64,000 nt of DNA from NCBI RefSeq assembly GCF_016862095.1, contig NZ_BOMH01000018.1:186001-250000 (forward strand). The letters run 5' to 3'. This DNA comes from Actinoplanes cyaneus. Its GTDB lineage: Bacteria; Actinomycetota; Actinomycetes; Mycobacteriales; Micromonosporaceae. Of this stretch, positions 1 through 64,000 are shown in pieces. The translations under genes were made by a program, and so were the position numbers. Numbering within the stretch: the first letter of the stretch is position 1; every line of letters starts with the position of its first letter. Under the pieces are notes generated by a model, which saw nothing but the letters and a program-made list of their open reading frames with translations, was not told the DNA's origin and ran no database searches.

Positions 1-1054
1 GGGTGCGGTTCGGCATGCCGGTCAGCGTGTCGCTCAGCGCCAGCCGCTCCAGCTCGGCCTGCTGCTTGCGGATGCCGCGCAGGGCGAGGGTGTTCTCCCG
101 CAGGCTGAGCAGCTGGCGGGCGACGACGAACCCGGCGATCAGGACCGCGCCGATGATCACGGTGCGCTGCCGGGAACTCATGTCCTGGGCGCTGACGCTG
201 ATCACCAGGATCGCCGTGGCGGTGACCGCGACGAACGGCAGCAGGTTGAACAGCGAACGGCCGGTCGCGCCGGAGACCTGGACCGGCGCGGCGTCGCACC
301 CGCGGCGCTGCAGGTACGCGCCGACCGCCATCGACACGCCGACCAGCGGCAGCGCGAGCACGGAGAGCGCCAGCCGGCCCCAGTCGGCGCCGGCGATCAG
401 CAGCGTGCTGCCGGCCACGTCGACCAGCGGCGCGACGGTCAGCACCCGCAGCGAGGCGGGGTGCACGGCACTCTCCGCGGCGGCGGCCGCCTTGCCGATC
501 ACCACGAGCAGCAGGACACCGCTGACCCCGACGACCGCCGCGGCGACCCGGGAGACCAGGGAGGTGCCTTTCGGGGCGAGGTCCAGAACGACGTACCAGA
601 AGATCAGCGTGCTGGCGACGGCCACCGTGGCGCCGTCGAGCAGCGCCCGGACCCAGCCGAGCGCGGTGCGCTCGCCGAACGGCAGGCGCACCAGCGCGAC
701 GATCAGGATCGCGATGCCGGCCAGCATCGGCAGGCCGACGTACGGCGACAGCCCGGTGTTGTTGTTCGCCCGCAGCAGCGAGACGACCGAGGCGACGAAG
801 AGGACACTGCTCGCCCAGGTCAGCTGCCGCCAGAACGAGCGGACCGGGCCCGGCCGCTCGACCGCGACGAGCTGCCGGCAGGCGAGGGCGGCCGCGCCCA
901 TCGCGACCGGCGCGCCCGAGAACCCGACGTACAGGTTGCCCGGGGCGCCGGCGAGCAGCCAGACCAGCACCCACGTGGTCGCGGCCAGCGCGACCACGGC
1001 GGGCCCGAGCCCGCCGTGTCGTGGCCGGTCACCGGCGTTCTCGCGTGTGCTCAT
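1..1054 (-). CDS. Multi-pass membrane GGDEF protein, C-terminus outside the window
   Basis: The minus strand reads open from an ATG at 1054 to the window edge, giving the first ~351 residues (MSTRENAGD...). Most of it is a series of hydrophobic stretches, about eight to ten membrane helices. A short charged/coiled segment (RENTLALRGIRKQQAELERL) follows, and then the phrase DTLTGMPNR, the classic opening of a GGDEF diguanylate cyclase domain. The GGDEF active-site loop itself is outside the window, so cyclase activity cannot be judged. Known family role: membrane sensor input coupled to cyclic-di-GMP synthesis. An EAL domain could follow. It is transcribed away from pgm, whose stop lies 84 bp upstream. 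The long plus-strand ORF over the same DNA is a shadow. Confidence 0.75.
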   Translation of the reverse strand, partial: MSTRENAGDRPRHGGLGPAVVALAATTWVLVWLLAGAPGNLYVGFSGAPVAMGAAALACRQLVAVERPGPVRSFWRQLTWASSVLFVASVVSLLRANNNTGLSPYVGLPMLAGIAILIVALVRLPFGERTALGWVRALLDGATVAVASTLIFWYVVLDLAPKGTSLVSRVAAAVVGVSGVLLLVVIGKAAAAAESAVHPASLRVLTVAPLVDVAGSTLLIAGADWGRLALSVLALPLVGVSMAVGAYLQRRGCDAAPVQVSGATGRSLFNLLPFVAVTATAILVISVSAQDMSSRQRTVIIGAVLIAGFVVARQLLSLRENTLALRGIRKQQAELERLALSDTLTGMPNRT

Positions 1055-1137
1055 GACGGCTTACCAGTCGGCCCGGACAGCCGTTTCCTGAGCGAAATTT
1101 CAGCCCTGCAAAAGGCGTCACCCACGATGGCGGCGGC

Positions 1138-2760
<1,623 letters not shown>

Positions 2761-2845
2761 CTTCGCCTCCTGAAGGATGTTCCCGGATCGTATCGGAGCA
2801 AAAGTCACCTTGAACCTTTCCGCACCCCCATCCGAACTATCCTGC

Positions 2846-4477
2846 GTGACCGGGAAACTTCCGCGCTTGTTCGTCCTGCTCTTGCTCGCGCTGGGAGTTC
2901 TGCTCGGCACCCCCGCACCGGCCTCCGCGCATGCCGCGACGGTCGGCTCGACTCCCGCGCCCGGCAGCGTGGTCGGCAGCTCCCCGACCGAGGTGACCGT
3001 CACGTTCAGCGAGTCGATCACGCCGGTCAGCGGCCGGATCCAGGTGATCGCGCCGGACGGTGAGCGCGTCTCCGGCCTGGCCACCGCCCGCGGCGCGGTC
3101 CTGCACATCCCGGTCCGGACGGCGAAGCACCCGCTCGGGACGTACCTGATCAGCTACCGTGTCATCTCGGCGGACAGCCACCCGGTCGGCGGCGCCATCA
3201 CGTTCTCGGTCGGCGCGCCCTCGGCACGGCCCAAGGCCGCCGAGGCCACCGGCACCCACTGGTCGGTCCGGGCCGCTGTCCCCACTCTCCGATTCCTGGG
3301 GTACGCGGGTCTGACCGCGATCGTCGGCCCGGCGATGTTCCTGGCGTTCCTCTGGCCGCGGCGCCGTTCCCGCACCGGCGTGACGCGCCTGGTCAAAGCC
3401 GGATTCGTCCTCACCGCCGTGGCCACCGCGGGCGGGATCGGGACGCAGGCGCAACAGAGCAGCGGCGCCGCGCTGTGGGACGTCTCCCCCGGCGAGCTGG
3501 GCGACGTCCTGACCAGCCAGTTCGGGGTGACGCTGGTGGCGCGGCTGGCCGTACTGGCAATCCTGTTCTTCCTGGTTCCCGCGCTGTCCTACGGCCGGGC
3601 CCGGGGCGCCCTGGTGCTCGTCCTGGGAGCGGCCGGGCTGGCCACGTGGCCGCTGACCGGGCACTCGATCGCCACCCCGCTGCCCGCCGTGACCGTCGCC
3701 GTCGACATCGTGCACCTGGCCACCATGGCACTCTGGCTGGGCGGCCTGGTCACCCTGCTCGCGTTCCTGCTGCGCGGCACCGACCGCCGGATCCTCGGCG
3801 TGCTGCTCCCGGTCTGGTCCCGCTGGGCGGCGCTCTCCGTCCTGTGGCTCGCGGTCGCCGGGTCGGTGCAGGCGGTCGTCGAGGTCGGCTCCGTCGACGC
3901 GCTGGTCCGGACCGGGTACGGCCGTCTGCTGCTCACCAAACTGGGCATCCTCGTCCTCGTCCTGGGCGTGGCCGCGGTGGCGCGACGATTCGTCCAGCGC
4001 TCCCACGCCGGGACCGGCCTGCGCCGTACCGTCGGCATCGAAGTCCTGGCGACAGTGGTGATCCTCGGGTTGAGTGCCGTCCTGGTCCAGGTCAACCCGG
4101 GCCGCACGGCCGGCGCGGAAGCCGGGGCGGTCACCGGCAACGGCGTCTCGGAGACCCTGACCTGCCCGCTGTACACGCTGCAGTTCAACATCTATCCGGT
4201 CGAGCTGGGCGACTACAACACCGTGCACGCGTTCGTCTACACGCCGGAGGGCAAGCCGCTGCCGCCGGCCGAGTGGGAGATCAGCACCAAACTGCTCGGC
4301 CAGGACCTGGAAGCGGTGAAGGACCCGCTGCTCGGCCTGGACCCGCCGCACCACGCGCTGGGCGCGGTCGCCTTCCCGCTGCCCGGCACCTACGAGATCG
4401 CGTTCACCATCCGGGTCGACGACCTCAACCGGGCCACGGTCAAGACCACGATCAAGGTCCCCCCGGCCGCCGACTGA
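2846..4477 (+). CDS. CopC-CopD fusion protein, copper trafficking/uptake
   Basis: 543 aa from the GTG at 2846. The N-terminus is a signal peptide ending in PASAHA, so the mature protein would start with the histidine typical of CopC. The CopC-like beta domain follows (about residues 30-130, with DSHPVGG carrying the second copper histidine). Then come about eight membrane helices of the CopD type (~150-420) and a C-terminal extracytoplasmic beta domain (~440-540) resembling FixH/YtkA-like domains. Such fusions are common in actinobacteria and are thought to bind Cu outside and move it across the membrane. The start is uncertain: no clear Shine-Dalgarno precedes the GTG, and an in-frame ATG at 2777 exists but would bury the signal peptide. 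Confidence 0.82.
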
Positions 4478-4488
4478 CGGCCGCTTCC

Positions 4489-5409
4489 TCAGACGCCGGC
4501 CACCAGCACCTGGACGGAGCGCAGGTCGCGGTGGGCGGCGTGGACCGTGGCGATCTCGGCGAGGGCGTCGCGGCCGAGCGCACGGTACGCGCCGACGAGC
4601 AGGTCGAGGCCGGCCTGCCGGTACTCATCACGGTCGAGCCAGTGCAGTTCGCTGCCCACGGCGAGCGCGAGCGCGGGCCGTCCCGCGGTGAGCTCGCGGC
4701 GGGCCTCGGTGATCCACCGGGAGGCCTGAGCGGCATCGCCCTGGAAGACGTCGAGGCGGATCCCGGATTCGGACGCCTGTGGATCTCCGCTGTCCGGGGG
4801 CAGGTGAGGCAGCAACGACATCGCGAAGTAGGACCTTGGCGCCGACGCCCACCGGGGTGGCCCGTCCTGACGCAACGCCGCCTGGTCGGCGGCCGTGAAC
4901 CACTCGACGGCCTCGATCAGCGGGGCGACGCGGGCGACCTCCTCCGGCTCGTCGCCGTAGTCGGCGAGTTGCCGGTCCACCCGCTCGCGCACCACCCCGA
5001 TCAGGGTCGGCGCGGTGGACGCCCAGGTCTCGGCCGAGTCCCTGGCGTAGTTGTGGGCGATGAGCGCGGGCAGCTCGGCGGGATCGTCGAACCAGAGTCC
5101 GAAGTGCAGCCCGTCGGAGCCGCCGCCCATGACCGTGACGAACTCGGCCGGGTCGCAGCGGAACCGGGCGTGCAGTCGCGGGTCGAGCCCGTCCCGGCCG
5201 GCCAGGTCGAGGCCACCGTCACGGAAGTAGTCGGTGACTCCCCACGGTGAGATGCCGACCTCGGCGAGCGCCTTGCCGTCGCTGGCCGCCAGAGCCGCGA
5301 AGACCGCGACCTGACGCGGCAGCCGTAGACCCCACTGGTGCAGGACCCGCTCGGCGACCAGCGGGAACCGCTCGTTCATCGTGGCCAGGGCACGCTCGCG
5401 CGACATCAT
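4489..5409 (-). CDS. DUF2228 / HPF1-like protein (ADP-ribosylation factor family)
   Basis: 306 aa, cytosolic. The segment LHARFRCDPAEFVTVMGG followed by DGLHFGLWFDDPAELP resembles the core of eukaryotic HPF1 (LHWRF-YDPPEFQT, then FHMGYFRDSPDE), as I remember that sequence. The C-terminal part (AVGSELHWLDRDEYRQ, then YRALGRDALAEI) resembles HPF1's last helices. HPF1 joins the PARP1/2 active site and supplies a catalytic Asp-Glu pair for serine ADP-ribosylation. By eye, that pair's position here reads T-A-G-R and is not acidic, so the human mechanism is probably not conserved. No PARP gene lies in this window. The gene is convergent with the CopC-CopD gene, 11 bp apart. The start could be either of two tandem ATGs (5409 or 5406). 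Confidence 0.6.
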   Translation of the reverse strand: MMSRERALATMNERFPLVAERVLHQWGLRLPRQVAVFAALAASDGKALAEVGISPWGVTDYFRDGGLDLAGRDGLDPRLHARFRCDPAEFVTVMGGGSDGLHFGLWFDDPAELPALIAHNYARDSAETWASTAPTLIGVVRERVDRQLADYGDEPEEVARVAPLIEAVEWFTAADQAALRQDGPPRWASAPRSYFAMSLLPHLPPDSGDPQASESGIRLDVFQGDAAQASRWITEARRELTAGRPALALAVGSELHWLDRDEYRQAGLDLLVGAYRALGRDALAEIATVHAAHRDLRSVQVLVAGV

Positions 5410-5498
5410 GGCGGAATCCTAGGAGGCGGCGTTCCCTGGTCGTGCGGCGGAATCGTCCGGTGAATCACAGCCGAGCCGCGGCTGCACCTCCGCGGCGG

Positions 5499-6287
5499 TC
5501 AGAGGCGGACCGCGGTGACCGCGACCGTCACATACACCATCGTGAAGCTGCCGCCCATCCGATCGATCACGGCGCCGACCGCGTCCTGGAGTTCCGCGAT
5601 GTGCTCGGCCGGCAGCCGGGTCAGCGCACCGGATGTCGGCAGCTGGTCCAGGTATTCGTCCCGGGTGTACGTCTTCTCCCAGTCCACGGTCCACTGCTCG
5701 GCCTCCCCGAAGGCCCCGGCGGCCCGGATCCCGTCCGCCGCCGCCGTCAGAATCGGCTGGTAGCCGTCGAGCGGAGACCCGGTCGGCTGCCGCCCCATGT
5801 CGAACGGCGAGTCCGGCACCAGCCGCCGGAACACCTCCCCGAACCCCGTGGTCACCTCGTCCGGGAGTTTGAACGTGTGCCAGATCGGCGCGAGCCGTCC
5901 CCCTGCCGGCAGCACCCGGGCGGCCGCCGCGGCACCGGCGACCGGGTCCACCCAGTGCCACGCGGTCGCGGCTGTGACCAGGTCGTACGTGCGGCCGCGG
6001 GGATCCCAGTCCTCGATCTTGGCGACTTCGACGTCGATGCCGGTCGAGCGGGCGAAATCGGCCATCCGCGGGTCCGGCTCGACCCCGAGCACGGTGCATC
6101 CGAGGTCCCGGAACTGGCGTGCCTCGATGCCGGTGCCGCACCCGACGTCCAGCACGGTGCGCCCGGGTGACGCCGCCAGGATGCGGTGCAGCAGCTCGAC
6201 GGGGTAGGGCGGACGGGTCCGGTCATACCGCGCGGCGTCCACCCCGAACGACTCGGCGGCCTGACGGAGGTGATGAGGAGTGGGCAT
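5499..6287 (-). CDS. Class I SAM-dependent methyltransferase
   Basis: 262 aa. The Rossmann methyltransferase motif I, VLDVGCGTGIEA, is at about residues 45-56. The acidic end of strand 2 (VEPDP) and motif-IV-like TAATAWHWVDP follow. That last phrase is characteristic of the Methyltransf_11 family of small-molecule methyltransferases, and the substrate is unknown. The ATG at 6287 lies inside the first of two palindromic sites shared with the divergent TetR gene, so this gene is very probably the regulator's target. No hydrophobic segment is visible. The minus-strand gene spans the full family length and looks intact. Confidence 0.88.
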   Translation of the reverse strand: MPTPHHLRQAAESFGVDAARYDRTRPPYPVELLHRILAASPGRTVLDVGCGTGIEARQFRDLGCTVLGVEPDPRMADFARSTGIDVEVAKIEDWDPRGRTYDLVTAATAWHWVDPVAGAAAAARVLPAGGRLAPIWHTFKLPDEVTTGFGEVFRRLVPDSPFDMGRQPTGSPLDGYQPILTAAADGIRAAGAFGEAEQWTVDWEKTYTRDEYLDQLPTSGALTRLPAEHIAELQDAVGAVIDRMGGSFTMVYVTVAVTAVRL

Positions 6288-6314
6288 GCGCCCACTCTAG
6301 TGGGCAAGCGCCCA
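6281..6314. promoter_or_regulatory. Duplicated palindromic operator between methyltransferase and TetR genes
   Basis: Two copies of a 14-bp near-perfect palindrome: TGGGCATGCGCCCA at 6281-6294 and TGGGCAAGCGCCCA at 6301-6314. Their starts are 20 bp apart, about two helical turns, so two dimers could bind the same DNA face. The first copy covers the methyltransferase ATG, and the second lies 54 bp before the TetR start. The arrangement suggests that the TetR protein encoded next door represses both genes (inference). Confidence 0.7.
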
Positions 6315-6367
6315 TTCGGGAAGGCGGTAGGTTGAACAGGCCGTTGGAGAAGCAGAAGGGACCGCCG

Positions 6368-6955
6368 GTGCCGACAGGGGTCGCCCTCCGTGACGTTCGC
6401 CGGCAGCTGTTCGAGGCCGCCGACCGCATCCTGCTGCGGGACGGCCCCAGTGGGCTGACCAGCCGGGCCGTGACCGCCGAGGCCGGCTGCGCCAAAGGCG
6501 TGCTGCACAAGCACTTCGAGGACTTCGACGCGTTCCTGGCCGACTTCGTGCTGGACCGGGTCGAGCGGCTCGCGCCGGAGGCGGCCGCCCTGGAGTCGCG
6601 CAAGGGCACCGGAACCGTCGCCGGCAACGTGACGACCGCCCTGGCCGCGGTCTTCGGCTCGGTGGCGGTGGCGATCGTCGCGCTGATCACGTTCCGGGAC
6701 GAGCTGCGGGCCCGGCTGCGAGACACCTTGCCGGCCGGGGTGCCGGTGCTCACCGAGGCCGCCGAGATGCTCGCGGCCTACCTGGCCGCCGAGCGCGACC
6801 TGGGTCGCCTCCCGGCCGGCGCGGAGGTGGAGGTGCTCGCCGCGATGCTGATCGGGACCGGTCACCTGCTCTACGCCGACCGCACCGGCCAGCCGCCGGC
6901 CGAGGAGACCGTCCACCGGATGGTCAGCTCGGTGCTGCACTCCAGTTCCGCTTGA
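6368..6955 (+). CDS. TetR-family transcriptional regulator
   Basis: 195 aa from a GTG at 6368 with a purine-rich GAAGGGA site 6-7 bases upstream. The N-terminal helix-turn-helix reads SRAVTAEAGCAKGVLHKHF (about residues 30-48), the usual TetR pattern ending in an aromatic. The rest is a helical ligand domain. It is divergent from the methyltransferase gene and flanked by the duplicated palindrome at 6281-6314, so it is probably an autorepressor and repressor of the methyltransferase. Its 3' end overlaps the convergent DUF4386 gene by 32 bp. The open frame extends upstream into the methyltransferase gene, but that part is not protein-like. Confidence 0.88.
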   Translation: MPTGVALRDVRRQLFEAADRILLRDGPSGLTSRAVTAEAGCAKGVLHKHFEDFDAFLADFVLDRVERLAPEAAALESRKGTGTVAGNVTTALAAVFGSVAVAIVALITFRDELRARLRDTLPAGVPVLTEAAEMLAAYLAAERDLGRLPAGAEVEVLAAMLIGTGHLLYADRTGQPPAEETVHRMVSSVLHSSSA

Positions 6956-7568
6956 GCAGGAGATAGCCGATCATCCCGAACTCCCCGATCGACGCCGGGA
7001 GCGCCAGAACGGTGGTGAGGGTCGTCGTGTCAGCGGCCAGGTAGGCGACGAACGCGCCGGCCACATACCCGGCCCCGCCCACGATCAGCAGCAGGCCGAG
7101 CCACCGCGGCAGCACCCCTGATCGCACCGTGAGCCGGCCCATCGGGATCAGCCACAACCCGAAGAAGACACCGCCCAGCGTCCAGGCCGCGGCGTTGAGG
7201 TCGTACAGGAGAAGAACCGGAGCCGTGCCGCCGGCCCGGACCGTCGCCAGAGCAACGGCGGTGACCATCGTGCCGACGAGAACGATGACCGAGTTGATCA
7301 GACCGAACGCGGCGACCGCGGCGGCCTGAAGGTCGTCGATCGGGCGGAACAGGCGGAAGAAGAGCAGCGCTGCGAGCGCCTGAGTGACGACGACGCCCAG
7401 GTCAGCGGCGATGCCGAGCCCGGCCAGCGTCGGGTGGGCGGCAAGGTTCGCCGTGGTCGCGGTCGCGTCGCCGGCGACGTACAGCCGATTCTGGATGATC
7501 AGATGGCCGAGCAGGCCGCAGAGAGCGAGCCCGAGATAGGCCAGGCCGGTGGCACGTTCAGTCCTCAT
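6924..7568 (-). CDS. DUF4386-family integral membrane protein
   Basis: 214 aa with about six hydrophobic helices; the pattern (RATGLAYLGLALCGLLGHL, then NRLYVAGDATATTANL, then a C-terminal GEFGMIGYLL) matches the DUF4386 family. Its function is unknown. It starts inside the end of the XRE regulator gene (11 bp overlap), so it is probably the last gene of the membrane protein - XRE - DUF4386 unit controlled from the promoter near 8290-8316. The 3' end overlaps the TetR gene on the other strand by 32 bp. Confidence 0.82.
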   Translation of the reverse strand: MRTERATGLAYLGLALCGLLGHLIIQNRLYVAGDATATTANLAAHPTLAGLGIAADLGVVVTQALAALLFFRLFRPIDDLQAAAVAAFGLINSVIVLVGTMVTAVALATVRAGGTAPVLLLYDLNAAAWTLGGVFFGLWLIPMGRLTVRSGVLPRWLGLLLIVGGAGYVAGAFVAYLAADTTTLTTVLALPASIGEFGMIGYLLLKRNWSAAPS

Positions 7569-7776
7569 ACTGGAACACCTCGTCGAGCGGCTGCCGGAAG
7601 ATGCGGGCGATCTGGAAGGCCAGCTCCAGCGACGGCGAGTAACGACCCTGCTCGATCGCGATCACGGTCTGCCGGGTCACGCCCAGCCGGCCGGCCAGGT
7701 CGGCCTGGGTCATGCCACCGGCCTCCGAGCGCAGCGCGCGGATCCGGTTGGTGACCTTGGTGGGTTTCGGCGCCAT
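7558..7776 (-). CDS. Small XRE-family (Cro/CI-type) transcriptional regulator
   Basis: 72 aa, essentially one helix-turn-helix domain: MTQADLAGRLGVTRQTVIAI is the HTH, followed by EQGRYSPSLELAFQIAR. Proteins of this size and kind (YozG/HigA-like stand-alone HTH) usually bind palindromes as dimers and repress their own operon. It lies 5 bp after the upstream membrane-protein gene and overlaps the next gene, so all three should be co-transcribed. Its likely operator is the 16-bp GTCAA-N6-TTGAC palindrome at 8266 and 8312. A close paralogue is encoded at 37262-37504. Confidence 0.88.
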   Translation of the reverse strand: MAPKPTKVTNRIRALRSEAGGMTQADLAGRLGVTRQTVIAIEQGRYSPSLELAFQIARIFRQPLDEVFQYED

Positions 7777-7781
7777 CGGAG

Positions 7782-8252
7782 TCAGAACCCTCGCCGGTAG
7801 AGCCGGATCTTGATGACCCCTTCGGCGACCGCGGCGGCGAGCCCGGCGAGGAACGCCAGGTTGCCGATCCAGAAGTGGTCCGCGCCGAGCGAGGCCAGAA
7901 CGGTGACGCCACCCAGCCCGGTGCCGAGGATCGGGGTGGCCAGGCGCCCGCCCCGCCGGCTGATCTCACGATCCCGCACGTCGACGTCCACACCGCTCTT
8001 CGCCTCATCGCCACGGCGGACCACGACCGCGATCTCCACGACGATCGCGAAGATGATCGTCGCGACCAGGCCGATCACCATCGAGAAGAAGAGCGGCGAC
8101 ACCCAGACGATCTCCGCGACCGGCGTACGCAGCAGCTCAGGCACCAGGTACGCGTAGTACAGAAGGGACGACGTCACCATCGTCACCAGGCCCACCCAGA
8201 CCTGCCGCTCCTCCCTCGTGCTGTACAGCGGCTCCTCGTCGGCCATCTCCAT
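7782..8252 (-). CDS. Small membrane protein of the XRE cassette (four helices)
   Basis: About 156 aa. Two helices near the N-terminus (VGLVTMVTSSLLYYAYLV and FFSMVIGLVATIIFAIVVEI), a short charged loop (RRGDEAKSG), and two more helices at the C-terminus. This resembles small membrane proteins commonly encoded directly upstream of XRE regulators in actinobacteria; the function is unknown. GGGGAGG precedes a cluster of ATGs at 8255, 8252 and 8246; I give 8252, and any of the three is possible. Transcription probably starts near 8282 from the TTGACT/TACTGT promoter. It parallels the frameshifted gene at 37504-37994. Confidence 0.8.
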   Translation of the reverse strand: MEMADEEPLYSTREERQVWVGLVTMVTSSLLYYAYLVPELLRTPVAEIVWVSPLFFSMVIGLVATIIFAIVVEIAVVVRRGDEAKSGVDVDVRDREISRRGGRLATPILGTGLGGVTVLASLGADHFWIGNLAFLAGLAAAVAEGVIKIRLYRRGF

Positions 8253-8265
8253 CATGCCTCCCCAA

Positions 8266-8281
8266 GTCAAAGATGTTTGAC
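8266..8281. promoter_or_regulatory. XRE operator copy 2 of cassette 1
   Basis: GTCAAAGATGTTTGAC, a perfect inverted repeat with 6-bp arms and a 4-bp spacer. It sits just downstream of the predicted transcription start of the membrane protein - XRE - DUF4386 operon. The same palindrome class recurs at 8312-8327 and 38009-38024. Confidence 0.7.
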
Positions 8282-8287
8282 ATCCCG

Positions 8288-8316
8288 ACAGTAGGCGCGA
8301 CGGAGATCGAAGTCAA
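8288..8316 (-). promoter_or_regulatory. Sigma-70-type promoter of XRE cassette 1
   Basis: On the minus strand, -35 TTGACT (8311-8316), a 17-bp spacer, and -10 TACTGT (8288-8293). The -35 lies inside the operator palindrome at 8312-8327, so a bound repressor would block polymerase. The expected start is near 8281-8282. Confidence 0.6.
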
Positions 8317-8327
8317 ACTTTCTTGAC
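8312..8327. promoter_or_regulatory. XRE operator copy 1 of cassette 1
   Basis: GTCAAACTTTCTTGAC, an inverted repeat GTCAA-N6-TTGAC that overlaps the -35 hexamer of the promoter. It differs from copy 2 only in the inner bases. Confidence 0.7.
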
Positions 8328-8407
8328 ATGCGACGCCGTGCCGGCTCAACGGAAGAAGTGCCCTACGCATGTCTCACGGCCATGGCGTCGTGGGTAATGG
8401 CGTCACC

Positions 8408-9229
8408 ATGACCCCGCGCCCGGTCCGCGTCCTCACCGCCCTGCTCCTCGCCACGGCCCTGGCAACCGTCGTGGTCGAGGCCCTCACCTTCTGGTACGCC
8501 CCGGAGCACGGCTTCGGCTTCGCGGTCCGGACGGTCTGGGCCCTCGTCCGTACCCTCGGATGGTTGATCCTGATCTCTCAGGTCCGCCGGGCCCGGGCCA
8601 CCGCCAAACCGCTGAGCCTGATCCTGACCATGACCACGCTGTTCGCCGTCGGCCGCCTGATCGTGCCGCCCTCCGGCCGCCCACCGCTGCCCGGCGTGCT
8701 CGGCTTCGGCGTGCTGACCCTGCTCTGCCTCACCGTGGTCGTCCTGCTGTACCGCCACCCGGCCGTCGACGCCCACCTGGTCCACCAGCCGCGCCGCCCG
8801 GTCCTGACCCGCGAGGGCATCAGCCTGCGCGAGGCCCCGCCGGGCGACCCGTGGGTGCTGACCGCCCGGCTGGCCTCCTTCAGCTACAGCCCGCTGATGC
8901 TGGTCCCGGCCCTGATCGCGGCCGGCACACTGCGGCACCGCCCGGAGTGGACCCTCGCCGTGATCCTCTGGATCCTGGCCGGCATCGCGGTGAGCTACGC
9001 CGCCCTGCTCTCCGCCTTCTTCCTGCGCCGTGGCAGCCACCGCGCCCGCATCGCACTGACCAGCATCACGCTCGCCGTGCTCGCCTTCGACCTGCCGCTC
9101 TGCCACGTCCTGCTCGGCCTGGACGGCCTGGTCCGCGACGGCTCACCGCTGGTGGTGGCGGCCACCCTCACCCTGTACGCCCTGCGCCGGATCGCCCGCA
9201 CCTCCACCCGCGCCGCCGCACCTGCGTAA
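8408..9229 (+). CDS. Integral membrane protein of unknown function
   Basis: About 273 aa with seven or so hydrophobic helices spread along the whole length and a short polar segment in the middle (HPAVDAHLVHQPRRPVLTREG). I do not recognise the family. The start is uncertain: ATG 8408 places a basic leader (MTPRPVRV) directly before the first helix, while an in-frame ATG at 8369 would add 13 residues. It is read divergently from the XRE cassette, and its start lies about 80 bp from the operator at 8312, so the same regulator could also affect it (inference). Confidence 0.65.
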   Translation: MTPRPVRVLTALLLATALATVVVEALTFWYAPEHGFGFAVRTVWALVRTLGWLILISQVRRARATAKPLSLILTMTTLFAVGRLIVPPSGRPPLPGVLGFGVLTLLCLTVVVLLYRHPAVDAHLVHQPRRPVLTREGISLREAPPGDPWVLTARLASFSYSPLMLVPALIAAGTLRHRPEWTLAVILWILAGIAVSYAALLSAFFLRRGSHRARIALTSITLAVLAFDLPLCHVLLGLDGLVRDGSPLVVAATLTLYALRRIARTSTRAAAPA

Positions 9230-9238
9230 GTCATCGAT

Positions 9239-9451
9239 GTGACGGCGAAGGTCACGCAGTGGAGATATGTCCTGGACGCTCGGATTCCGCTGGCCATCGC
9301 CGCGCTGACCCTGTGCGCCGCGCTGTCCGACCTCATCCCGCTGCACAGCACCCTCGGCATCAGCATGATCGCCAATTACGTCGTCAACTCGTCCCTGCCG
9401 CTGTTCCTGATCGCGACGGCCGCTCTCGGCCGCCGAAGCACTCGGATCTGA
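9239..9451 (+). CDS. Possible small membrane protein
   Basis: 70 aa from a GTG nine bases after the preceding stop. It has two hydrophobic stretches (IPLAIAALTLCAALSDLI and LPLFLIATAAL) separated by a polar turn and ends in a basic tail (GRRSTRI). The close spacing suggests translational coupling to the upstream membrane-protein gene. There is no recognisable family, no strong Shine-Dalgarno, and the length is near the limit of chance in this GC-rich DNA, so this is tentative. Confidence 0.35.
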   Translation: MTAKVTQWRYVLDARIPLAIAALTLCAALSDLIPLHSTLGISMIANYVVNSSLPLFLIATAALGRRSTRI

Positions 9452-9490
9452 ACCTGTACGGAGACGGCTCGGCCCGGCCGGCGTGACTGT

Positions 9491-10052
9491 TCATCGGCGC
9501 GCCGATGCGGCTCTGCTCCAGACGGCGAGCGCATGCCGGACGAGGTCGGCGTTGCCGGTGATCGGCTCGCCGGACGGTCCGGTGACGGTGTCCTCCAGCC
9601 CGATCCGGGTGAGCAGCCCCAACCGGCCGGCGTGGGCCACCAGCGGCCAGCAGGTCGCGTCCTCGCCGTGCAGCAGCCGCGGCCCGGCGACGGTCAGCTC
9701 GTCGAGACCGGCGAGGATGCAGTGCCGCCGAGGGCAGGGCTTCCCAGCCGGCGACGGCAGCCAGGCGCTGCCCGATGTTGCCGTTGCTGATCCACAAACC
9801 GGTGGTCACACCCACCGGCACGCCCGGACATGCCCGGCGAACAGCGGCGACCGCCTCGGCCACGTCCGGCGCATGCAGCGACTGCGCGCCGTCACGGTCA
9901 CGGGGGTGCAGGTGCAGCGCTTCGGCTCCGGCGGCGACGGCGGCGACCGCCTCGGCGGCGATCTCCTCCGGGGTGATCGGCACGGCCGGATGCTCGTCGC
10001 GGCGCCGGGCGCCGTTGAGGCACGCCTTCATCCGGGTGATCTCCGGCCACAT
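9491..10052 (-). pseudogene. Decayed BKACE (beta-keto acid cleavage enzyme, DUF849) gene
   Basis: The first ~105 codons encode a good BKACE N-terminus (MKACLNGARR, then LHLHPRD, then GVPVGVTTGLWI). After GWEALP the frame is lost. The family's C-terminus resumes in another minus-strand frame (LAGLDELTVAGPRLLHGED, then RIGLEDTVTGPSG) and stops at 9491. The two pieces abut with roughly 100 family residues missing between them, including the middle of the TIM barrel. The gene is therefore broken by an internal deletion plus frame change. The intact enzymes cleave beta-keto acids with acetyl-CoA in a Zn-dependent reaction. The start is 10052 or the ATG at 10031. Confidence 0.75.
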
Positions 10053-10248
10053 GAGGATCCTTCCCTCGACAGCCGGAACTCCAAGGGAAGACGCCGGCGA
10101 AGTGGTGAAGGAAAGCTGGAAGCGCCGGTACGCCCCGAGGGGCCGGCGGCGAACGGGCACGAGTTCCCGCGGCCTGCGAGCCGCAGCGGGTTCTCCGAAC
10201 GTGTGACCGGTGACCTGGGAGACGAACACCTTCTGGTACGCCCCGCCG

Positions 10249-10812
10249 TCACTTCCCGGGCTTTGTCTCCAGCGCGTTCCTGGCGAGTTCGATGAAAGCC
10301 ACATGCTGATCCCGGAAGTTTCCATAGACCTGGTCGTACGTCCGCCGGAGCTCGGGATCGTCACCCCTGGCCAGGCTCTCGAACTGTCGCTGCGTCCGCA
10401 GTGCCGCCAGCCTTACCTGCTCCGCGGCCACCGCGACGTCCGCCGGCCCGTCGAGAAGCACCTCACGGGTCGCGCGGGTGATCTCGCTGACCGACTGGCC
10501 CATCCGCTCATGGATCTGCGTCATCAGCGACAGTTTGGTCCGGTGATCCGGCGCCTCGTCGACCTCACGCAACCGCCAGCAGATCGCCATGAAGGAGTGC
10601 ACGCAGGTCATCAGGTCGCGGTACGCCGCACGGCGGCGGTCGCGTTCCTGGGCGAGCGCCTGGGAGATCGTCGTCGTCCGGGCCTGAGCGAGGGCCGCGC
10701 GCGAGGCGCCCCGCGAACTGAGGAAGCTCGCTCCGAGCGCGGTGACAGCGGTGAGGGCGCCTACCCACAGTTCGTTCCCGGCCACAGTGCGCAGTCTGGC
10801 ATCGGAGCGCAA
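10249..10812 (-). CDS. Membrane-anchored alpha-helical protein, unknown function
   Basis: 187 aa. One N-terminal hydrophobic helix (ELWVGALTAVTALGASFL) is followed by a long charged, helix-forming region rich in Gln, Arg and Glu that should form a helical bundle or coiled coil (SQALAQERDRRRAAYRDLM onward). This layout is widespread among uncharacterised actinobacterial proteins. The start at 10812 is the most upstream; a GTG ten codons in would still keep the membrane helix. There is no operon partner on this strand except the upstream end of nothing recognisable. Confidence 0.6.
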   Translation of the reverse strand: MRSDARLRTVAGNELWVGALTAVTALGASFLSSRGASRAALAQARTTTISQALAQERDRRRAAYRDLMTCVHSFMAICWRLREVDEAPDHRTKLSLMTQIHERMGQSVSEITRATREVLLDGPADVAVAAEQVRLAALRTQRQFESLARGDDPELRRTYDQVYGNFRDQHVAFIELARNALETKPGK

Positions 10813-10933
10813 GTCACCGAGCCGGCGGGAAACGCCGGTCGCGCCGCGGAGGCCGTACCAGGGAACGGTGATCCGGGTGACGAAACGGCGAGGGTTGACG
10901 GGGTGGGCGAGGGGCGGCGGTTAGTCTCGCGGC

Positions 10934-11719
10934 GTGCTGATTCTGCTGCCGCCCTCCGAGGGGAAGACGCCCGCCACCGACGGCGCCCCGGTCGACCTGG
11001 CGCGGCTCTGGCTGCCCGAGCTCAGCACGGCGCGCAAGCGGGTGCTGAGCAGGCTGGTGGCGATGTGCAAGCGCAGCAGCGCGCGGTCGGTCGCCGACTC
11101 GCTCCAGGTGCTCGGGCTCAGCGAGGGGCAGCGCGGGGAGCTCGCACGGAACGCGGAACTGCTGGAGGCCCCGGCCGCTCCGGCGGTCGAGGTGTACACC
11201 GGGGTGCTCTACGAGGCACTGGACGCGGGGACGCTCGACGAGGCCGCGCGCGCGTGGCTGTTCGCGAGCGCGGCCGTCTTCTCCGGGCTGTGGGGGGTCG
11301 TGCAACTCGGTGACCGGATCCCGGCGTACCGGTGCTCGGTCGGGGTGACGTTGCCGGCGCCCGTCGGTGGGCTCACGGCGTACTGGAAGAAGGCTTTGAA
11401 GGGTTTTGATCCTGACGGGCCGGTGCTGGATCTCCGGTCGGGCGCCTATGCGGCGATGTGGGCGGCCCCGGCGGGGAGCGCGGCGCTGCGCGTGCTGCAC
11501 GAGCGCACTGTCGGCGGTGTCCCGAAACGGTCAGTGGTGAGCCACTTCAACAAGGCGACCAAGGGGCGGCTGGTCCGCGCCCTCGCGGTCGAGGGCGCGG
11601 CGCCGGAAAGCGTGGACGAGCTGGTCACGGCGCTGCGCGACCTGAAGTTCACGGTCGAGGAGCAGCCTGCCGCGGCCGGTCGGCCCCGGCAGCTCGACAT
11701 CGTCGTTGCGGACCTGTAG
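10934..11719 (+). CDS. yaaA: YaaA/DUF328 family peroxide stress protein
   Basis: 261 aa from a GTG at 10934. The N-terminus MLILLPPSEGKT is the family signature. Other conserved phrases are VYTGVLYEALD, FSGLWGVVQLGDRIPAYRCS and YWKKAL, with SHFNKATKGRLVRAL near the C-terminus. E. coli YaaA is induced by peroxide, lowers free iron and protects DNA; the fold has been linked to DNA binding. The bacterial family is usually ~250 aa, so this is full length. It stands alone between oppositely oriented genes. Confidence 0.92.
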   Translation: MLILLPPSEGKTPATDGAPVDLARLWLPELSTARKRVLSRLVAMCKRSSARSVADSLQVLGLSEGQRGELARNAELLEAPAAPAVEVYTGVLYEALDAGTLDEAARAWLFASAAVFSGLWGVVQLGDRIPAYRCSVGVTLPAPVGGLTAYWKKALKGFDPDGPVLDLRSGAYAAMWAAPAGSAALRVLHERTVGGVPKRSVVSHFNKATKGRLVRALAVEGAAPESVDELVTALRDLKFTVEEQPAAAGRPRQLDIVVADL

Positions 11720-11785
11720 CAGGCCGACCGGAACTCACGTGTGTTTCGCGCGGCGGAGACACCCCTGAGCGCCGGCCGGAAAGCG

Positions 11786-12313
11786 TTACTGGGCGTCGAG
11801 GATGTCGACGACGAAGCGCAGGTCCTGGTCCTTGTAGGCGAGCGCCGCGGGCACGTCCATCTGGATCCGGCTGCCCACGCTCTGCCCGGGAATCCCCTGG
11901 TCCCAGCCGGCGATCAGCTTGCCGGCGCCGATCTGCGAGGTGAACGGCTGCTTCCGGCTCCAGGACGAGTCGATCACGGCGCCGCCCTTGTACGGGATCA
12001 GCTTGTAGTTGAACGTCACGGTCTGTCCGGCCTTGACGACCGGCCCGGTGCCCTTGACCAGGGGGGTGATCACCAGCTCGGTGAGGGGGCCGCCGGTGCC
12101 GGGCTGCACCTCGGGCTCGGTGGTGAGCGGGTCGGCCGAGGTCTGCAGGGGCACGGGGGCTGCGGCGTTCGCCGGGGTCGACTTGTTGTCGTCGCCGTCG
12201 GAGCGAACGACGGCGAACACGACGATCAGCACCACGAAGACGAGCGCGCCGGCCAGCCCACCCAAGATCGCCTGGCTACGGCGCTTACTGGCCGTGGCGG
12301 TCCGGTCACTCAT
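11786..12313 (-). CDS. Membrane-anchored FKBP-type peptidyl-prolyl isomerase
   Basis: 175 aa. A cytoplasmic basic start (SDRTATASKRRS), one membrane helix (AILGGLAGALVFVVLIVVFAV), a disordered linker, and a C-terminal FKBP domain (about residues 80-175). The core is GQTVTFNYKLIPYKGGAVIDSSW followed by IAGWDQGIPGQSVGSRIQMDVP. It should face outside the membrane and assist folding of exported proteins. The usual DFSR-type active-site stretch is represented by IDSSWSR, and the final VFDI-like strand reads FVVDILDA, so it looks functional. The 12314-12531 intergenic DNA separates it from a divergent gene. Confidence 0.88.
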   Translation of the reverse strand: MSDRTATASKRRSQAILGGLAGALVFVVLIVVFAVVRSDGDDNKSTPANAAAPVPLQTSADPLTTEPEVQPGTGGPLTELVITPLVKGTGPVVKAGQTVTFNYKLIPYKGGAVIDSSWSRKQPFTSQIGAGKLIAGWDQGIPGQSVGSRIQMDVPAALAYKDQDLRFVVDILDAQ

Positions 12314-12531
12314 CTACGGGCTCCTCGGTGATAGGCCGGATCGGGAAACTCCGGACACCGTACTCGTAGTCGCCCGGAAAGCCGCGGGGAACTCCGCCGA
12401 ATCGCCGATGGGGGCGATCAGCCGTACGGGCCGTACCCCATCCCGCCCTTCACGCCCTTCACAGAAGATGAGATCGTTTCACCCGCCGCCGTCCGAACGT
12501 TCGGCCGATTCACCGGAGTCTGGGAGAACCG

Positions 12532-13353
12532 TTGCTGCGCCGTCGTCGCATCGAGGTGCCGGATGTGCTGCTCAAGCCGGGCCGGCCCTGGTGGCGCGAA
12601 CATCTCGGCCCGGCCGTCGTGATCCTCGTCGGAGTGCTCGTCGTGGTCCTGGTGGGTGTCGCGGCCCTGGTCAGCCGGTCCAGCGGCCACCCGGACGCCG
12701 CTCCGGTCGTCGGCTCGGTCGCCGACCCGACCGTGGAGCAGGTGCCGATCCCGTTGCCCAGCCCGTCGATCTCGACCAGCCCCGCGCCGATCAACGCGAT
12801 CACCATCGAGCAGGGCAAGGTGCCCGACACGGTCGATCTCAGCGACGAGGGCACGATCGACTGGGTGCACTGGGGCGAGGACGGAACATACTCGCTCGAA
12901 CGTGACGCCAAGGGCGGTTTCGCCATTCTGGAGGGCACGCCGTCCGCGCCCCGGCAGCGGCACACGCTCAGCCCGGAGCGGTTCACCTGGACCGGCGGCA
13001 CCCCGGCGGCCGGCAACGACGGCGCGACCAGCGGCGTGCGCACCTGCGGCGCCGGCAACGGCTTCACCCTCACCGCGCCGGCCACCACGGAACCCCGCAA
13101 ACTGCGTCTCTACCTCGGGATTTCGGGCGGCCAGGGGCTGCTCAAGCTCAAACTCACCACCGGCGAGCTGGTCACCGGCGGGCAGGCCGTGACCGATCGG
13201 CTCACCGGGCCGGACAGCTCGATGACGACAGCGCGGTACTCGATCAGCTACCGAGCGACCCGCCCTGGCAAGATCTCCATCGAGTGGATCACCGAGAAGG
13301 CCACCGGCTCCGGCTGCGGTGGTGTCGCCCTCGAAGCGGCGAGTCTTTCCTAG
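12532..13353 (+). CDS. Membrane-anchored extracytoplasmic beta-sandwich protein
   Basis: 273 aa from a TTG at 12532 with GGGAG six to seven bases upstream. One membrane helix (VVILVGVLVVVLVGVAALV) is followed by a Ser/Pro-rich linker and a ~180-residue extracellular domain with many beta strands. Two cysteines (TCGAGNG and GSGCGG) could form a disulphide. The phrase FTWTGGTPAAGNDGATSGV followed by LRLYLGISGGQGLLKLKL resembles carbohydrate-binding or jelly-roll folds often attached to actinobacterial surface proteins, but I cannot name the family. It ends about 70 bp before the MMPL transporter gene and is probably co-transcribed with it. Confidence 0.7.
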   Translation: MLRRRRIEVPDVLLKPGRPWWREHLGPAVVILVGVLVVVLVGVAALVSRSSGHPDAAPVVGSVADPTVEQVPIPLPSPSISTSPAPINAITIEQGKVPDTVDLSDEGTIDWVHWGEDGTYSLERDAKGGFAILEGTPSAPRQRHTLSPERFTWTGGTPAAGNDGATSGVRTCGAGNGFTLTAPATTEPRKLRLYLGISGGQGLLKLKLTTGELVTGGQAVTDRLTGPDSSMTTARYSISYRATRPGKISIEWITEKATGSGCGGVALEAASLS

Positions 13354-13421
13354 CACTATTCAGGCTTTTCCGTACGGGACCGGTGTGCGTGCCTCGTCAC
13401 CCACCGGGAAAGGGGAACAGG

Positions 13422-16400
13422 GTGTTCGCGGGCTGGGGATCGCGGGTCGCCCGCCTCCGATGGCCGGTGCTGATCGTCACGCTGGTGGCGGTCGTGAGCG
13501 CCGGGGTCTGGGGCATGGGCGTGTTCGGGCAGCTCACCGAGGGTGGATACGCGGATCCCCATAGTGAGTCGGCGCGCGCGGCCGACGTCGTCGCGCAGGC
13601 CACCGGCGGTCAGGGTGGCGACGTGATCGCGATCTACACCCCGTCCGGTGGGGCCAAGATCGACGACGCCGCGCTGACCAAGCGGATCAAGGAGCGCCTC
13701 GCGGCGCTGCCCAAGTCGTCGGTGACGGCGGCCGTCTCGTACTGGGACGCCAGGAACGCGGCGTACGCGGCGAAGGACAGGTCCAGTGCGGTCGCCGTGA
13801 TCACCCTGGCCGGCGACGACGACGCGGACAAGCTCGACGCGTACGGCACTGTCGCGAACCGGTTCGCCGTCGACGGCGCCACCGTGCAGCTCGCCGGCGG
13901 CATCCCGCTCGCGCACACCAGCAACCAGCGCTCCACCGACGACCTCGGATCCGCCGAGCTGATCTCGATGCCGATCGTGCTGATCCTGCTGCTGTTCATC
14001 TTCGGCTCCCTGATCGCCGCGTCGCTGCCGGTGATCGTCGGCGGCTGCGCGGTGCTCGGCTCGCTCGGCGTGCTGAACGCGATCGCTCTCGGACACGACG
14101 TCAACTCGTTCGCGGTGAACGTGGCGAGCCTGCTCGGGCTCGGCATGGCGATCGACTACGGCCTGTTCATGGTCGGGCGCTTCCGCGAGGAACAGGCCGC
14201 CGGGCACGACCCGGCCGAGGCCGTCCGGCGGACCGTGGGCACCGCCGGGCGTACCGTCCTGTTCTCCGCCACGCTGCTGATGACCGCCCTCGCCGGGCTG
14301 CTGCTCTTCCCGCAGGGATTCCTCAAGTCCTTGGCGTACGGCGGTCTGGCCGCGGTCTTCCTCGCGATGCTGCTCTCGCTGACGCTGCTCCCGGCCATCC
14401 TCGCGATCCTCGGGCCGCGCGTCGACCGGCTGCCGGTCCGGCTCCCCGGCCGCGGCAAGGGCGAGGGCGGCACCGGCTGGCGGCGGCTCGCCGGGTTCGT
14501 CCTGCGCCGCCCGGTGGTCGTGGCGATCCCGATCCTGATCGGGCTGATCGTGCTCGCGCTGCCGATCCGCGACGTCCGGTTCGGCGAGAACGACGAGCGG
14601 GTGCTGCCCGCCGGTGACCCGTCCCGCGTCGCGGTGGAGACCCTCAAGGCGTCGTACCCGCAGTTCAGCGGCGACGGCGTGCAGGTCGTGGTGCAGGGAC
14701 CGCCGGCCGCCTCCTCGAAGTTCGCCGCGTCCTCGAAGTTCGCCGCCGAGCTTGCCAAGATCCCCGGGGTGGTCTCGGTCGACCCGGCCGGCGCCGGCAA
14801 GGACGTGCTGATCTACAACGCCGCCCTGTCCAGCACCGACTCGTTCAGCACGTCGGCCCGCCAGGTCGTCGACGCCATCCGGGCACTGCCCGCCCCGGTC
14901 GGCACGCAGGTCCTGGTCGGCGGTGTCACGGCCCGCAACGTCGACAGCCTGGACGCCATCAGCGACCAACTCCCGCTCATGATCGGACTGCTCGCCGGGG
15001 CGACGCTGCTGCTGATGTTCCTCGCCTTCGGCTCGATCCTGCTGCCGATCAAGGCGGTGGTGATGAGCGGGCTCAGCCTCAGCGCCACGTTCGGCGTGCT
15101 CGTCTGGCTGTTCCAGCAGGGCCACGGCTCGGGATTGCTGAACGTCACCCCGGCGCCGCTGGAAGCCGGGATCGTGGTCCTCATGGCAGCGGTCGTCTTC
15201 GGTCTCTCCACCGACTACGAGGTGTTCCTGCTCTCCCGGATGGTCGAGGCCCGCAGCAAGGGCGCCTCGACCGCCGAGGCGGTCACCATCGGGCTCACCC
15301 GCACCGGCCGGGTGATCAGCGCCGCCGCGGTGCTGCTCATCGTGGTGACCGGCGCGTTCGCGCTCTCCACGATCACGACCATGCGGTTCGTCGGCGTCGG
15401 CATGATCGTCGCGCTGGTCCTGGACGCGACGGTCGTGCGGATGCTGCTGGTCCCGGCCGTGCTCGCCCTGCTCGGGGACGCCGCCTGGTGGGCGCCGGGG
15501 CCACTGCGGCGACTCCAGGAACGGGCCGGGCTCGCCGAACACGCCGGCGAGCAGGAGGAGCCGGCGACAGAAGTTCTCCCGTACGACGGGATCGCCGCTC
15601 ACCTGGCGGAACGGTCGGCGGCGGAGCAATCGACGGCGGAACGGTCCGCGGCGGAACGGTCGCTCGCGGGGGCCGACGCGGCCACGGTCGTGTTGCCGGT
15701 GATCGAGGCCGCCACGCCGGTGCCGCAGGAGAGCTCGGCCACGACGGTGCCGCCGGTGGCCGGGACTGCCACGTCGGTGCCGCTCGAGGCCGACGAGGAG
15801 TCGCTGGTCACCGCGCCGGACGAGACGTCCATCATCGTCTGGGACCCGGATGGTGATGCCGAGCCTTCCACGACCGGAACCGACGAGGGTGCCGGTGCCG
15901 ACGAGTCCCCGAACGACAAGTCAGCGGCTGGCGACGAGGGGATCGTTTCCGGTCACGGCGCGTCCTCTGCCGGCGAACAGACCCAGATCCTTCCGGTCAT
16001 CTCCGCCTCGACCGCCGCACTGGACTCGACCACCGCACCCGACTCCGCCGGCCAGCCGGACCCGCGCGATCAGCCGGACTCGGACGGCCAGCCGGACTCG
16101 GACGATCATGCCGAGGCCGCCGAGGAGTCGACCACGGCCGACCGCCCGGTACCCGTCGAGGCCGATGAGTCCGGCAGTCCCGCAGCCGACGACATCGACG
16201 ATCCCGCGGCGGACAACGCCGACGACACCGACGTTCCGGCGGCGGACAACGCCGACGATCCCGTGGTGGACGACACCGACGGCGAGGGAAGGGCCGCGGC
16301 GGGCGAGACTGACAGGTCCGGGCCTGACGAGCCCGGTGACGAGCGCCACGCGCCGGAAGAGATCGATGCGGTTCCTTCCCCGGGCGCCGCCGGGGTGAAG

Positions 16401-17861
16401 GACACCTTCAACCCCTGGGCCAAGGCGGCGGTCAGCGACACGGCGTCCTCGGACCTGGCCGGCAGCGGGGCTTACGACGTCACCCAGGTGATGCCGATCT
16501 ACCAGGCCGCTCGCAGGTTCACCGGCATCGACACGACGGCTCCCGCCGCCACCTCCGAACCCGCTGCCGGGGAGAAGATCGAGCCCGAGAAGTCCGGCGA
16601 AGAGACATCCCAGGTCGACCGGGCCCCCGAGTCCACACCTGAGGTCGAGCCGGAAACGGCTTCCGAGCCCACACCCGAACGCGAGCCGGAACCGGAATCG
16701 ACGCCTGAGCCGGATCCGGAGGCGAAGTCCGAACCGGAGCCGGAACTTGAGACGGAATCAGCACCGGAGCCGGAACTGGAACGGAAGGCGGAGGCGGAAG
16801 CCGCACCGGAGGCCGAGGTTGAGGCGGAGGGCGACGGCGAGGCGGGGACACCGGACGGGATGGCTCAGGCTGCCCCGATCAGTGCGATCCCGGCTGAGGT
16901 CGCGGATGCCTTCACCTGGATGTCGGATCCCAGGATCGCCGGGATCGTCGGTGGTGGGGACGACGCCGGGCAGACCGCGGATCCTGACTTCACCTGGCTT
17001 GCCGCCACCGCCGCGCTGCCGACCGTCTCGGCCGGCTCTGACACCGCTGCCACGCCCGAGCCAGAACCGGCGGCTCCGGCCGAGACCGCCCCGGCCGCCC
17101 CGGCCGCCCCGGAAACGGACAAGCCAGCCGGCCCGGTAGCAGACAAGCCGGCTGACCCGGTAGCAGAAAAGCCAGTCGACCTGGGAGCAGACAAGCCGGC
17201 CGACCTGGAAGCGGACAGGCCCGCCGTTCGTCGTCCGCAGACGCTGGATGACTGGTTGGGTGGTCGGGTTACCGGTTCGGGCAGGCCGGCGCACGCGGCG
17301 GAGGTGACCCCGGCGGAAAAGGACGCGGGGAAGGTCGAGGCGGCAGAGGTGACGCCGGTGAGTGCGGTTCCGGCCCGGCGGCCGCAGACGCTCGACGAAT
17401 GGCTGCACGGCAACCCCGCTCAGCCTCGCCCGAAGAGCCTCGACGACTGGCTGGCCGCTGACGACCGCCCGGTCAGTTCGGCCGGTCCGCGTCCGCAGAG
17501 CCTCGGGGATCTGCCCGGCCGCAACGATCGGAAGGTCGGCTCGGCCCGGTCACCGTTCCCCGGCCCCAGCGCCGTGACCGGTGAGAACCGCCCGCAGAGC
17601 CTCGGCGACCTGCCGACCGGTGGCAAACCTCCGGCGGCCGAGCGGCGACCGGCGACACTCGCCGACCACTCCCCCGGCACGAACCGGACCCGCCGAGCCA
17701 ACAGCGGCCCGGCCCACCACGACCGCCCCGAGAACGCCGCCCGGCCGGCCGGCGGGGACCGGCCCGTCAGCGGACAGCCGGCGACCGGCGGGGACCGGCC
17801 GGCGAACGGCGGCCCGGGCGGGGCTGATGGTGAGAGCGACCCGGACCCGACCGCCACCTGA
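13422..17861 (+). CDS. MMPL/RND-family exporter with a very long disordered tail
   Basis: 1479 aa. The GTG at 13422 is preceded by AAAGGGGAACAG and opens the typical MMPL first helix. Residues 1-690 form the transporter: two RND halves, each with one helix, an external loop and five or six helices. MmpL hallmarks include LLGLGMAIDYGLFMVGRFRE and GLSTDYEVFLLSRMVE, whose aspartates sit in the proton relay. Family substrates are lipids or hydrophobic compounds. Residues ~700-1479 form an acidic, Pro/Ala/Glu-rich tail with PEPEPE runs, four T-x-V/I-L/M-P motifs and six RPQ-T/S-L-x-D-W/L motifs. MMPL proteins are usually 700-1000 aa, so the tail is exceptional. It contains no hydrophobic segment and should be cytoplasmic. 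Confidence 0.88.
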   Translation: MFAGWGSRVARLRWPVLIVTLVAVVSAGVWGMGVFGQLTEGGYADPHSESARAADVVAQATGGQGGDVIAIYTPSGGAKIDDAALTKRIKERLAALPKSSVTAAVSYWDARNAAYAAKDRSSAVAVITLAGDDDADKLDAYGTVANRFAVDGATVQLAGGIPLAHTSNQRSTDDLGSAELISMPIVLILLLFIFGSLIAASLPVIVGGCAVLGSLGVLNAIALGHDVNSFAVNVASLLGLGMAIDYGLFMVGRFREEQAAGHDPAEAVRRTVGTAGRTVLFSATLLMTALAGLLLFPQGFLKSLAYGGLAAVFLAMLLSLTLLPAILAILGPRVDRLPVRLPGRGKGEGGTGWRRLAGFVLRRPVVVAIPILIGLIVLALPIRDVRFGENDERVLPAGDPSRVAVETLKASYPQFSGDGVQVVVQGPPAASSKFAASSKFAAELAKIPGVVSVDPAGAGKDVLIYNAALSSTDSFSTSARQVVDAIRALPAPVGTQVLVGGVTARNVDSLDAISDQLPLMIGLLAGATLLLMFLAFGSILLPIKAVVMSGLSLSATFGVLVWLFQQGHGSGLLNVTPAPLEAGIVVLMAAVVFGLSTDYEVFLLSRMVEARSKGASTAEAVTIGLTRTGRVISAAAVLLIVVTGAFALSTITTMRFVGVGMIVALVLDATVVRMLLVPAVLALLGDAAWWAPGPLRRLQERAGLAEHAGEQEEPATEVLPYDGIAAHLAERSAAEQSTAERSAAERSLAGADAATVVLPVIEAATPVPQESSATTVPPVAGTATSVPLEADEESLVTAPDETSIIVWDPDGDAEPSTTGTDEGAGADESPNDKSAAGDEGIVSGHGASSAGEQTQILPVISASTAALDSTTAPDSAGQPDPRDQPDSDGQPDSDDHAEAAEESTTADRPVPVEADESGSPAADDIDDPAADNADDTDVPAADNADDPVVDDTDGEGRAAAGETDRSGPDEPGDERHAPEEIDAVPSPGAAGVKDTFNPWAKAAVSDTASSDLAGSGAYDVTQVMPIYQAARRFTGIDTTAPAATSEPAAGEKIEPEKSGEETSQVDRAPESTPEVEPETASEPTPEREPEPESTPEPDPEAKSEPEPELETESAPEPELERKAEAEAAPEAEVEAEGDGEAGTPDGMAQAAPISAIPAEVADAFTWMSDPRIAGIVGGGDDAGQTADPDFTWLAATAALPTVSAGSDTAATPEPEPAAPAETAPAAPAAPETDKPAGPVADKPADPVAEKPVDLGADKPADLEADRPAVRRPQTLDDWLGGRVTGSGRPAHAAEVTPAEKDAGKVEAAEVTPVSAVPARRPQTLDEWLHGNPAQPRPKSLDDWLAADDRPVSSAGPRPQSLGDLPGRNDRKVGSARSPFPGPSAVTGENRPQSLGDLPTGGKPPAAERRPATLADHSPGTNRTRRANSGPAHHDRPENAARPAGGDRPVSGQPATGGDRPANGGPGGADGESDPDPTAT

Positions 17862-17890
17862 TCCGCCCGCGACCGCACCACCGCACGGAT

Positions 17891-17917
17891 GCCCGCCTGG
17901 CCACGGCCGCGGCGGGC
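17891..17917 (+). terminator. Candidate terminator after the MMPL gene
   Basis: Inverted repeat GCCCGCC (17891-17897) and GGCGGGC (17911-17917), followed by GTTCGCCTTTCC. It lies 30 bp after the MMPL stop. The T content is modest, as is common in high-GC genomes. Confidence 0.45.
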
Positions 17918-17959
17918 GTTCGCCTTTCCGGGCACCGGCGCGCGGCATCGTCCAGGAGG

Positions 17960-18165
17960 CACGGGGTGCGGGGCACTGGGCGCTGGGTGCGGGGCGTGGC
18001 GTGCCGGGATGGCGGGGCGCGGCGTGCGGGGGGGGGTGCGGGGGGGGCACGGCGTGCCCGCGTGCGGAGGTGCGGCGTGCGAGGGTGCGGCGTGCGGGGG
18101 ATGCGGCGTGCGGAGGTGCGGGTGCGGGGTGCGGGGTGCGGAGGTGCGGGGTGCGGCTCACCGCC
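17960..18165. repeat. G-rich imperfect tandem repeat of GTGCGG-type units
   Basis: About 200 bp on the plus strand are built from variations of GTGCGG, GTGCGGGG and GGCGTGCGG, including runs of nine G (18028-18036) and eight G (18040-18047). Almost no C-runs interrupt it. No credible gene is present here; the apparent ORFs are products of base bias. The many G-tracts of three or more could fold into G-quadruplexes. Together with flanks (17862-18294) this is the gene-free stretch between the MMPL and SDR genes. Confidence 0.85.
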
Positions 18166-18227
18166 GTACGCCGGAAGCTTGAAGGACCGTGAGAAAAGCC
18201 GCATGCGCCAGCAAAAGGAAACCTGTT

Positions 18228-18255
18228 TTGTGGCCGATAGGGGCCCAGGTAATAA
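18228..18255 (+). promoter_or_regulatory. Candidate promoter of the zinc-knuckle SDR gene
   Basis: -35 TTGTGG (18228-18233), a 16-bp spacer, and -10 TAATAA (18250-18255). This is the only AT-rich patch between the G-rich repeat and the gene start at 18295. GAGGAG just before the ATG is the ribosome-binding site. Confidence 0.45.
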
Positions 18256-18294
18256 AGTGCCTGCGGTAGCACGGCTGATGAGGAGAAGTTACGG

Positions 18295-19704
18295 ATGACC
18301 GGCAGTGACCCGACCCCGGGTGTGGATCCGGATCGCATGGCGGTTTGCCTCGCCGTTCTGGCCGAGGCGGAGGGTCTGCCGGTGGAGCACCCCGACGCGG
18401 TGCGGCTGCGGCGGGCGACGGCCGGGCTGTTCAAGACCGCGAAGATGGAGCGGCGCAAGGAGCGGCGGCAGGCCGTCCTCGACAACGACCGGTCGGTGAC
18501 CGCGTCGACCGCGACCGGCGCGCCGGGGCGGATCGACGACGAGACCGCCGGGATTCCGCTGAAGAGCGCGACGGCCGGGGCGACCGCCGGCGTACTGAAG
18601 CAGGCGCGCGGGTGTTACGTGTGCAAGCAGCGGTACACGGTCGTCGACGCGTTCTATCACCAGCTCTGCCCGGATTGCGCCAAGCTCAACCACGAGCGGC
18701 GCGACGCCCGGACGGACCTGACCGGGCGGCGGGCGCTGCTCACCGGCGGGCGGGCGAAGATCGGCATGTACATCGCGTTGCGGCTGCTGCGTGACGGCGC
18801 GGATCTGACGATCACGACGCGGTTCCCGCACGACGCGGTGCGGCGGTTCACCGCGATGCCGGACAGCGCCGACTGGATCGACCGGCTGCACGTGGTCGGC
18901 ATCGACCTGCGAGACCCGGCGCAGGTGGTGGCCCTGGCAGACTCGGTGGCGGCGCGCGGCCCGCTGGACATCATCGTCAACAACGCGGCGCAGACCGTGC
19001 GGCGCACCCCGGGGTCGTACTCGGCGATCGCGGCCGCCGAGTCCGAGCCGCTGCCCGCCGGCAAGCTGCCCGAGCTGGAGTACTTCGGGAGTGCGGGCGT
19101 CTCCCCCGCGGCCGTGCTGACCGCCGGTTCGTCGACGCTGACCGCGCAGCAGATCACCGAGCTGGCGCTGACGGCGCGTTCGGTCGCGATCGACGCGGGC
19201 GGCCTGGTGCCGGACACCACGGCGACGAACAGCTGGAGCGACCGGGTGCACGAGGTCGACCCGCTGGAGTTGCTCGAGGTCCAGCTCTGCAACGTGACCG
19301 CGCCGTTCATCCTGATCAGCAAGCTGCGGCCGGTGATGACCCGATCGACGTTCCCCCGGCGGTACGTCGTGAACGTCTCCGCCATGGAGGGCATCTTCGC
19401 CCGCGGCTACAAGGGGGCCGGTCACCCGCACACGAACATGGCCAAGGCCGCGCTGAACATGCTGACCCGCACCAGCGCCGTGGACATGTTCGCCGACGGC
19501 ATCCTGATGACCAGCGTGGACACCGGCTGGATCACCGACGAGCGCCCGCATCCGACGAAGATGCGGCTGCACGAGGAGGGGTTCCACGCGCCGCTGGACC
19601 TGGTGGACGGGGCGGCCCGCGTCTACGACCCGATCGTGCGCGGTGAGCAGGGCGAGGACGTGTACGGCTGCTTCCTGAAGGACTACGCCCCGGTCGCCTG
19701 GTGA
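18295..19704 (+). CDS. SDR-fold protein with N-terminal C4 zinc knuckle
   Basis: 469 aa; the ATG at 18295 follows GAGGAGAAG. Residues ~1-95 are a basic helical region, ~103-124 a zinc knuckle (CYVCKQ...CPDC), and ~138-469 a Rossmann short-chain dehydrogenase domain. The nucleotide loop is ALLTGGRAKIGMYIALRLL, NNAAQT replaces the usual NNAG, and the serine strand is VVNVSAMEG. The catalytic YxxxK is not normal: the lysine is present (NMAKAALNM), but the position four residues earlier is Thr rather than Tyr. SDRs are usually ~250 aa, so both the extension and the insert in the middle are unusual. Possible roles: redox enzyme with altered chemistry, or a nucleotide sensor. The gene is monocistronic with its own terminator. 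Confidence 0.8.
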   Translation: MTGSDPTPGVDPDRMAVCLAVLAEAEGLPVEHPDAVRLRRATAGLFKTAKMERRKERRQAVLDNDRSVTASTATGAPGRIDDETAGIPLKSATAGATAGVLKQARGCYVCKQRYTVVDAFYHQLCPDCAKLNHERRDARTDLTGRRALLTGGRAKIGMYIALRLLRDGADLTITTRFPHDAVRRFTAMPDSADWIDRLHVVGIDLRDPAQVVALADSVAARGPLDIIVNNAAQTVRRTPGSYSAIAAAESEPLPAGKLPELEYFGSAGVSPAAVLTAGSSTLTAQQITELALTARSVAIDAGGLVPDTTATNSWSDRVHEVDPLELLEVQLCNVTAPFILISKLRPVMTRSTFPRRYVVNVSAMEGIFARGYKGAGHPHTNMAKAALNMLTRTSAVDMFADGILMTSVDTGWITDERPHPTKMRLHEEGFHAPLDLVDGAARVYDPIVRGEQGEDVYGCFLKDYAPVAW

Positions 19705-19743
19705 CGCGGAGGAGCGGGCCACCGGAGTGACCCGCTCCGCACC

Positions 19744-19763
19744 GGCCACCCATCGGGGTGGCC
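19744..19763 (+). terminator. Terminator hairpin after the zinc-knuckle SDR gene
   Basis: GGCCACCC, loop ATCG, GGGTGGCC: a perfect 8-bp stem, followed by CGTTCGTTC. A second inverted repeat just before it (GGAGCGGG/CCCGCTCC, about 19709-19736) may add to it. The site lies in the short gap between convergent genes. Confidence 0.6.
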
Positions 19764-19780
19764 CGTTCGTTCAGCGGTGA

Positions 19781-20503
19781 TCAGGGCCGGGGCCAAGTGG
19801 CCGGGTGCTGACCATCCCGCGGCGGACGCCCACCGTCCCGGTCACCGTCCCGATCGCCCGTCGGCGGCCGGTCCCGGTCACCGTCGCGGTCACCCGTCGG
19901 CCGGTCCCGGTCCCGGTCACCATCGCGGTCACCCGTCGGCCGATCGCGGTTCCGGTCACCGTCGCGGTCACCCATCGGGCGGTCCCGGTCCCGGTCACCC
20001 GTCGGGCGGTCCCGGTCCCGGTCGCCCATGGGGCGGTCACGGTCGTCGTCGCGGTCACCGCGCGGGCCGTCGAACGGCGGCCGGCCGTGCGGCCCGGACG
20101 GCGGCCGGCCGTGGCCACCGCGGACGTGGAAGGGCTGGCCCACGAAGTCCGGCCGGTACGGCCAGCCGCCCGGCCACGATCCACGCCAGTCGTCCCAGCC
20201 CCAGTCGTTGTCGTCGACGACGAGCTGGAACACCCAGCCGCGCCAGCCGTAGCGGATCGGATCGCAGTCGAAGTCGTACCAGGCGCGGAACCGCTTGCCC
20301 GTGTATCCGGCCCGCTCGCACGACCATTCGGTGCGGTAGTAACCGACCACGTGCTCGCCGAAGGCCGACACCCGGCCGGCCGTGCTGCCACCGGTGGACG
20401 ACTGGCCTGCGGACGGGGCAGCCTGCACCGGACCCATCCCGATCATCGCGCCGGCGGCGATGCTCATGCCGGTGAGTGCGAGGAAACGCTGTGCCTTGTT
20501 CAT
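19781..20503 (-). CDS. Secreted protein with Asp/Arg-rich repeat tail
   Basis: 240 aa. The signal peptide (about residues 1-28) ends near GPVQAA. Residues ~45-105 form a small domain with two cysteines (EWSCERAGYTG and YDFDCDPI) and many Trp/Tyr residues. The C-terminal ~100 residues are a tandem repeat of RDRDRPTGD-type units (GDRDGDRDRDRPTGDRDGD and variants), strictly alternating acid and base, so disordered but near neutral. The DNA shows the same repetition as ~18- to 30-bp GGTCACCGTCGCGGT-like units. The function is unknown; similar cysteine-containing N-domains occur in actinobacterial secreted proteins. Repeat number probably varies between strains. Confidence 0.75.
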   Translation of the reverse strand: MNKAQRFLALTGMSIAAGAMIGMGPVQAAPSAGQSSTGGSTAGRVSAFGEHVVGYYRTEWSCERAGYTGKRFRAWYDFDCDPIRYGWRGWVFQLVVDDNDWGWDDWRGSWPGGWPYRPDFVGQPFHVRGGHGRPPSGPHGRPPFDGPRGDRDDDRDRPMGDRDRDRPTGDRDRDRPMGDRDGDRNRDRPTGDRDGDRDRDRPTGDRDGDRDRPPTGDRDGDRDGGRPPRDGQHPATWPRP

Positions 20504-20582
20504 GTCACACCTTTTCGGACAAATGTGTATTACGCATTCAGCGCATCACGCCCGTCCGGCAGGTTCCGGCGTTTCCCATGAT

Positions 20583-21386
20583 CTAGCCCGTTCGACCGAC
20601 CCCCGACGTGTCCGAAAGGGCTCGATATGCTGGCCGAAGAATCTCGGTCAACGGCCGCCCGTGACGGGCCAGTCGCGGCGGGTCCAGCTGGTCCAGCAGG
20701 GCGTCGGAACGGCCACCGGCAACGTCCTGAACAGGGGATTCGCCGAGATCCAGCGACCGGCCCCAGAATGCGTCGGGGTCGCCGGTATCGATCAGCGGCG
20801 GCTCCGGGACGGCGGCGGTTTCCGCCCGGGTGGCCGTTTTCGCATCATCGGCGACCTCGGAGGCGTTTACCGCGGACTCCTCGCGGAGACGGCGCAGCCG
20901 CATCAGCAGCTCGTCGCGGTGCCGGCCCCGCCAGGTGAACACCTCGAACGGGTCCGACGCGAACGCGCGCGCCAGGGCGTAGATCGTCGCGGCCAGGTGG
21001 AGGCACGGCACGGGCCAGCGCTCGCAGGTGCAGTCCATCGCCACCTCGTTCAGCGACAGCGGCAGCAGGGTCAGCCCGGCATCGTCGAAGACCGCCTCGA
21101 TGCCCGTCGGCATCCGCCCGTCGAGCAGACCGGCGACGAACCGCGCCTCCGTCACCAGGGCGGACTCGACCCGCGCCCACTCCGCCGCGCCGAACGCCCG
21201 GACCGCGATGCGCGACCGGAACGCGACCGGGTCCTCCGGCCCGCGAACCTGGGCCACCGCAAGACTGCTGGAGACGGTGAGGCTGCGCACGTGCCCGGCC
21301 CGCTCGTCCCGCCGGCCGCGCGCGAACGTCGGCCCCATCCGCAGCGACTCGAACATCCCGAGGAACGCGGGTGCGAAGTCAGTCAT
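20583..21386 (-). CDS. SWIM zinc-finger protein
   Basis: 267 aa. The SWIM motif CxCxnCxH is visible as CTCERWPVPCLHLAA at about residues 120-134, within the usual hydrophobic context (LNEVAMDC). The N-terminus (GRRDERAGHVRSLTVSSSLAVAQVRG) is typical of actinobacterial SWIM proteins paired with SNF2 helicases. SWIM fingers bind DNA or protein partners. The gene follows the SNF2 helicase on the same strand with an 80-bp gap, and this pairing is widespread, implying joint action in chromatin remodelling or repair. The C-terminal ~100 residues are low complexity. Confidence 0.88.
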   Translation of the reverse strand: MTDFAPAFLGMFESLRMGPTFARGRRDERAGHVRSLTVSSSLAVAQVRGPEDPVAFRSRIAVRAFGAAEWARVESALVTEARFVAGLLDGRMPTGIEAVFDDAGLTLLPLSLNEVAMDCTCERWPVPCLHLAATIYALARAFASDPFEVFTWRGRHRDELLMRLRRLREESAVNASEVADDAKTATRAETAAVPEPPLIDTGDPDAFWGRSLDLGESPVQDVAGGRSDALLDQLDPPRLARHGRPLTEILRPAYRALSDTSGVGRTG

Positions 21387-21466
21387 GGCAGGCCTCCCCT
21401 GGCTGGCTCTCCCGGGTGACGCGCGCGGCGGCAGGGGCCGTGCCGGGGCTGACGACCCGTGCGAAG

Positions 21467-24400
21467 TCAGTCAACGATCGCCTCCGGGGCCAGGGCGAAC
21501 AGATCCCGCAGCTCGCTCGTGGACAACGCCGTCAACCAGCCCTCCCCCGACCCGACGACCCGCTCGGCGAGCACGCCCTTGTCCACCAGCAACTGGTCGA
21601 TCCTCTCCTCCAGGGTGCCCAGGCAGACCAGCGTGTGGACGTGCACGTCCCGGCGCTGCCCGAGCCGGAACGCGCGATCCGACGCCTGCGTCTCGGCGGC
21701 CGGGTTCCACCACCGGTCCACGTGCACCACGTGGTTGGCCGCGGTCAGGTTGAGCCCGGTGCCGCCGGCTTTCAGCGACAGCACGAACACCCCGGGCTGC
21801 TCGGCCTCCTGGAACGCGGCGACCATCGCGTCGCGGGCGCCGCGTGGCGTCCCGCCGTGCAGGAACGGCGCCTTCACCCCGAACCGCGCGGTCAGGTGCG
21901 GCGCCAGCATCCCGCCGAACTTCGCGAACTGGGTGAACACCAGCACGCTCTCCCCCATCCCGAGCGCCCGGTCCACGATCTCCTCGAGACGGTCGACCTT
22001 GCCGGAGCGTCCCGGCAGCGGCGACGCGTCCTTGAGCAGCAGCGCCGGGTGCACGCACACCTGTTTGAGCTTGGTCATCGCGGCCAGCACGACACCCTTG
22101 TGCCGCTCCTGGTTCCAGTCGGAGAGCCGTTCCTCCAGGTCGTCGAGGACCGCTTGGTAGAGGCTGACCTGCTCGGTCGTCATCCCGCACAGGTGCCGGA
22201 CGTGGCGCTTGGCCGGCAGGTCCCCGGCGATGCCCGGGTCGGCCTTGGTGCGGCGCAGCAGGAACGGCCGGGTCGCCTGCCGCAGCCGGGCGGCCGCCTC
22301 CTCGTCCTGATAGCGCTCGATCGGCACGGCGAACCGCGCCCGGAACGTGTGTGCGGAGGCGAGCAGCCCGGGATTGACGAAGTCGAGGATGGACCAGAGC
22401 TCGGCCAGCCGGTTCTCCACCGGGGTGCCGGTCAGCGCGATCCGGTTGCGCGCCGGGAAGCGCCGCACCGCCCGGGAGGCCGCGCCCGCGCTGTTCTTGA
22501 TGTGCTGCGCCTCGTCGAGCACGACCCGGTCCCACGCGATCGACGCGAGCAGGTCCGCGTCGAGCACCGCCGTCGCGTAGGTGGTCAGCACCAGGTCGGC
22601 ATCCCCGGCATCGACCGTGCGGTCCGCACCGTGCAGCACCTTGACCCGCAGCGACGGGGCGAACCGGGCGGCCTCGCGCTGCCAGTTCCCCAGCACCGAC
22701 AGCGGGCAGATCAGCAGCGCCGGCCCGTCGCGCCGGTGCAGCAGCAACGTCAGGAGCTGCACGGTCTTGCCGAGCCCCATGTCATCGGCCAGGCACGCGC
22801 CGAGTCCCAGCGAGTCCATGAAGGCCAACCACGATAAACCCCTGATCTGGTACGGCTTGAGCACGCCCGTCAGCCCGGCCGGCGGGCCGAGCAGCTCCAG
22901 CCGCTCGTCCAGCTCCCCGCTGAGCAGGTCGGCCAGCCACCCCTCGCCGCGCGCGTCGGTCACCGGCAGCGGCAGCTCCTCGGGCGGCAGCAGCCGGGTC
23001 ACGCGCAGCGCCTCACCGGCCGTCATCGTGCCGCCGCCACGGGACAGGAACGCGAGCCCGGCCGCGAGCCGGTCGGCGTCCAGGAACACCCACCGCCCGC
23101 GCAGCTTGACCAGCGGCACCTTCGCCTTGGCCAGGTCGGCGAGATCGTCCTCGGTGAGGGTGCGGCCGCCGAGCGCCAGCCCCCACTCGTAGTCGACCAG
23201 GTCGCGCAGGCCGGTCGTCCGGTCCTTCAACACGTTCGCGATGGCGGCCGGCGTGCGGACCCGCAGCGACAGCCCGAGCCCGGAGCTGCGCCGCCACCAG
23301 GCCGGCAGCAGCACGCCGCAGCCCGCTTCCTCAAGCACCGCGGCGTGGCTGAGGAACCCGTGGGCGCCCTCGGTGTCCAGGATCATCTCGGCCGGGCGCG
23401 CCCCGCGCAGCGCGTCGCCGAGCGCCGGCCACAGGCGCGCGGCCCGGGCCAGCCCGGCGAGCAGCCGCTCCTGCGGGTGGGAGGTCCACCGGCGCAGCGG
23501 CGCGAACTCGTCGCGCCAGATCTCGGCGGCCGGGACCAGCACGCTCGGCTCGTCGGCGGCCTGCAGCAGGAACTCGAGCCGCCAGGCGTCGTTGGGCAGG
23601 GGCACGTCGCCGGGCATCACCGGCTCGTGCTCGCGGGGATCGCTGAGCCGGAAGCAGACGCGCACCTCGGAGCCGCGGGCGGCCTGGGCGAACCACGCGT
23701 CGAGCGTGCGGATCAGCTCGTCGAGCTCGTCGTGCGGCGCGTCGAACCCGGGCTCGCCGGTCAGCGCGGCGAGCCAGCCGTCGTCGGCCAGGGTCACCCC
23801 GGTCTCGGCGAGCCGGGTGCGGACCAGGCCGTCGACCAGCCGCTCCAGCGCGACGGTAAGCAGCTCGGCGGCGCTCGCCACGTCGGGCGCGGTGTCGCCC
23901 TGGCGCGCGGGCCGGGTCTCGGCGCCCGCGGCGGTCTCGGCGCGGCAGGCCGGTGGCATCCGGTCCAGCAGGGTGGCGTGGCGGGCCGCGTCGGCGCCGA
24001 TCAGAACCGGTCGCCACCAGGCCGCCGGGCGGGGGCCGTCGAGCCGGACGCCGGGCAGCACCCGGCCGCGCCGGACCAGGCTCGCGGCGAACCCGCACAG
24101 CTCGATCAGCCAGCGGACGGCCGGGGAGACCCGGCCGTCGAACTCGGCGGCCAGGTCGGCGTCGAGGAACGGCACGCCGACGGACGGGACGCGCCAGACG
24201 CGGGCGCGCCGGACGCCGCGGCGCAGCGGGAGGCCGACCTGCGGCGAGGGCAGCGGACCCGCCCCGGTCGACGGGAGGGTGAGCAGGGCGGGCTCGCGCC
24301 TCTCCCCGGCCGGCAGCTCGGCGGCGGGCACCGCGAACGGGTGCCAGGGCACGCCGCGGGCGCCGATCGGGACGGGGGCCGCGACGCTGTCCTCGGCCCA

Positions 24401-24481
24401 CAGGTTGAGCCCGCCGTCCCGGCTGACGAACCCGTGCAGGACCCGGACGCCGGACTCGCCGGTGGGCAGGACGGTGCTCAT
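21467..24481 (-). CDS. SNF2-family helicase/ATPase
   Basis: 1004 aa. The N-terminal ~500 residues are a family-specific accessory region (SNF2_N plus bacterial SNF2 preamble). The ATPase motor then follows: motif I DDMGLGKTVQLL near residue 565, motif Ia ICPLSVLGNW, motif II DEAQH near 654, motif III LTGTPVENRLAELWSILDF. The second lobe has LVFTQFAKFGGML, SLKAGGTGLNLTAANHVVHVDRWWNPA and QASDRAFRLGQ. All motor motifs are intact. Such proteins translocate on duplex DNA; the precise target is unknown. It is expressed together with the downstream SWIM protein. The ATG at 24481 begins a full-length N-terminus (MSTVLPTGESGV). Confidence 0.95.
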   Translation of the reverse strand: MSTVLPTGESGVRVLHGFVSRDGGLNLWAEDSVAAPVPIGARGVPWHPFAVPAAELPAGERREPALLTLPSTGAGPLPSPQVGLPLRRGVRRARVWRVPSVGVPFLDADLAAEFDGRVSPAVRWLIELCGFAASLVRRGRVLPGVRLDGPRPAAWWRPVLIGADAARHATLLDRMPPACRAETAAGAETRPARQGDTAPDVASAAELLTVALERLVDGLVRTRLAETGVTLADDGWLAALTGEPGFDAPHDELDELIRTLDAWFAQAARGSEVRVCFRLSDPREHEPVMPGDVPLPNDAWRLEFLLQAADEPSVLVPAAEIWRDEFAPLRRWTSHPQERLLAGLARAARLWPALGDALRGARPAEMILDTEGAHGFLSHAAVLEEAGCGVLLPAWWRRSSGLGLSLRVRTPAAIANVLKDRTTGLRDLVDYEWGLALGGRTLTEDDLADLAKAKVPLVKLRGRWVFLDADRLAAGLAFLSRGGGTMTAGEALRVTRLLPPEELPLPVTDARGEGWLADLLSGELDERLELLGPPAGLTGVLKPYQIRGLSWLAFMDSLGLGACLADDMGLGKTVQLLTLLLHRRDGPALLICPLSVLGNWQREAARFAPSLRVKVLHGADRTVDAGDADLVLTTYATAVLDADLLASIAWDRVVLDEAQHIKNSAGAASRAVRRFPARNRIALTGTPVENRLAELWSILDFVNPGLLASAHTFRARFAVPIERYQDEEAAARLRQATRPFLLRRTKADPGIAGDLPAKRHVRHLCGMTTEQVSLYQAVLDDLEERLSDWNQERHKGVVLAAMTKLKQVCVHPALLLKDASPLPGRSGKVDRLEEIVDRALGMGESVLVFTQFAKFGGMLAPHLTARFGVKAPFLHGGTPRGARDAMVAAFQEAEQPGVFVLSLKAGGTGLNLTAANHVVHVDRWWNPAAETQASDRAFRLGQRRDVHVHTLVCLGTLEERIDQLLVDKGVLAERVVGSGEGWLTALSTSELRDLFALAPEAIVD

Positions 24482-24635
24482 CCGTACGCCGCAAACGTCT
24501 GTGATCGGGGAACGAGCCCGGTCGCGCTGAGCTTCTGCACGGGCCTGACCCTAGCCCGGCCCCCTGACACTTCCGCCCGGCCCGGCTTTTGTTTACCCGG
24601 AATAAGCTTCCTGGGAATGTAGTTGGCTCGGGGAC

Positions 24636-25616
24636 ATGACGACGATGCGAGCGGCAGTGCTGACCGGCCCCGGACCGGCCGAGAACCTTCAGGTCCGTGA
24701 CCTGCCCATTCCCGATCCCGAGCCCGGCTCGGTACGGATCCGCGTGCGCGCCTTCGGCCTCAACCGCTCCGAGCTGCACCTCCGGCTGGGGTACGCGGAG
24801 AACGCGACGTTCCCGATCGTCCCCGGCATCGAGGCGGCCGGGGTCGTCGACCTCGACCCGGACGGCGTCCTCGCACCCGGCCGGCAGGTGGCGGCCATGA
24901 TGGGCGGCATGGGTCGCGCCTTCGACGGCGGTTACGCGGAGTACGTCGTGGTCCCGCGCGCCCAGATCGTCCCGTTCACCTCGGACCTGCCGTGGGACGT
25001 GATCGGATCGGTGCCGGAGACGCTGCAGACGGCGTACGGCGCGCTGGCCGTCGGTCTTGATCTCCGCCCCGGCGCGACGCTGCTGATCCGCGGCGGGACC
25101 TCGGCGCTCGGTCACGCCACCGCGGCGCTCGCCCGCGACCTCGGCGCCACCGTCCTGGCCACCACCCGCCGCCCGGCCCGGCTCGCCGAGCTCGACGCCG
25201 ACCACGCGATCCTCGACGACGGGCAGGTGGCCGAGCGGGTGCGCGAGATCGTGCCGGACGGGGTCGACGCGGCGCTCGAACTGGTCGGCACCACCACGCT
25301 GCCGGACACGCTGCGCGCGACCCGGGTGCACGGCACGGTCTGCTTCGCGGGGATGCTCGCCAACGAGTGGATCGTCAAGGACTTCTACCCGATCGGCTAC
25401 CTGCCGAGCGGGGTGCGGCTCACCTCGTACAGCGGGGACGCCTCGAATCTCCCCGCCGAGGTGCTGCAGCGCACGCTGGACCGGCTCGCGGACGGGTCGC
25501 TGCGGCTGGGACCGATCACGGCGTACCCCCTGGAGAGGATCGCCGACGCCCACCGCGACATCGAGTTCAACCACATCAGCGGCAAAGCCGTCGGCATCAC
25601 TGGAGCGACCAGGTGA
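24636..25616 (+). CDS. Quinone-oxidoreductase-like MDR family protein
   Basis: 326 aa. Medium-chain dehydrogenase/reductase fold: the N-terminal GroES-like domain (VRIRVRAFGLNRSELHLRLG, then PGIEAAGVV) and a nucleotide-binding domain (TLLIRGGTSALGHATAALARDLGATVLATTR). The zinc-binding residues of alcohol dehydrogenases are absent, as in quinone reductases, so it is probably an NADPH-dependent reductase. The substrate is unknown. The start is ATG 24636 or ATG 24645. It is divergent from the SNF2 helicase gene (154 bp between) and its 3' end overlaps the convergent DUF5990 gene by 20 bp. Confidence 0.88.
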   Translation: MTTMRAAVLTGPGPAENLQVRDLPIPDPEPGSVRIRVRAFGLNRSELHLRLGYAENATFPIVPGIEAAGVVDLDPDGVLAPGRQVAAMMGGMGRAFDGGYAEYVVVPRAQIVPFTSDLPWDVIGSVPETLQTAYGALAVGLDLRPGATLLIRGGTSALGHATAALARDLGATVLATTRRPARLAELDADHAILDDGQVAERVREIVPDGVDAALELVGTTTLPDTLRATRVHGTVCFAGMLANEWIVKDFYPIGYLPSGVRLTSYSGDASNLPAEVLQRTLDRLADGSLRLGPITAYPLERIADAHRDIEFNHISGKAVGITGATR

Positions 25617-26028
25617 TCACCGGCGGGCGGACCCGGCCGCACCGCGGGCCGCCCGTCTCGTCGGTCAGGCCCAGCCGCCCGGTCAGCACGCCCTGGCCCG
25701 CGAACGCGGAGCGCAGCAGCGGCCCGGGGATGTCGCCGAACAGCAGCTTGGCCCGGCCGAACATGGCGAAGTCGTCGCCGCTGACCGAGCCCCAGCTCAG
25801 GTAGAGGAAGCGGGCGCCGGGCGGGCCGTGCACCCACGGGCCGCCGACGTCGAGCAGGTCGCCGGCCTCGCGGGCCACGACCTCCAGCTCCCAGACCGCC
25901 TCGGTCCCGGTCACCGGGACCCGGCCGACGACCTCTCTCCCGCGCTGCATGCCGACGTGCACGTCGCCGAGCCGCAGCTGCGGCGACTGCGGAATCTCCC
26001 GCCCCTCGATCCGCATCCGCATCCGCAT
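25597..26028 (-). CDS. DUF5990-family protein
   Basis: 143 aa, cytosolic. Recognised by NVHVGVQRG-like DVHVGMQRGREVVGRVP, by WELEVVAR, and by a run spelling VHGPPGARFLYLSWG then FAMFGRAKL, which together mark the DUF5990 family of actinobacteria; the function is unknown. The start lies in a CGCATC repeat coding Met-Arg three times (ATGs at 26028, 26022 and 26016), so the exact start is ambiguous. It is convergent with the MDR gene (20-bp overlap) and divergent from the SpoIIE phosphatase gene (33 bp between starts), so the two promoters must be very close. Confidence 0.72.
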   Translation of the reverse strand: MRMRMRIEGREIPQSPQLRLGDVHVGMQRGREVVGRVPVTGTEAVWELEVVAREAGDLLDVGGPWVHGPPGARFLYLSWGSVSGDDFAMFGRAKLLFGDIPGPLLRSAFAGQGVLTGRLGLTDETGGPRCGRVRPPVITWSLQ

Positions 26029-26061
26029 CCCGCCACGATAAGGCCTGTACAGTCCCGAGCC

Positions 26062-27681
26062 GTGACTACGGAGGACAGCGGGTGGGCGGGGACGATCCAC
26101 CGTCTCTGGGCCTCCGTGGCGGCGATCGGCTCCCGGGAGGAGCTGTCCGACCTGGTGCTGCCGCCGCTGCTGGAGACGCCGGGCGCGGTCGGCGTGTGGG
26201 GCCTGCGGCACACGACGGGCGCGGCGATCACCGTCTACCGCTCCGCGGGGCTGCCGCTCGCCGGGGAGGCGCAGCCGATCGCGCTGGCGCTGGCCGCCGG
26301 GGAGACGAAACACGACTGGCTGGAGGACCACGGGGTACGTCATGTCGTGGTCACCCGCTTCGACGGCACCGGCGACGTCGGCGGCACGATGATGGTGCTG
26401 CTCGACGAGACCGGTGACCCACGGCTCGCCGCGGCCCGGCTCGGCCAGGTCGCCGACGTGACCCGGGAGGCGATCCGGCGCCTCGCCGCGCACCGCGCCG
26501 AGCAGGCGCAGCAGACCCGCGACGCGCTGCTCGCCGAGGCGTCGCTGCAGATGGACGCGGTGCTGGACCGGGCACAGACGATGCGCCGGGTGGCCCGGAT
26601 GGCGGTGCCGGCGATCGCCGAGGGCTGCCTGGTCTACCTGCGCGACGACGCCGGGCTGGAGCTGCGCAGCGCGGTGCACATCGACATGCGGCGGCTCGAC
26701 GCGCTGCTCGCCGACGAGCGGATCGCGGCCCGGCTGACCGGTCTCGCCACCGATGCCGTCGGCGGCCGCCCCGGCATGCGGGCCGTCCCCGGCGCCGGGA
26801 TCGTGGACGTGCAGGTGTTGCGCGCCCGCGGCCGTACGTCCGGAGTGCTGATCTTCATGTTCGACCGCGACCGCGGTGACGTGCCGCCGGCGCCCTTCCT
26901 CCGCGACCTGGCCCTGCGGGCCGCGCTGGCGCTGGACAACGGCGAGCTCTACGAGCAGCGGCGACGGGAGGTGGTGACGATGCAGCAGCACCTGCTGCCG
27001 CGCCGCCTGCCGAGCGCGGACGGGCTGGAGTTCGCCGCCTCCTACACCGTCGGTGACCGGGTGATGGAGGTCGGCGGCGACTTCTACGACGTTGTGGTGC
27101 GGGCCGACGGCGTGGTCGCCGCCCTGATCGGCGACGTCTGCGGGCGAGGCGTGGACGCGGCGGCACTGACCGGCATGTCCCGGCACACGCTCGGCGCGCT
27201 GCTGCACGAGGGGCTGTCCCCGGCCCGGGCGCTGCGCCGGCTCAACGAGTCGCTGCGCCGGGAGGGCTCGTGGCGCTTCCTGACCGCGGGGATCGCGCTG
27301 CTGCGCCCGGACGCCGGCGGTTTCGCCGTGCAATGGATGTCGTGCGGGCACCCGGCGCCGCTGATCCTGCGCCACGGCGCTCCCGCGGAGGCCGGGCGCG
27401 GCGGCGGCACGCCGATCGGGGTGCTGCCCCAGCTGCGCATCGGCCGGTCCCGGATCCGGCTGGGAGCCGGGGACGCGCTGGTCATGTACACCGACGGGCT
27501 GACCGAGAGCCGCGACGCCCAGGGGCTGATGTTCGAGGACGCGGCGCTGCCGCAGGTGCTCGAGAGGTTGCGCGACGTTCCACCGGAGACGCTGGTCCGG
27601 GAGTTGAGCGCTGCCGCGGCCGGGTTCGGGACGAGCGGCGCCGACGACATCGCCGTCTTAGCGATCGGGGTTTCACCGTGA
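26062..27681 (+). CDS. SpoIIE/PP2C-type serine phosphatase with GAF-like N-terminus
   Basis: 539 aa from a GTG at 26062. Residues ~1-140 are an unrecognised sensory region and ~160-300 look like a GAF domain (ARMAVPAIAEGCLVYLRDDAG onward). Residues ~320-539 form the phosphatase: QQHLLPRRLPSADGLEFAA, then EVGGDFYDVV and GDVCGRGVDAA supplying the metal-binding aspartates, and TDGLTESRD and SGADDIAVL at the C-terminus. In actinobacteria such enzymes dephosphorylate STAS anti-anti-sigma factors and so release partner-switching sigma factors. It shares a GTGA overlap with the response regulator gene downstream, implying co-translation. A STAS protein is encoded at 39638. Confidence 0.9.
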   Translation: MTTEDSGWAGTIHRLWASVAAIGSREELSDLVLPPLLETPGAVGVWGLRHTTGAAITVYRSAGLPLAGEAQPIALALAAGETKHDWLEDHGVRHVVVTRFDGTGDVGGTMMVLLDETGDPRLAAARLGQVADVTREAIRRLAAHRAEQAQQTRDALLAEASLQMDAVLDRAQTMRRVARMAVPAIAEGCLVYLRDDAGLELRSAVHIDMRRLDALLADERIAARLTGLATDAVGGRPGMRAVPGAGIVDVQVLRARGRTSGVLIFMFDRDRGDVPPAPFLRDLALRAALALDNGELYEQRRREVVTMQQHLLPRRLPSADGLEFAASYTVGDRVMEVGGDFYDVVVRADGVVAALIGDVCGRGVDAAALTGMSRHTLGALLHEGLSPARALRRLNESLRREGSWRFLTAGIALLRPDAGGFAVQWMSCGHPAPLILRHGAPAEAGRGGGTPIGVLPQLRIGRSRIRLGAGDALVMYTDGLTESRDAQGLMFEDAALPQVLERLRDVPPETLVRELSAAAAGFGTSGADDIAVLAIGVSP

Positions 27682-28118
27682 CCGCATCGATCCTGGTCGT
27701 CGAGGACTCACCGGAGGACGTGGAGGCGATCGAGCGGGCGATCAGCCGCTCGCACCCGCGGCTGGGCCTGGAGTTCCTGGGCTCCGGCGCCGAGGTGCTG
27801 CCGCGGCTGACCGCACCCGGCGCCGAGCTGCCCTCGATCATGCTGCTCGACCTGAACATGCCGGGCGAGGGCGGGCTCGCGGTGATCCGGCGGGTCCGCG
27901 CCGACGCCACGCTGAACAGCATCCGGATCGTCGTGTTCACCTCGTCGGAGGACCAGGCCGAAGCGGACGCCTGCTACGCCGCGGGCGCGGACAGCTACCT
28001 CTACAAGCCGGTCAACTTCGCGCTGTTCCAGACCGTGCTGCGGCAGACCGTGGACTACTGGGGGAACGTCGCCCGCATCGTCGTGCCGCCGCCCGGGGAC
28101 TCCTCGGCCCAGACCTGA
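27678..28118 (+). CDS. Rcp1-type single-domain response regulator
   Basis: 146 aa from a GTG that overlaps the phosphatase stop (GTGA). It is a bare receiver domain: Asp9/Asp10-type acidic pair (VVEDSPED), phosphorylated Asp58 in LLDLNMP, Thr88 in VFTSSED, and Lys110 in YLYKPV. The ending (FALFQTVLRQTVDYW) and YLYKP match Rcp1/CheY-like partners of bacterial phytochromes. It has no output domain. The opposite strand carries a bacteriophytochrome kinase whose 3' end overlaps this gene by 64 bp, so this is its probable phosphorylation partner. Confidence 0.9.
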   Translation: MTASILVVEDSPEDVEAIERAISRSHPRLGLEFLGSGAEVLPRLTAPGAELPSIMLLDLNMPGEGGLAVIRRVRADATLNSIRIVVFTSSEDQAEADACYAAGADSYLYKPVNFALFQTVLRQTVDYWGNVARIVVPPPGDSSAQT

Positions 28119-30205
28119 CCGCCGTGGCGCTCCACGATCCGGCGCACGATGGCCAGCCCGGCGCCGGAGCCCTCCGCGCTCGGGTGCAGCCGGCGGAACA
28201 GCTCGAACGCCTCCTCACGCAGGTGGGCGGGCATGCCGATGCCGTTGTCGCGGACGACCAGGGTGTCGTTCTCCACCCCGACGACGACGCGCCGGGGGCC
28301 GTCCTCCCGGGCGTACTTGGCCGTGTTCACCAGCAGGTTGACCAGCACCTCGTCGAGCAGCACCGGGTCCGCGACGATCGGCGCCGGGTCACCGGCAAGC
28401 TCCACCTCGACGCCGGCCGCCTCCAGCCGCGGACCGGCCACGTCCAGAGCCCGGGCCAGCGCCTCCCGCGCGAGGATCGGCTCCCGGTGCAACTCGGTGC
28501 GGCCCAGCCGGGAGTAGTACAGCAACGAGTTGAGCAGCTCGTCCATCCGGCCGGCCAGGCGCTGGATCGCCGCCAGCCGCCGCTGCGTGACCTCGTCGAG
28601 GCGGCCCGCGGTGTCCTCGGCGATGAACGTCGCATAGTTCGCGATCCCGCGCAGCGGCTCCTTCAGGTCGTGGGCGGCGGCGTGCGCGAACGAGTTCAGG
28701 TCCACGTTGCTGCGGCCCAGCTCGGTGTTGAGCGCGGCCAGGCGGCGGGCCTGGGCCACGGCGATCCCGGTCAGCGAACGGCCCAGCTCGGCGGCCATCG
28801 CCAGGTCGACCGGCGTCCACGGGGTGCTCCGGCCGCGCACCGTGGCGAGGAAGACCGCGGTGGAGCCCCGCGGCGTGAGGCGTTCCCCGTTCGGTCCGAG
28901 GACCACGGGGGTACGGGGATCGGCGGCCCACCGGCGGGCCACCGTGCGCTCGCGGCGCAGCCAGACGACGCAGTCGCCGTCCGCCCCGATCGGCAGGACC
29001 AGGGCGCCGGCCACGTCCTGACGGCTCAGCTGATCGCTGTGCCACAGCTCCCCCGCCGGCAGCTTCGTGATCACCTCCGCCACCCGCTCCTCCGGAAGGT
29101 TCCCGGAGATCGTCACGGTGCCGGCGAACCGCACCGCCACCGCGTCACACTCGACGACCTGCTCCAGCCCGGCCGGGGACAGCCCGCTCTCGAGATCGAC
29201 CGAGATCCGCTCCAGCAGCCGGGCGATGGCGATCCGGGACCGTTCCCGGGCCACCGCCTCGTCGCGCTCCCGCAGCCCGGCCAGGTGCAGCGACAGCGCC
29301 ACCCCGAAGAACTCGCACGCCGCCCGGACCGCCGGGCTGAGCGCCTTCGGCTCCCGCCCGTGACACGCGATCAGGCCCCAGAGTCGCCCGTCGGACAGCA
29401 GCGACACCGACATCGACGAGGCGACCCCGATGTTGCGCAGGTACTCCAGGTGGAACGGTGACACCGTGCGCAGCACCGACTGCGACAGGTCGAGCGGCTC
29501 CCCGGTCTCCGGCAGCACCTCCGGAACCAGCCGGGCGGTGGCGTCCCCGACGTCGGCGATCACCCGGATCCAGTTACGTTCGTACAGCTCACGAGCCTGC
29601 GGTGGGATGTCGGTCGCCGGGAACCACAACCCCAGCCACGGCTCCCGGTCGTCGGCCACGTCCTCGGCGATCACCTCCCCCGGGCCGTCGATCGCCTCGA
29701 ACCGGTAGGCGACGACCCGGTCGTACCCGGTGATGGCCCTGATCTCCCGCACTGCGGCGCGCGCCGCCTCCACGACCGTGGATGCCCGCTGCAACCGCAT
29801 CAGCGCCTGCCGCACCAGCAGGGCACCCGTCGTCTCCGCGGCGGCCGGCTCGAACTCCAGCACCAGCAGCCCGTCGGCGCGGTGCACCGTCACGTCGAAC
29901 CGCTGACCGTTCCCGGGCAGCGTCACCGGCATCATCGCGGTCTGCCCGGTGTCGGCGTCCGCCAGCGCCTCCACCAGCTCGCGCTGCCCGGCGCCGAGCA
30001 GCGCCTCCAGGTCGTCGACGCGACCCAGCATGCCGGCGGCGTTCGCACTGGTCACCACGATGCGCCCGGCCCGCGCCGCGACCAGCGCCCCGTGCGACTG
30101 CACCCCGCCCAGCCGATGGATCGGCTCCCGCACACAGGCCGTCAGGTCGAACGGCGTGCCGACCTCCCGCTCCGCGGCCTCCGCACGCTCCGACAGCCAA
30201 CCCAT
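28055..30205 (-). CDS. Bacteriophytochrome sensor histidine kinase
   Basis: 716 aa: PAS (1-~110), GAF (~130-310), PHY (~320-500), HisKA (~505-570) and ATPase (~610-716). Cys24 lies in TACVREPIH, the site that binds biliverdin in BphPs. The GAF chromophore pocket is present (FPATDIPPQARELY, SPFHLEYLRNIGVASSMSVS), and the PHY tongue reads PRGST in place of PRxSF/Y. The kinase histidine is in AHAAAHDLKEPLRG; the ATPase has NLLVNTAKYA and GAGLAIVRR. It should sense red/far-red light as a dimer in the cytosol. The ATG at 30205 has GGAAGG eight bases upstream. No haem oxygenase gene is in this window to make biliverdin. The end overlaps the response regulator gene antisense. Confidence 0.93.
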   Translation of the reverse strand: MGWLSERAEAAEREVGTPFDLTACVREPIHRLGGVQSHGALVAARAGRIVVTSANAAGMLGRVDDLEALLGAGQRELVEALADADTGQTAMMPVTLPGNGQRFDVTVHRADGLLVLEFEPAAAETTGALLVRQALMRLQRASTVVEAARAAVREIRAITGYDRVVAYRFEAIDGPGEVIAEDVADDREPWLGLWFPATDIPPQARELYERNWIRVIADVGDATARLVPEVLPETGEPLDLSQSVLRTVSPFHLEYLRNIGVASSMSVSLLSDGRLWGLIACHGREPKALSPAVRAACEFFGVALSLHLAGLRERDEAVARERSRIAIARLLERISVDLESGLSPAGLEQVVECDAVAVRFAGTVTISGNLPEERVAEVITKLPAGELWHSDQLSRQDVAGALVLPIGADGDCVVWLRRERTVARRWAADPRTPVVLGPNGERLTPRGSTAVFLATVRGRSTPWTPVDLAMAAELGRSLTGIAVAQARRLAALNTELGRSNVDLNSFAHAAAHDLKEPLRGIANYATFIAEDTAGRLDEVTQRRLAAIQRLAGRMDELLNSLLYYSRLGRTELHREPILAREALARALDVAGPRLEAAGVEVELAGDPAPIVADPVLLDEVLVNLLVNTAKYAREDGPRRVVVGVENDTLVVRDNGIGMPAHLREEAFELFRRLHPSAEGSGAGLAIVRRIVERHGGQVWAEESPGGGTTMRATFPQ

Positions 30206-30373
30206 GCAAGAACCTTCCTGCCCGTACGGTCCGTGGCCGTTCTTCGCGGCCACGGGTGCGGCCAAGAAGATCGCCGCGGGCGCGGTCATGAAGATCGCCG
30301 CCTCCCTCATTCTCCGGCTCACGCCTTGCGCGATGCAGGGCTCCCCGCACGGCCGTCGCGCGGCTCACGGTCC

Positions 30374-30428
30374 CGGCTGGTGCTCATGGGCGTTATTCGT
30401 CCCGAATAACGCCCATGAGCACCAGCCG
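30374..30428. repeat. Dispersed perfect hairpin element, copy A
   Basis: A perfect inverted repeat with 26-bp arms (30374-30399 and 30403-30428) and a 3-base TCC loop. The arm begins CGGCTGGTGCTCATGGGCGT and ends TATTCG. A near-identical element lies at 46783-46839. It stands in the gene-free stretch upstream of the phytochrome gene and has no U-tract, so it is not a simple terminator. Confidence 0.9.
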
Positions 30429-30468
30429 AAGAGCGCGAGCCGCGCCGCCAGCCGGACCACAGCCCAGC

Positions 30469-30625
30469 TCGCGCCACCCGGCCCAGTCCACGCCGCCCGG
30501 CCAACCCGCGCCGCCCGAACCAACCCGCGCCGCCCGAACCAACCCGCGCCGCCCGAACCAACCCGCGCCGCCCGAACCAGCTCGCGCCGCCCGGCCCAAC
30601 TTGCGCCGCCCGGCCAACCCGCGCG
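30469..30625. repeat. 19-bp tandem repeat array
   Basis: About eight units of a 19-bp repeat with consensus CGCGCCGCCCGAACCAACC. Units at 30507, 30526 and 30545 are identical or nearly so; the flanking units carry substitutions (CCAGCT, CCCAACTT, GGCCAACC). No protein sense is evident. Together with copy A of the hairpin it fills most of 30206-30691, the gene-free stretch between the phytochrome and TPR genes. Confidence 0.88.
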
Positions 30626-30691
30626 GCCTGGGCGTTATTTCTGGTTTGGGGGTTTTATACTTGATCTTCGGGAGCTGGCGGTGGGGGTCGG

Positions 30692-31768
30692 GTGGCGGAG
30701 GTCTACCGGAGCGTGAACGCCGCGGGGAGTGTCGCCGCCGCGGAGAACGAGCGTGGGGAGATGCTGCGCCGGGCGGGACGGCCCGGGGAGGCGGCCGGGC
30801 ACTTCGAGCGGGCGCTGGAGGCGCTCGGGGCGGTGCGTGAGCCGGATCCGGGGACACATTCGGCGATTCTCAACAATCTGGCGCTGACCGCGTACCAGCA
30901 GGGGGATCTGCCGCGGGCGCGGCGCTGCCTGGTGCGGTCGCTGGAGGTCGGGCCGCTGATCGGGGACCCGGTCGGCCGGGCGATCACCTTCGACAACCTC
31001 GGCGTGGTGGAGGTCGAGCTGGCCCGTGAAGCCGGCCGGGATCAGAGCGAACCGAACCCGGTGCCCCGCCGGGGTCAGAGCGAGCCGAACCGGGTGCCCG
31101 CCCGGGACCGGGATGGAGCGGCGGCGGGGGAACGGCCGGCTCGGGCCGGGGTGCACCTGAGCGAGGCGGAGAGGTGTTTCGCGGCGGCGGAGCGGCTGTT
31201 CCGCAGTGTGCTGCCGGAGGCGGTCGACGACTACCTGCGGTCGGTGCTGAACCGGGTGGACGTGGCCGAGATCCGGGGTGACACCGAGCGGATGGAGCGG
31301 CTGACCCGGCATGCGGCGGAGCTGGCCACGCATCACGCGGTGGTGCCGGAGAACGCGCTGGAGGCGGTGACCATGCGCGGCAGGTTCCTGCACCGGCATC
31401 GGGGCCGGCCGCGGGGCGCCGTGGAGCTGATGACCGCCCGGCTCCCGGGGCTGCTGCCGGACTGCCCGCCGGAGCGCAGCGCCTCGGCGCTGGTCGTGCT
31501 GCTCGCGGCCGCGGGAGCGACCGGCGACCCGGCCCTGGTCCGGGACGTGACGACCCGGATCACTGAGCTGGGCGGCGACCCCGCGGCCCCGGCGCGCGAC
31601 AGCGCGAACACCGCGGCAGCGAACAGCAGCCGAAGCCCAGCGGCAGCCAACGGCAACGGAAGCCCAGGAGCAGCGCGCGACAGCAGGAGCGCGGCGGCCG
31701 CGGGCGGCGGCGCGAGCGGGGCGGGAACGAGCGGGAGAAGAGCGGCGAGAACGGGCGCGCCGGGTTAA
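30692..31768 (+). CDS. TPR-repeat protein
   Basis: 358 aa from a GTG at 30692. Residues ~1-110 form three TPR-like helical pairs (ENERGEMLRRAGRPGEAAGHFERALEAL, SAILNNLALTAYQQGDLPRARRCL, AITFDNLGVVEVELA). A Pro/Arg/Gly-rich insert follows, made of a duplicated DQSEPNPVP / GQSEPNRVP element, then further helices to ~290. The last ~70 residues are Ala/Ser/Gly-rich and probably disordered. It is a likely protein-interaction scaffold with no recognised partner. A possible -10 (TATACT, 30656-30661) precedes it. The start is not certain because the DNA upstream is repetitive. Confidence 0.6.
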   Translation: MAEVYRSVNAAGSVAAAENERGEMLRRAGRPGEAAGHFERALEALGAVREPDPGTHSAILNNLALTAYQQGDLPRARRCLVRSLEVGPLIGDPVGRAITFDNLGVVEVELAREAGRDQSEPNPVPRRGQSEPNRVPARDRDGAAAGERPARAGVHLSEAERCFAAAERLFRSVLPEAVDDYLRSVLNRVDVAEIRGDTERMERLTRHAAELATHHAVVPENALEAVTMRGRFLHRHRGRPRGAVELMTARLPGLLPDCPPERSASALVVLLAAAGATGDPALVRDVTTRITELGGDPAAPARDSANTAAANSSRSPAAANGNGSPGAARDSRSAAAAGGGASGAGTSGRRAARTGAPG

Positions 31769-31777
31769 CGTACGTTC

Positions 31778-32458
31778 ATGGGAGCGGGCCGCTGGCGACG
31801 GGTTCGCCTGCCCCTGCCCGCCCTGCACTCCACGATCACCGCGACCGTCTGGTCGCCCGCGAACGGCTCGGACCGGCTCCTGGTCGCCCACGACGGGCCG
31901 GACTACCAGGGTCTGGCCGAGCACGCCGCGCTGGCGGACCGCTATCACCTGGCCCTGCTCCCGGCCCGGGAACGCGACGACTGGTATTCGGCCTGCCCGA
32001 CGTACGCGCAAGCCTTGGCTCTGGAGATTCTTCCCCGGCTGCGCTCGCGCCTCGGCGCCCGCAGGACCGTCGGCGCGGGTGTCAGTCTGGGCGCGCTCGC
32101 GATGCTGCACGCCCAGCGCTCCTATCCGGCGGGTTTCGCCGGGCTCTTCCTCCAGTCGGGAAGTTTCTTCCAGGCGCGGCACGATCGGCAGGAGTCCGGG
32201 TTCCGGCATTGGCCGCGGATCGTCCGGTACGTGCGCCGGGTGCTCGCCGCGACCGGCGGCCCGGCCGTGCCGGCGACGCTGACCTGCGGCGACGCCGAGG
32301 AAAACCTCGCAAACAACCGCGATATGGCGGATGCCCTGCGAATTCAGGGGTATCCGGTGAGCCTCGCGGTCGGGCCGGGCGGGCACGACTGGACGCACTG
32401 GCGCCGAGCCCTGGATCCGCACCTGACCGCCCTGCTGAGCGAAGCCTGGCCTGACTGA
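31778..32458 (+). CDS. Alpha/beta-hydrolase, esterase family (PF00756-like)
   Basis: 226 aa. Nucleophile elbow GVSLGA (near residue 108), acid DAEEN region (CGDAEENLANN) and histidine PGGHDWTHW complete the catalytic triad expected of the enterochelin-esterase-like family. No signal peptide, so cytosolic. It is followed after 15 bp by an ATP-grasp ligase gene, an arrangement repeated in other actinobacteria in which both genes are thought to act on the same, unknown, metabolite. The ATG at 31778 gives a basic N-terminus (MGAGRWRRVRLPL). The upstream TPR gene ends nine bases earlier. Confidence 0.82.
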   Translation: MGAGRWRRVRLPLPALHSTITATVWSPANGSDRLLVAHDGPDYQGLAEHAALADRYHLALLPARERDDWYSACPTYAQALALEILPRLRSRLGARRTVGAGVSLGALAMLHAQRSYPAGFAGLFLQSGSFFQARHDRQESGFRHWPRIVRYVRRVLAATGGPAVPATLTCGDAEENLANNRDMADALRIQGYPVSLAVGPGGHDWTHWRRALDPHLTALLSEAWPD

Positions 32459-32473
32459 AACGTGGAGGCGACC

Positions 32474-33712
32474 GTGGCCGACGTCGAGCACACCATCGGG
32501 TTGCTGCTGGGCACCGAGGACGATTGGCCACGCGCCTACGAGTCGCTGCTGCGCCGGCTGGGCACAGTTGCCGGGCCGGACGGGCGCTCGCACCGGGCAC
32601 GCCCGGTACGGGTGACGATCGAGCCGTTCAACCTGCGCTACAAGCCGCGGCACGACCTGGTGATCGACCGGCTGGCGTACTGGTACTACCACCCCCGCGA
32701 GTGGCTGAAGAAGATCGCGCTGATGGACGGCGTGTACCTGTTGAACAGCCCGTTCACGTTCCAGTCGATGGAGAAGCACGCGGCGTACTGCGCGATGATG
32801 CGTCTCGGGCTGAAGGTGCCGGAGACGGTGCTGGTGCCGTTCAAGAATCCGCTCGACAACTCCCGCTGGGCGTACACCGCGGCGCGCTACAACCGCCCGT
32901 TCGATCTGGAGGCGACGGCCGCGCAGGTCGGCTATCCGCTGTACATGAAGCCGTACGACGGCGGCGCCTGGGTCGGCGTCTCCAAGATCCGCAACACCGA
33001 GGAGCTGCACGCGGCGTACGACGCGTCGGGCGAGCGGCTGATGCACCTGCAGGCGTCGGTCGAGGACTACGACGTGTTCGCGCGCTCGCTGACGATCGGC
33101 CCGGAGACGATGGTGATGCGGTTCCGGCCGGACCAGCCGATGCACGCGCGGTACGAGGTCGACCACAACTTCCTGTCGGAGGCGGCCGGCGACGAGGTGG
33201 TGACGATCTCCCGGCTGGTCAACGCGTTCTTCCGGTGGGAGTTCAACAGTTGCGAGTCGCTGGTGCGCGGCGACGACGTGTTCCCGATCGACTACGCGAA
33301 CGCGTGCCCGGACGTGGCGCTGACCTCGCTGCACTACTACTTCCCGTGGGCCATGACGGCGTTGCTGCGGTGGACGGTCTTCTGCGTGGTCACCGGGCGC
33401 ACGATGCGACTCGACACCGACATGGGCGACTACTTCGCCGTGGCCGATGATCCGGATCGGTCGTACCGGGAGAAGCTCGTGGGTTATCGGGATCTTGCCG
33501 ACCGCTACTTCGAGATCGACCGCTATCGGGAGTTCTGCGAGAAGCACCTGAGCACCGTGGACGACATCGTCTACGACTGGGTGAGCTCGGAGGAGTTCGA
33601 CTCGCTGCTGCGCGAGACCGTGCGGGCGATGTACCCGGTGCACGAGCACGAGAAGTTCCTCGCCCACTTCCACGGGCTGATCGATGCGTGGATTCGCGAT
33701 CAGGGGCGTTGA
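32474..33712 (+). CDS. ATP-grasp family ligase-like protein
   Basis: 412 aa. I chose the GTG at 32474 because GGAGG lies five bases upstream; an earlier in-frame GTG at 32462 lacks such a site. The N-terminal ~100 residues are specific to this subfamily (LLGTEDDWPRAYESLLRRLG). The ATP-grasp core includes YPLYMKPYDGGAWVGVSKI (P-loop-like and lysine) and later PIDYANACPDVALTSLHYYFPW, where acidic metal ligands are expected. Family members join a carboxylate to an amine or thiol using ATP. The pair with the esterase suggests a conjugate-making and -cleaving pathway; the product is unknown. Confidence 0.85.
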   Translation: MADVEHTIGLLLGTEDDWPRAYESLLRRLGTVAGPDGRSHRARPVRVTIEPFNLRYKPRHDLVIDRLAYWYYHPREWLKKIALMDGVYLLNSPFTFQSMEKHAAYCAMMRLGLKVPETVLVPFKNPLDNSRWAYTAARYNRPFDLEATAAQVGYPLYMKPYDGGAWVGVSKIRNTEELHAAYDASGERLMHLQASVEDYDVFARSLTIGPETMVMRFRPDQPMHARYEVDHNFLSEAAGDEVVTISRLVNAFFRWEFNSCESLVRGDDVFPIDYANACPDVALTSLHYYFPWAMTALLRWTVFCVVTGRTMRLDTDMGDYFAVADDPDRSYREKLVGYRDLADRYFEIDRYREFCEKHLSTVDDIVYDWVSSEEFDSLLRETVRAMYPVHEHEKFLAHFHGLIDAWIRDQGR

Positions 33713-33738
33713 CTCAGTAACACCTCGGTAATCAAGAT
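33709..33738 (+). promoter_or_regulatory. Candidate leaderless promoter of the cellulase gene
   Basis: -35 TTGACT (33709-33714), 18-bp spacer, -10 CAAGAT (33733-33738). A start at 33745 would coincide with the ATG, giving a leaderless mRNA. It overlaps the end of the ATP-grasp gene. The reading of the -10 is weak. Confidence 0.4.
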
Positions 33739-33744
33739 GTGTGG

Positions 33745-35937
33745 ATGCATCTATGGGAGCGCTCCCGTCTCATTGCCGCGGTCTCCACCCTTCTCCTCGT
33801 CGGCGCCGCTGCACCCGCCCTCGCGGACGAGGTGGAACAGGTCGTCAACGGCGGATTCGACAGCAGCACCGACCCGTTCTGGTCCACCGAGGGCATGCCG
33901 ATCGCGCTCAGCGACGGCCGGGCCTGCGTGGACGTGCCCGGCGGCACCACCAACCGCTGGGACGCCGCGATCGGCCAGAACGACATCGATCTGGTCGCCG
34001 GTGAGACGTACCGGTTCAGTTTCGACGCGAGCGGCACCGCCGGGCACGTGGCCCGGGCGATAACCGGACTCGCGGTCAGCCCCTACGACACCTACTTCGA
34101 GCAGTCGCCCGTCCTGGGCGACACGCAGCACTACGAGTACACGTTCACCGCCTCGGCCAGCACGAGCCAGGCACAGGTCGCCTTCCAGGTGGGCGGCAGC
34201 GCCGACCCGTGGCGGTTCTGCGTCGACAACGTCTCGCTGGTCGGCGGCGTGCCGCCCGAGGTCTACGTGCCCGACACCGGGCCGCGGGTGCGGGTCAACC
34301 AGGTCGCCTACCTCCCCGACGGCCCGAAGGCGGCGACGCTGGTCACCGAGACGTCCACCGCGCTGCCGTGGACGCTGAACGACAAGAACGGGAAGATCCT
34401 TCTCAAGGGCAAGACCTCGCCGTACGGCGTGGACGCCAGCTCCGGGCAGAACGTCCAGACGATCGACTTCAGCCGCTGGACCAGGAGCGGGACCGGGCTC
34501 ACGATCACCGCGGACGGTGAGACCTCCCGGCCGTTCGACATCTCGCGGGACGCCTACCGGTCGTTGCGTGCCGACGCGCTGAAGTTCTACTACACCCAGC
34601 GCTCCGGCATCGAGATCCGTGACGACCTTCGCCCCGGTTACGGCCGCGCGGCCGGTCATGTCGACGTCGCGCCGAATCAGGGTGACGGCAACGTGCCCTG
34701 CCAGCCCGGCGTCTGCGACTACACCCTGGACGTGCGGGGCGGCTGGTACGACGCCGGCGACCACGGCAAGTACGTCGTCAACGGCGGGATCTCCGTGTGG
34801 GAGCTGCTGAGCGAGTACGAGCAGTCCCACGCCGTACGCGGGGTGAGCCTGAACATCCCGGAGAGCGGCAACCGCACCCCGGACATCCTCGACGAGGTGC
34901 GCTGGGAGCTGGACTTCCTGCTCAGCATGCAGGCGCCGAACGGCATGGTGCACCACAAGATCCACGACCAGGCCTGGACCGGGCTCCCGCTGCTGCCCTC
35001 GCAGGACCCGCAGCCGCGTGAGCTGCACCCGGTCTCCACGGCGGCGACCCTGAACGTGGCGGCCACGGCGGCGCAGGCGGCCCGGATCTACGCCAAGTAC
35101 GACCCGGCGTTCGCCAAGCGCGCGCTCGCCGCGGCGAAGAAGGCCTACACCGCGGCGAAGACGAACCCGATCGCGCTCGCGCCGGAGTCCGACGGGGTCG
35201 GCGGCGGCGCCTACAACGACACCAAGGTCTCCGACGAGTTCTACTGGGCGGCCGCCGAGCTGTTCCTGACGACCGGGGACAAGGCGTACGCGAAGGATGT
35301 CATCTCCTCGCCGGAGCACACCGGCGACGCGTTCGGGCCGGTCGCCTTCGACTGGGCCTCCACCGCGGCCGCCGCGAAGATCGACCTGGCGCTGATCCCG
35401 AACAAGCTGCCCGGCCTGAGCAGCGTCAAGAAGCAGGTCGTCGCCGGCGCGGAGAAGTACCTGGCGATCCAGAAGGCGCACGCGTACGGCGTCGCCTACG
35501 CTCCCGCGAACAACGTGTGGGACTGGGGCTCGGCCAGCATCGTCGCGAACAACCTGGTCGTGATCGCCACCGCGGAGAAGCTGACCGGCCGCGACCGCTA
35601 CCGCGACGGTGTGCTCACCGGGCTGGACTGGCTCTTCGGGCGCAACGCGCTGAACCGTTCCTACGTCACCGGGTACGGCGAGGTCAGCGCTCAGAACCAG
35701 CACAGCCGCTGGTACGCCGCGCAGCTCGACCCGGCCCTGCCGCACCCGCCGGTCGGCAGCCTCGCCGGCGGGCCCAACTCGTCGATCCAGGACCCGCTGG
35801 CGCAGGAGAAGCTGAAGGGCTGCGTGGGCCAGTTCTGCTACATCGACGACATCCAGTCATGGTCCACGAACGAGCTGACCATCAACTGGAACTCGGCGCT
35901 GGCCTGGGTCTCCGGATACGTGGCAGAAATCCACTAG
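33745..35937 (+). CDS. Secreted GH9 endoglucanase with N-terminal CBM
   Basis: 730 aa from the ATG at 33745 (a GTG two codons earlier is the alternative). Signal peptide ends near PALADE. Residues ~30-160 are a beta-sandwich carbohydrate-binding module (CBM4/9-like: [17 protein letters not shown]). Residues ~175-260 are the Ig-like domain of CelD-type GH9s ([19 protein letters not shown]), and ~270-725 the (alpha/alpha)6 catalytic domain. Catalytic features: [13 protein letters not shown] (nucleophile/base aspartates, near residue 335), HSRWYA, and the acid in [15 protein letters not shown]. It hydrolyses beta-1,4-glucan outside the cell. A CebR-like operator at 33754 sits in the first codons. 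Confidence 0.93.
33754..33767. promoter_or_regulatory. CebR-like operator in the cellulase start
   Basis: TGGGAGCGCTCCCG, 13 of 14 matching the CebR consensus TGGGAGCGCTCCCA known for cellobiose-responsive LacI-family repression of cellulase genes in Streptomyces. It lies 9-22 bases into the coding sequence, just downstream of the candidate start site, so binding would block transcription. No cebR gene is in this window. Confidence 0.75.
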
Positions 35938-35973
35938 ATCACCTGCCGTAGCGGCGGCGATTCGTGCAGTAAC

Positions 35974-37248
35974 GTGCGAAACATGCAGGCACTGCGCTTC
36001 GCCGCCGCTCTCTACCGGCGCCAGCTCGCCATCCACTACTGGGGCCGGGTGCGGCGGGACCCACTGTGCCGCCTGCACCTGGCCGAGGGCCGGGAGAACC
36101 CGTACGCCGTCTACGACGAGGTGCGGGCGATCGGGCCGGTCGCGCCGACCCGGCTCGGCAACTACACGTCAGCGACCCGCACGGTCTGCAACAGCGTCCT
36201 GCGGGACCGGCGGTTCGGCCCGCGCGCGGTCGAGATGAACGGTCCCGGCGCGCCCGGCGACGAGATCGACATGTCGATGCTGGACAAGGACCCGCCGGAC
36301 CACACCCGGCTGCGGCGCCTGGCCCAGCCCGCGTTCAGCCCGAAGCAGATCGCCGGTTACCGCCCGCGGGTCGAGCGGCTCGTCGGTGACCTGCTCGACG
36401 CGGCCGCCGCCCGGGGAACGTTCGACATCGTGCACGACTTCGCCGCGCCGCTGCCGATCGCCGTCATCTCCGACCTGCTCGGCATCCCGGACGCGGACGC
36501 CGACGCGTTCGCCGAGCACGGCGCGGTCGTCGGCAGCGCGCTCGACGGGGTCCGGTCGCTACGGCACGCGGCCGCGCTGCAGTCCGCCAGCAACGCGATG
36601 GACGAGGTGTTCGTCCGGCTGTTCGCACTGCGCCGCCGGGAGCCGGCCGACGACGCGGTGAGCCGGATCCTGGCCGCCGAGGGTGATCAGATCCAGTCAC
36701 ACGAGCTACTGCCGCTGTGCCGGCTGCTGCTGGTGGCCGGCTTCGAGACCACCGTCAACCTGATCGGCAACGCGGTGAACGCGCTGCTCGACCACCCGGA
36801 GCAGTGGGACGCGCTCTGCGCCGACCCGGCCGGGCTCGCCGACGCCGCCGTGGAGGAGACGCTGCGGTTCGACCCGCCGGTGCAGCGGACCGCCCGGTGC
36901 GCGCGGGAGGACGTCGAGGTCGCCGGGCAGCTGGTCCGGCGTGGCCAGTTCCTGGTGTGCCTGCTCGGCGGGGCGAACCGGGACCCGGACGTCTACCCGG
37001 ACGCCGGCCGGTTCGACCTGCACCGCGTCCCGGAGGCCGAGCACCTGGCGTTCTCCAGCGGCATCCACTACTGCGTGGGGGCTCCCCTGGCGCGGCTGGA
37101 GGCCGGGATCGCGCTGCGCCTGCTGGCCGAGCGGATGCCGGGCCTGCGGCGGGCCGGTGCGCTGCGGCGACGCGACGCGAGCATCATCCGCGGCCCGCTC
37201 ACGCTGCCCGTCGCCACCGGCGCGCGGGCCTTCTCACCGACGACGTAG
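35974..37248 (+). CDS. Cytochrome P450
   Basis: 424 aa. Haem-binding loop FSSGIHYCVGAPLARLE, with the thiolate cysteine near residue 367. The I-helix oxygen-binding motif is AGFETTV, the K-helix ExxR is EETLRFD, and the meander and C-terminal strands are present. No membrane anchor, so soluble and bacterial-type, probably fed by ferredoxin. No redox partner is adjacent; the substrate is unknown. The start is GTG 35974 or ATG 35983 (MQALRFAA). The gene stands alone between the cellulase and the second XRE cassette. Confidence 0.92.
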   Translation: MRNMQALRFAAALYRRQLAIHYWGRVRRDPLCRLHLAEGRENPYAVYDEVRAIGPVAPTRLGNYTSATRTVCNSVLRDRRFGPRAVEMNGPGAPGDEIDMSMLDKDPPDHTRLRRLAQPAFSPKQIAGYRPRVERLVGDLLDAAAARGTFDIVHDFAAPLPIAVISDLLGIPDADADAFAEHGAVVGSALDGVRSLRHAAALQSASNAMDEVFVRLFALRRREPADDAVSRILAAEGDQIQSHELLPLCRLLLVAGFETTVNLIGNAVNALLDHPEQWDALCADPAGLADAAVEETLRFDPPVQRTARCAREDVEVAGQLVRRGQFLVCLLGGANRDPDVYPDAGRFDLHRVPEAEHLAFSSGIHYCVGAPLARLEAGIALRLLAERMPGLRRAGALRRRDASIIRGPLTLPVATGARAFSPTT

Positions 37249-37261
37249 CCGGCGGCCTTTC

Positions 37262-37504
37262 TCAGGCGTCGCCGCCCCACAACGCCTCGACCGTCACGCC
37301 GAGCGCCCGGGCGGTCTTGACGGCCAGGTAGACCGAGGGAGCGTAGTCGCCGGTCTCCATGGCGATGATGGTCTGCCGGCTCACTCCGACGGCGGCCGAG
37401 AGGCCCTGCTGGGTCAGGCCGGCATCCTTGCGCGCGGCCCGGATGCGCGCTCCGGCCGCGCCGCCGGACTCCGGGGCACGGACCGGGCCGGAGGGTGGCG
37501 CCAT
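37262..37504 (-). CDS. Small XRE-family regulator, paralogue in cassette 2
   Basis: 80 aa. A single helix-turn-helix domain, LTQQGLSAAVGVSRQTIIAM, followed by ETGDYAPSVYLAVKTARALG. Compared with the regulator at 7558 it has the same order of motifs (TQ-x-x-L-x-x-x-x-GV-x-RQT, then GxYxPSxxLA). The disordered N-terminus (PPSGPVRAPESGG) is extra. Its gene overlaps the preceding membrane-protein gene by one base, so translation is coupled. The probable operator is the 16-bp palindrome at 38009-38024. The gene ends 13 bp from the P450 gene on the opposite strand. Confidence 0.85.
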   Translation of the reverse strand: MAPPSGPVRAPESGGAAGARIRAARKDAGLTQQGLSAAVGVSRQTIIAMETGDYAPSVYLAVKTARALGVTVEALWGGDA

Positions 37505-37994
37505 CAGTCCTCGTCCTCGGCGAGAGCCTCACGCCGCTGCCACCGGCGGGACTTGCCCGCGACGATCAGGACGCAGATCATCGCCCCGAAGCCGGCGCCG
37601 ACCACCGCGCCGAGCCAGGCGTCCCCCGCGGGGTCGTACGCGTGCAGCGTACCCACCAGGAACACCACGTACGGCACCACTGTCAGCGCTGTCACCAGGA
37701 TCCGCTTCGCTCCCCAGTTGCGCGGGTCCGTCTCGACCTTGCGGCGTGCCACGTAGACCGAGCAGAGCAGCATCGGGCCCAGGAGCAGCACGAGGACGAT
37801 CGCGAGCGGCAGCACGGCGGCCGTGCCGAGCGGCCACACCAGGATTCCCGCGGCCCAGGGATGAGAAGGGAGTGCAGCGCGGAGGCCGTGGCGATCCCCT
37901 CGTACCAGCGGTAGCGCTCGCGCTCGTCGCCGTACAGATCACCGTCGAGGTCAAGGTTCCACCGCACCACGCGGTCAACTACGGAGGCCGTCAT
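37504..37994 (-). pseudogene. Membrane protein of XRE cassette 2, frameshifted
   Basis: Two reading frames join to one protein. The first, from the ATG at 37994, gives a soluble start (MTASVVDRVVRWNLDLDGD) and ends ...HSLLIP. The second gives WAAGILVWPLGTAAVLPLAI and three further membrane segments to the stop at 37504. The break is at about 37857-37862 in CTCATCCCTGG, where one extra C would restore the frame. The gene is therefore either a real one-base frameshift or a sequencing error in a C-run. If intact it would be ~163 aa, like the four-helix protein at 7782-8252, and it is placed identically before an XRE gene. Confidence 0.75.
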
Positions 37995-38000
37995 GGAGCC

Positions 38001-38030
38001 ATCATGATGTCAACACTTCTTGACGTCAAG
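38001..38030 (-). promoter_or_regulatory. Promoter and XRE operator of cassette 2
   Basis: On the minus strand, -35 TTGACG (38024-38029), 17-bp spacer, and -10 CATGAT (38001-38006). The ATG at 37994 is only six bases after the -10, so the mRNA is probably leaderless. Between and over the hexamers lies the palindrome GTCAACACTTCTTGAC (38009-38024) and an overlapping CTTGACGTCAAG (38019-38030). Confidence 0.65.
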
Positions 38031-38049
38031 TCCTCTTTACATCGCACGC

Positions 38050-39516
38050 CTATGTGGAGCGCATCCGGTCGAAGAGGTTGCGGGTGGCCCGCTGGATCCG
38101 GGCGTCGGTGTACGGCGACTTCACCAGTGCGAGCGGCCAGTGGAACGTCCCGGCGTCGAACATGATCGTGCCGCGCGGGCTGACGCTCAGACTCGTGTTC
38201 TGCACCAGGGCGCCGCGTTTGGCGTCGGTGAAGGGGCTGGCCGACAACACGGTCCGCCGCGCGCCGAACCCCATCGCAACGCCCGGGAAGACACCGTCCG
38301 CCTCCCCACCGACCAGTTTCGGGATGGTGTCGCCGTCCCGCAGGCCGGTCCCGGCCCAGAGCCAGTGCCCGGCCTCGCGGATCACGAGCGGAGCCGGTTT
38401 CTCCGGGATGCCGTTGTACTGCACGCCGAGCAGCCGCCCCTCGGCGTGCGAGGGGCCGGAGCCGAGGTCACGCCAGAGCTTGGTCGGACCGTACCGGCCC
38501 GGCGACGGGTCGACCGCGTCCTTGTAACAGGTCACCACCCGGCCGGCGGCCTCCACGCGGACGTTCCAGTAGACGTTGTTCGCCCCCAGGAAGGCGCAGT
38601 GCGTGCCGCCACGGAACGCTCGCTCCACCACGTCGCGCATCGCGCCGGACCAGTACTCGTCGTGCCCGGAGAAGACCAGCCCCCGGTGCCGTTCCGGGTC
38701 GACCCGGCCCTCGTGCAGGTCGACGTTGGTGGCGTAGGTGACGTCGTAGCCGTTGCGCTCCAGCCACTGGGCGGCGGCGACGTCCATGGCGAACAGCTTG
38801 GGCCGGCCGCCGTTGGCGAACGGGCGGTTGAACGACACCCGGTACGCCCGGTTCTTGATGTCGCCCACCTTCCCGGGCGCGGCGTATCCGCGGTAGAGGT
38901 TGCGCCCGGTGCGCCCGTCCATCGGCCACATGTTGTACGCCGCGTACGTGTTGAACGGCAGCACCATCAGGAAGTCCGACCTGCGCTGATCCTCGCGCAC
39001 CACGAATGGGGTGACGGCGCGATGCCCACCGGCGGTCTCGAAGACCGCCACATACACCCCCGACGTCCAAGACGCCGGGACGTGCAGGGTCCACGAGACC
39101 GGCCAGTCGCAGTCGACCAGCCCGGTCACCGGGTCCGGCTTCGGGACCGGGCGCGGCTGTCCGGGCAGCTCACCGCTGGAGGCGGCCGGGCGGCTCTTGC
39201 CGGCGCCGATCCGGAACACGGTGACGGTGAACGGCTGCGGGTCGGCGACGGTCACGTGGAAGCCGATCGTGCCACCGGCGTTCACCGAGGTCGCGGACGC
39301 GTACCCCTGGATCTCCCGGGCCCGGTCGGTGACGTTGACCGGCAGCCGCAGGACGTCCACCGCGGCCGGCTCCGCGCGCGGGGCAGGCCGCGAGCGCTCG
39401 AGCACGGCGGCGCGGGGCACGCTGTTCGCTTCGGCGGGAACTGACAGTCCCGCGACCACCGCTCCGGTGCCCAGAGCGAAGAACTTCAGCACGGTACGAC
39501 GACCCGAGCGCGACAA
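38050..39516 (-). CDS. Exported N,N-dimethylformamidase beta-like protein
   Basis: 488 aa. The N-terminus RSGRRTVLKFFALGTGAVVAG resembles a twin-arginine signal, with cleavage near PAEANS. The rest matches the large-subunit C-terminal domain of N,N-dimethylformamidase and relatives. Visible phrases are LPFNTYAAYNMWP, FSGHDEYWSGAMRD, CAFLGANNVYWNV and RRTVLSASPFTDAKRG. The canonical enzyme cuts formamides using Fe(III). No small subunit gene is adjacent and export suggests a different substrate, so the activity is unknown. A short beta-domain precedes it at residues ~50-170. It is divergent from nothing; the STAS gene starts 121 bp upstream on the same strand. Confidence 0.78.
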   Translation of the reverse strand: MSRSGRRTVLKFFALGTGAVVAGLSVPAEANSVPRAAVLERSRPAPRAEPAAVDVLRLPVNVTDRAREIQGYASATSVNAGGTIGFHVTVADPQPFTVTVFRIGAGKSRPAASSGELPGQPRPVPKPDPVTGLVDCDWPVSWTLHVPASWTSGVYVAVFETAGGHRAVTPFVVREDQRRSDFLMVLPFNTYAAYNMWPMDGRTGRNLYRGYAAPGKVGDIKNRAYRVSFNRPFANGGRPKLFAMDVAAAQWLERNGYDVTYATNVDLHEGRVDPERHRGLVFSGHDEYWSGAMRDVVERAFRGGTHCAFLGANNVYWNVRVEAAGRVVTCYKDAVDPSPGRYGPTKLWRDLGSGPSHAEGRLLGVQYNGIPEKPAPLVIREAGHWLWAGTGLRDGDTIPKLVGGEADGVFPGVAMGFGARRTVLSASPFTDAKRGALVQNTSLSVSPRGTIMFDAGTFHWPLALVKSPYTDARIQRATRNLFDRMRST

Positions 39517-39637
39517 ACCGAGATACCTTCCCCGTGGCAGCCGCTCCTCACGGGGAGCCGACGACCGGCCCCGCCCGTGGCGGCGAGCCGAAAGCTAGCA
39601 CAGGAAAGCAATAGGAAAGCCGGGCGTCGATCCGCCC

Positions 39638-39976
39638 TCAGAGACCGAAGTGGCGGGTTCCGGTGAGGCCGAGCAGCTCGGTCAGGCCGGTGACCCGCAG
39701 CTGCCGGTGCACGAACTCGCTCGGGTTGCGCAGCTGGAAGCCACAGCCGATGTCCCGGGCCGCGCGCTGCCCGGCGACCAGCGCGCCGATGCCGACCGAG
39801 TCCATGAAGGTGACATAGGTCAGGTCCACGATCAGCACGGTCGGGCGGTCGCGCTGCAGCGTCTCCAGGAGAGCCTCGCGCAGCGACGTGACGGTGGCCG
39901 AGTCCAGGCTGCCGCGCACCTCGACGACAGTGGCGCCGTCGGCCTGCCGCCGTGTCGTGATCACGGCCTCGCCCAT
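39638..39976 (-). CDS. STAS-domain anti-sigma factor antagonist
   Basis: 112 aa from an ATG at 39976 (upstream ATG at 39991 possible). Single STAS domain: VVEVRGSLDSATVTSLREAL, then IVDLTYVTFMDSVGIGALV. The serine in MDSVG is the residue that partner kinases phosphorylate. In the unphosphorylated state it binds an anti-sigma kinase and frees the sigma factor. SpoIIE-type phosphatases such as that at 26062 are its usual activators. It stands alone, with no anti-sigma kinase nearby. Confidence 0.9.
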   Translation of the reverse strand: MGEAVITTRRQADGATVVEVRGSLDSATVTSLREALLETLQRDRPTVLIVDLTYVTFMDSVGIGALVAGQRAARDIGCGFQLRNPSEFVHRQLRVTGLTELLGLTGTRHFGL

Positions 39977-40220
39977 TGGACCCCGCCCCACCGATCATCC
40001 GAGTCGGGCGATTTGCCCGATCTGAACACCGTACCCGCCGCGATGCAACCCTCGCAGGCTGCCGCGCGGTTTACCGGGGGCGCCGGACAAGCCGTACGCC
40101 AAGCCGGTTTTGCAAGTTGAGAGAGCGAAGTTGTCACATCGCGCCGATCACCTCAGTGCCCGGGTTGCGCCCGGATGAACCCGGGACGACGGTGATCTGA
40201 CGCGTCGAAGGGGGAACGGC

Positions 40221-41639
40221 ATGGCCAGGTCAGGATTGTTCGCGATCCGGGACGTCGGGTCGTTGATCCACGCGACCGCCGAGGAAGGCACCGAGCTCAA
40301 GAAGGCGGTCGGGGTCACCCAGCTCACCGCGATGGGCGTCGGCGCGATCATCGGCACCGGCATCTTCGTGGTGATCGGCAAGGGCTCCGGCATCGCCGGG
40401 CCGGCGGTCATCCTGTCCTTCGTGCTGGCCGCGGTGGCGTGCGTGTTCTCCGCGCTGTCCTACGCGGAGCTGTCGTCCTCGATCCCGGTCTCCGGCAGCG
40501 CGTACACCTACACCTACGCGACCATGGGTGAGATCGTCGCCTGGATCATCGGCTGGGACCTCATCCTGGAGTACGGCGTGTCCGTCGCCGGCATCGCGAT
40601 CGGCTGGGGCGGCAACCTCAACGCGTTCCTCGACTCGGCGTTCGGCGTGGCTTTGCCGGACGCGATCGCCAAGTCCCCCGAGGACGGCGGCATCGTCAAC
40701 CTGCCGGCCGTCTTCATCGTCCTCGCCATCACGTTGCTGCTCGTCCGGGGCGTGACCGAGAGTGCCCGGGCGAACCTGGTGATGGTCATCGTCAAGCTGG
40801 CCGTGCTGATCTTCTTCCTGGTGGTGGCGTTCGCGAACTTCAGCACCAAGAACTTCCACCCGTTCGCGCCGGCCGGCATGGACGGGGTGACGGCGGCCGC
40901 GGCGATCATCTTCTTCGCGTACATCGGGTTCGACGCGGTCTCCACCGGCAGCGAGGAGGCCCGGAACCCGGCCCGTGACCTGCCCTGGGCGATCATCGGC
41001 TCGCTCGCCATCTGCACGGTCTTCTACGTCCTCACCTCGGTCGGCGCGCTCGGCATCGCCAGCCCCGACCAGATGAAGGACAGCGACGCGCCGCTCGCCG
41101 CCGCGCTGGACCAGGGCGCCGGGATGAGCTGGGCGGCCGGGATCCTGGCGCTCGGCGCGGTCGTCGCGATCACCAGCGTGGTGCTGGTCATCTTCTACGG
41201 CCAGACCCGGATCTTCTTCGCGATGTGCCGGGACGGCCTGCTGCCGCGCCGGATGGCGAAGGTCAACCAGCGGTACGGCACCCCGGCGCGGCTGACCGTC
41301 ACGCTCGGTGTGCTGATCGCGATCCTGGCCGCGCTGGTCCCGCTCGGCACCATCGTGGAACTGGTCAACATCGGCACGCTGTTCGCATTCGTGCTGGTCA
41401 ACATCGGGGTGATCGTGCTGCGCCGGACCAAGCCGGACATGCCACGGCCGTACCGGGTGCCATGGTCGCCGGTCCTGCCGCTGCTCGGGGTGGCGTTCGC
41501 GATCTACCTGATGTCGGATCTTCCGCTGGACACCTGGATCCGGTTCGTGATCTGGCTGGCGGCCGGTCTGATCATCTACGGTCTGTACGGCTACAAGCAC
41601 TCCCTCGTACGGCAGCGGGCCCGGGACGGGCAGTCATGA
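40221..41639 (+). CDS. APC-family amino acid permease
   Basis: 472 aa with twelve predicted helices and a cytoplasmic N-terminus (MARSGLFAIRD). Helix 1 has GVGAIIGTGIFVVIG, the substrate and sodium-site helix of the APC superfamily, and helix 6 region FFAYIGFDAVSTGSEE is of the cationic amino acid transporter (YfnA/CAT) kind. Role: uptake of amino acids such as lysine, arginine or other basic substrates (inference). It shares an ATGA overlap with the universal stress protein gene that follows, an arrangement often seen for such permeases. Confidence 0.9.
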   Translation: MARSGLFAIRDVGSLIHATAEEGTELKKAVGVTQLTAMGVGAIIGTGIFVVIGKGSGIAGPAVILSFVLAAVACVFSALSYAELSSSIPVSGSAYTYTYATMGEIVAWIIGWDLILEYGVSVAGIAIGWGGNLNAFLDSAFGVALPDAIAKSPEDGGIVNLPAVFIVLAITLLLVRGVTESARANLVMVIVKLAVLIFFLVVAFANFSTKNFHPFAPAGMDGVTAAAAIIFFAYIGFDAVSTGSEEARNPARDLPWAIIGSLAICTVFYVLTSVGALGIASPDQMKDSDAPLAAALDQGAGMSWAAGILALGAVVAITSVVLVIFYGQTRIFFAMCRDGLLPRRMAKVNQRYGTPARLTVTLGVLIAILAALVPLGTIVELVNIGTLFAFVLVNIGVIVLRRTKPDMPRPYRVPWSPVLPLLGVAFAIYLMSDLPLDTWIRFVIWLAAGLIIYGLYGYKHSLVRQRARDGQS

Positions 41640-42424
41640 CCGCGCCCGTCATCGTCGGGGTCGATCACAGCCCCGGCGCCGCCGGCGCCCTCGCCCTCGG
41701 CCGGTGGCTCGCCACGGCATCGGACGCCCCGCTGATCGTCGCGGTCGTCCACCCGGCCCCGTCCGCGATCGGCTCCGGCCGGGTCGACGCCGAGTGGGTC
41801 GCCGACCGCTACCGCGCCGCGGAGCGCATCCTCGACGAGGCGCGGTCCACCCTGGAGGATCCGCCCGGCGTCGACTACCGGGTCGTCGCGTCCACCTCGG
41901 CCGCGCACGGCCTGCACGACCTGGCCGAGCAGTCCGGCGCGGCGCTGCTGGTGGTCGGCTCCGGGGCGGCCGCGCCGGCCGCCCGGATCTTCGCCGGCAG
42001 CACCGCCGAGCGGCTGCTGGCCGGCAGCGTCTGCCCGGTCGCCGTCGCCCCGGCCGGTGGCGCGGCGCCGGGCGCGGCCGGCCGGATCGGCGTCGCCTAT
42101 GTGGACACCCCGGACGGGCGGGCGGCGCTGGCCGCCGCGGCGGAGCTGGCCCGGCGGACCGGGAGCCCGTTGCTGCTGGTCACCGTAGTGGCCGGTGGGG
42201 ACGCGGCACTGCCGTTCATGATCGGCGACGATGCCGAGCGGGCCTTTCTGGACACCGCCCGGGAGACGTACGAGGAGGCCCTGCGCAAGGCCGCCGCGAG
42301 CGTCCCCGACGTGCCGGTGACGTGCGAGCTGCGCTCCGGTGACGTGGTCGAGGAACTGGCCGCGCTCGACGATGTGGACCTGCTGTTCTGCGGGTCCCGC
42401 GGTTACGGCCCGGCGCGCCGGGTG

Positions 42425-43441
<1,017 letters not shown>

Positions 43442-43502
43442 AAAGCTCCCCTCGCCGTGCAGCCCTCGATACCCCTGCACCTACAGGCACAAACGCACGA
43501 AA

Positions 43503-43539
43503 ATGGCGGAACCGAGCCTTGTGGGCCCGGTTCCGCCAT
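43503..43539 (-). terminator. Terminator of the sulfotransferase-propeller operon
   Basis: On the minus strand, a 16-bp stem (ATGGCGGAACCG.../...CGGTTCCGCCAT with one mismatch) and a 5-base loop, then TTTTCG (43497-43502). It lies 158-194 bases after the operon's stop at 43697 and before the kinase start at 43441. Confidence 0.65.
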
Positions 43540-43696
43540 GTAAACGTCCGCTGCTGTACGCAAGCTCCCGACGCCTGATCAACGCTAGGGCACCGACCTC
43601 CGGTCCACGCACGGACCCCACCGAGAGTGACGATCCTTACAGCCTGAACCACGCCTGAGCAGGCATTAAGGTAGGCGCGAGCATCACGGAAAGCGA

Positions 43697-44608
43697 TCAG
43701 ACCCTTTCGGTACGGAGATCATGCGCCCCGTCCGCCCGGGTCGCCTCGTAGTAGATCCGGCGTCCGCCGTCCGGCAGATCGACCAGGCTCAGATACCGCA
43801 GCCCGTACGGCCGGTGCGGGCTGCCGACCGGTTCGTGCTCCTCGGCCACCAGCGGCGAGAACGTGCCGTCCGGCAGCCGGGTGCCGCGGGCCACGCCGGT
43901 CCGCTCCTCCCAGTTCTCCCCCGCCGTGGCGCGCCCGTCGTAGGCGACGGTGATCTCGTCCCCGTTCACCTGGACGGAGGACACCCGCACGCCGCGCGCG
44001 TCCCACCGGCCGGGCCGCGGGGCGAGCGCGGTCCGCCGCCTGGTCCAGTGCACACCGTCCGGGCTGGTTGCATACTCCGTGGTCATCCGGTCGGCGTCGT
44101 CCCACGACTCGAGCGGGTGCACCGACGCCCACAGGTGCCAGCCGTGCTCGTCGTGGTGCAGCACCGGGTCCTTCCAGCCGGCCGTCTCGTCCCCGGCGAG
44201 CACCGTCACCGGCTCGGCCGTGGCCAGTTCCTCCGGGGTGGCCGCCTCGAGCAGGTCGACCCGCCAGTGCTTGGTGCCGGGGGTGGCCGCGCTGACGTAG
44301 AGCCGCCACCGCCCCTCCGGCGTACGCACCAGGGCCGGCCGTTCCAGCGACTCCGCCCCGAACATGTCCTTGCCGATCTCGGCCACCACCGTGAAGCTCA
44401 CCCCGTCGGCGGAGCGGGCGATCACGTTGGCGATGCCGCGGCCGGCCCCGATCGGCAGCCGCACCCGGTAGGCGAGGTAGACGTGGCCGTCCGCCACGAT
44501 CGAGCTGGGCGCCCCGGACCACGCGCCCGGCTCGGTGCCCGGCGGCTCCACCACCACTGTGGCGTCTTCCCAGCTGGGCAGGGGCAGGGTGGCGGTTCCG
44601 ACGGTCAC
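43697..44608 (-). CDS. Five-bladed beta-propeller glycoside hydrolase-like protein
   Basis: 303 aa from a GTG at 44608 with AGGAGG six bases upstream. The sequence repeats a propeller-blade pattern: short strands alternating with [53 protein letters not shown] and [20 protein letters not shown]. The KDPVL phrase and overall layout resemble GH43/GH130-type enzymes, in which an Asp or Glu in that strand is catalytic. No signal peptide, so cytosolic. The start overlaps the sulfotransferase stop (GTGA), so the two proteins are made together. Substrate: unknown, perhaps a sulfated glycoside. Confidence 0.65.
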
Positions 44609-45561
44609 TTGACCTCCTGTGGATCGATGTCGGCCCGGGCGTGCCGGTCGACGCTCAGCCAATCGTCGAACCGTTCGCCGGTGAGCTCGTGGAGCAGCGC
44701 GATGTCCGCGCTGAAGTGTGGCAGCAGCGCGGCCCGCTCGGCGGGCGTCGTGACCGGGCGTGTCCCCTTCTTGCGGTGCAGCAGGGTGAGCAGCGGCCCG
44801 CGGGCGGCCAGCCGCAGCGGCACCGGGAAGTGCTGACCGACGTTCCCGCCGGTCCGCAGCAGGCCGCGCAGCACGGCGTTGACCGCGTTGTCCTCGACGA
44901 CGTGCCGGTTGACGTTCTCCTTCGGAATGGCGGTGAGCACGCCCGTGCGCACCCCGAGGAACGAGCAGACCCGGTCGAGCGTCGCGGCCGGCGCGTCCTT
45001 GAGCTCCTTGTACCGCAGCAGCAGCACCTGCTCGCGCGAGAACCTCTCGTAGAGGTGCTCGAGCTGCCGCCCGTAGAGCCCCAGCCCCAGGTAGTGCCAG
45101 AACTGCGCCCAGCCGGCCGCGATCCGCTCCGGTTCGGCACGGCAGGCGGCGAGGAAGTCGGCCTCCGGCTCCAGGCCGGCGTTCCACAGATGCGTCCAGT
45201 TCGAGTGCGCGCGGTCGACCGGGTCACGCAGCAGCAGGATGATCCGCACGTCCGGCGTCAGCTTCCGGATCCGGTCGTGGGACTCGAGATCGTGCAGGTA
45301 GAACGGGGTCGCCTCGCCGAGCCGCGCACCGGCCGGCGCCTTCGCGAACAGCGCCTCGTAGTCGTCGCGGCGCCAGATGTGCTCCTGATACGTCTGCACG
45401 TCGCCCGGGCCGCCGTGGCTCGGTGGCGGCCCGTCGGAAAGGAAGAACTTCGGCTCCTTGACCGGCGACAGGTAGAGATCGGGATGCCCCACGAGCGCGG
45501 CGTGCAGGGCGGTGGTGCCGGCTTTGGGCACGCCGGCTATCAGAAAGTCGGGAAGTGCCAT
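44605..45561 (-). CDS. PAPS-dependent sulfotransferase
   Basis: 318 aa. The 5'-phosphosulfate loop is [13 protein letters not shown] near the N-terminus, and the 3'-phosphate motif is [11 protein letters not shown] around residues 110-120. Conserved STPYY-like [10 protein letters not shown] and the C-terminal [15 protein letters not shown] resemble the carbohydrate/heparan-type sulfotransferases of actinobacteria. Role: transfer of sulfate from PAPS to a hydroxyl of an unknown acceptor, in the cytosol. GGAGG precedes the ATG at 45561. It overlaps by 4 bp the beta-propeller gene below. A possible iron box is 22 bp upstream of the start. Confidence 0.9.
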
Positions 45562-45582
45562 GATTCCTCCTCACCGTCAAAG

Positions 45583-45601
45583 TGAGGTAAGCCTACAGAA
45601 C
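45583..45601. promoter_or_regulatory. Candidate DtxR/IdeR iron box (half strong)
   Basis: The 19 bases read TGAGGTAAGCCTACAGAAC, against the consensus TWAGGTWAGSCTWACCTWA; the left 13 bases match at 12 positions, the right end poorly. It lies in the leader of the sulfotransferase gene, 22-40 bp before its ATG. Confidence 0.35.
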
Positions 45602-45632
45602 TACTAGGGTTTCGCATCCCCGTCGGCTCATG

Positions 45633-45791
45633 TCACGCCGCCGGACCCGCCAGCCACCGCCGCCACCAGCGCGACCGGCGATACCGCGAGCACCGCCCCG
45701 GCGCGCAGATCACACACTCGCTGCCGGCCCGGTAATGCTCGTGCGCCGCGGCCGGATGCCCGCACACGCAGGAGACGTCGTCAGTCCTCAT
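45633..45791 (-). CDS. Small Cys/His-rich conserved protein
   Basis: 52 aa from an ATG at 45791 (MRTDDVS). Two clusters, CVCGHPAAAHEHYRAGSEC and CAPGRC, contribute five cysteines and three histidines, so it should bind one or two zinc ions. The same short protein is widespread in actinobacteria, usually as a stand-alone gene, with no known function. The C-terminus is strongly basic (YRRSRWWRRWL), compatible with nucleic-acid contact. An upstream in-frame ATG at 45815 would add eight residues. Confidence 0.7.
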   Translation of the reverse strand: MRTDDVSCVCGHPAAAHEHYRAGSECVICAPGRCSRYRRSRWWRRWLAGPAA

Positions 45792-45891
45792 CACCCGTGA
45801 GAATACCCCCGCCATCTAGCCAATTCTCATTACACCGCGTAATCTCTGCATGCTCCTGGAACGCCTGCCAGCGCAAATGTCGTCACGATTC

Positions 45892-45911
45892 AGTGACTCA
45901 CTGTAGTGACT
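45892..45911 (+). promoter_or_regulatory. Direct repeat AGTGACT upstream of hypothetical gene
   Basis: AGTGACT at 45892-45898 and 45905-45911, 13 bp start to start, within the larger imperfect palindrome TTCAGTGA...GTGACTGAA. It lies 70-90 bp before the start at 45981. It is a candidate regulatory site. Confidence 0.4.
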
Positions 45912-45980
45912 GAACTTTTCTGCGATGGCGCGCGTACCGGGAAACGACACCGAATTCGCTTCACCCCGGGAGCGTGCACC

Positions 45981-46634
45981 ATGTTCCGGCTCATCCAGCT
46001 GCACACCGAAGCAGGTGTGCCACGCATCGGCGTCGACCCCGACGGATACGTCAGCGCCCGCGCCGCCCTGGCCCGTTACCGCACCCAGCCCGCCACGTAC
46101 TTCGCGGTCGGCCGCTTCGACCACGAGGGCACCCTCACCGAAGTGATCCTCGACCCCTCGTGCGGTCTCGACGGCGCCTGCCAGCGGCCCGCCTCGGTCA
46201 TCCACGCCAAGACCTTCCAGCGGCTCTGCGAGGGCTGCGCCACCGGCATGGACGTGCTCACCGTCCCGCAGCTCGCCCGTCGCCTCGGCATCGCCTGCCG
46301 CCTCGCCCCGCCGATCGCCCGCCACCGGCAGAACACGCTCGGTGGCCTGCGCTCCCCCGCCGGCAACCGGATCGCCCGCGAGTTCGCCGACCACATCCAC
46401 GACCCGGCCTGGCGCCGCGAGCTCTGCGGCGAGCTCGGCCAGACCCCCACCGCGCTCAACGGCCTGCTGATCGGCGCGGGGGCGCTCAGCCACCGCCAGG
46501 TCCTCGACCTGTACCCCGCGCTCTGCGCCCTCGGCGAGGAACTGCCCGACGGCGTCCGCGCCGACCTCTCCCGGGCGACGGCGCGCCCCCTCTCCCCGGC
46601 CGGCGTGGCAGGCCTGCGACTCGGTCTCGGCTGA
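45981..46634 (+). CDS. Uncharacterised protein with CxxxxxC / CxxC motif
   Basis: 217 aa from an ATG at 45981 preceded by GGGAG at eight bases. No known family. The first ~75 residues (MFRLIQLHTEAGVPRI, FAVGRFDHEGTLTEVIL) are beta-rich. Then comes CGLDGAC, and VIHAKTFQRLCEGCATGMD supplies a CxxC-like pair, so four cysteines could bind a metal. The C-terminal half is helical with MDVLTVPQLARRLGIACRL and LNGLLIGAGALSHRQVL, which look like two helix-turn-helix-type segments. It may be a regulator, but this is only a guess. The frame is open upstream to 45906, which falls inside the repeat element. Confidence 0.65.
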   Translation: MFRLIQLHTEAGVPRIGVDPDGYVSARAALARYRTQPATYFAVGRFDHEGTLTEVILDPSCGLDGACQRPASVIHAKTFQRLCEGCATGMDVLTVPQLARRLGIACRLAPPIARHRQNTLGGLRSPAGNRIAREFADHIHDPAWRRELCGELGQTPTALNGLLIGAGALSHRQVLDLYPALCALGEELPDGVRADLSRATARPLSPAGVAGLRLGLG

Positions 46635-46782
46635 TCCACCCCCGCCGCGGGGCGGCTCGGTCCCCGGTCAATTCCGTTTTCCCGTACGACGATGAGCCGC
46701 CCGTCCGCAGGCGACACGACCGAGCCCCCTGCGTGCCGCACGCGATCTCCGCGCGGGCCGGGCACGCGGCGCGGTCCCGGTT

Positions 46783-46839
46783 CCGGCTGGTTCTCATGGG
46801 CGTTATCCGGGACGGATAACGCCCATGAGAACCAGCCGG
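46783..46839. repeat. Dispersed perfect hairpin element, copy B
   Basis: 27-bp arms (46783-46809 and 46813-46839) with a 3-base GGA loop. It differs from copy A (30374) by two bases in each arm, and in both cases the opposite arm has the matching change, so pairing is kept. It occupies the gene-free stretch 46635-46940 between the hypothetical and P-loop kinase genes. Confidence 0.9.
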
Positions 46840-46940
46840 GAGGGTGCGTCGCGGCAGGGCCGGGACCGGGGCGGGGCTCGCGTACGGCTGCCACGGCGGG
46901 GAGCCGCCGTGTCTTGATCTGGTCGCGCTACCGTCGACCG

Positions 46941-47609
46941 ATGGTGAGCACGTTCGCGGAACTCGTGGACCGGGCCGGGGCGCTGGCCACGCCGGGGCGG
47001 CACGCGGTGCTGGGCATCGCCGGGCCGCCCGGCGCCGGCAAGACCACCCTCGCCCAGGCGCTGGTGGCGGCGCTGCCGCAGGCGTGGGTGGCGCACGTGC
47101 CGATGGACGGCTTCCACCTCGCCGACGTGGAGCTGGAGCGGCTCGGCCTGCGGGATCGCAAGGGCGCGCCGGAGACGTTCGACGCGTGGGGCTACGCCGC
47201 GCTGCTGCGGCGGTTCCTCGCGGGCGGGGACGAGATCGTTTATGCGCCGGCCTTCGAGCGCGACCTGGAGCAGCCGGTCGCGGGCGCCATCCCGGTGCCG
47301 TCAGCGGTCCGGCTGGTCGTCACCGAGGGAAACTATCTGCTGCTCGGCGAGGAGCGGTGGGCCGGTCTGCGGGACGTGTTCGCCGAGGTCTGGTACGCCG
47401 AGCTCGATCACGACGAGCGGCAGCGGCGGCTGATCGCGCGGCACGTCCGGTTCGGCAAGGAGCGGGACGCCGCGGTGGCCTGGGCGACGGGCACCGACGA
47501 GCGCAACGCCGCCCTGATCGCCACCACGCGCGGACGTGCGGATCTGATCGTGCCGTCGTCGCTGCTCGGTTCGCTCGGAGCTGATTCCGGACACGAGTTT
47601 TTGTCATGA
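46941..47609 (+). CDS. P-loop nucleoside/pantothenate-kinase-like protein
   Basis: 222 aa. Walker A GIAGPPGAGKTTLAQAL near residue 30, VPMDGFHLAD resembling the uridine-kinase/pantothenate-kinase substrate loop, then TEGNYLLLGEERWAGL and AELDHDERQRRLIARHVRFGKE. These features place it among the PRK-type kinases (family with FrcK and YFH7-like proteins) that phosphorylate a sugar or nucleoside. The substrate is unknown. It is monocistronic, and the ATG at 46941 is confirmed by the family's N-terminus. Confidence 0.88.
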   Translation: MVSTFAELVDRAGALATPGRHAVLGIAGPPGAGKTTLAQALVAALPQAWVAHVPMDGFHLADVELERLGLRDRKGAPETFDAWGYAALLRRFLAGGDEIVYAPAFERDLEQPVAGAIPVPSAVRLVVTEGNYLLLGEERWAGLRDVFAEVWYAELDHDERQRRLIARHVRFGKERDAAVAWATGTDERNAALIATTRGRADLIVPSSLLGSLGADSGHEFLS

Positions 47610-47630
47610 GCCGGTGGCATGCTTGCTGGC

Positions 47631-48818
47631 ATGTCAGTGGAAGAGGCGGTCGAGGCTTCGCCGGCGAAGCCGCGACGACGGCGGGCCGGCGCCCGGTTCG
47701 GGGTCATTCTGGTCACGGTGCTCGCGCTGCTGTTCGGCGTGCCGTGGGCCACGCTGGTGTGGTCGGGCAACGCCTGGCCGGCCCCGGTGTTCATCGTGGG
47801 CACGGCACTGTTCGTGGTGGCCGCGGCCGGTTTCCCGGTCCTGATGTTCCGCGGGCACGGGCGTCACGACGACCGCAGCTCGCGCATCGCCGACACCACG
47901 CTCGGCGTGATCTGGCAGCTCTTCGTCTGGTCCGTTCTCGGTCAGGCGCTCGGCCTGGTCCTCGCGCTGGCCGGGGTCGGCGGCCCGGTCCGCTCCCGGG
48001 TCGTCGCCGGGCTGGTCCTGCTCGTCTCGGTGGTCCTGCTGCTCTGGGGGCACCGCGAGGCCATGCGGGTCTCCCGGGTGCGCAACATCGACGTGACCAT
48101 CCCCCGGCTCGGCCGCGGGCTCGACGGGCTGCGGGTCGTGCTGATCACCGACACGCACTACGGGCCGATCGATCGTTCGCGCTGGTCGCGCGGCGTGGTC
48201 GAGGTGATCAACTCGCTGAACCCGGACGTCGTGGCACACACCGGTGACATCGCCGACGGCGAGGTGCCGCAGCGGATCTCCCAGGCGTCGCCGCTCGGTG
48301 ACGTGCGCGCGTCGATGGCCCGGGTCTACGTGACCGGCAACCACGAGTACATGAGCGGCGCCCAGGGCTGGGTGGAGTACATGTCGTCGCTGGGCTGGGA
48401 GGCGTTGCACAACCGGCACCTGGTCGTCTCCCGTGGCGGCGACTCGCTGATCGTGGCCGGCGTCGACGACCGGACGGCGGCGAGCTCCGGCGTCCCCGGC
48501 CACCACATGGACCACGAGGCGGCGCTCGCCGGCACCGACCCTGACCTGCCGGTCCTGCTCCTCGCGCACCAGCCGCAGCAGATCACCGGCGCGGTCGCGC
48601 ACGGGATCGACCTGCAGCTCTCCGGGCACACGCACGGCGGGCAGATGTGGCCGTTCCACTACCTGGTCCGCATCGACCAGCCGGTGCTGCAGGGCCTGAC
48701 CCGGCACTCCGGGCGGACCCAGCTCTACACCAGCCGGGGCACCGGCTTCTGGGGGCCGCCGTTCCGGATCTTCGCGCCGAGCGAGATCACGCTGCTGACC
48801 CTGTACGCGGAGAAGTAA
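47631..48818 (+). CDS. Membrane-anchored metallophosphoesterase
   Basis: 395 aa from an ATG at 47631. Four or five membrane helices in residues ~30-150, then a calcineurin-like phosphoesterase domain. Metal motifs: ITDTHYG (D-x-H), HTGDIADG (GD-x-x-D), VTGNHEYM (GNHE), LLLAHQP and SGHTHGGQ (GH-x-H). All metal ligands are present, so it should be active. It resembles YkuE/TMEM86-type membrane phosphodiesterases; likely acts on phospholipid or nucleotide phosphoesters near the membrane. It starts 22 bp after the P-loop kinase stop, so the two are probably co-transcribed. Confidence 0.9.
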   Translation: MSVEEAVEASPAKPRRRRAGARFGVILVTVLALLFGVPWATLVWSGNAWPAPVFIVGTALFVVAAAGFPVLMFRGHGRHDDRSSRIADTTLGVIWQLFVWSVLGQALGLVLALAGVGGPVRSRVVAGLVLLVSVVLLLWGHREAMRVSRVRNIDVTIPRLGRGLDGLRVVLITDTHYGPIDRSRWSRGVVEVINSLNPDVVAHTGDIADGEVPQRISQASPLGDVRASMARVYVTGNHEYMSGAQGWVEYMSSLGWEALHNRHLVVSRGGDSLIVAGVDDRTAASSGVPGHHMDHEAALAGTDPDLPVLLLAHQPQQITGAVAHGIDLQLSGHTHGGQMWPFHYLVRIDQPVLQGLTRHSGRTQLYTSRGTGFWGPPFRIFAPSEITLLTLYAEK

Positions 48819-48860
48819 CCGCACGTCCGGCCCGCGCCGCCCGGCACGGCGACGCGGGCC

Positions 48861-48947
48861 GGCGCCATCGCCGAAGCTGCGCCCCGGGCCGGCATCGTCC
48901 TTCGAGCCGCGCCCCGCGCCGACGTCGTCCTCCGAGCTGCGTCCTGG
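48861..48947. repeat. Three imperfect 30-bp direct repeats
   Basis: Units begin near 48861, 48888 and 48918, each a variant of GCCGGCATCGTCCTTCGAGC followed by TGCGCCCC. They sit in the 312-bp gene-free stretch 48819-49130. The rest of that stretch holds no gene; AACCGGTT near 49059 and an RBS (GAGGA) before 49131 are the only other recognisable items. Confidence 0.55.
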
Positions 48948-49130
48948 CCGCCGTCCTCTTCGCGGCTCTGTCCCGGGCCGCGTCGTCCCCGGCGAGCGGA
49001 GACGGTGATCACTTCGGAGGCCGGGCCGGCCCGGCTGGGCGAGTTGCCGGGATTAAACCGGTTGAGCGGGATCGCCGGGACCGCACAGGATGGGGTACCG
49101 CCTCCTTCCCCATCGTCCAGAGGACTTCGT

Positions 49131-52100
49131 ATGCGTCTGCTTCGCGACCTGTGGGTTACCTCCCGAAGTCGCACAGCGCTCGCCGCGTTCCTGATCGTGC
49201 TCGGCGCGGCCGGGTCGTCAGTGGCGCTGGCGCTGGCCGGGTCGGTGCTGGTCAACCGTTCCTACTCGCTGTTCGCCGTGCTGGCCGGCGCGCTCGGCGC
49301 GGCCGTGCTCAGCGACGTCTTCGTCGGCCTGGTCGCGGCCCGGCTGACCGCCGACTGGGCCGCCCGGGTCCGGCGTGGGCTCAACCGGGTCGCCTTCGGC
49401 CAGGACATCCCGACGCTGGAGAACACGCCCGTCGGCGAGCTGCTCGACCGGATCGACTCGGACGTCTACCAGGTCGCCTCCGAGCTGCGCGGCAGTGGCG
49501 TGCGCATCATGCAGTCGCTCGCGGTCGCCACGCTGTCGATCGTCACCGCGTTCTTCGTGTGGTGGCCGGCCGGCCTCGCGATGATCGGTGTCGTCGTCCT
49601 GCTCTTCCTCACCATGAACAAGCCGATCCAGCGCATCTCTCCCGTGCGCATCTCCGAGGAGGAGGCCTGGTCCGACCTGGCCGCCGTCATGGAGGAGGCC
49701 ATCCATGGGCAGGACGACGTGCGGACGAGCCTGGCCCAGCCGTACGTGCGGCGCCTCTTCGCCGACCGTGCCCGGGAGGTGCTCGCCCGCGGGCGCCGGG
49801 TCTGGCGCGCCTCGGCGAAGATCACCATGTGGGCCGGGGCGATCACCCGTACCCTCATCGCCTCGCTCGTCGTGGTCGGCGCGTGGGCGCTGATCACCGG
49901 GCACATCGACGGCGCCCGCCTGACCGCGGTCTGGCTGCTCGCGCTCGGCTTCGGCGGCACCTTGGAGCAGGTCACCCGGATGGTGCCCGAGCTGCAGAAC
50001 GCGCTCGGCGCATGGGGCCGCGTGCAGATGCTCGCCGCGACCCCGCAGGAGCCGGCCGACGGTGTGCCGCCGGTCGACGGTGACCTGGTCGTGCGGGACC
50101 TGACGTTCCGTTACGGCGAGGCGGACAGTGGACGGCCGCCGGCGTTGCGGGGCGTGAGCCTCACCTTCGCGCGCGGACGGTCGTACGCGCTGATCGGTCG
50201 CACCGGATCGGGCAAGTCGACCCTGGCCAAGGTGCTGACCCGGGCCGTCGACGTGCCGCGGGGAACGGTGTTCCTCGGTGGCGCCGACATCAACGACATC
50301 GGGGTCGAGGGGCTGCGCCGGTGGACCGCGATCGTGCCGCAGCGCACCGAGATCCTGGCCGGCACGCTCGCCGAGAACATCGCGCTCTTCGACGAGTCGC
50401 TGCAGCCGCGGGCCGGCGAGGCGATCGACGAGCTGGGCCTGTCGGCCTGGGTCGCCGGGCTGCCGGACGGCATCGACACCAGGCTCGGTGAGGGCGGCTA
50501 CAAGCTCTCCGCCGGGCAGGAGCAGCTGGTGGCGTTCGCGCGGATCCTGGTCCGCGACCCGCAGGTGGTGATCCTCGACGAGGCCACCGCCCGGATGGAC
50601 CCGGTCACCGAGTCGTGGGTGCAACGGGCCACCGACCGGCTGCTGCAGGGCCGGATCGGCGTGATCGTCGCGCACCGGTTGTCCTCGGTGCAGCGCTGCG
50701 ACGAGGTCGTGGTGCTCGCCGACGGCCAGGTGCTCGAGGCCGGTCCGCTGCGCGAGTCGCGGCGGTTCGCGGAGCTGATGGCCAGCAGCAACCTGGCCGT
50801 CCCGGCGGCCGCGCCGGCATCGAACGCCGGCGGCGTGCTGGTCGAGGAGGACCGCGACTGGGACACCGCCGTGCAGGTCGAGCTCGGGCCCGACGCGCTG
50901 GGCAACCCGCTGCCGGCGGTCGAGCCGCCGCCGCTGCCGGAGCCGCCGCCGACCCGGACCATGCGGGAGATCGCCCGCCTGGCGACCAACGACGCGCGGT
51001 ACGGCCTCGGCGCGGTCGCGCTGTTCTTCCTGATGGTCCTTTTCGGACTCGACGGCGCGGTGCTCCCGCTGCTCTGGGCGAACGTGGTCGACGGCGCCGG
51101 CAACCCGCTGCTGCCCGCGATCGGGATCGCCGCGGCGCTGCTGGCGCTGATCCCGACGCTCTACTACACCGGGGCCTGGTTCCCGGAGTGGTGGGTGCGG
51201 CAGATGCTGCGGATCAGCCTGCGCCTGGTCAACGGTCAGATCGGCCCGCGCCGGGTCAGCAAGCACACCCCGGCCGAGGTCGTCGCGCAGGGCGGTGACA
51301 CCGAGCGGGTCGTGATGCTCGCCGACAACCTGATCGACAACGGCGTCGCCCTGCTCACCGTCGTCGCCATGACAGCGACCTCGCAGTCGCTGGTGCCGGC
51401 CATGTTCTTCCTCGGCACGATGCTGGTGTCCGGCCTGGCCGCGACACTGTTCGGGCCGCGGCTGGAGCAGGCCGCCCGCCGGACCGTCGCGGCCCGCGCG
51501 GCGTTCGCGACGTCGCTGGTGTCGTCGCTGTCGGCGGCGCGCACGGTCAAGCTGGCCGGCGCGACCGAGCCGGTCCTGGGTCACCTGGCCCGGCTCGACG
51601 CCAAGCGCAGCGAGCTGCAGTGGCGGGAGATCGCGATCCAGGTGTGGGCGCGGTCCACGCCGTCGATCGCGAGCGGGCTGCTGCCGATCGGGGTGTGGGC
51701 GCTCTACCTGAACGGGGGGCTCAGTGCGGCGGCGACGCTGATCGCGGTGGCGACCCTCGGGTCGGCCCGCTGGTTCGCGTGGACCACGGCGTCGCTGGTC
51801 TCGCACTTCCCGTCGGCCCGGGTGTGGACGACGCGGACGGTCGCCATGTCGGGCGCCGGGGAGTACTCCTCGGACGTGCCCGGGGTGGACATCTCGGCCG
51901 GCACGGCGCCGGACCCGCCGGCCCCCGCGCGCAATCCGCTGCGGTCACTGGAGCTGCGCGGCTTCAGCGCCGTCCACGAGAACGGCGCCCAGGGGGTACG
52001 CGACGTGGACCTGACCGTCGGCCGCGGCGAGCTCGTGCTGGTGGTCGGCCCGGTCGGGTCCGGCAAGTCCTCGCTGCTGCGCGCCCTCGCCGGGATCGTG

Positions 52101-52622
52101 CACCACACCGGTGACCTGCGCTGGAACGGCGAGCCGGTGCGCGACCCGGAACTGTTCCTGCGGCCGAACCAGGTGGGGTACGTGGCGCAGCTGCCCCGGG
52201 TCCTCTCCGGAACCGTCGCCGACAACATCCAGCTCGGTCACGAGGTGGACGCGGCCGACGCGGTCTCGGTGGCCCAGCTGGAGCACGACCTGACCGCCGC
52301 GGGTGGTGGGCTGCAGCTGCTGATCGGGCACAAGGGCACCCGCCTCTCCGGTGGCCAGCTGCAACGGCTGGCCCTGGCCCGGGCGCTGGCGCCGCGGACC
52401 GAGCTGCTGATCGCTGACGACGTGTCGTCGGCGCTGGACGTGACCACCGAGCTGGAGTTGTGGCGGGCGCTGCGGTCACACGGGGTGACGGTGGTCGGCT
52501 CGACCTCCAAACGGGCGGCGCTGGCCCAGGCCGACCGGGTGGTCGTGCTGATCGGCGGCAAGGTGGAGGACCAGGGCACCTGGCCGGAGCTGGAGGACCG
52601 CTGGAGTCATCTGGCCGGCTGA
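49131..52622 (+). CDS. Fused two-half ABC exporter with one degenerate site
   Basis: 1163 aa: membrane domain 1 (~1-300), ATPase 1 (~320-560), membrane domain 2 (~620-920), ATPase 2 (~950-1163). ATPase 1 has GRTGSGKST, signature LSAGQ, Walker B VVILDEATARMD with catalytic Glu, and the H-loop IVAHR. ATPase 2 has GPVGSGKSS and signature LSGGQ, but Walker B ends LLIADDVSSALD, so the catalytic Glu is Asp, and the H-loop histidine is lost (VVGSTSK). It is therefore asymmetric: one composite site should hydrolyse well and the other poorly. Substrate unknown; exporter family. The ATG at 49131 has AGAGGA at seven bases. Confidence 0.9.
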   Translation: MRLLRDLWVTSRSRTALAAFLIVLGAAGSSVALALAGSVLVNRSYSLFAVLAGALGAAVLSDVFVGLVAARLTADWAARVRRGLNRVAFGQDIPTLENTPVGELLDRIDSDVYQVASELRGSGVRIMQSLAVATLSIVTAFFVWWPAGLAMIGVVVLLFLTMNKPIQRISPVRISEEEAWSDLAAVMEEAIHGQDDVRTSLAQPYVRRLFADRAREVLARGRRVWRASAKITMWAGAITRTLIASLVVVGAWALITGHIDGARLTAVWLLALGFGGTLEQVTRMVPELQNALGAWGRVQMLAATPQEPADGVPPVDGDLVVRDLTFRYGEADSGRPPALRGVSLTFARGRSYALIGRTGSGKSTLAKVLTRAVDVPRGTVFLGGADINDIGVEGLRRWTAIVPQRTEILAGTLAENIALFDESLQPRAGEAIDELGLSAWVAGLPDGIDTRLGEGGYKLSAGQEQLVAFARILVRDPQVVILDEATARMDPVTESWVQRATDRLLQGRIGVIVAHRLSSVQRCDEVVVLADGQVLEAGPLRESRRFAELMASSNLAVPAAAPASNAGGVLVEEDRDWDTAVQVELGPDALGNPLPAVEPPPLPEPPPTRTMREIARLATNDARYGLGAVALFFLMVLFGLDGAVLPLLWANVVDGAGNPLLPAIGIAAALLALIPTLYYTGAWFPEWWVRQMLRISLRLVNGQIGPRRVSKHTPAEVVAQGGDTERVVMLADNLIDNGVALLTVVAMTATSQSLVPAMFFLGTMLVSGLAATLFGPRLEQAARRTVAARAAFATSLVSSLSAARTVKLAGATEPVLGHLARLDAKRSELQWREIAIQVWARSTPSIASGLLPIGVWALYLNGGLSAAATLIAVATLGSARWFAWTTASLVSHFPSARVWTTRTVAMSGAGEYSSDVPGVDISAGTAPDPPAPARNPLRSLELRGFSAVHENGAQGVRDVDLTVGRGELVLVVGPVGSGKSSLLRALAGIVHHTGDLRWNGEPVRDPELFLRPNQVGYVAQLPRVLSGTVADNIQLGHEVDAADAVSVAQLEHDLTAAGGGLQLLIGHKGTRLSGGQLQRLALARALAPRTELLIADDVSSALDVTTELELWRALRSHGVTVVGSTSKRAALAQADRVVVLIGGKVEDQGTWPELEDRWSHLAG

Positions 52623-52631
52623 GGTCCTTCC

Positions 52632-52663
52632 GGTGGCGCGCCCCTTCCCCGGGGCGCGTCACC
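52632..52663 (+). terminator. Terminator of the ABC exporter gene
   Basis: A 13-bp stem (GGTGGCGCGCCCC / GGGGCGCGTCACC, one G-U pair) with a six-base loop, followed by CTTCTT. It begins ten bases after the stop. Confidence 0.65.
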
Positions 52664-52681
52664 CTTCTTGGGGGCTGCCCG

Positions 52682-53635
52682 TCAGAACGTGGCGATCGGG
52701 TTGACCGGGCTGCCGGACGTGCCGGCGAACCGGACCGGCGCGACCGCCAGCTGGAAGTCCCACTGCCCGAGCTCGGCGGCGGTCGCCGCGCACGCCTCCA
52801 GGTCGCAGTTGTCGAGCAGCCACAGGCCCATCGCGACGAGCCCGACGGCGTGCACCGGCATCAGCACGCCGGCGTACCCCGACGGCTGGACGTCCTGCGG
52901 GGTGTCCGCGCCGATCAGTGCGACCTCGCGGTCCCGCAGCCAAGGCAGGCAGGACGCGTGCCACCCGGCCTGCGCGAGACCGCCGGGCGCGGCCGCCTCG
53001 TGCCGGGCACGGCCGTGACCGGTCCGCAGGAGCACCGCGTCACCGGCTCGCACCCGCACCCCTTGCCGGCGCTCGGCCTCCTCGATATCGCCGGGGAACA
53101 CGCCCTGTCCCGGTTCCAGCCACGGCACGTCGCGGACCGCCGCGACGTCGAGCAGGACGCCACGCGTCACGATCCCGTTCGCCGCCGCGGTGACCGCCGC
53201 CCACGCCGAGCCGGTCTCGGCGCCGACCAGCGAGTGCGACCGCCCGTTGTACGTCGCACCGTCCCAGAAGAGGTGGCACGGCGAGTCGACGTGGGTGATC
53301 GTGTTGCCGTGGAACATCAGGCCGAGCCGCTCGTTCGAGAATCCCCAGCGCCGGTCGGCGTGGAACGCGGGCGGCATGTGCTCGGCACCCGGCATCTCGG
53401 CGGCGCACGGGCACACGGTCGTCGACCGTTCCATCTCCGCCGGGACGGTCACCTCCCACGCGCACGACACGCTCCGGCCGTGCCGGACGGCCCGCGCCGC
53501 TGCCAGCCGGACGTCGTCGGTGATGTGGTTCAGGGTGCCGCGCTCGTCGTCGTCGCCCCACCGCCCCCAGTTCGACAGCGTGTCGAAGTATCCGAGCACG
53601 TCGTCCTGCGTGGGCAGCGATCGTCGCGGCGTCAT
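52682..53635 (-). CDS. Cyclase family protein (kynurenine formamidase-like)
   Basis: 317 aa from an ATG at 53635. The cyclase metal motif is seen as ITHVDSPCHLFWDG (H-x-D-x-P-x-H) near residue 120, followed by conserved RGVLLDVAAV. The family also contains arylformamidases and other metal-dependent amide/ester hydrolases. The loop GTPAHVDSP-like and PVHAVGLVAMGLWLLDNCDLE near the C-terminus support it. Substrate unknown. No tryptophan-degradation gene is nearby. Upstream (260 bp) lie a hairpin and TetR operators, and the gene is divergent from the TetR gene, so it could be controlled by it. Confidence 0.85.
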   Translation of the reverse strand: MTPRRSLPTQDDVLGYFDTLSNWGRWGDDDERGTLNHITDDVRLAAARAVRHGRSVSCAWEVTVPAEMERSTTVCPCAAEMPGAEHMPPAFHADRRWGFSNERLGLMFHGNTITHVDSPCHLFWDGATYNGRSHSLVGAETGSAWAAVTAAANGIVTRGVLLDVAAVRDVPWLEPGQGVFPGDIEEAERRQGVRVRAGDAVLLRTGHGRARHEAAAPGGLAQAGWHASCLPWLRDREVALIGADTPQDVQPSGYAGVLMPVHAVGLVAMGLWLLDNCDLEACAATAAELGQWDFQLAVAPVRFAGTSGSPVNPIATF

Positions 53636-53709
53636 CGCGGCATCGGCTCCTCGGTCACGGGTGCGGTCGTCGCAGGCAGGGTATCCCGGGCCGCGCCCAC
53701 CGAGGCGTG

Positions 53710-53762
53710 GGCCGGTGCTGACGGTGGTTGTCCGCCTCGAACTACCACCGTCAGCACCAGCC
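53710..53762. repeat. Hairpin of related type, copy C
   Basis: GGCCGGTGCTGACGGTGGT pairs with ACCACCGTCAGCACC...; the stem is 19-22 bp with two mismatches and an 11- to 15-base loop. The outer GGCTGGTGCT half is the same as in copy A, while the inner core differs (GACGGTGGT rather than CATGGGCGT). It stands between divergent cyclase and TetR genes. Confidence 0.7.
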
Positions 53763-53844
53763 GACTGCTCACCGGACCGCCCGGGTGTGCTCTCAGGGCA
53801 TTCCGGAGGAGCCGGGGACGAGTCTGAGACGGCGCTGAGAAAAA

Positions 53845-53875
53845 TGCGTGGCACGCACATTTGCGGGGGACGCAA
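53845..53875. promoter_or_regulatory. Two palindromic TetR operators
   Basis: TGCGTGGCACGCA (53845-53857; 6-bp arms, one central base) and TTGCGGGGGACGCAA (53861-53875; 5-bp arms). They lie 38 and 20 bp before the TetR ATG and probably mediate autoregulation. Confidence 0.6.
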
Positions 53876-53895
53876 GTTTTGGTAGCGTGGATCGC

Positions 53896-54507
53896 ATGGG
53901 ACTCCGGGAGACCAAGAAGCAGGCCACCCGGACCGCGCTGAGCTGGGCGGCGGTCCGGCTCATCGCCGCGCGCGGATACGACAAAGTCCTGGTGGAGGAC
54001 ATCGCGGCGGCCGCCGGGGTGTCACCGCGGACGTTCAACAACTACTTCTCCAGCAAGGCCGAGGCGGTCGCGGCCCGGCACCACGACCGCTGCCTCGGCG
54101 TGGCAGCGTCGCTGCGTGAGCGGCCGGCCGGCGAGCCGCTCTGGGACGCGATCACCGAAGCCGTGCTGGCCCGGTTCACCCCCGGGCCGGAGGTCACCTC
54201 CCAGCCGCAGCCGGATCCGGACGACTGGGTGGCCGGCGTCCGCCTGATGGTCGCCGAGCCGGCCGTGCGCGCGGAGATCCTGCGCGCCGGCGCGGACGCG
54301 GAACGGGCGATCGGCGCCGCCGTCGCCGACCGCACCGGTCTCGACGTGGACGAAGACCTCTATCCGAAACTGGTCGCGGCGGCAGTGATGGCCGCCAACA
54401 ACGTCGTCGTGCTGCAGTTCCTCACCACGGGCGGGAGCCGGGAGACGGTGCCCGCGCTGCTCGCCGAGGCGCTGCGGCAGATCAGGGCGGGGCTCCCCCA
54501 GCCCTGA
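53896..54507 (+). CDS. TetR-family regulator of the FAD monooxygenase
   Basis: 203 aa. HTH at ~30-55: VEDIAAAAGVSPRTFNNYFSSK, matching the AcrR-type TetR pattern with conserved F-x-x-YF. The ligand domain is all-alpha. The FAD monooxygenase gene begins 168 bp downstream on the same strand, and palindromes stand upstream of both, so it probably represses both genes and responds to the monooxygenase's substrate (inference). The ATG at 53896 has no strong Shine-Dalgarno, so translation may be weak. Frame continues upstream to 53848 but covers the operators. Confidence 0.88.
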   Translation: MGLRETKKQATRTALSWAAVRLIAARGYDKVLVEDIAAAAGVSPRTFNNYFSSKAEAVAARHHDRCLGVAASLRERPAGEPLWDAITEAVLARFTPGPEVTSQPQPDPDDWVAGVRLMVAEPAVRAEILRAGADAERAIGAAVADRTGLDVDEDLYPKLVAAAVMAANNVVVLQFLTTGGSRETVPALLAEALRQIRAGLPQP

Positions 54508-54562
54508 GCCCCACGACGGGGCACCCGACAGTGAGTGTGCGCGGCCGCTCGGGCGCATCACT

Positions 54563-54575
54563 GTCCACATTGGAC
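54563..54575. promoter_or_regulatory. Inverted repeat upstream of the FAD monooxygenase
   Basis: GTCCACATTGGAC, a perfect palindrome with 5-bp arms and a 3-base centre. It lies 101 bp before the monooxygenase start, in the 168-bp gap after the TetR gene. A TTGGAC within it could serve as a -35. Confidence 0.45.
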
Positions 54576-54675
54576 CATTAGCGCTGCCGTGCTCACGAGC
54601 CCGCCGCCCGCATCTGTGGCGCGCCCTCCGCCGGAGAACGCGCGGCTAACCACGTACCCAATAAGGAGTTTTGTC

Positions 54676-56136
54676 ATGATTTCCGATGTTGTGATCGTCG
54701 GCGCGGGACCGAACGGCCTCATGCTCGCCTGCGAACTCGCCCTCACCGGACTGCGCCCGGTCGTGCTGGAGCGCCGCACCGGCCCCTCCACCGAGCAACG
54801 CGCGAACGGCCTGGTCGGCCAGGTCATTCCGATGCTGCACCGGCGCGGGCTCTACGAGCGGCTGACCGGCCACCCGGGCGCGCCCTCCCCCACGTCCGGT
54901 CATGTCTTCGCCGCGTTCCACCTGCGGCTGGACGAGCTCGCGGACAATCCGATGCACATCCTGCTGGCGTCGCAGCAGAAGATCGAGGCGATGCTCGGCG
55001 AGCGCGCCCGCGAGCTCGGCGTGCAGGTCCGCGGCGGGCACCAGCTGACCGCTCTGGATCAGAAGGACGACCGTGTGGTCGTGGACGTCGACGGTCCGGA
55101 GGGTCCCTACCGGGTGGAGACGCGATACCTGGTCGGCGCGGACGGCGGGCGCAGTGTCACCCGCAAACTGAGTGGCTTCGCCTTCCCCGGGGTCACCGAT
55201 GACCGGTCGGTTTCCCGGACCGCCGCGGTGGACGTCCCGGAGGGGCTGCGTGATCCGGGGACCGGTGGCCTGCGCGTTCCGGGCTACGGGCTGATCCCGC
55301 CGTTCCGGCACCATCGCACCGAGCGCGGGGTGGTCGCCTGGGCGCCGTTCCCGGACGGGCGGAATCTGATCACCGCGTCGACGGACGCCCGGCCGCCCGG
55401 CGCCGAGCCGGTGACGTTCGCGGAGGTCATGGAGGCGGTGACCTACGTGCTCGGCGCCGAGGTTCCGCTTCTCCCGCCGACCGGGCCGGAGCCGCACACG
55501 CTGCGCCGGCTCTCCGGTGGCAACACGCGGATCGCGGACAGCTACCGCAAGGGGCGCGTCATCCTGCTCGGCGACGCGGCGCACGTGCATTCGGCGATGG
55601 GCGGCCCGGGGCTCAACCTCGGCCTGCAGGACGCGATCAACCTCGGCTGGAAGCTCGCCGCCGAGGTGCGCGGCCGGGCGCCGGAGGGGCTGCTCGACAC
55701 GTACGAGTCGGAGCGTCGCCCGGTGGCCGAGCGCGTCATCATGCACACCCAGGCGCAGGCGTTGCTGGCCGGGCCCGGTCCCGCCGTGACGGCGCTACGC
55801 GCGCTCTTCGCGGAGTTGATGGAGGAGGAGGGGGTGGTGCGCCGGCTCGCGGCTCTGCTCGCCGGAACCGATTTCCGGTACGACCACTGCGGCCCGTTCG
55901 CACCCGATCTCGGCGCGCTGACCCACACCGGGCGTCCCCTGCTCGTCGACAACACCGGCGCGCTGGCCGGGACAGCAGCGCCGTGGCGCGACCGGGTCGA
56001 CGTCGTCACCGCGCCGGGGGTGCCCGCCGTGCTGGTCCGCCCGGACAACTACCTCGCCTGGACCGACGGGTCGGCGGAAAGCTTGGAGACCGCGCTCAGC
56101 CGCTGGTTCGGGAGGCCGGCTCAGGAGACGATCTGA
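54676..56136 (+). CDS. FAD-dependent aromatic hydroxylase-like monooxygenase
   Basis: 486 aa. FAD-binding VVIVGAGPNGLMLACELALTG at the N-terminus, the DG motif region GADGGRSVTRKLSG (~150-165) and GDAAHVHSAMGGPGLNLGLQDA (~295-316). These are the marks of the PHBH-type flavoprotein monooxygenases, including RIF monooxygenase and polyketide hydroxylases. A C-terminal thioredoxin-like domain is present (~380-486). It uses NAD(P)H and oxygen to hydroxylate an aromatic compound; detoxification of an antibiotic is possible. AAGGAG lies eight bases before the ATG. The gene follows a TetR regulator. Confidence 0.9.
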   Translation: MISDVVIVGAGPNGLMLACELALTGLRPVVLERRTGPSTEQRANGLVGQVIPMLHRRGLYERLTGHPGAPSPTSGHVFAAFHLRLDELADNPMHILLASQQKIEAMLGERARELGVQVRGGHQLTALDQKDDRVVVDVDGPEGPYRVETRYLVGADGGRSVTRKLSGFAFPGVTDDRSVSRTAAVDVPEGLRDPGTGGLRVPGYGLIPPFRHHRTERGVVAWAPFPDGRNLITASTDARPPGAEPVTFAEVMEAVTYVLGAEVPLLPPTGPEPHTLRRLSGGNTRIADSYRKGRVILLGDAAHVHSAMGGPGLNLGLQDAINLGWKLAAEVRGRAPEGLLDTYESERRPVAERVIMHTQAQALLAGPGPAVTALRALFAELMEEEGVVRRLAALLAGTDFRYDHCGPFAPDLGALTHTGRPLLVDNTGALAGTAAPWRDRVDVVTAPGVPAVLVRPDNYLAWTDGSAESLETALSRWFGRPAQETI

Positions 56137-57014
56137 GCTTCGAGCTGCTTGACCACGCCGGTCACGGTGCCGGCCGGGATCGCGAAGCCGAGCCCCACGC
56201 TGCCGGTGCTGTCCCCGGAGGTGGCGATGGCCACGTTGATCCCGACGACCTGCCCGGACGTGTCGACCAGGGCACCGCCGGAGTTGCCCTGGTTGATCGC
56301 CGCGTCGGTCTGCAGCAGACCGGAGAGCTTCTCCTCACCGGTGTCCAGGCTGCGGTCCTTGGCGGAGACGATGCCGGAGGTCACGGTGCCCTCGAGGCCG
56401 AGCGGGGCGCCGAACGCCAGCACGGTGTCCCCCACGGCGACGCTGTCGTCGGTGCCGAACGTGACCGGGGTCAGCCCGGTGAGGCCGGTCGCCTGGACCA
56501 GCGCCAGGTCGTGCGTGGTGTCGGTGGCGACGACAGTGGCGGGCACCGTCCGGCCGTCGGCGAGGCGGACGCTGACCGTGCCGTCCGACGAGATCACGTG
56601 GTTGTTGGTGAGGATCAGCCCGTCCTCGCTGAGCACCACGCCGGAGCCGAGCGACGACTCGCGGGTGCTGTCGACGAGCACGGTCACGATGCTCGGCTGG
56701 ACCTTGGCGACGATCGGGGCGAGCTCGTCGCCCTCGGTGACGGTGGTGGCGGCCACCGTGGTGCCGGAGGCGCTCGCCGCGGCCGTCGCCGAGCCGCCGC
56801 TCAGGTATTGCTCGGTGAGGAACGCGCCGGTGCTGCCGCCGGCGCCGATCAGCACGAGCACCGCGGCGCCGCCGGCGATCCGCCGCTTCCACCGCGGGTC
56901 ACGTGGCGGCCGCACCATCACCGGAGGAATCGGGAACACGTGCGCCGGCGCCCGGTGGGACGCGACGGGAGAGGTGTGGTGCTCGTCGGCGTTGCGGTTC
57001 AGCAGATCGGTCAT
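56121..57014 (-). CDS. Membrane-anchored trypsin-like serine protease
   Basis: 297 aa. A Pro-rich cytoplasmic N-terminus, one membrane helix (~44-66), then a trypsin-like domain. Triad: His in LTNNHVIS, Asp in THDLALVQ, Ser in INQGNSGGALV. No PDZ domain follows, unlike HtrA/DegP, so it is one of the short S1C-type proteases of actinobacteria. It would act outside the cell membrane in protein quality control. It converges with the monooxygenase gene with a 16-bp overlap and is divergent from the DUF732 lipoprotein. Confidence 0.9.
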   Translation of the reverse strand: MTDLLNRNADEHHTSPVASHRAPAHVFPIPPVMVRPPRDPRWKRRIAGGAAVLVLIGAGGSTGAFLTEQYLSGGSATAAASASGTTVAATTVTEGDELAPIVAKVQPSIVTVLVDSTRESSLGSGVVLSEDGLILTNNHVISSDGTVSVRLADGRTVPATVVATDTTHDLALVQATGLTGLTPVTFGTDDSVAVGDTVLAFGAPLGLEGTVTSGIVSAKDRSLDTGEEKLSGLLQTDAAINQGNSGGALVDTSGQVVGINVAIATSGDSTGSVGLGFAIPAGTVTGVVKQLEAQIVS

Positions 57015-57145
57015 GCCACCAAAGGTGAACCTCGAAGATGTCTGGTCCCGATGAGCGCTCTGTGACTTCGCTGTGTGCGCCGGGTCCCCCGTACGGGTCG
57101 GTGCGGCGCCTCGCCCGTCCGGTTCGTCTCCTCTACGTTCTTCCG

Positions 57146-57586
57146 GTGGAATTCGGTCGTATCGCCCGTGTCACGGGTTCTGTTGTGCTGCTGCTCGGCT
57201 CGGTGACCGCCTGCTCCTCGGATGCCGACGCGATCTGGGTGGAGGGCCGCGTACTGCCGTCGGCGTCTCCCTCTCCCTCTCCCTCCGCCGCGGCGTCGCA
57301 GGCCGCGCCGTCCTCGCCGTCCTCACCGGCGCCCAGCTCGCCGGCGTCCGGCACGCCGTCGTCACGGCCGGCCGCCACGGGCGATCCGGATCGCTTCGTG
57401 GAGGCGGTCCGGCGGCAGCTGCCCGAGCTGGCCATGGACCGTCGCGACGAGGAGATCGCCGACCTGGGTTCCGAGGCGTGCGCGTCGTTGCGGACCGACG
57501 ATCAGGACAACCTTTCCGCGTACGGCGTGACAGCCGCCCAGGCGCGGCAGCTCCGCGGCGTGGCCCGCGCCGACCTGTGCCCCTAG
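57146..57586 (+). CDS. DUF732-type lipoprotein
   Basis: 146 aa from a GTG at 57146. Lipoprotein signal: hydrophobic stretch then GSVTAC, with lipidated Cys near residue 26. A Ser/Pro/Ala-rich linker (~35-75) follows, then a DUF732 domain (FVEAVRRQLPELAM ... DLGSEACASLRT ... VARADLCP) whose two cysteines could form a disulphide. DUF732 is common in mycobacterial and actinobacterial cell-wall proteins; the function is unknown. Its upstream neighbour is the protease on the opposite strand, 131 bp away. Confidence 0.8.
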   Translation: MEFGRIARVTGSVVLLLGSVTACSSDADAIWVEGRVLPSASPSPSPSAAASQAAPSSPSSPAPSSPASGTPSSRPAATGDPDRFVEAVRRQLPELAMDRRDEEIADLGSEACASLRTDDQDNLSAYGVTAAQARQLRGVARADLCP

Positions 57587-57705
57587 GGTTCCTACCGGTC
57601 GGCCGAAAGTAAGAGGGTTGCACAGCAGATCGGGACCCTCGGCAGATGCCGGGCACAGCCTCACCTGGGGAAGCTGTCATCACACAGCGAATCGGGGAGG
57701 TAACA

Positions 57706-57990
57706 ATGACCGCACGAGGTGTGCTCACCGTGGTCGGCACTGCCGTCGGTGGCCTGATCGGCTGGTCGGAGACCGCACCGACCGCTGACCCGGCGAGCCT
57801 GCGCGCCCTCTTCGCCGACTTCGGCGTCGAGGTCGGCTCCGGCCCCGCCGACCTGGTGGAGGCGGTTCGCGCGTTCCAGCTCAGGATCGGCCTGCCCGCC
57901 GACGGCGAGGCCGGCCCGGAGACGGTCCATCTGCTGGCCCGCTACGCCGCGGACGCCCGCGAGCTGACCGAGTTCCGCCGGGCCGCCTGA
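57706..57990 (+). CDS. Small peptidoglycan-binding-domain-like protein
   Basis: 94 aa; the ATG at 57706 has GGGGAGG six bases upstream, a strong ribosome site. Residues ~35-80 resemble the PG_binding_1 fold (LVEAVRAFQLRIGLPADGEAG PETVHLLARY), including the Gln-x-x-x-GL-x-x-DG pattern. No clear signal peptide is present, so it may be cytosolic or exported by other means. It is unusual for this domain to be the entire protein. No operon partner overlaps it. Confidence 0.7.
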   Translation: MTARGVLTVVGTAVGGLIGWSETAPTADPASLRALFADFGVEVGSGPADLVEAVRAFQLRIGLPADGEAGPETVHLLARYAADARELTEFRRAA

Positions 57991-58062
57991 TCCCGCCGTC
58001 GTCGCCACCATCGTGGGACATCGCTGCGGCCCGGGCCGTACGGCTGGGTAGGTTGGGCGGCG

Positions 58063-58764
58063 ATGAACGGCATGGAGCGGCGACCGGGCGAGCTGATCAC
58101 CTACTACGACGACGCCACCGGGGAACGGACCGGGCTGACCGCGGCGGAGCTGGGCCGGTGGAGCGCGGCGACCGCGGAGCTGCTGACCGGCGAGTGCGGG
58201 CTGCGAGCGGGCAACCGGGCCGGGGTGCTGCTGCCGCCGCACTGGCAGACGGCGGTCGTGCTGCTCGGGGTGTGGGCCGCCGGGCTGGAGGTGTCGTTCC
58301 GCGGGTGGAGCACGGCCGGGCTGGTCAGTGGCGGGCCGGCGCTGGACGTGACCTTTGTGGAGCATCGCCGGGTGGGCAACTGGCTCGACGAGGTGCCACG
58401 GGCGCCGCATCAGTTCGTGCTCGGGGCGGCCGACGACGTACCGCACGGTTATCGTGATTTCCTGCCCGCGGTGCGGGCGCATCTGGGCGCCGAGCCGCCG
58501 GTGGACCGCGCCGGGAACGAGGCGGCGGCTGTTCCGGACGGCACGACCTTCTCGGAGTACGGTGCCACGGCCGCGGCGCTCGCCCGATCGCGCGGGATCG
58601 AGCGCGGTGACCGGGTGCTGATCGAGGCGGATGCGTCCGAGGAGCCGCTGATCTGGCTGCTGGCGCCGCTGACCGCCGGGGCGTCGATCGTGCTCTGCGC
58701 GAACCCGGACCGGTCGCGGCTCGACGATCGCATGACCATCGAGGGCGTGACCCGGCTGTACTGA
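58063..58764 (+). CDS. TIGR03089-family protein (AMP-binding-like)
   Basis: 233 aa. Actinobacterial family of distant relatives of acyl-CoA synthetases: LTAAELGRWSAATAELL, then RAGNRAGVLLPPHWQTAVVLLGVWAAGLEVSF, then RGDRVLIEADASEEPLIWLLAPLTAGASIVLCANPD. The AMP-binding P-loop and C-terminal hinge of true synthetases are missing, so catalysis is doubtful. Typically found as a single gene; function unknown. ATG 58063 or ATG 58072. It is followed after 18 bp by a methyltransferase. Confidence 0.85.
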   Translation: MNGMERRPGELITYYDDATGERTGLTAAELGRWSAATAELLTGECGLRAGNRAGVLLPPHWQTAVVLLGVWAAGLEVSFRGWSTAGLVSGGPALDVTFVEHRRVGNWLDEVPRAPHQFVLGAADDVPHGYRDFLPAVRAHLGAEPPVDRAGNEAAAVPDGTTFSEYGATAAALARSRGIERGDRVLIEADASEEPLIWLLAPLTAGASIVLCANPDRSRLDDRMTIEGVTRLY

Positions 58765-58782
58765 CGACGATCGTCTTCTACT

Positions 58783-59394
58783 GTGGACCGCATGGAGGTC
58801 TTCGATCAACTCGCCGAGAAGTATCAGGGCGAGCACAGCCATAATCCGTTCCAGGCCGCGCTGATCGAGAAGATCAGCGCGACCCTTCCGGCCGGCGCCT
58901 CGGTTCTCGACCTGGGCTGCGGCTCCGGCGTGCCGACTGCCAAGGTCCTGACCGAGTCCGGTCACCGTGTGGTGGGTGTGGACATCGCCGAGGGGATGCT
59001 GCGGCTGGCCCGTGAGCAGGTGCCCGCGGCCGAGTTCGTCCGGGCGAACTTCGCCGAGCTGCCCGACGACTTCGGCAAGTTCGAGGCGGTGACCGCGTTC
59101 TTCTCCCTGCTGATGTTGAGCAAGGCGGAGATCGAACGCACGCTAGACAAGGTCGCCGGGTGGCTCACGCCCGGTGGTCACTTCGCGATCGGCATGGTCA
59201 ACTTCGATGCGGACAGCATCCCGATCGAGTTCATGGGCGTCCCGGTGACCGTTTCCGGTTACCTGGAGCCGGATCTGGCGGCGGTGCTGGAGGCGCACGG
59301 CTTCACCGTCCTGACCATCGAGACGGTCTTCTTCACCCCCACCGACGGCCCCCAGGAGAGCCAGATCTTCGCCCTGGCCCAGCTCCCGGAGTGA
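58783..59394 (+). CDS. SAM-dependent methyltransferase
   Basis: 203 aa from GTG 58783 or ATG 58792. Motif I is VLDLGCGSGVPTAKVL (~residues 40-55), motif II VVGVDIAEGML, motif IV/post-I VTAFFSLLML. It is a compact class I enzyme like Methyltransf_25 members. The C-terminus (FTVLTIETVFFTPTDGPQESQIFALA) is typical of small actinobacterial methyltransferases. Substrate unknown. It is likely co-transcribed with the TIGR03089 gene 18 bp upstream; a hairpin at 59400-59429 closes the unit. Confidence 0.9.
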   Translation: MDRMEVFDQLAEKYQGEHSHNPFQAALIEKISATLPAGASVLDLGCGSGVPTAKVLTESGHRVVGVDIAEGMLRLAREQVPAAEFVRANFAELPDDFGKFEAVTAFFSLLMLSKAEIERTLDKVAGWLTPGGHFAIGMVNFDADSIPIEFMGVPVTVSGYLEPDLAAVLEAHGFTVLTIETVFFTPTDGPQESQIFALAQLPE

Positions 59395-59399
59395 CTCCC

Positions 59400-59429
59400 G
59401 GGCCGAGACGTTCGCCGGCGTCTCGGCCC
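59400..59429 (+). terminator. Hairpin between convergent methyltransferase and paaE
   Basis: GGGCCGAGACG (59400-59410), loop TTCGCCGG, CGTCTCGGCCC (59419-59429): a perfect 11-bp stem six bases after the stop. No U-tract. It could terminate both convergent transcripts. Confidence 0.55.
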
Positions 59430-59464
59430 TCGTCCCGCGGACCGTGGGCCTCACGGGGGCGGGG

Positions 59465-60499
59465 TCACTCGTCGAAGTCGACGACGACCTTCGGGGACGC
59501 GGCGGTGCTCTGGCAGGTCAGCACGAACCCGGCGGCCAGCTCGGCCGCCTCCAGCGCGAAGTTGCGCCGCATCGTCACGTCACCCTCGACCACCCGGGCG
59601 CGGCACGTCCCGCAGACCCCGCCCTTGCACGCGAACGGCAGATCGGGACGGGACCTCTGCAACCCGTCGAGCAGCGTGACACCGTCCTCGACGGTGACCG
59701 TGGTGGCGCGTCCGTCCAGGTGAACGGTGATCTCGCTGCTCGGCCCGCTCGCGGTGGCCTCCGGGCGGACCGGCTCGGGCGGCGCCTCGTCGACCCAGAA
59801 CAGCTCACGGTGGATCCGCTCCGGCGCGACTCCGGCCCCGGCGAGCACCTCGGTCGCGTCGGTCACCATCCCGTACGGCCCGCACAGCCACCAGTGGTCG
59901 ACCGCCGCCACGTCCAGCAGGTGCGGCAGCAGCGCCCGCAGCCGGGCCGCGTCGAGCCGCCCGGAGAGCAGGTCGGCCTCCCGCGGCTCGCGGGACAACA
60001 CGTGCACGAGTTCCAGGCGGGCCGGATGGCGGTCCTTCAGGTCGGCGAGCTCCTCGGCGAACATCACGGTGTCGGTACGACGATTGCCATACAGCAGTGT
60101 CACCTCGGTGTCCGCCCGTCGCAGCAGGGACGCCGCGATGGAGAGCACCGGGGTGATCCCCGAGCCGGCCGCGATCAGCACGTGCCGCCCGCCGGCCGTC
60201 AGGTCCGGCGTGAACGTCCCGGACGGCGGGGCGACCTCGAGCTCGTCACCCGGACGCAGGTCACGCACGATCCAGCTGGAGATCACGCCGCCGGGCACCT
60301 CGCGCACCCCGATCCGGGGCGCGCCGCCGGCCGGGGCGCAGATCGAGTATGTCCGGCGCTCGTCGGCGCGCCGCACGGTCAGGGACTGCCCGGGCCGGAA
60401 CGCGAACCGCTCGGTCAGCTCGGGCGGCACGGCCAGGGTGACCGCGACCGCGTCCGGGCAGAGCCGGTCGACCGCGGCGACCCGCAGCGTGTGAAACAC
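59465..60499 (-). CDS. paaE: Phenylacetyl-CoA epoxidase reductase subunit PaaE
   Basis: 344 aa from a GTG at 60499. FNR-like FAD domain (RTYSICAPAG, ~55-65), NAD(P) domain (IAAGSGITPVLSIAASLLRR), and a C-terminal 2Fe-2S ferredoxin domain with ACKGGVCGTCRARV and a final Cys in LTCQS. It passes electrons from NADPH to the PaaABC di-iron oxygenase, which epoxidises phenylacetyl-CoA. Last gene of the paaNABCDE operon; three bases separate it from paaD. Known as a cytosolic protein. Confidence 0.94.
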   Translation of the reverse strand: MFHTLRVAAVDRLCPDAVAVTLAVPPELTERFAFRPGQSLTVRRADERRTYSICAPAGGAPRIGVREVPGGVISSWIVRDLRPGDELEVAPPSGTFTPDLTAGGRHVLIAAGSGITPVLSIAASLLRRADTEVTLLYGNRRTDTVMFAEELADLKDRHPARLELVHVLSREPREADLLSGRLDAARLRALLPHLLDVAAVDHWWLCGPYGMVTDATEVLAGAGVAPERIHRELFWVDEAPPEPVRPEATASGPSSEITVHLDGRATTVTVEDGVTLLDGLQRSRPDLPFACKGGVCGTCRARVVEGDVTMRRNFALEAAELAAGFVLTCQSTAASPKVVVDFDE

Positions 60500-60502
60500 G
60501 GC

Positions 60503-60991
60503 CTAGATCTCCTTCATGTGCTCGAACGGCTCCCGGCAGGCGGTGCATCGCCGCAGTTCACGGCAGGCGGTCGCACCGAACGCGGCGATCGCCTCGGTCC
60601 GCGCCGACCCGCACCGCGGGCACCGGATCGTGTCGTGGCGCGGCGACAGGGTGATCGGAATCGGTCCGGAGGCTCGGCGGGGCGCGGCTCCGGGTGGCGC
60701 GATGCCGGCCTCGGCGAGCTTGCGCCGGCCGCTGTCGGTGATCCAGTCGGTGGTCCACGCGGGCGCCAGGACGGTACGCACCTCGACCGCCCCGAACCCG
60801 GCCGACCGCAGCGCCGCCGCGATGTCCGCGCGGATCGTCTCCATGGCCGGGCAGCCCGAGTACGTCGGTGTGATCGTCACCGTCACCCCGTCGCCGTCCT
60901 GCCGGACCTCCCGCACGATGCCCAGCTCGGCGAGCGTGACCATGGGCAGTTCCGGGTCGGTGACCGTCCCGACGACCTGCTCGGCGATCAC
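60503..60991 (-). CDS. paaD: Phenylacetyl-CoA epoxidase assembly protein PaaD
   Basis: 162 aa. Start chosen as the GTG at 60991, which overlaps the paaC stop as GTGA (GTG 60994 possible). N-terminal DUF59/MIP18 domain (VTDPELPMVTLAELGIVREV, then VTITPTYSGCPAM with the conserved Cys) and a C-terminal zinc finger with CPRCGSARTE and CTACREPF. It helps assemble iron in the epoxidase complex. Full length for actinobacterial PaaD. Confidence 0.92.
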   Translation of the reverse strand: MIAEQVVGTVTDPELPMVTLAELGIVREVRQDGDGVTVTITPTYSGCPAMETIRADIAAALRSAGFGAVEVRTVLAPAWTTDWITDSGRRKLAEAGIAPPGAAPRRASGPIPITLSPRHDTIRCPRCGSARTEAIAAFGATACRELRRCTACREPFEHMKEI

Positions 60992-61854
60992 CACGCACCG
61001 CCGGGGACGGCCCGCGCCAGCTCCTGCATCTCGGCGAGGATCTCGGTCAGCGCCGCGGTGTGCTCGCCGTCGCGGCCCGTGGCGGGAACCTCCGGCAGCT
61101 CCGCGGGCTCCAGAGTGGCGGCCGTCAGCACCTCGGCCAGGACCGCGTCGAACTCGCCACGGATCACGGCCGGGTCGACGGCCACGCCGGCCAGGCGCAG
61201 CTCGACCTCGTGCGCCTGGAACAGCTCGCCGGCCAGGGGAAGCACGCCGGAGATCGCCGCCGCCATGCGTGCATGGGACAAGGGAGTGCCGTCCCCGATC
61301 CGGACCACCCACTGAGCCGCGTAGTCCCGGTGGTAGGTCAGCTCCTTGACCCCCTTGGCGGCGATCGCGGCCAGCATCGGATCCCGCGACCCGCTCAACC
61401 GGTCGAAGAGCGCCAGCCGCCACGTCGTGAACACCAGCAGCCGCGCCATGAGCTGCGCGAAGTCCGCGTCGTCGCGCTCGGCGAGCCGGACGTTGCGGAA
61501 CTCGTGCGCCTCCCGCCGGTACGCGAGGTCGTCCTCGTCGCGCCCCGCCCCCTCGGCCGTCCCGGCCCTGGTGAGCAGCAGCCGCGCCTGCCCGAGCAGG
61601 TCGAGCCCGATGTTGGCGATCGCCAGCTCGTCCTCCAGCTCGGGCGCGCGGGTGACCCATTGCTGCAGCCGGTGCGACATGATCAGCGCGTCGTCGCCGA
61701 GCATCAGGCAGTACGCCGCGAGGTCGGCCCGGTCCACCCCGTCGGGCAGGTCGGCCGGCACCCCGGCCAACGGGTCGGTGAAGCCGGTCCCGTAGGCCCA
61801 GCGGGCATCGTCGGCGTGGTCGGTCAGCGCGCCGTACGCGTCGTCGAAGGCCAT
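60988..61854 (-). CDS. paaC: Phenylacetyl-CoA epoxidase structural subunit PaaC
   Basis: 288 aa. Ferritin-like helical protein related to PaaA but lacking the full di-iron site. Typical family phrases are YCLMLGDDALIMSHRLQQW, LDLLGQARLLLTRAG and KELTYHRDYAAQWVVRIGDGT. It forms the heterodimer core with PaaA that binds phenylacetyl-CoA. The ATG at 61854 overlaps the paaB stop. Confidence 0.94.
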   Translation of the reverse strand: MAFDDAYGALTDHADDARWAYGTGFTDPLAGVPADLPDGVDRADLAAYCLMLGDDALIMSHRLQQWVTRAPELEDELAIANIGLDLLGQARLLLTRAGTAEGAGRDEDDLAYRREAHEFRNVRLAERDDADFAQLMARLLVFTTWRLALFDRLSGSRDPMLAAIAAKGVKELTYHRDYAAQWVVRIGDGTPLSHARMAAAISGVLPLAGELFQAHEVELRLAGVAVDPAVIRGEFDAVLAEVLTAATLEPAELPEVPATGRDGEHTAALTEILAEMQELARAVPGGAW

Positions 61855-62150
61855 CAGATGTGCGGGACCGAGTCGGGAATGGCGTAGTACGTCGGGTGCC
61901 GGTAGACCTTGTCGGCGCTCGGCTCGAACAGCGCCGCCTTGTCGTCCGGGTCGCTGGCCACGACGTCGGAGGAGAGCACCACCCAGATGCTCACCCCCTC
62001 GTTGCGCCGGGTGTAGAGGTCACGCGCGTGCTGCACCGCCATCCGGTGGTCGGCCGCCCGCAGCGAGCCGACGTGCACGTGGTTCAGGCCGCGCTTGGCC
62101 CGCACGAACACCTCGAAGAGCGGCCATTCGTGCCGGATCTCGTCGCTCAT
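61854..62150 (-). CDS. paaB: Phenylacetyl-CoA epoxidase subunit PaaB
   Basis: 98 aa from the ATG at 62150, which overlaps the paaA stop as ATGA. The family signature [22 protein letters not shown] appears at the N-terminus, followed by [22 protein letters not shown] small subunit that bridges PaaAC dimers. Length is typical of PaaB (~95 aa). Confidence 0.95.
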
Positions 62151-63067
62151 CGTCCGCTCCCGTGTTTCGCCGCGTGTGCCGCGGCTGCCTCGCGCACCCA
62201 CGCGCCGTCGCTGTCCGCCTGCCTGCGCCGCTCGATCCGCTGCCGGTTGAGCGGCCCGTCGCCGGTGATCACCCGCTTGAGCTCCGACCAGTCCGGCTCG
62301 CCGAAGTCGTAGTGCTCACGCTCGGCGTTCCACCGCAGCACGGGGTCGGGCAGGGTGACGCCGAGCGCCTCGGCCTGCGGCACCGACATGTCGACGAACC
62401 GCTGCCGCAGCTCGTCGTTGCTGTGCCGTTTGATCTTCCAGGCCATCGACTGCGCCGAGTTCGGCGAGTCGCCGTCGGGCGGGCCGAACATCATCAGCGA
62501 CGGCCACCACCACCGGTTCACCGCGTCCTGGACCATCGCGCGCTGCCCGGCGGTGCCGCCCATCATGGTCATCAGCAGCTCGTAGCCCTGCCGCTGGTGG
62601 AAGGACTCCTCCTTGCAGATCCGGATCATGGCCCGGGCGTACGGCCCGAAGGAGCTCCGGCACAGCGGGACCTGGTTGCAGATCGCGGCGCCGTCGACGA
62701 GCCAGCCGATCACGCCGACGTCCGCGAAGGTCAGCGTCGGGTAGTTGAAGATCGACGAGTACTTCTGCCGGCCCTCGATGAGCCGTTTCGTCAGGTCACC
62801 CCGGTCGGCGCCGAGCGTCTCGGCCGCCGAGTAGAGGTAGAGCCCGTGCCCCGCCTCGTCCTGCACCTTGGCCAGCAGGATCGCCTTGCGTCGCAGCGTC
62901 GGGGCGCGCGTGATCCACTCCCCCTCGGGCTGCATGCCGATGATCTCGGAGTGCGCGTGCTGCGCGATCTGCCGGATCAGCGTCTGCCGGTACTTGTCCG
63001 GCATCCAGTCCCGCGGCTCGACCCGCTGGTCCTTGGCGATGGTCTCGGCGAAGGTCGACTCAGACAT
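62147..63067 (-). CDS. paaA: Phenylacetyl-CoA epoxidase catalytic subunit PaaA
   Basis: 306 aa, ferritin-like, with the di-iron ligands visible in [15 protein letters not shown] (E-x-x-H) and [14 protein letters not shown] (E-x-x-H), plus further glutamates in the helices between. It carries out the oxygen-dependent ring 1,2-epoxidation of phenylacetyl-CoA. The start overlaps the end of paaN by 8 bp. Normal family length is ~310 aa. Confidence 0.96.
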
Positions 63068-64000
63068 GGTGCCTGCTCTGCAGGGTGAAGAAGCGGCCCG
63101 CGACGAAGTAGTCGTCGGTCAGCGACGCGGTCGCCGCCGGGTTCGCCCCGGTCCCGTGCAGGTCGCTGAAGGCCGCGGTCTGGTTCACGAACACGCCACC
63201 GGTCAGGTTCTCCGACAGGTGCACGCCCGCGTCGAGCGCCGCCTCGCGGGCCGCGTCCAGCACCGCGGGCGAGGTCGAGTGCACCAGCGCGGTCAACGCC
63301 CCGTGCGCCCGTACCGTCTCGGTGAAGATCCGCAGACTGTGCTCGGTCGAGTCCGTCGTGATCAGGAAGGACACCGGACCGAACCATTCCCTGGTGTACG
63401 TCTTGTCGTCCGCCGAGTCGAGTCGCACGACCACCGGGGTCCTGATCGTCGCGCCGGGGAACTGCTCGTCGGCCACCGCCTCGGAGCCGTGCACCACGCC
63501 GGGCGCGCCGGCCGCCTCGGTGAGCCGGGCCAGCACGCCGTCGTTCACGATCGCCCCGAGTGTCCCGGCCGCCCGCTTCGGATCCCCGAGCAGCTTGCCG
63601 AGCGCGGCGGACAGGTCGGCGCCGAACTGCTCCGGCGTGCGGGCCCCGTCCTCGGTCGTGATGCCGTCGCGCGGGATCAGCAGGTTCTGCGGCGTCGTGC
63701 ACATCTGCCCGCTGTACAGCGAGAGCGAGAACGCCAGGTTCCGCAGCAGCCCCTTGTAGTCATCGGTGGAGTCGAGCACGACCGTGTTGAGCCCGGCCTT
63801 CTCGGTGTAGACGACGGCCTGGCGCGCGTTCGCCTCCAGCCAGTCGCCGAACTCGCTGGAGCCGGTGAAGTCCACGATCCGTACGTCAGGATGGGTGGCG
63901 ATCGTCGCGGCGATCCCGTCGCCCGGCTGCTCGGCGGCCAGGGTCACGACGTCGGGGTTGAGCCCGGCCTCGGCGAGCACCTCGCGGCAGATCTGCACGG
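63060..64000 (-). CDS. paaN: Phenylacetic acid degradation protein PaaN, N-terminus outside the window
   Basis: The last ~312 residues of an aldehyde dehydrogenase-like protein. Conserved phrases: [20 protein letters not shown] (cofactor strand), [30 protein letters not shown] with the catalytic cysteine, and [15 protein letters not shown]. This matches the actinobacterial PaaN type, which oxidises the ring-opened semialdehyde. First gene of the operon seen here; more paa genes or a regulator may lie beyond the edge. Confidence 0.9.

What the first reader, a model, noticed from the sequence alone, without database searches (positions are those of the whole stretch)
15487..17861. MMPL exporter with a 780-residue disordered tail carrying two repeated short motifs
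Family proteins end near residue 700-1000. This one continues with an acidic Pro/Ala/Glu tail. Four copies of a T-x-V/I-L/M-P element occur (TEVLPY, TVVLPV, TQILPV, TQVMPI, around 15566, 15685, 15982 and 16483) and six copies of RPQ-T/S-L-x-D/E-W/L-L at 17233-17670. Repeated short motifs in a disordered tail usually recruit partners, for example scaffolding or cell-wall machinery. The DDWL copies (1-3) grade into GDLP copies (4-5), suggesting expansion and drift.
Basis: partly seen in the sequence, partly recalled or inferred. Interest (0 to 1): 0.65.

Follow-up and report, generated by a model that had tools for sequence, protein, structure and literature searches.

The report
Lipid exporter with motif-studded floppy tail
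An Actinoplanes relative of the mycobacterial lipid exporter MmpL3 carries a very long floppy tail, probably inside the cell, studded with repeated short docking-like motifs that evolution has kept while much of the rest of the tail changed freely, so the tail may hold the exporter at its work site.

Summary
The protein is an MMPL exporter (likely start GTG 13422) with a 790-residue tail carrying both motif sets; no shuffle of the tail reaches either count (0 of 20,000). The core is the Actinoplanes counterpart of mycobacterial MmpL3. Disordered cytoplasmic tails are known on MmpL3, where they give polar localisation and are phosphorylated, so this is an extreme variant of a known feature.

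New here: (1) The RP repeat is R-P-x-[T/S/D]-L-x-[D/E]-(W, L or H/Q), 147 copies in 34 rows. Its fourth position, counted free, is T/S/D/N in 146 of 149: a helix N-cap box, and AlphaFold starts short helices there. Arrays lie in one clade, the W form in one sub-clade; classes co-exist rather than grade. (2) The T element is better written T-x-[V/I]-[L/I/M/F]: Thr is 5-fold over expectation there, Ser is not, and acidic residues precede it, as for kinase sites read by FHA domains. The Pro is optional. (3) Other islands are conserved, such as DAFTWMSDPRIAGIV.

Likely role: a two-code docking tail that places the exporter at growth sites. The partner, the phosphorylation and the substrate are inferred or unknown.

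The parts
12532..13353 (+). Conserved upstream gene: one TM helix plus beta-sandwich ectodomain (CBM-like, weak); ends 68 bp before the exporter start
   Evidence: AF2 pLDDT 58; Foldseek top hit a CBM, E 2e-4. A terminator-like site lies at its end, 13323-13342, so co-transcription is not shown
13422..15488 (+). MMPL transporter core, MmpL3 branch; D-Y pairs in both halves (IDYGLF, TDYEVF)
   Evidence: Pfam MMPL 1.9e-75; PDB MmpL3 512 bits against MmpL5 94; tree; translation
15489..15566 (+). Juxtamembrane WAPGPLRRLQERAGLAEHAGEQEEPA, resembling WAPxWMKRIQxRIGLGE of mycobacterial MmpL3
15567..15584 (+). T element 1, TEVLPY; TE[VI]L.Y at the same place in near relatives and T[EQ]V[LI].Y in four H-clade rows, not found by that pattern in nine W-clade rows
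   Evidence: (identity 0.65)
15684..15701 (+). T element 2, TVVLPV
   Evidence: 0.60
15804..15839 (+). Conserved island LVTAPDETSIIV(WDPD); holds T-S-I-I, a T element of the wider form
15981..15998 (+). T element 3, TQILPV (poorly conserved in the alignment)
   Evidence: 0.13
16482..16499 (+). T element 4, TQVMPI, within LAGSGAYDVTQVMPIYQAARRFT
   Evidence: 0.50
16869..16967 (+). Conserved island AAPISAIPAEVADAFTWMSDPRIAGIVGGGDDA; two helices modelled at low confidence
16986..17021 (+). Conserved island DFTWLAATAALP, with TAALP at 17007
17232..17264 (+). RP motif copy 1, W class, RPQTLDDWLGG; helix modelled at LDDWL (pLDDT about 50)
17379..17411 (+). RP motif copy 2, W class, RPQTLDEWLHG; first half of a doublet with 16-residue spacing
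   Evidence: (0.81)
17427..17459 (+). RP motif copy 3, W class, RPKSLDDWLAA; second half of the doublet
   Evidence: (0.50)
17490..17522 (+). RP motif copy 4, L class, RPQSLGDLPGR
   Evidence: (0.57)
17589..17621 (+). RP motif copy 5, L class, RPQSLGDLPTG (less conserved)
   Evidence: (0.20)
17646..17678 (+). RP motif copy 6, H/Q class, RPATLADHSPG: the class found in both array-bearing clades
   Evidence: (0.94)

Best explanation
The gene is the Actinoplanes counterpart of MmpL3, an RND-type lipid exporter (substrate unknown). Its tail is cytoplasmic, disordered and long, and carries two docking codes. Code 1, R-P-x-[T/S/D]-L-x-[D/E]-[W/L/H/Q], is a ready helix start: T/S/D caps the first turn and D/E three residues later closes the capping box; each copy would dock as a short helix, showing L and W/L/H, into a folded partner, and several copies on a leash give avidity. 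Code 2, T-x-[V/I]-[L/I/M/F] behind acidic residues, is Thr-specific, and would be phosphorylated by PknA/PknB-type kinases and read by an FHA protein. By analogy with MmpL3, whose cytoplasmic tail is dispensable for export but needed for polar and septal placement, the tail would hold the exporter at growth or septation sites. Shown: tail, motifs, conservation, capping-box and Thr statistics, clade pattern, MmpL3 kinship. Inferred: cytoplasmic side, docking, phosphorylation, localisation. Unknown: partners, substrate.
For: MmpL3 kinship: (10-row clade with MmpL3, 100/99). Motif residues conserved over the rest. dN/dS 0.16-0.34 in islands against 0.40-0.61 in linker, with synonymous sites well diverged (islands were chosen by conservation, so partly circular). 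RP motif 3 or more times in 24 of 34 rows; fourth position free T/S/D/N in 146 of 149, seventh free D/E in 145 of 153, background 27% and 17%. AF2 helices begin right after the cap in copies 1-3, and the copy 2-3 doublet is the best-scored stretch (pLDDT 74-78). RP motif absent outside this gene in 356,546 six-frame residues of this genome. Arrays in one clade (100/98), W form in one (100/100). T element: Thr 79 against 15.3 expected before x-[VI][LIMF], Ser 9 against 16.9; acidic residues before it 1.67 against 1.11 per six (p 4e-9). FHA domains in this genome: 5 matches. MmpL3 cut at residue 744: viable, polar placement lost (PMC6656915, passages).
Against: No partner found and none could be tested. 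The AF2 tail model is poor (pLDDT 50, pTM 0.17, 3 sequences). Ten of 34 rows have one RP copy (4) or none (6), so the exporter works without the array in some species. Copies T3 and R5 are poorly conserved. With Pro required, the T element shows no acid excess (p 0.17-0.30), and Ala before x-[VI][LIMF] also has more acid upstream (p 0.002), from the H clade. The two M. smegmatis phosphosites that I could map are not the Thr of such an element. The p-values treat related sequences as independent. The localisation role is borrowed from mycobacteria, whose tails lack the RP array.
Confidence: 0.5

Rival explanations
1. Phospho-throttle: kinases phosphorylate the T elements and this slows transport directly, as reported for MmpL3, with no FHA docking or placement role; the RP array does something else.
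For: PknB overexpression raised MmpL3 phosphorylation in its tail and gave a lipid profile of lost transport (PMC10171966, passages). PknA sites favour acid upstream and Leu/Val at +3 (PMC7164672, passages). Thr-specific, acid-led T-x-[VI]-[LIMF]. Mycobacterium tails: acid before T-x-[VIA]-[LIMF] 1.49 against 0.79, p 1e-8, and 53 T-x-[VIAT]-[ILMF]-P in 27 tails against 1.6 expected.
Against: M. smegmatis T920 and T984 are not such Thr; T920 is three residues before T923-RAMP (counted by eye). PknA logo also has Pro at +2 and basic at +4, which the window copies lack. Phosphorylation of MmpL3 rose on double PknA/PknB depletion. No T-x-[VIA]-[LIMF]-P in the FHA/kinase-cluster ORFs kept by my filter (indirect).
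Confidence: 0.2
2. Intramolecular or oligomer role: RP copies bind the exporter's own cytoplasmic face or a neighbouring protomer.
For: Truncating the MmpL3 tail weakens MmpL3-MmpL3 interaction (PMC6656915, passages). The RP motif was found in this gene only (the two DNA patterns are strict and found only 1 of the 6 window copies).
Against: Orthologues without the motif keep the same core; not tested by a complex model.
Confidence: 0.13
3. Plain spacer or crowding brush: the acidic tail matters by bulk and charge only; the repeats are by-products of repeat expansion.
For: In-genus tail length varies from 119 to 1434 residues; low complexity; A. palleronii contigs end in it.
Against: Motif conservation, capping-box positions, class-specific consensus, Thr-over-Ser bias. 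Codons differ among the six copies, so they are not recent duplications.
Confidence: 0.1
4. Artefact: frameshift, fused or non-coding tail.
For: Lower third-position GC in parts of the tail (0.73-0.80).
Against: Open in orthologues of very different length, including single-contig genomes G010, G016 and G023; amino acids conserved with divergent synonymous sites.
Confidence: 0.02

Closest known systems
MmpL3 (trehalose monomycolate exporter of mycobacteria), with its cytoplasmic C-terminal domain
   Same: Best-scoring solved structure for the core (512 bits) and same clade; D-Y pairs in both halves; like juxtamembrane piece; low-complexity Pro-rich tail, predicted disordered in MmpL3 (PMC10171966, passages); acid-led T-x-[VIA]-[LIMF] elements
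   Different: NCBIfam MmpL3 score 658 against a cut-off of 1400; Actinoplanes makes no mycolates (recalled); array-clade tails 528-1434 residues against about 210-290 in nearly all complete Mycobacterium tails seen; RP array absent from those tails
REIESWLG element of Mycobacterium MmpL3 tails (noticed here)
   Same: Hydrophobic-[D/E]-x-W-hydrophobic core, as in TLDEWLHG; in 22 of 27 Mycobacterium tails and 9 of 19 tails of other genera of that family
   Different: Single copy, no RP, no T/S/D cap; absent from the 8 H-clade tails and L065 (0 of 9) and from five tails of other genera of the window's family, of which only L184 is long, so common descent is not shown
MmpL11/MmpL13 (other cluster II MmpL proteins)
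   Same: MMPL fold; cluster II shares a cytosolic C-terminal domain (PMC10171966, passages)
   Different: In the 28-row tree the split, MmpL13-like gene pairs with paralogue G000 C51, and the MmpL11-like gene lies outside (both labels are mine, from gene splitting and nearness to mmpL3)

Membership tests
MmpL3 equivalog (NF052608) | Score over the curated cut-off of 1400 bits | tested here: not met
   658 bits
MmpL3 equivalog (NF052608) | Groups with MmpL3 rather than with other MMPL | tested here: met
   10-row clade with MmpL3, 100/99, in a 28-row tree
MmpL3 equivalog (NF052608) | Asp-Tyr proton-relay pairs in both halves | tested here: met
   IDYGLF and TDYEVF in the translation; place in TM4/TM10 not modelled
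MmpL3 equivalog (NF052608) | Exports trehalose monomycolate | not testable with these tools
   No mycolates expected in Actinoplanes (recalled)
MMPL / RND superfamily (PF03176) | Two MMPL stretches over the gathering score | tested here: met
   254 bits, cut-off 20.5, 2 stretches
Cluster II MmpL with cytosolic C-terminal domain | Long C-terminal extension after the last TM helix | tested here: met
   790 residues; side of the membrane inferred from MmpL3
[quoted passage not shown]
   -
PknA-type phosphosite | Leu/Val-type hydrophobic residue at +3 from Thr | tested here: met
   L or M at +3 in all 4 window copies
   p 0.30, 0.26 and 0.17
PknA-type phosphosite | Acidic residues enriched upstream, T-x-[VI]-[LIMF] with Pro optional, and Thr over Ser | tested here: met
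   1.67 against 1.11, p 4e-9; Thr 5.2-fold, Ser 0.5-fold; form chosen after seeing the sites
Helix N-cap box motif | S/T/D/N at N-cap, D/E three residues later, then helix | tested here: met
   146 of 149 and 145 of 153; AF2 helices in copies 1-3 (low-confidence model)

The most novel reading that the evidence does not exclude
The hydrophobic-[D/E]-x-W-L element of mycobacterial MmpL3 tails (REIESWLGEL) and the W-class repeats of Actinoplanes (RPQTLDEWLHG) are one docking code for the same partner, kept as one copy in mycolate producers and multiplied into arrays in Actinoplanes. If so, a single unknown adaptor places MmpL3-type exporters at growth sites across the order, and the Actinoplanes array would be the bait with which to find it.
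Probability: 0.13. Interest if true: 0.75.

Novelty: new variant of a known kind. Interest (0 to 1): 0.53.

Why it matters
The MmpL3 tail is needed for polar placement in mycobacteria, but the text that I read says CrgA does not bind through it and leaves the recruiter open (PMC6656915, passages). A relative in which a tail element is repeated up to 11 times with a clear consensus gives a ready bait for pull-down, and the Thr-specific acid-led element gives testable phosphosites. It also shows that an MmpL3-type exporter and its tail are under selection in bacteria not known (recalled) to make mycolic acids.

Tried and rejected
Kinase-site reading: at first down-weighted because acid upstream of T-x-x-hydrophobic-Pro was not raised. 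I therefore moved it into the best explanation; no other odds were changed for that reason than those of this reading and its rivals. Same RP motif elsewhere: DNA patterns in 5 genomes hit only this gene (strict, 1 of 6 window copies found), the tail search gave weak hits only, and those loci hold no copy. Tail stretch 15480-16600 against the PDB: nothing at E 10 (the RP part was not searched apart). Descent of the W motif from MmpL3: not accepted. 'DDWL drifts to GDLP': rejected. Neighbour gene by structure: weak model (pLDDT 58), listed hits at most 0.31 TM of the query, a mix of CBMs, MAM domains and toxin binding components. Promoter scan: 0 sites; terminator-like sites 5 against 1.6 expected, one pair at the end of the upstream gene. 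Literature: no paper on an Actinoplanes MMPL tail in the listings. Prisic 2010 is recalled and seen only as a reference; PMC2867705 and PMC7397745 are not held.

Rows dropped: G001 (core broken over contigs) and G014/A. palleronii (contig ends in the tail) were left out of motif counts; L042, L043 and L044 appear to be the same records as L182, L064 and L060 (equal contig lengths) and were counted once. L045 (frame begins within the core; N-run in the tail) was counted for motifs but left out of the tree. The 'same genus' rows follow the tool's kinship; two seem to carry other names (Pseudosporangium, Mangrovihabitans). The first tree lacked 10 labelled rows that my script failed to extract; one search used a partly different set of 28 rows. 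In one search, 7 of 24 loci gave no tail by my regex, 5 of 36 gave none, and 4 more (L110, L111 and the short L114 of another genus, the N-filled L134) were left out of the 27 Mycobacterium tails. 'Mycobacterium' is inferred from MmpL3 scores over the cut-off.


Full report
Observation. The frame 13284-17861 encodes an MMPL exporter (Pfam PF03176, E 1.9e-75). The better start is GTG 13422, behind a purine-rich GGGAAAGGGG stretch and 68 bp after the preceding gene, giving 1479 residues. The tail runs from residue 690 (15489) to 1479. Of the six RP copies four read RPQ, and the last lacks the W/L-L ending. R-P-x-[TSDN]-L-x-[DE] occurs six times in 356,546 six-frame residues of this genome that I held (the window and 21 other loci, among them the weak hits); all six are in this tail. 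Strict DNA patterns for two forms, run on five whole genomes, hit only this gene, but they are insensitive: of the six window copies they found one.

Where it sits. The window lies in a 10.36 Mb genome. Its named relatives are mostly Actinoplanes (A. liguriensis 93% in the best segment, A. siamensis, A. palleronii, A. regularis), so I take the genus to be Actinoplanes. It encodes one TM helix and a beta-sandwich ectodomain; the model is weak (pLDDT 58) and the PDB hits are a mix of carbohydrate-binding modules, MAM domains and toxin binding components at low TM-score. It may be a partner on the outer face; this rests on gene order only, and a terminator-like site lies at its end.

Which exporter. 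The core's best solved relatives are MmpL3 chains (512 bits; MmpL5 94 bits). The NCBIfam MmpL3 model scores 658 bits, under its cut-off of 1400, so it is not MmpL3 by that standard. In a 28-row tree the window group and the MmpL3 clade fall together (10 rows, 100/99), while the split, MmpL13-like gene pairs with another paralogue of this genome and the MmpL11-like gene lies outside (these two labels are mine). I call it the Actinoplanes counterpart of MmpL3. Actinoplanes is not known to make mycolic acids (recalled), so the substrate is open.

The tail in relatives. Eleven near rows (608 to 1434 residues) were aligned. Most of the tail is poorly alignable, but islands stand out: the juxtamembrane WAPGPLRRLQERAGLAEHAG, TEVLPYDGIAAHL, LAGADAATVVLPV, LVTAPDETSIIV, AAPISAIPAEVADAFTWMSDPRIAGIVGG, DFTWLAATAALP and the RP copies. 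Motif residues have mean identity 0.56 against 0.25 for the rest, and none of 764 circular shifts does as well. Copy by copy it is uneven: T3 0.13 and R5 0.20, R2 0.81 and R6 0.94. Against five orthologues, islands have dN/dS 0.16-0.34, near the core's 0.16-0.31, and the linker 0.40-0.61; synonymous sites are well diverged. Islands were picked by conservation, so this is partly circular; it mainly shows that the protein, not the DNA, is conserved.

The RP motif. Over 34 rows (the window and 33 orthologues that the tools place in its genus, or that are named Actinoplanes) I count 147 copies. Classes: W (RPQTLDEWLsG, 42), L (RPQTLGDLP, 40), H/Q (RPATLADHL, 51), others 14. Twenty-four rows have three or more copies, four have one, six have none. 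With the fourth position left free it is T 91, S 34, D 20, N 1, others 3 (149); the seventh left free is D or E in 145 of 153. Tail background for T+S+D+N is 27%, for D+E 17%. S/T/D/N followed three residues later by D/E is the helix N-cap box (recalled). AlphaFold, given three sequences, leaves most of the last 333 residues without structure (mean pLDDT 50, pTM 0.17) but starts helices at L129, L178 and L194, directly after the T/T/S of copies 1, 2 and 3, and gives its best scores (74-78) to residues 171-200, the copy 2-3 doublet; copy 1 scores only about 50. The doublet keeps a 16-residue spacing in 7 of 16 W-clade rows, near relatives of the window (in two of them the second copy has V or M for W); successive spacings elsewhere run from 11 to 536. 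L-class copies have Pro after the L in 24 of 40, and those of the window were not modelled as helices of 4 or more residues. The model cannot prove a bound helix.

The T element. Among residues placed two before a [VI][LIMF] pair, Thr is found 79 times against 15.3 expected from composition, Ser 9 against 16.9; the bias holds in the W clade (57 against 11.9), the H clade (15 against 3.2) and the rest (7 against 0.6). Acidic residues in the six places before such Thr number 1.67 against 1.11 for other Thr (p 4e-9), but with Pro required there is no excess (p 0.17-0.30). As a control, Ala in that place also has more acid upstream (p 0.002); this comes from the H clade, not the W clade, and Ala itself is not enriched there overall (0.79-fold). 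The form without Pro was chosen after seeing sites, and rows are related, so the p-values are too sharp. In 27 Mycobacterium tails acid before T-x-[VIA]-[LIMF] is 1.49 against 0.79. PknA sites favour acid upstream and Leu/Val at +3, also Pro at +2 and basic residues at +4 (PMC7164672, passages), and FHA domains bind phospho-Thr (PMC11898655, passages); Thr over Ser fits an FHA-read site. Against it: the two M. smegmatis phosphosites that I mapped by eye on the full-length PDB sequence, T920 and T984, are not such Thr, T920 lying three residues before T923-RAMP, and no Pro-form element was found in the FHA/kinase-cluster ORFs of this genome kept by my filter. The genome has 5 FHA matches over the cut-off.

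History. In a tree of 33 in-genus cores and four outgroups, the 15 W-class rows form one clade (100/100), the 8 H-class rows another (100/99), and the two together one clade (100/98); the 10 rows with one copy or none branch outside. So arrays arose once, or were lost outside; the W form is confined to one branch. Single copies in some outer rows (RPESLSDLGP, RPRDLGDL) fit growth from one copy. Codons differ between the six window copies. The T element, present in the outer rows too, looks older than the RP array.

Comparison with MmpL3 tails. In 27 Mycobacterium MmpL3 tails (from the loci) T-x-[VIAT]-[ILMF]-P occurs 53 times against 1.6 in shuffles, and a hydrophobic-[DE]-x-W-hydrophobic element, mostly REIESWLG[ED]L, in 22. 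In 19 tails of other genera of that family the W element is in 9 and the T element in 5. In Actinoplanes the W element is in all 16 W-clade tails and in 0 of 9 others (8 H-clade rows and L065), and none of five tails from other genera of the window's family has it, of which only L184 is long. The likeness is real as a pattern, but descent is not shown; convergence or chance choice of a W context are open.

Known function of such tails. In M. smegmatis rescued with an M. tuberculosis MmpL3 cut at residue 744, cells live but the protein's polar and septal placement is reduced and its self-interaction weakens; CrgA binding does not need the tail (PMC6656915, passages). The MmpL3 tail is predicted disordered and is phosphorylated by PknA/PknB, linked to lower activity, though phosphorylation rose when both kinases were depleted (PMC10171966, passages). 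MmpL3 is in the FhaA interactome, direct or indirect (PMC11898655, passages).

Mechanism. Best supported: a multivalent docking tail with two codes. Shown here: a long coding tail, a repeated element with capping-box statistics, a Thr-specific acid-led element, conservation over linker, a clade-limited array. Inferred: cytoplasmic side (from MmpL3), docking as a short helix, phosphorylation and FHA reading, localisation at growth sites. A direct phospho-throttle on transport, an intramolecular role and a plain brush are the rivals.

Verdict. Four searches of the paper library (listings) showed nothing on Actinoplanes MMPL tails.

Noticed in passing
window 12532-13353 (+): Conserved gene directly upstream of the exporter in all in-genus loci that hold that side (29 loci, 26 genomes): TM-anchored beta-sandwich with DWVHWG and two Cys invariant in six aligned rows; possible outer-face partner.
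   Followed up: partly
Mycobacterium-type loci L106-L141, MmpL3 tails: A conserved REIESWLG[ED]L element and 1-4 T[TR]A[IM]P-like repeats in most MmpL3 tails seen; I saw no mention of either in the passages that I read.
   Followed up: partly
window 16869-17021: AAPISAIPAEVADAFTWMSDPRIAGIVGG...DFTWL is a strongly conserved tail island; D-x-F-x-W is in all 16 W-clade tails. Not an RP element; role unknown.
   Followed up: partly
L040 / L046 (A. palleronii contigs NZ_BOMS01000105 and 104) and L045: Draft assemblies break or hold N-runs inside this tail, so tail lengths in draft genomes may be wrong or split over two gene records.
   Followed up: no
window 19781-20503 (-): Small exported-looking protein ending in GDRDGDRDRDRPTGDRD-type repeats, variable among relatives.
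   Followed up: no
L147 (G000:C56), minus-strand ORF at 11870-13600: An ORF in the kinase/FHA cluster of this genome, probably one of the cell-shape genes there (guess from position), ends in ...GAMTEVIKP, which is a T-x-V-I element like those in the exporter tail.
   Followed up: no
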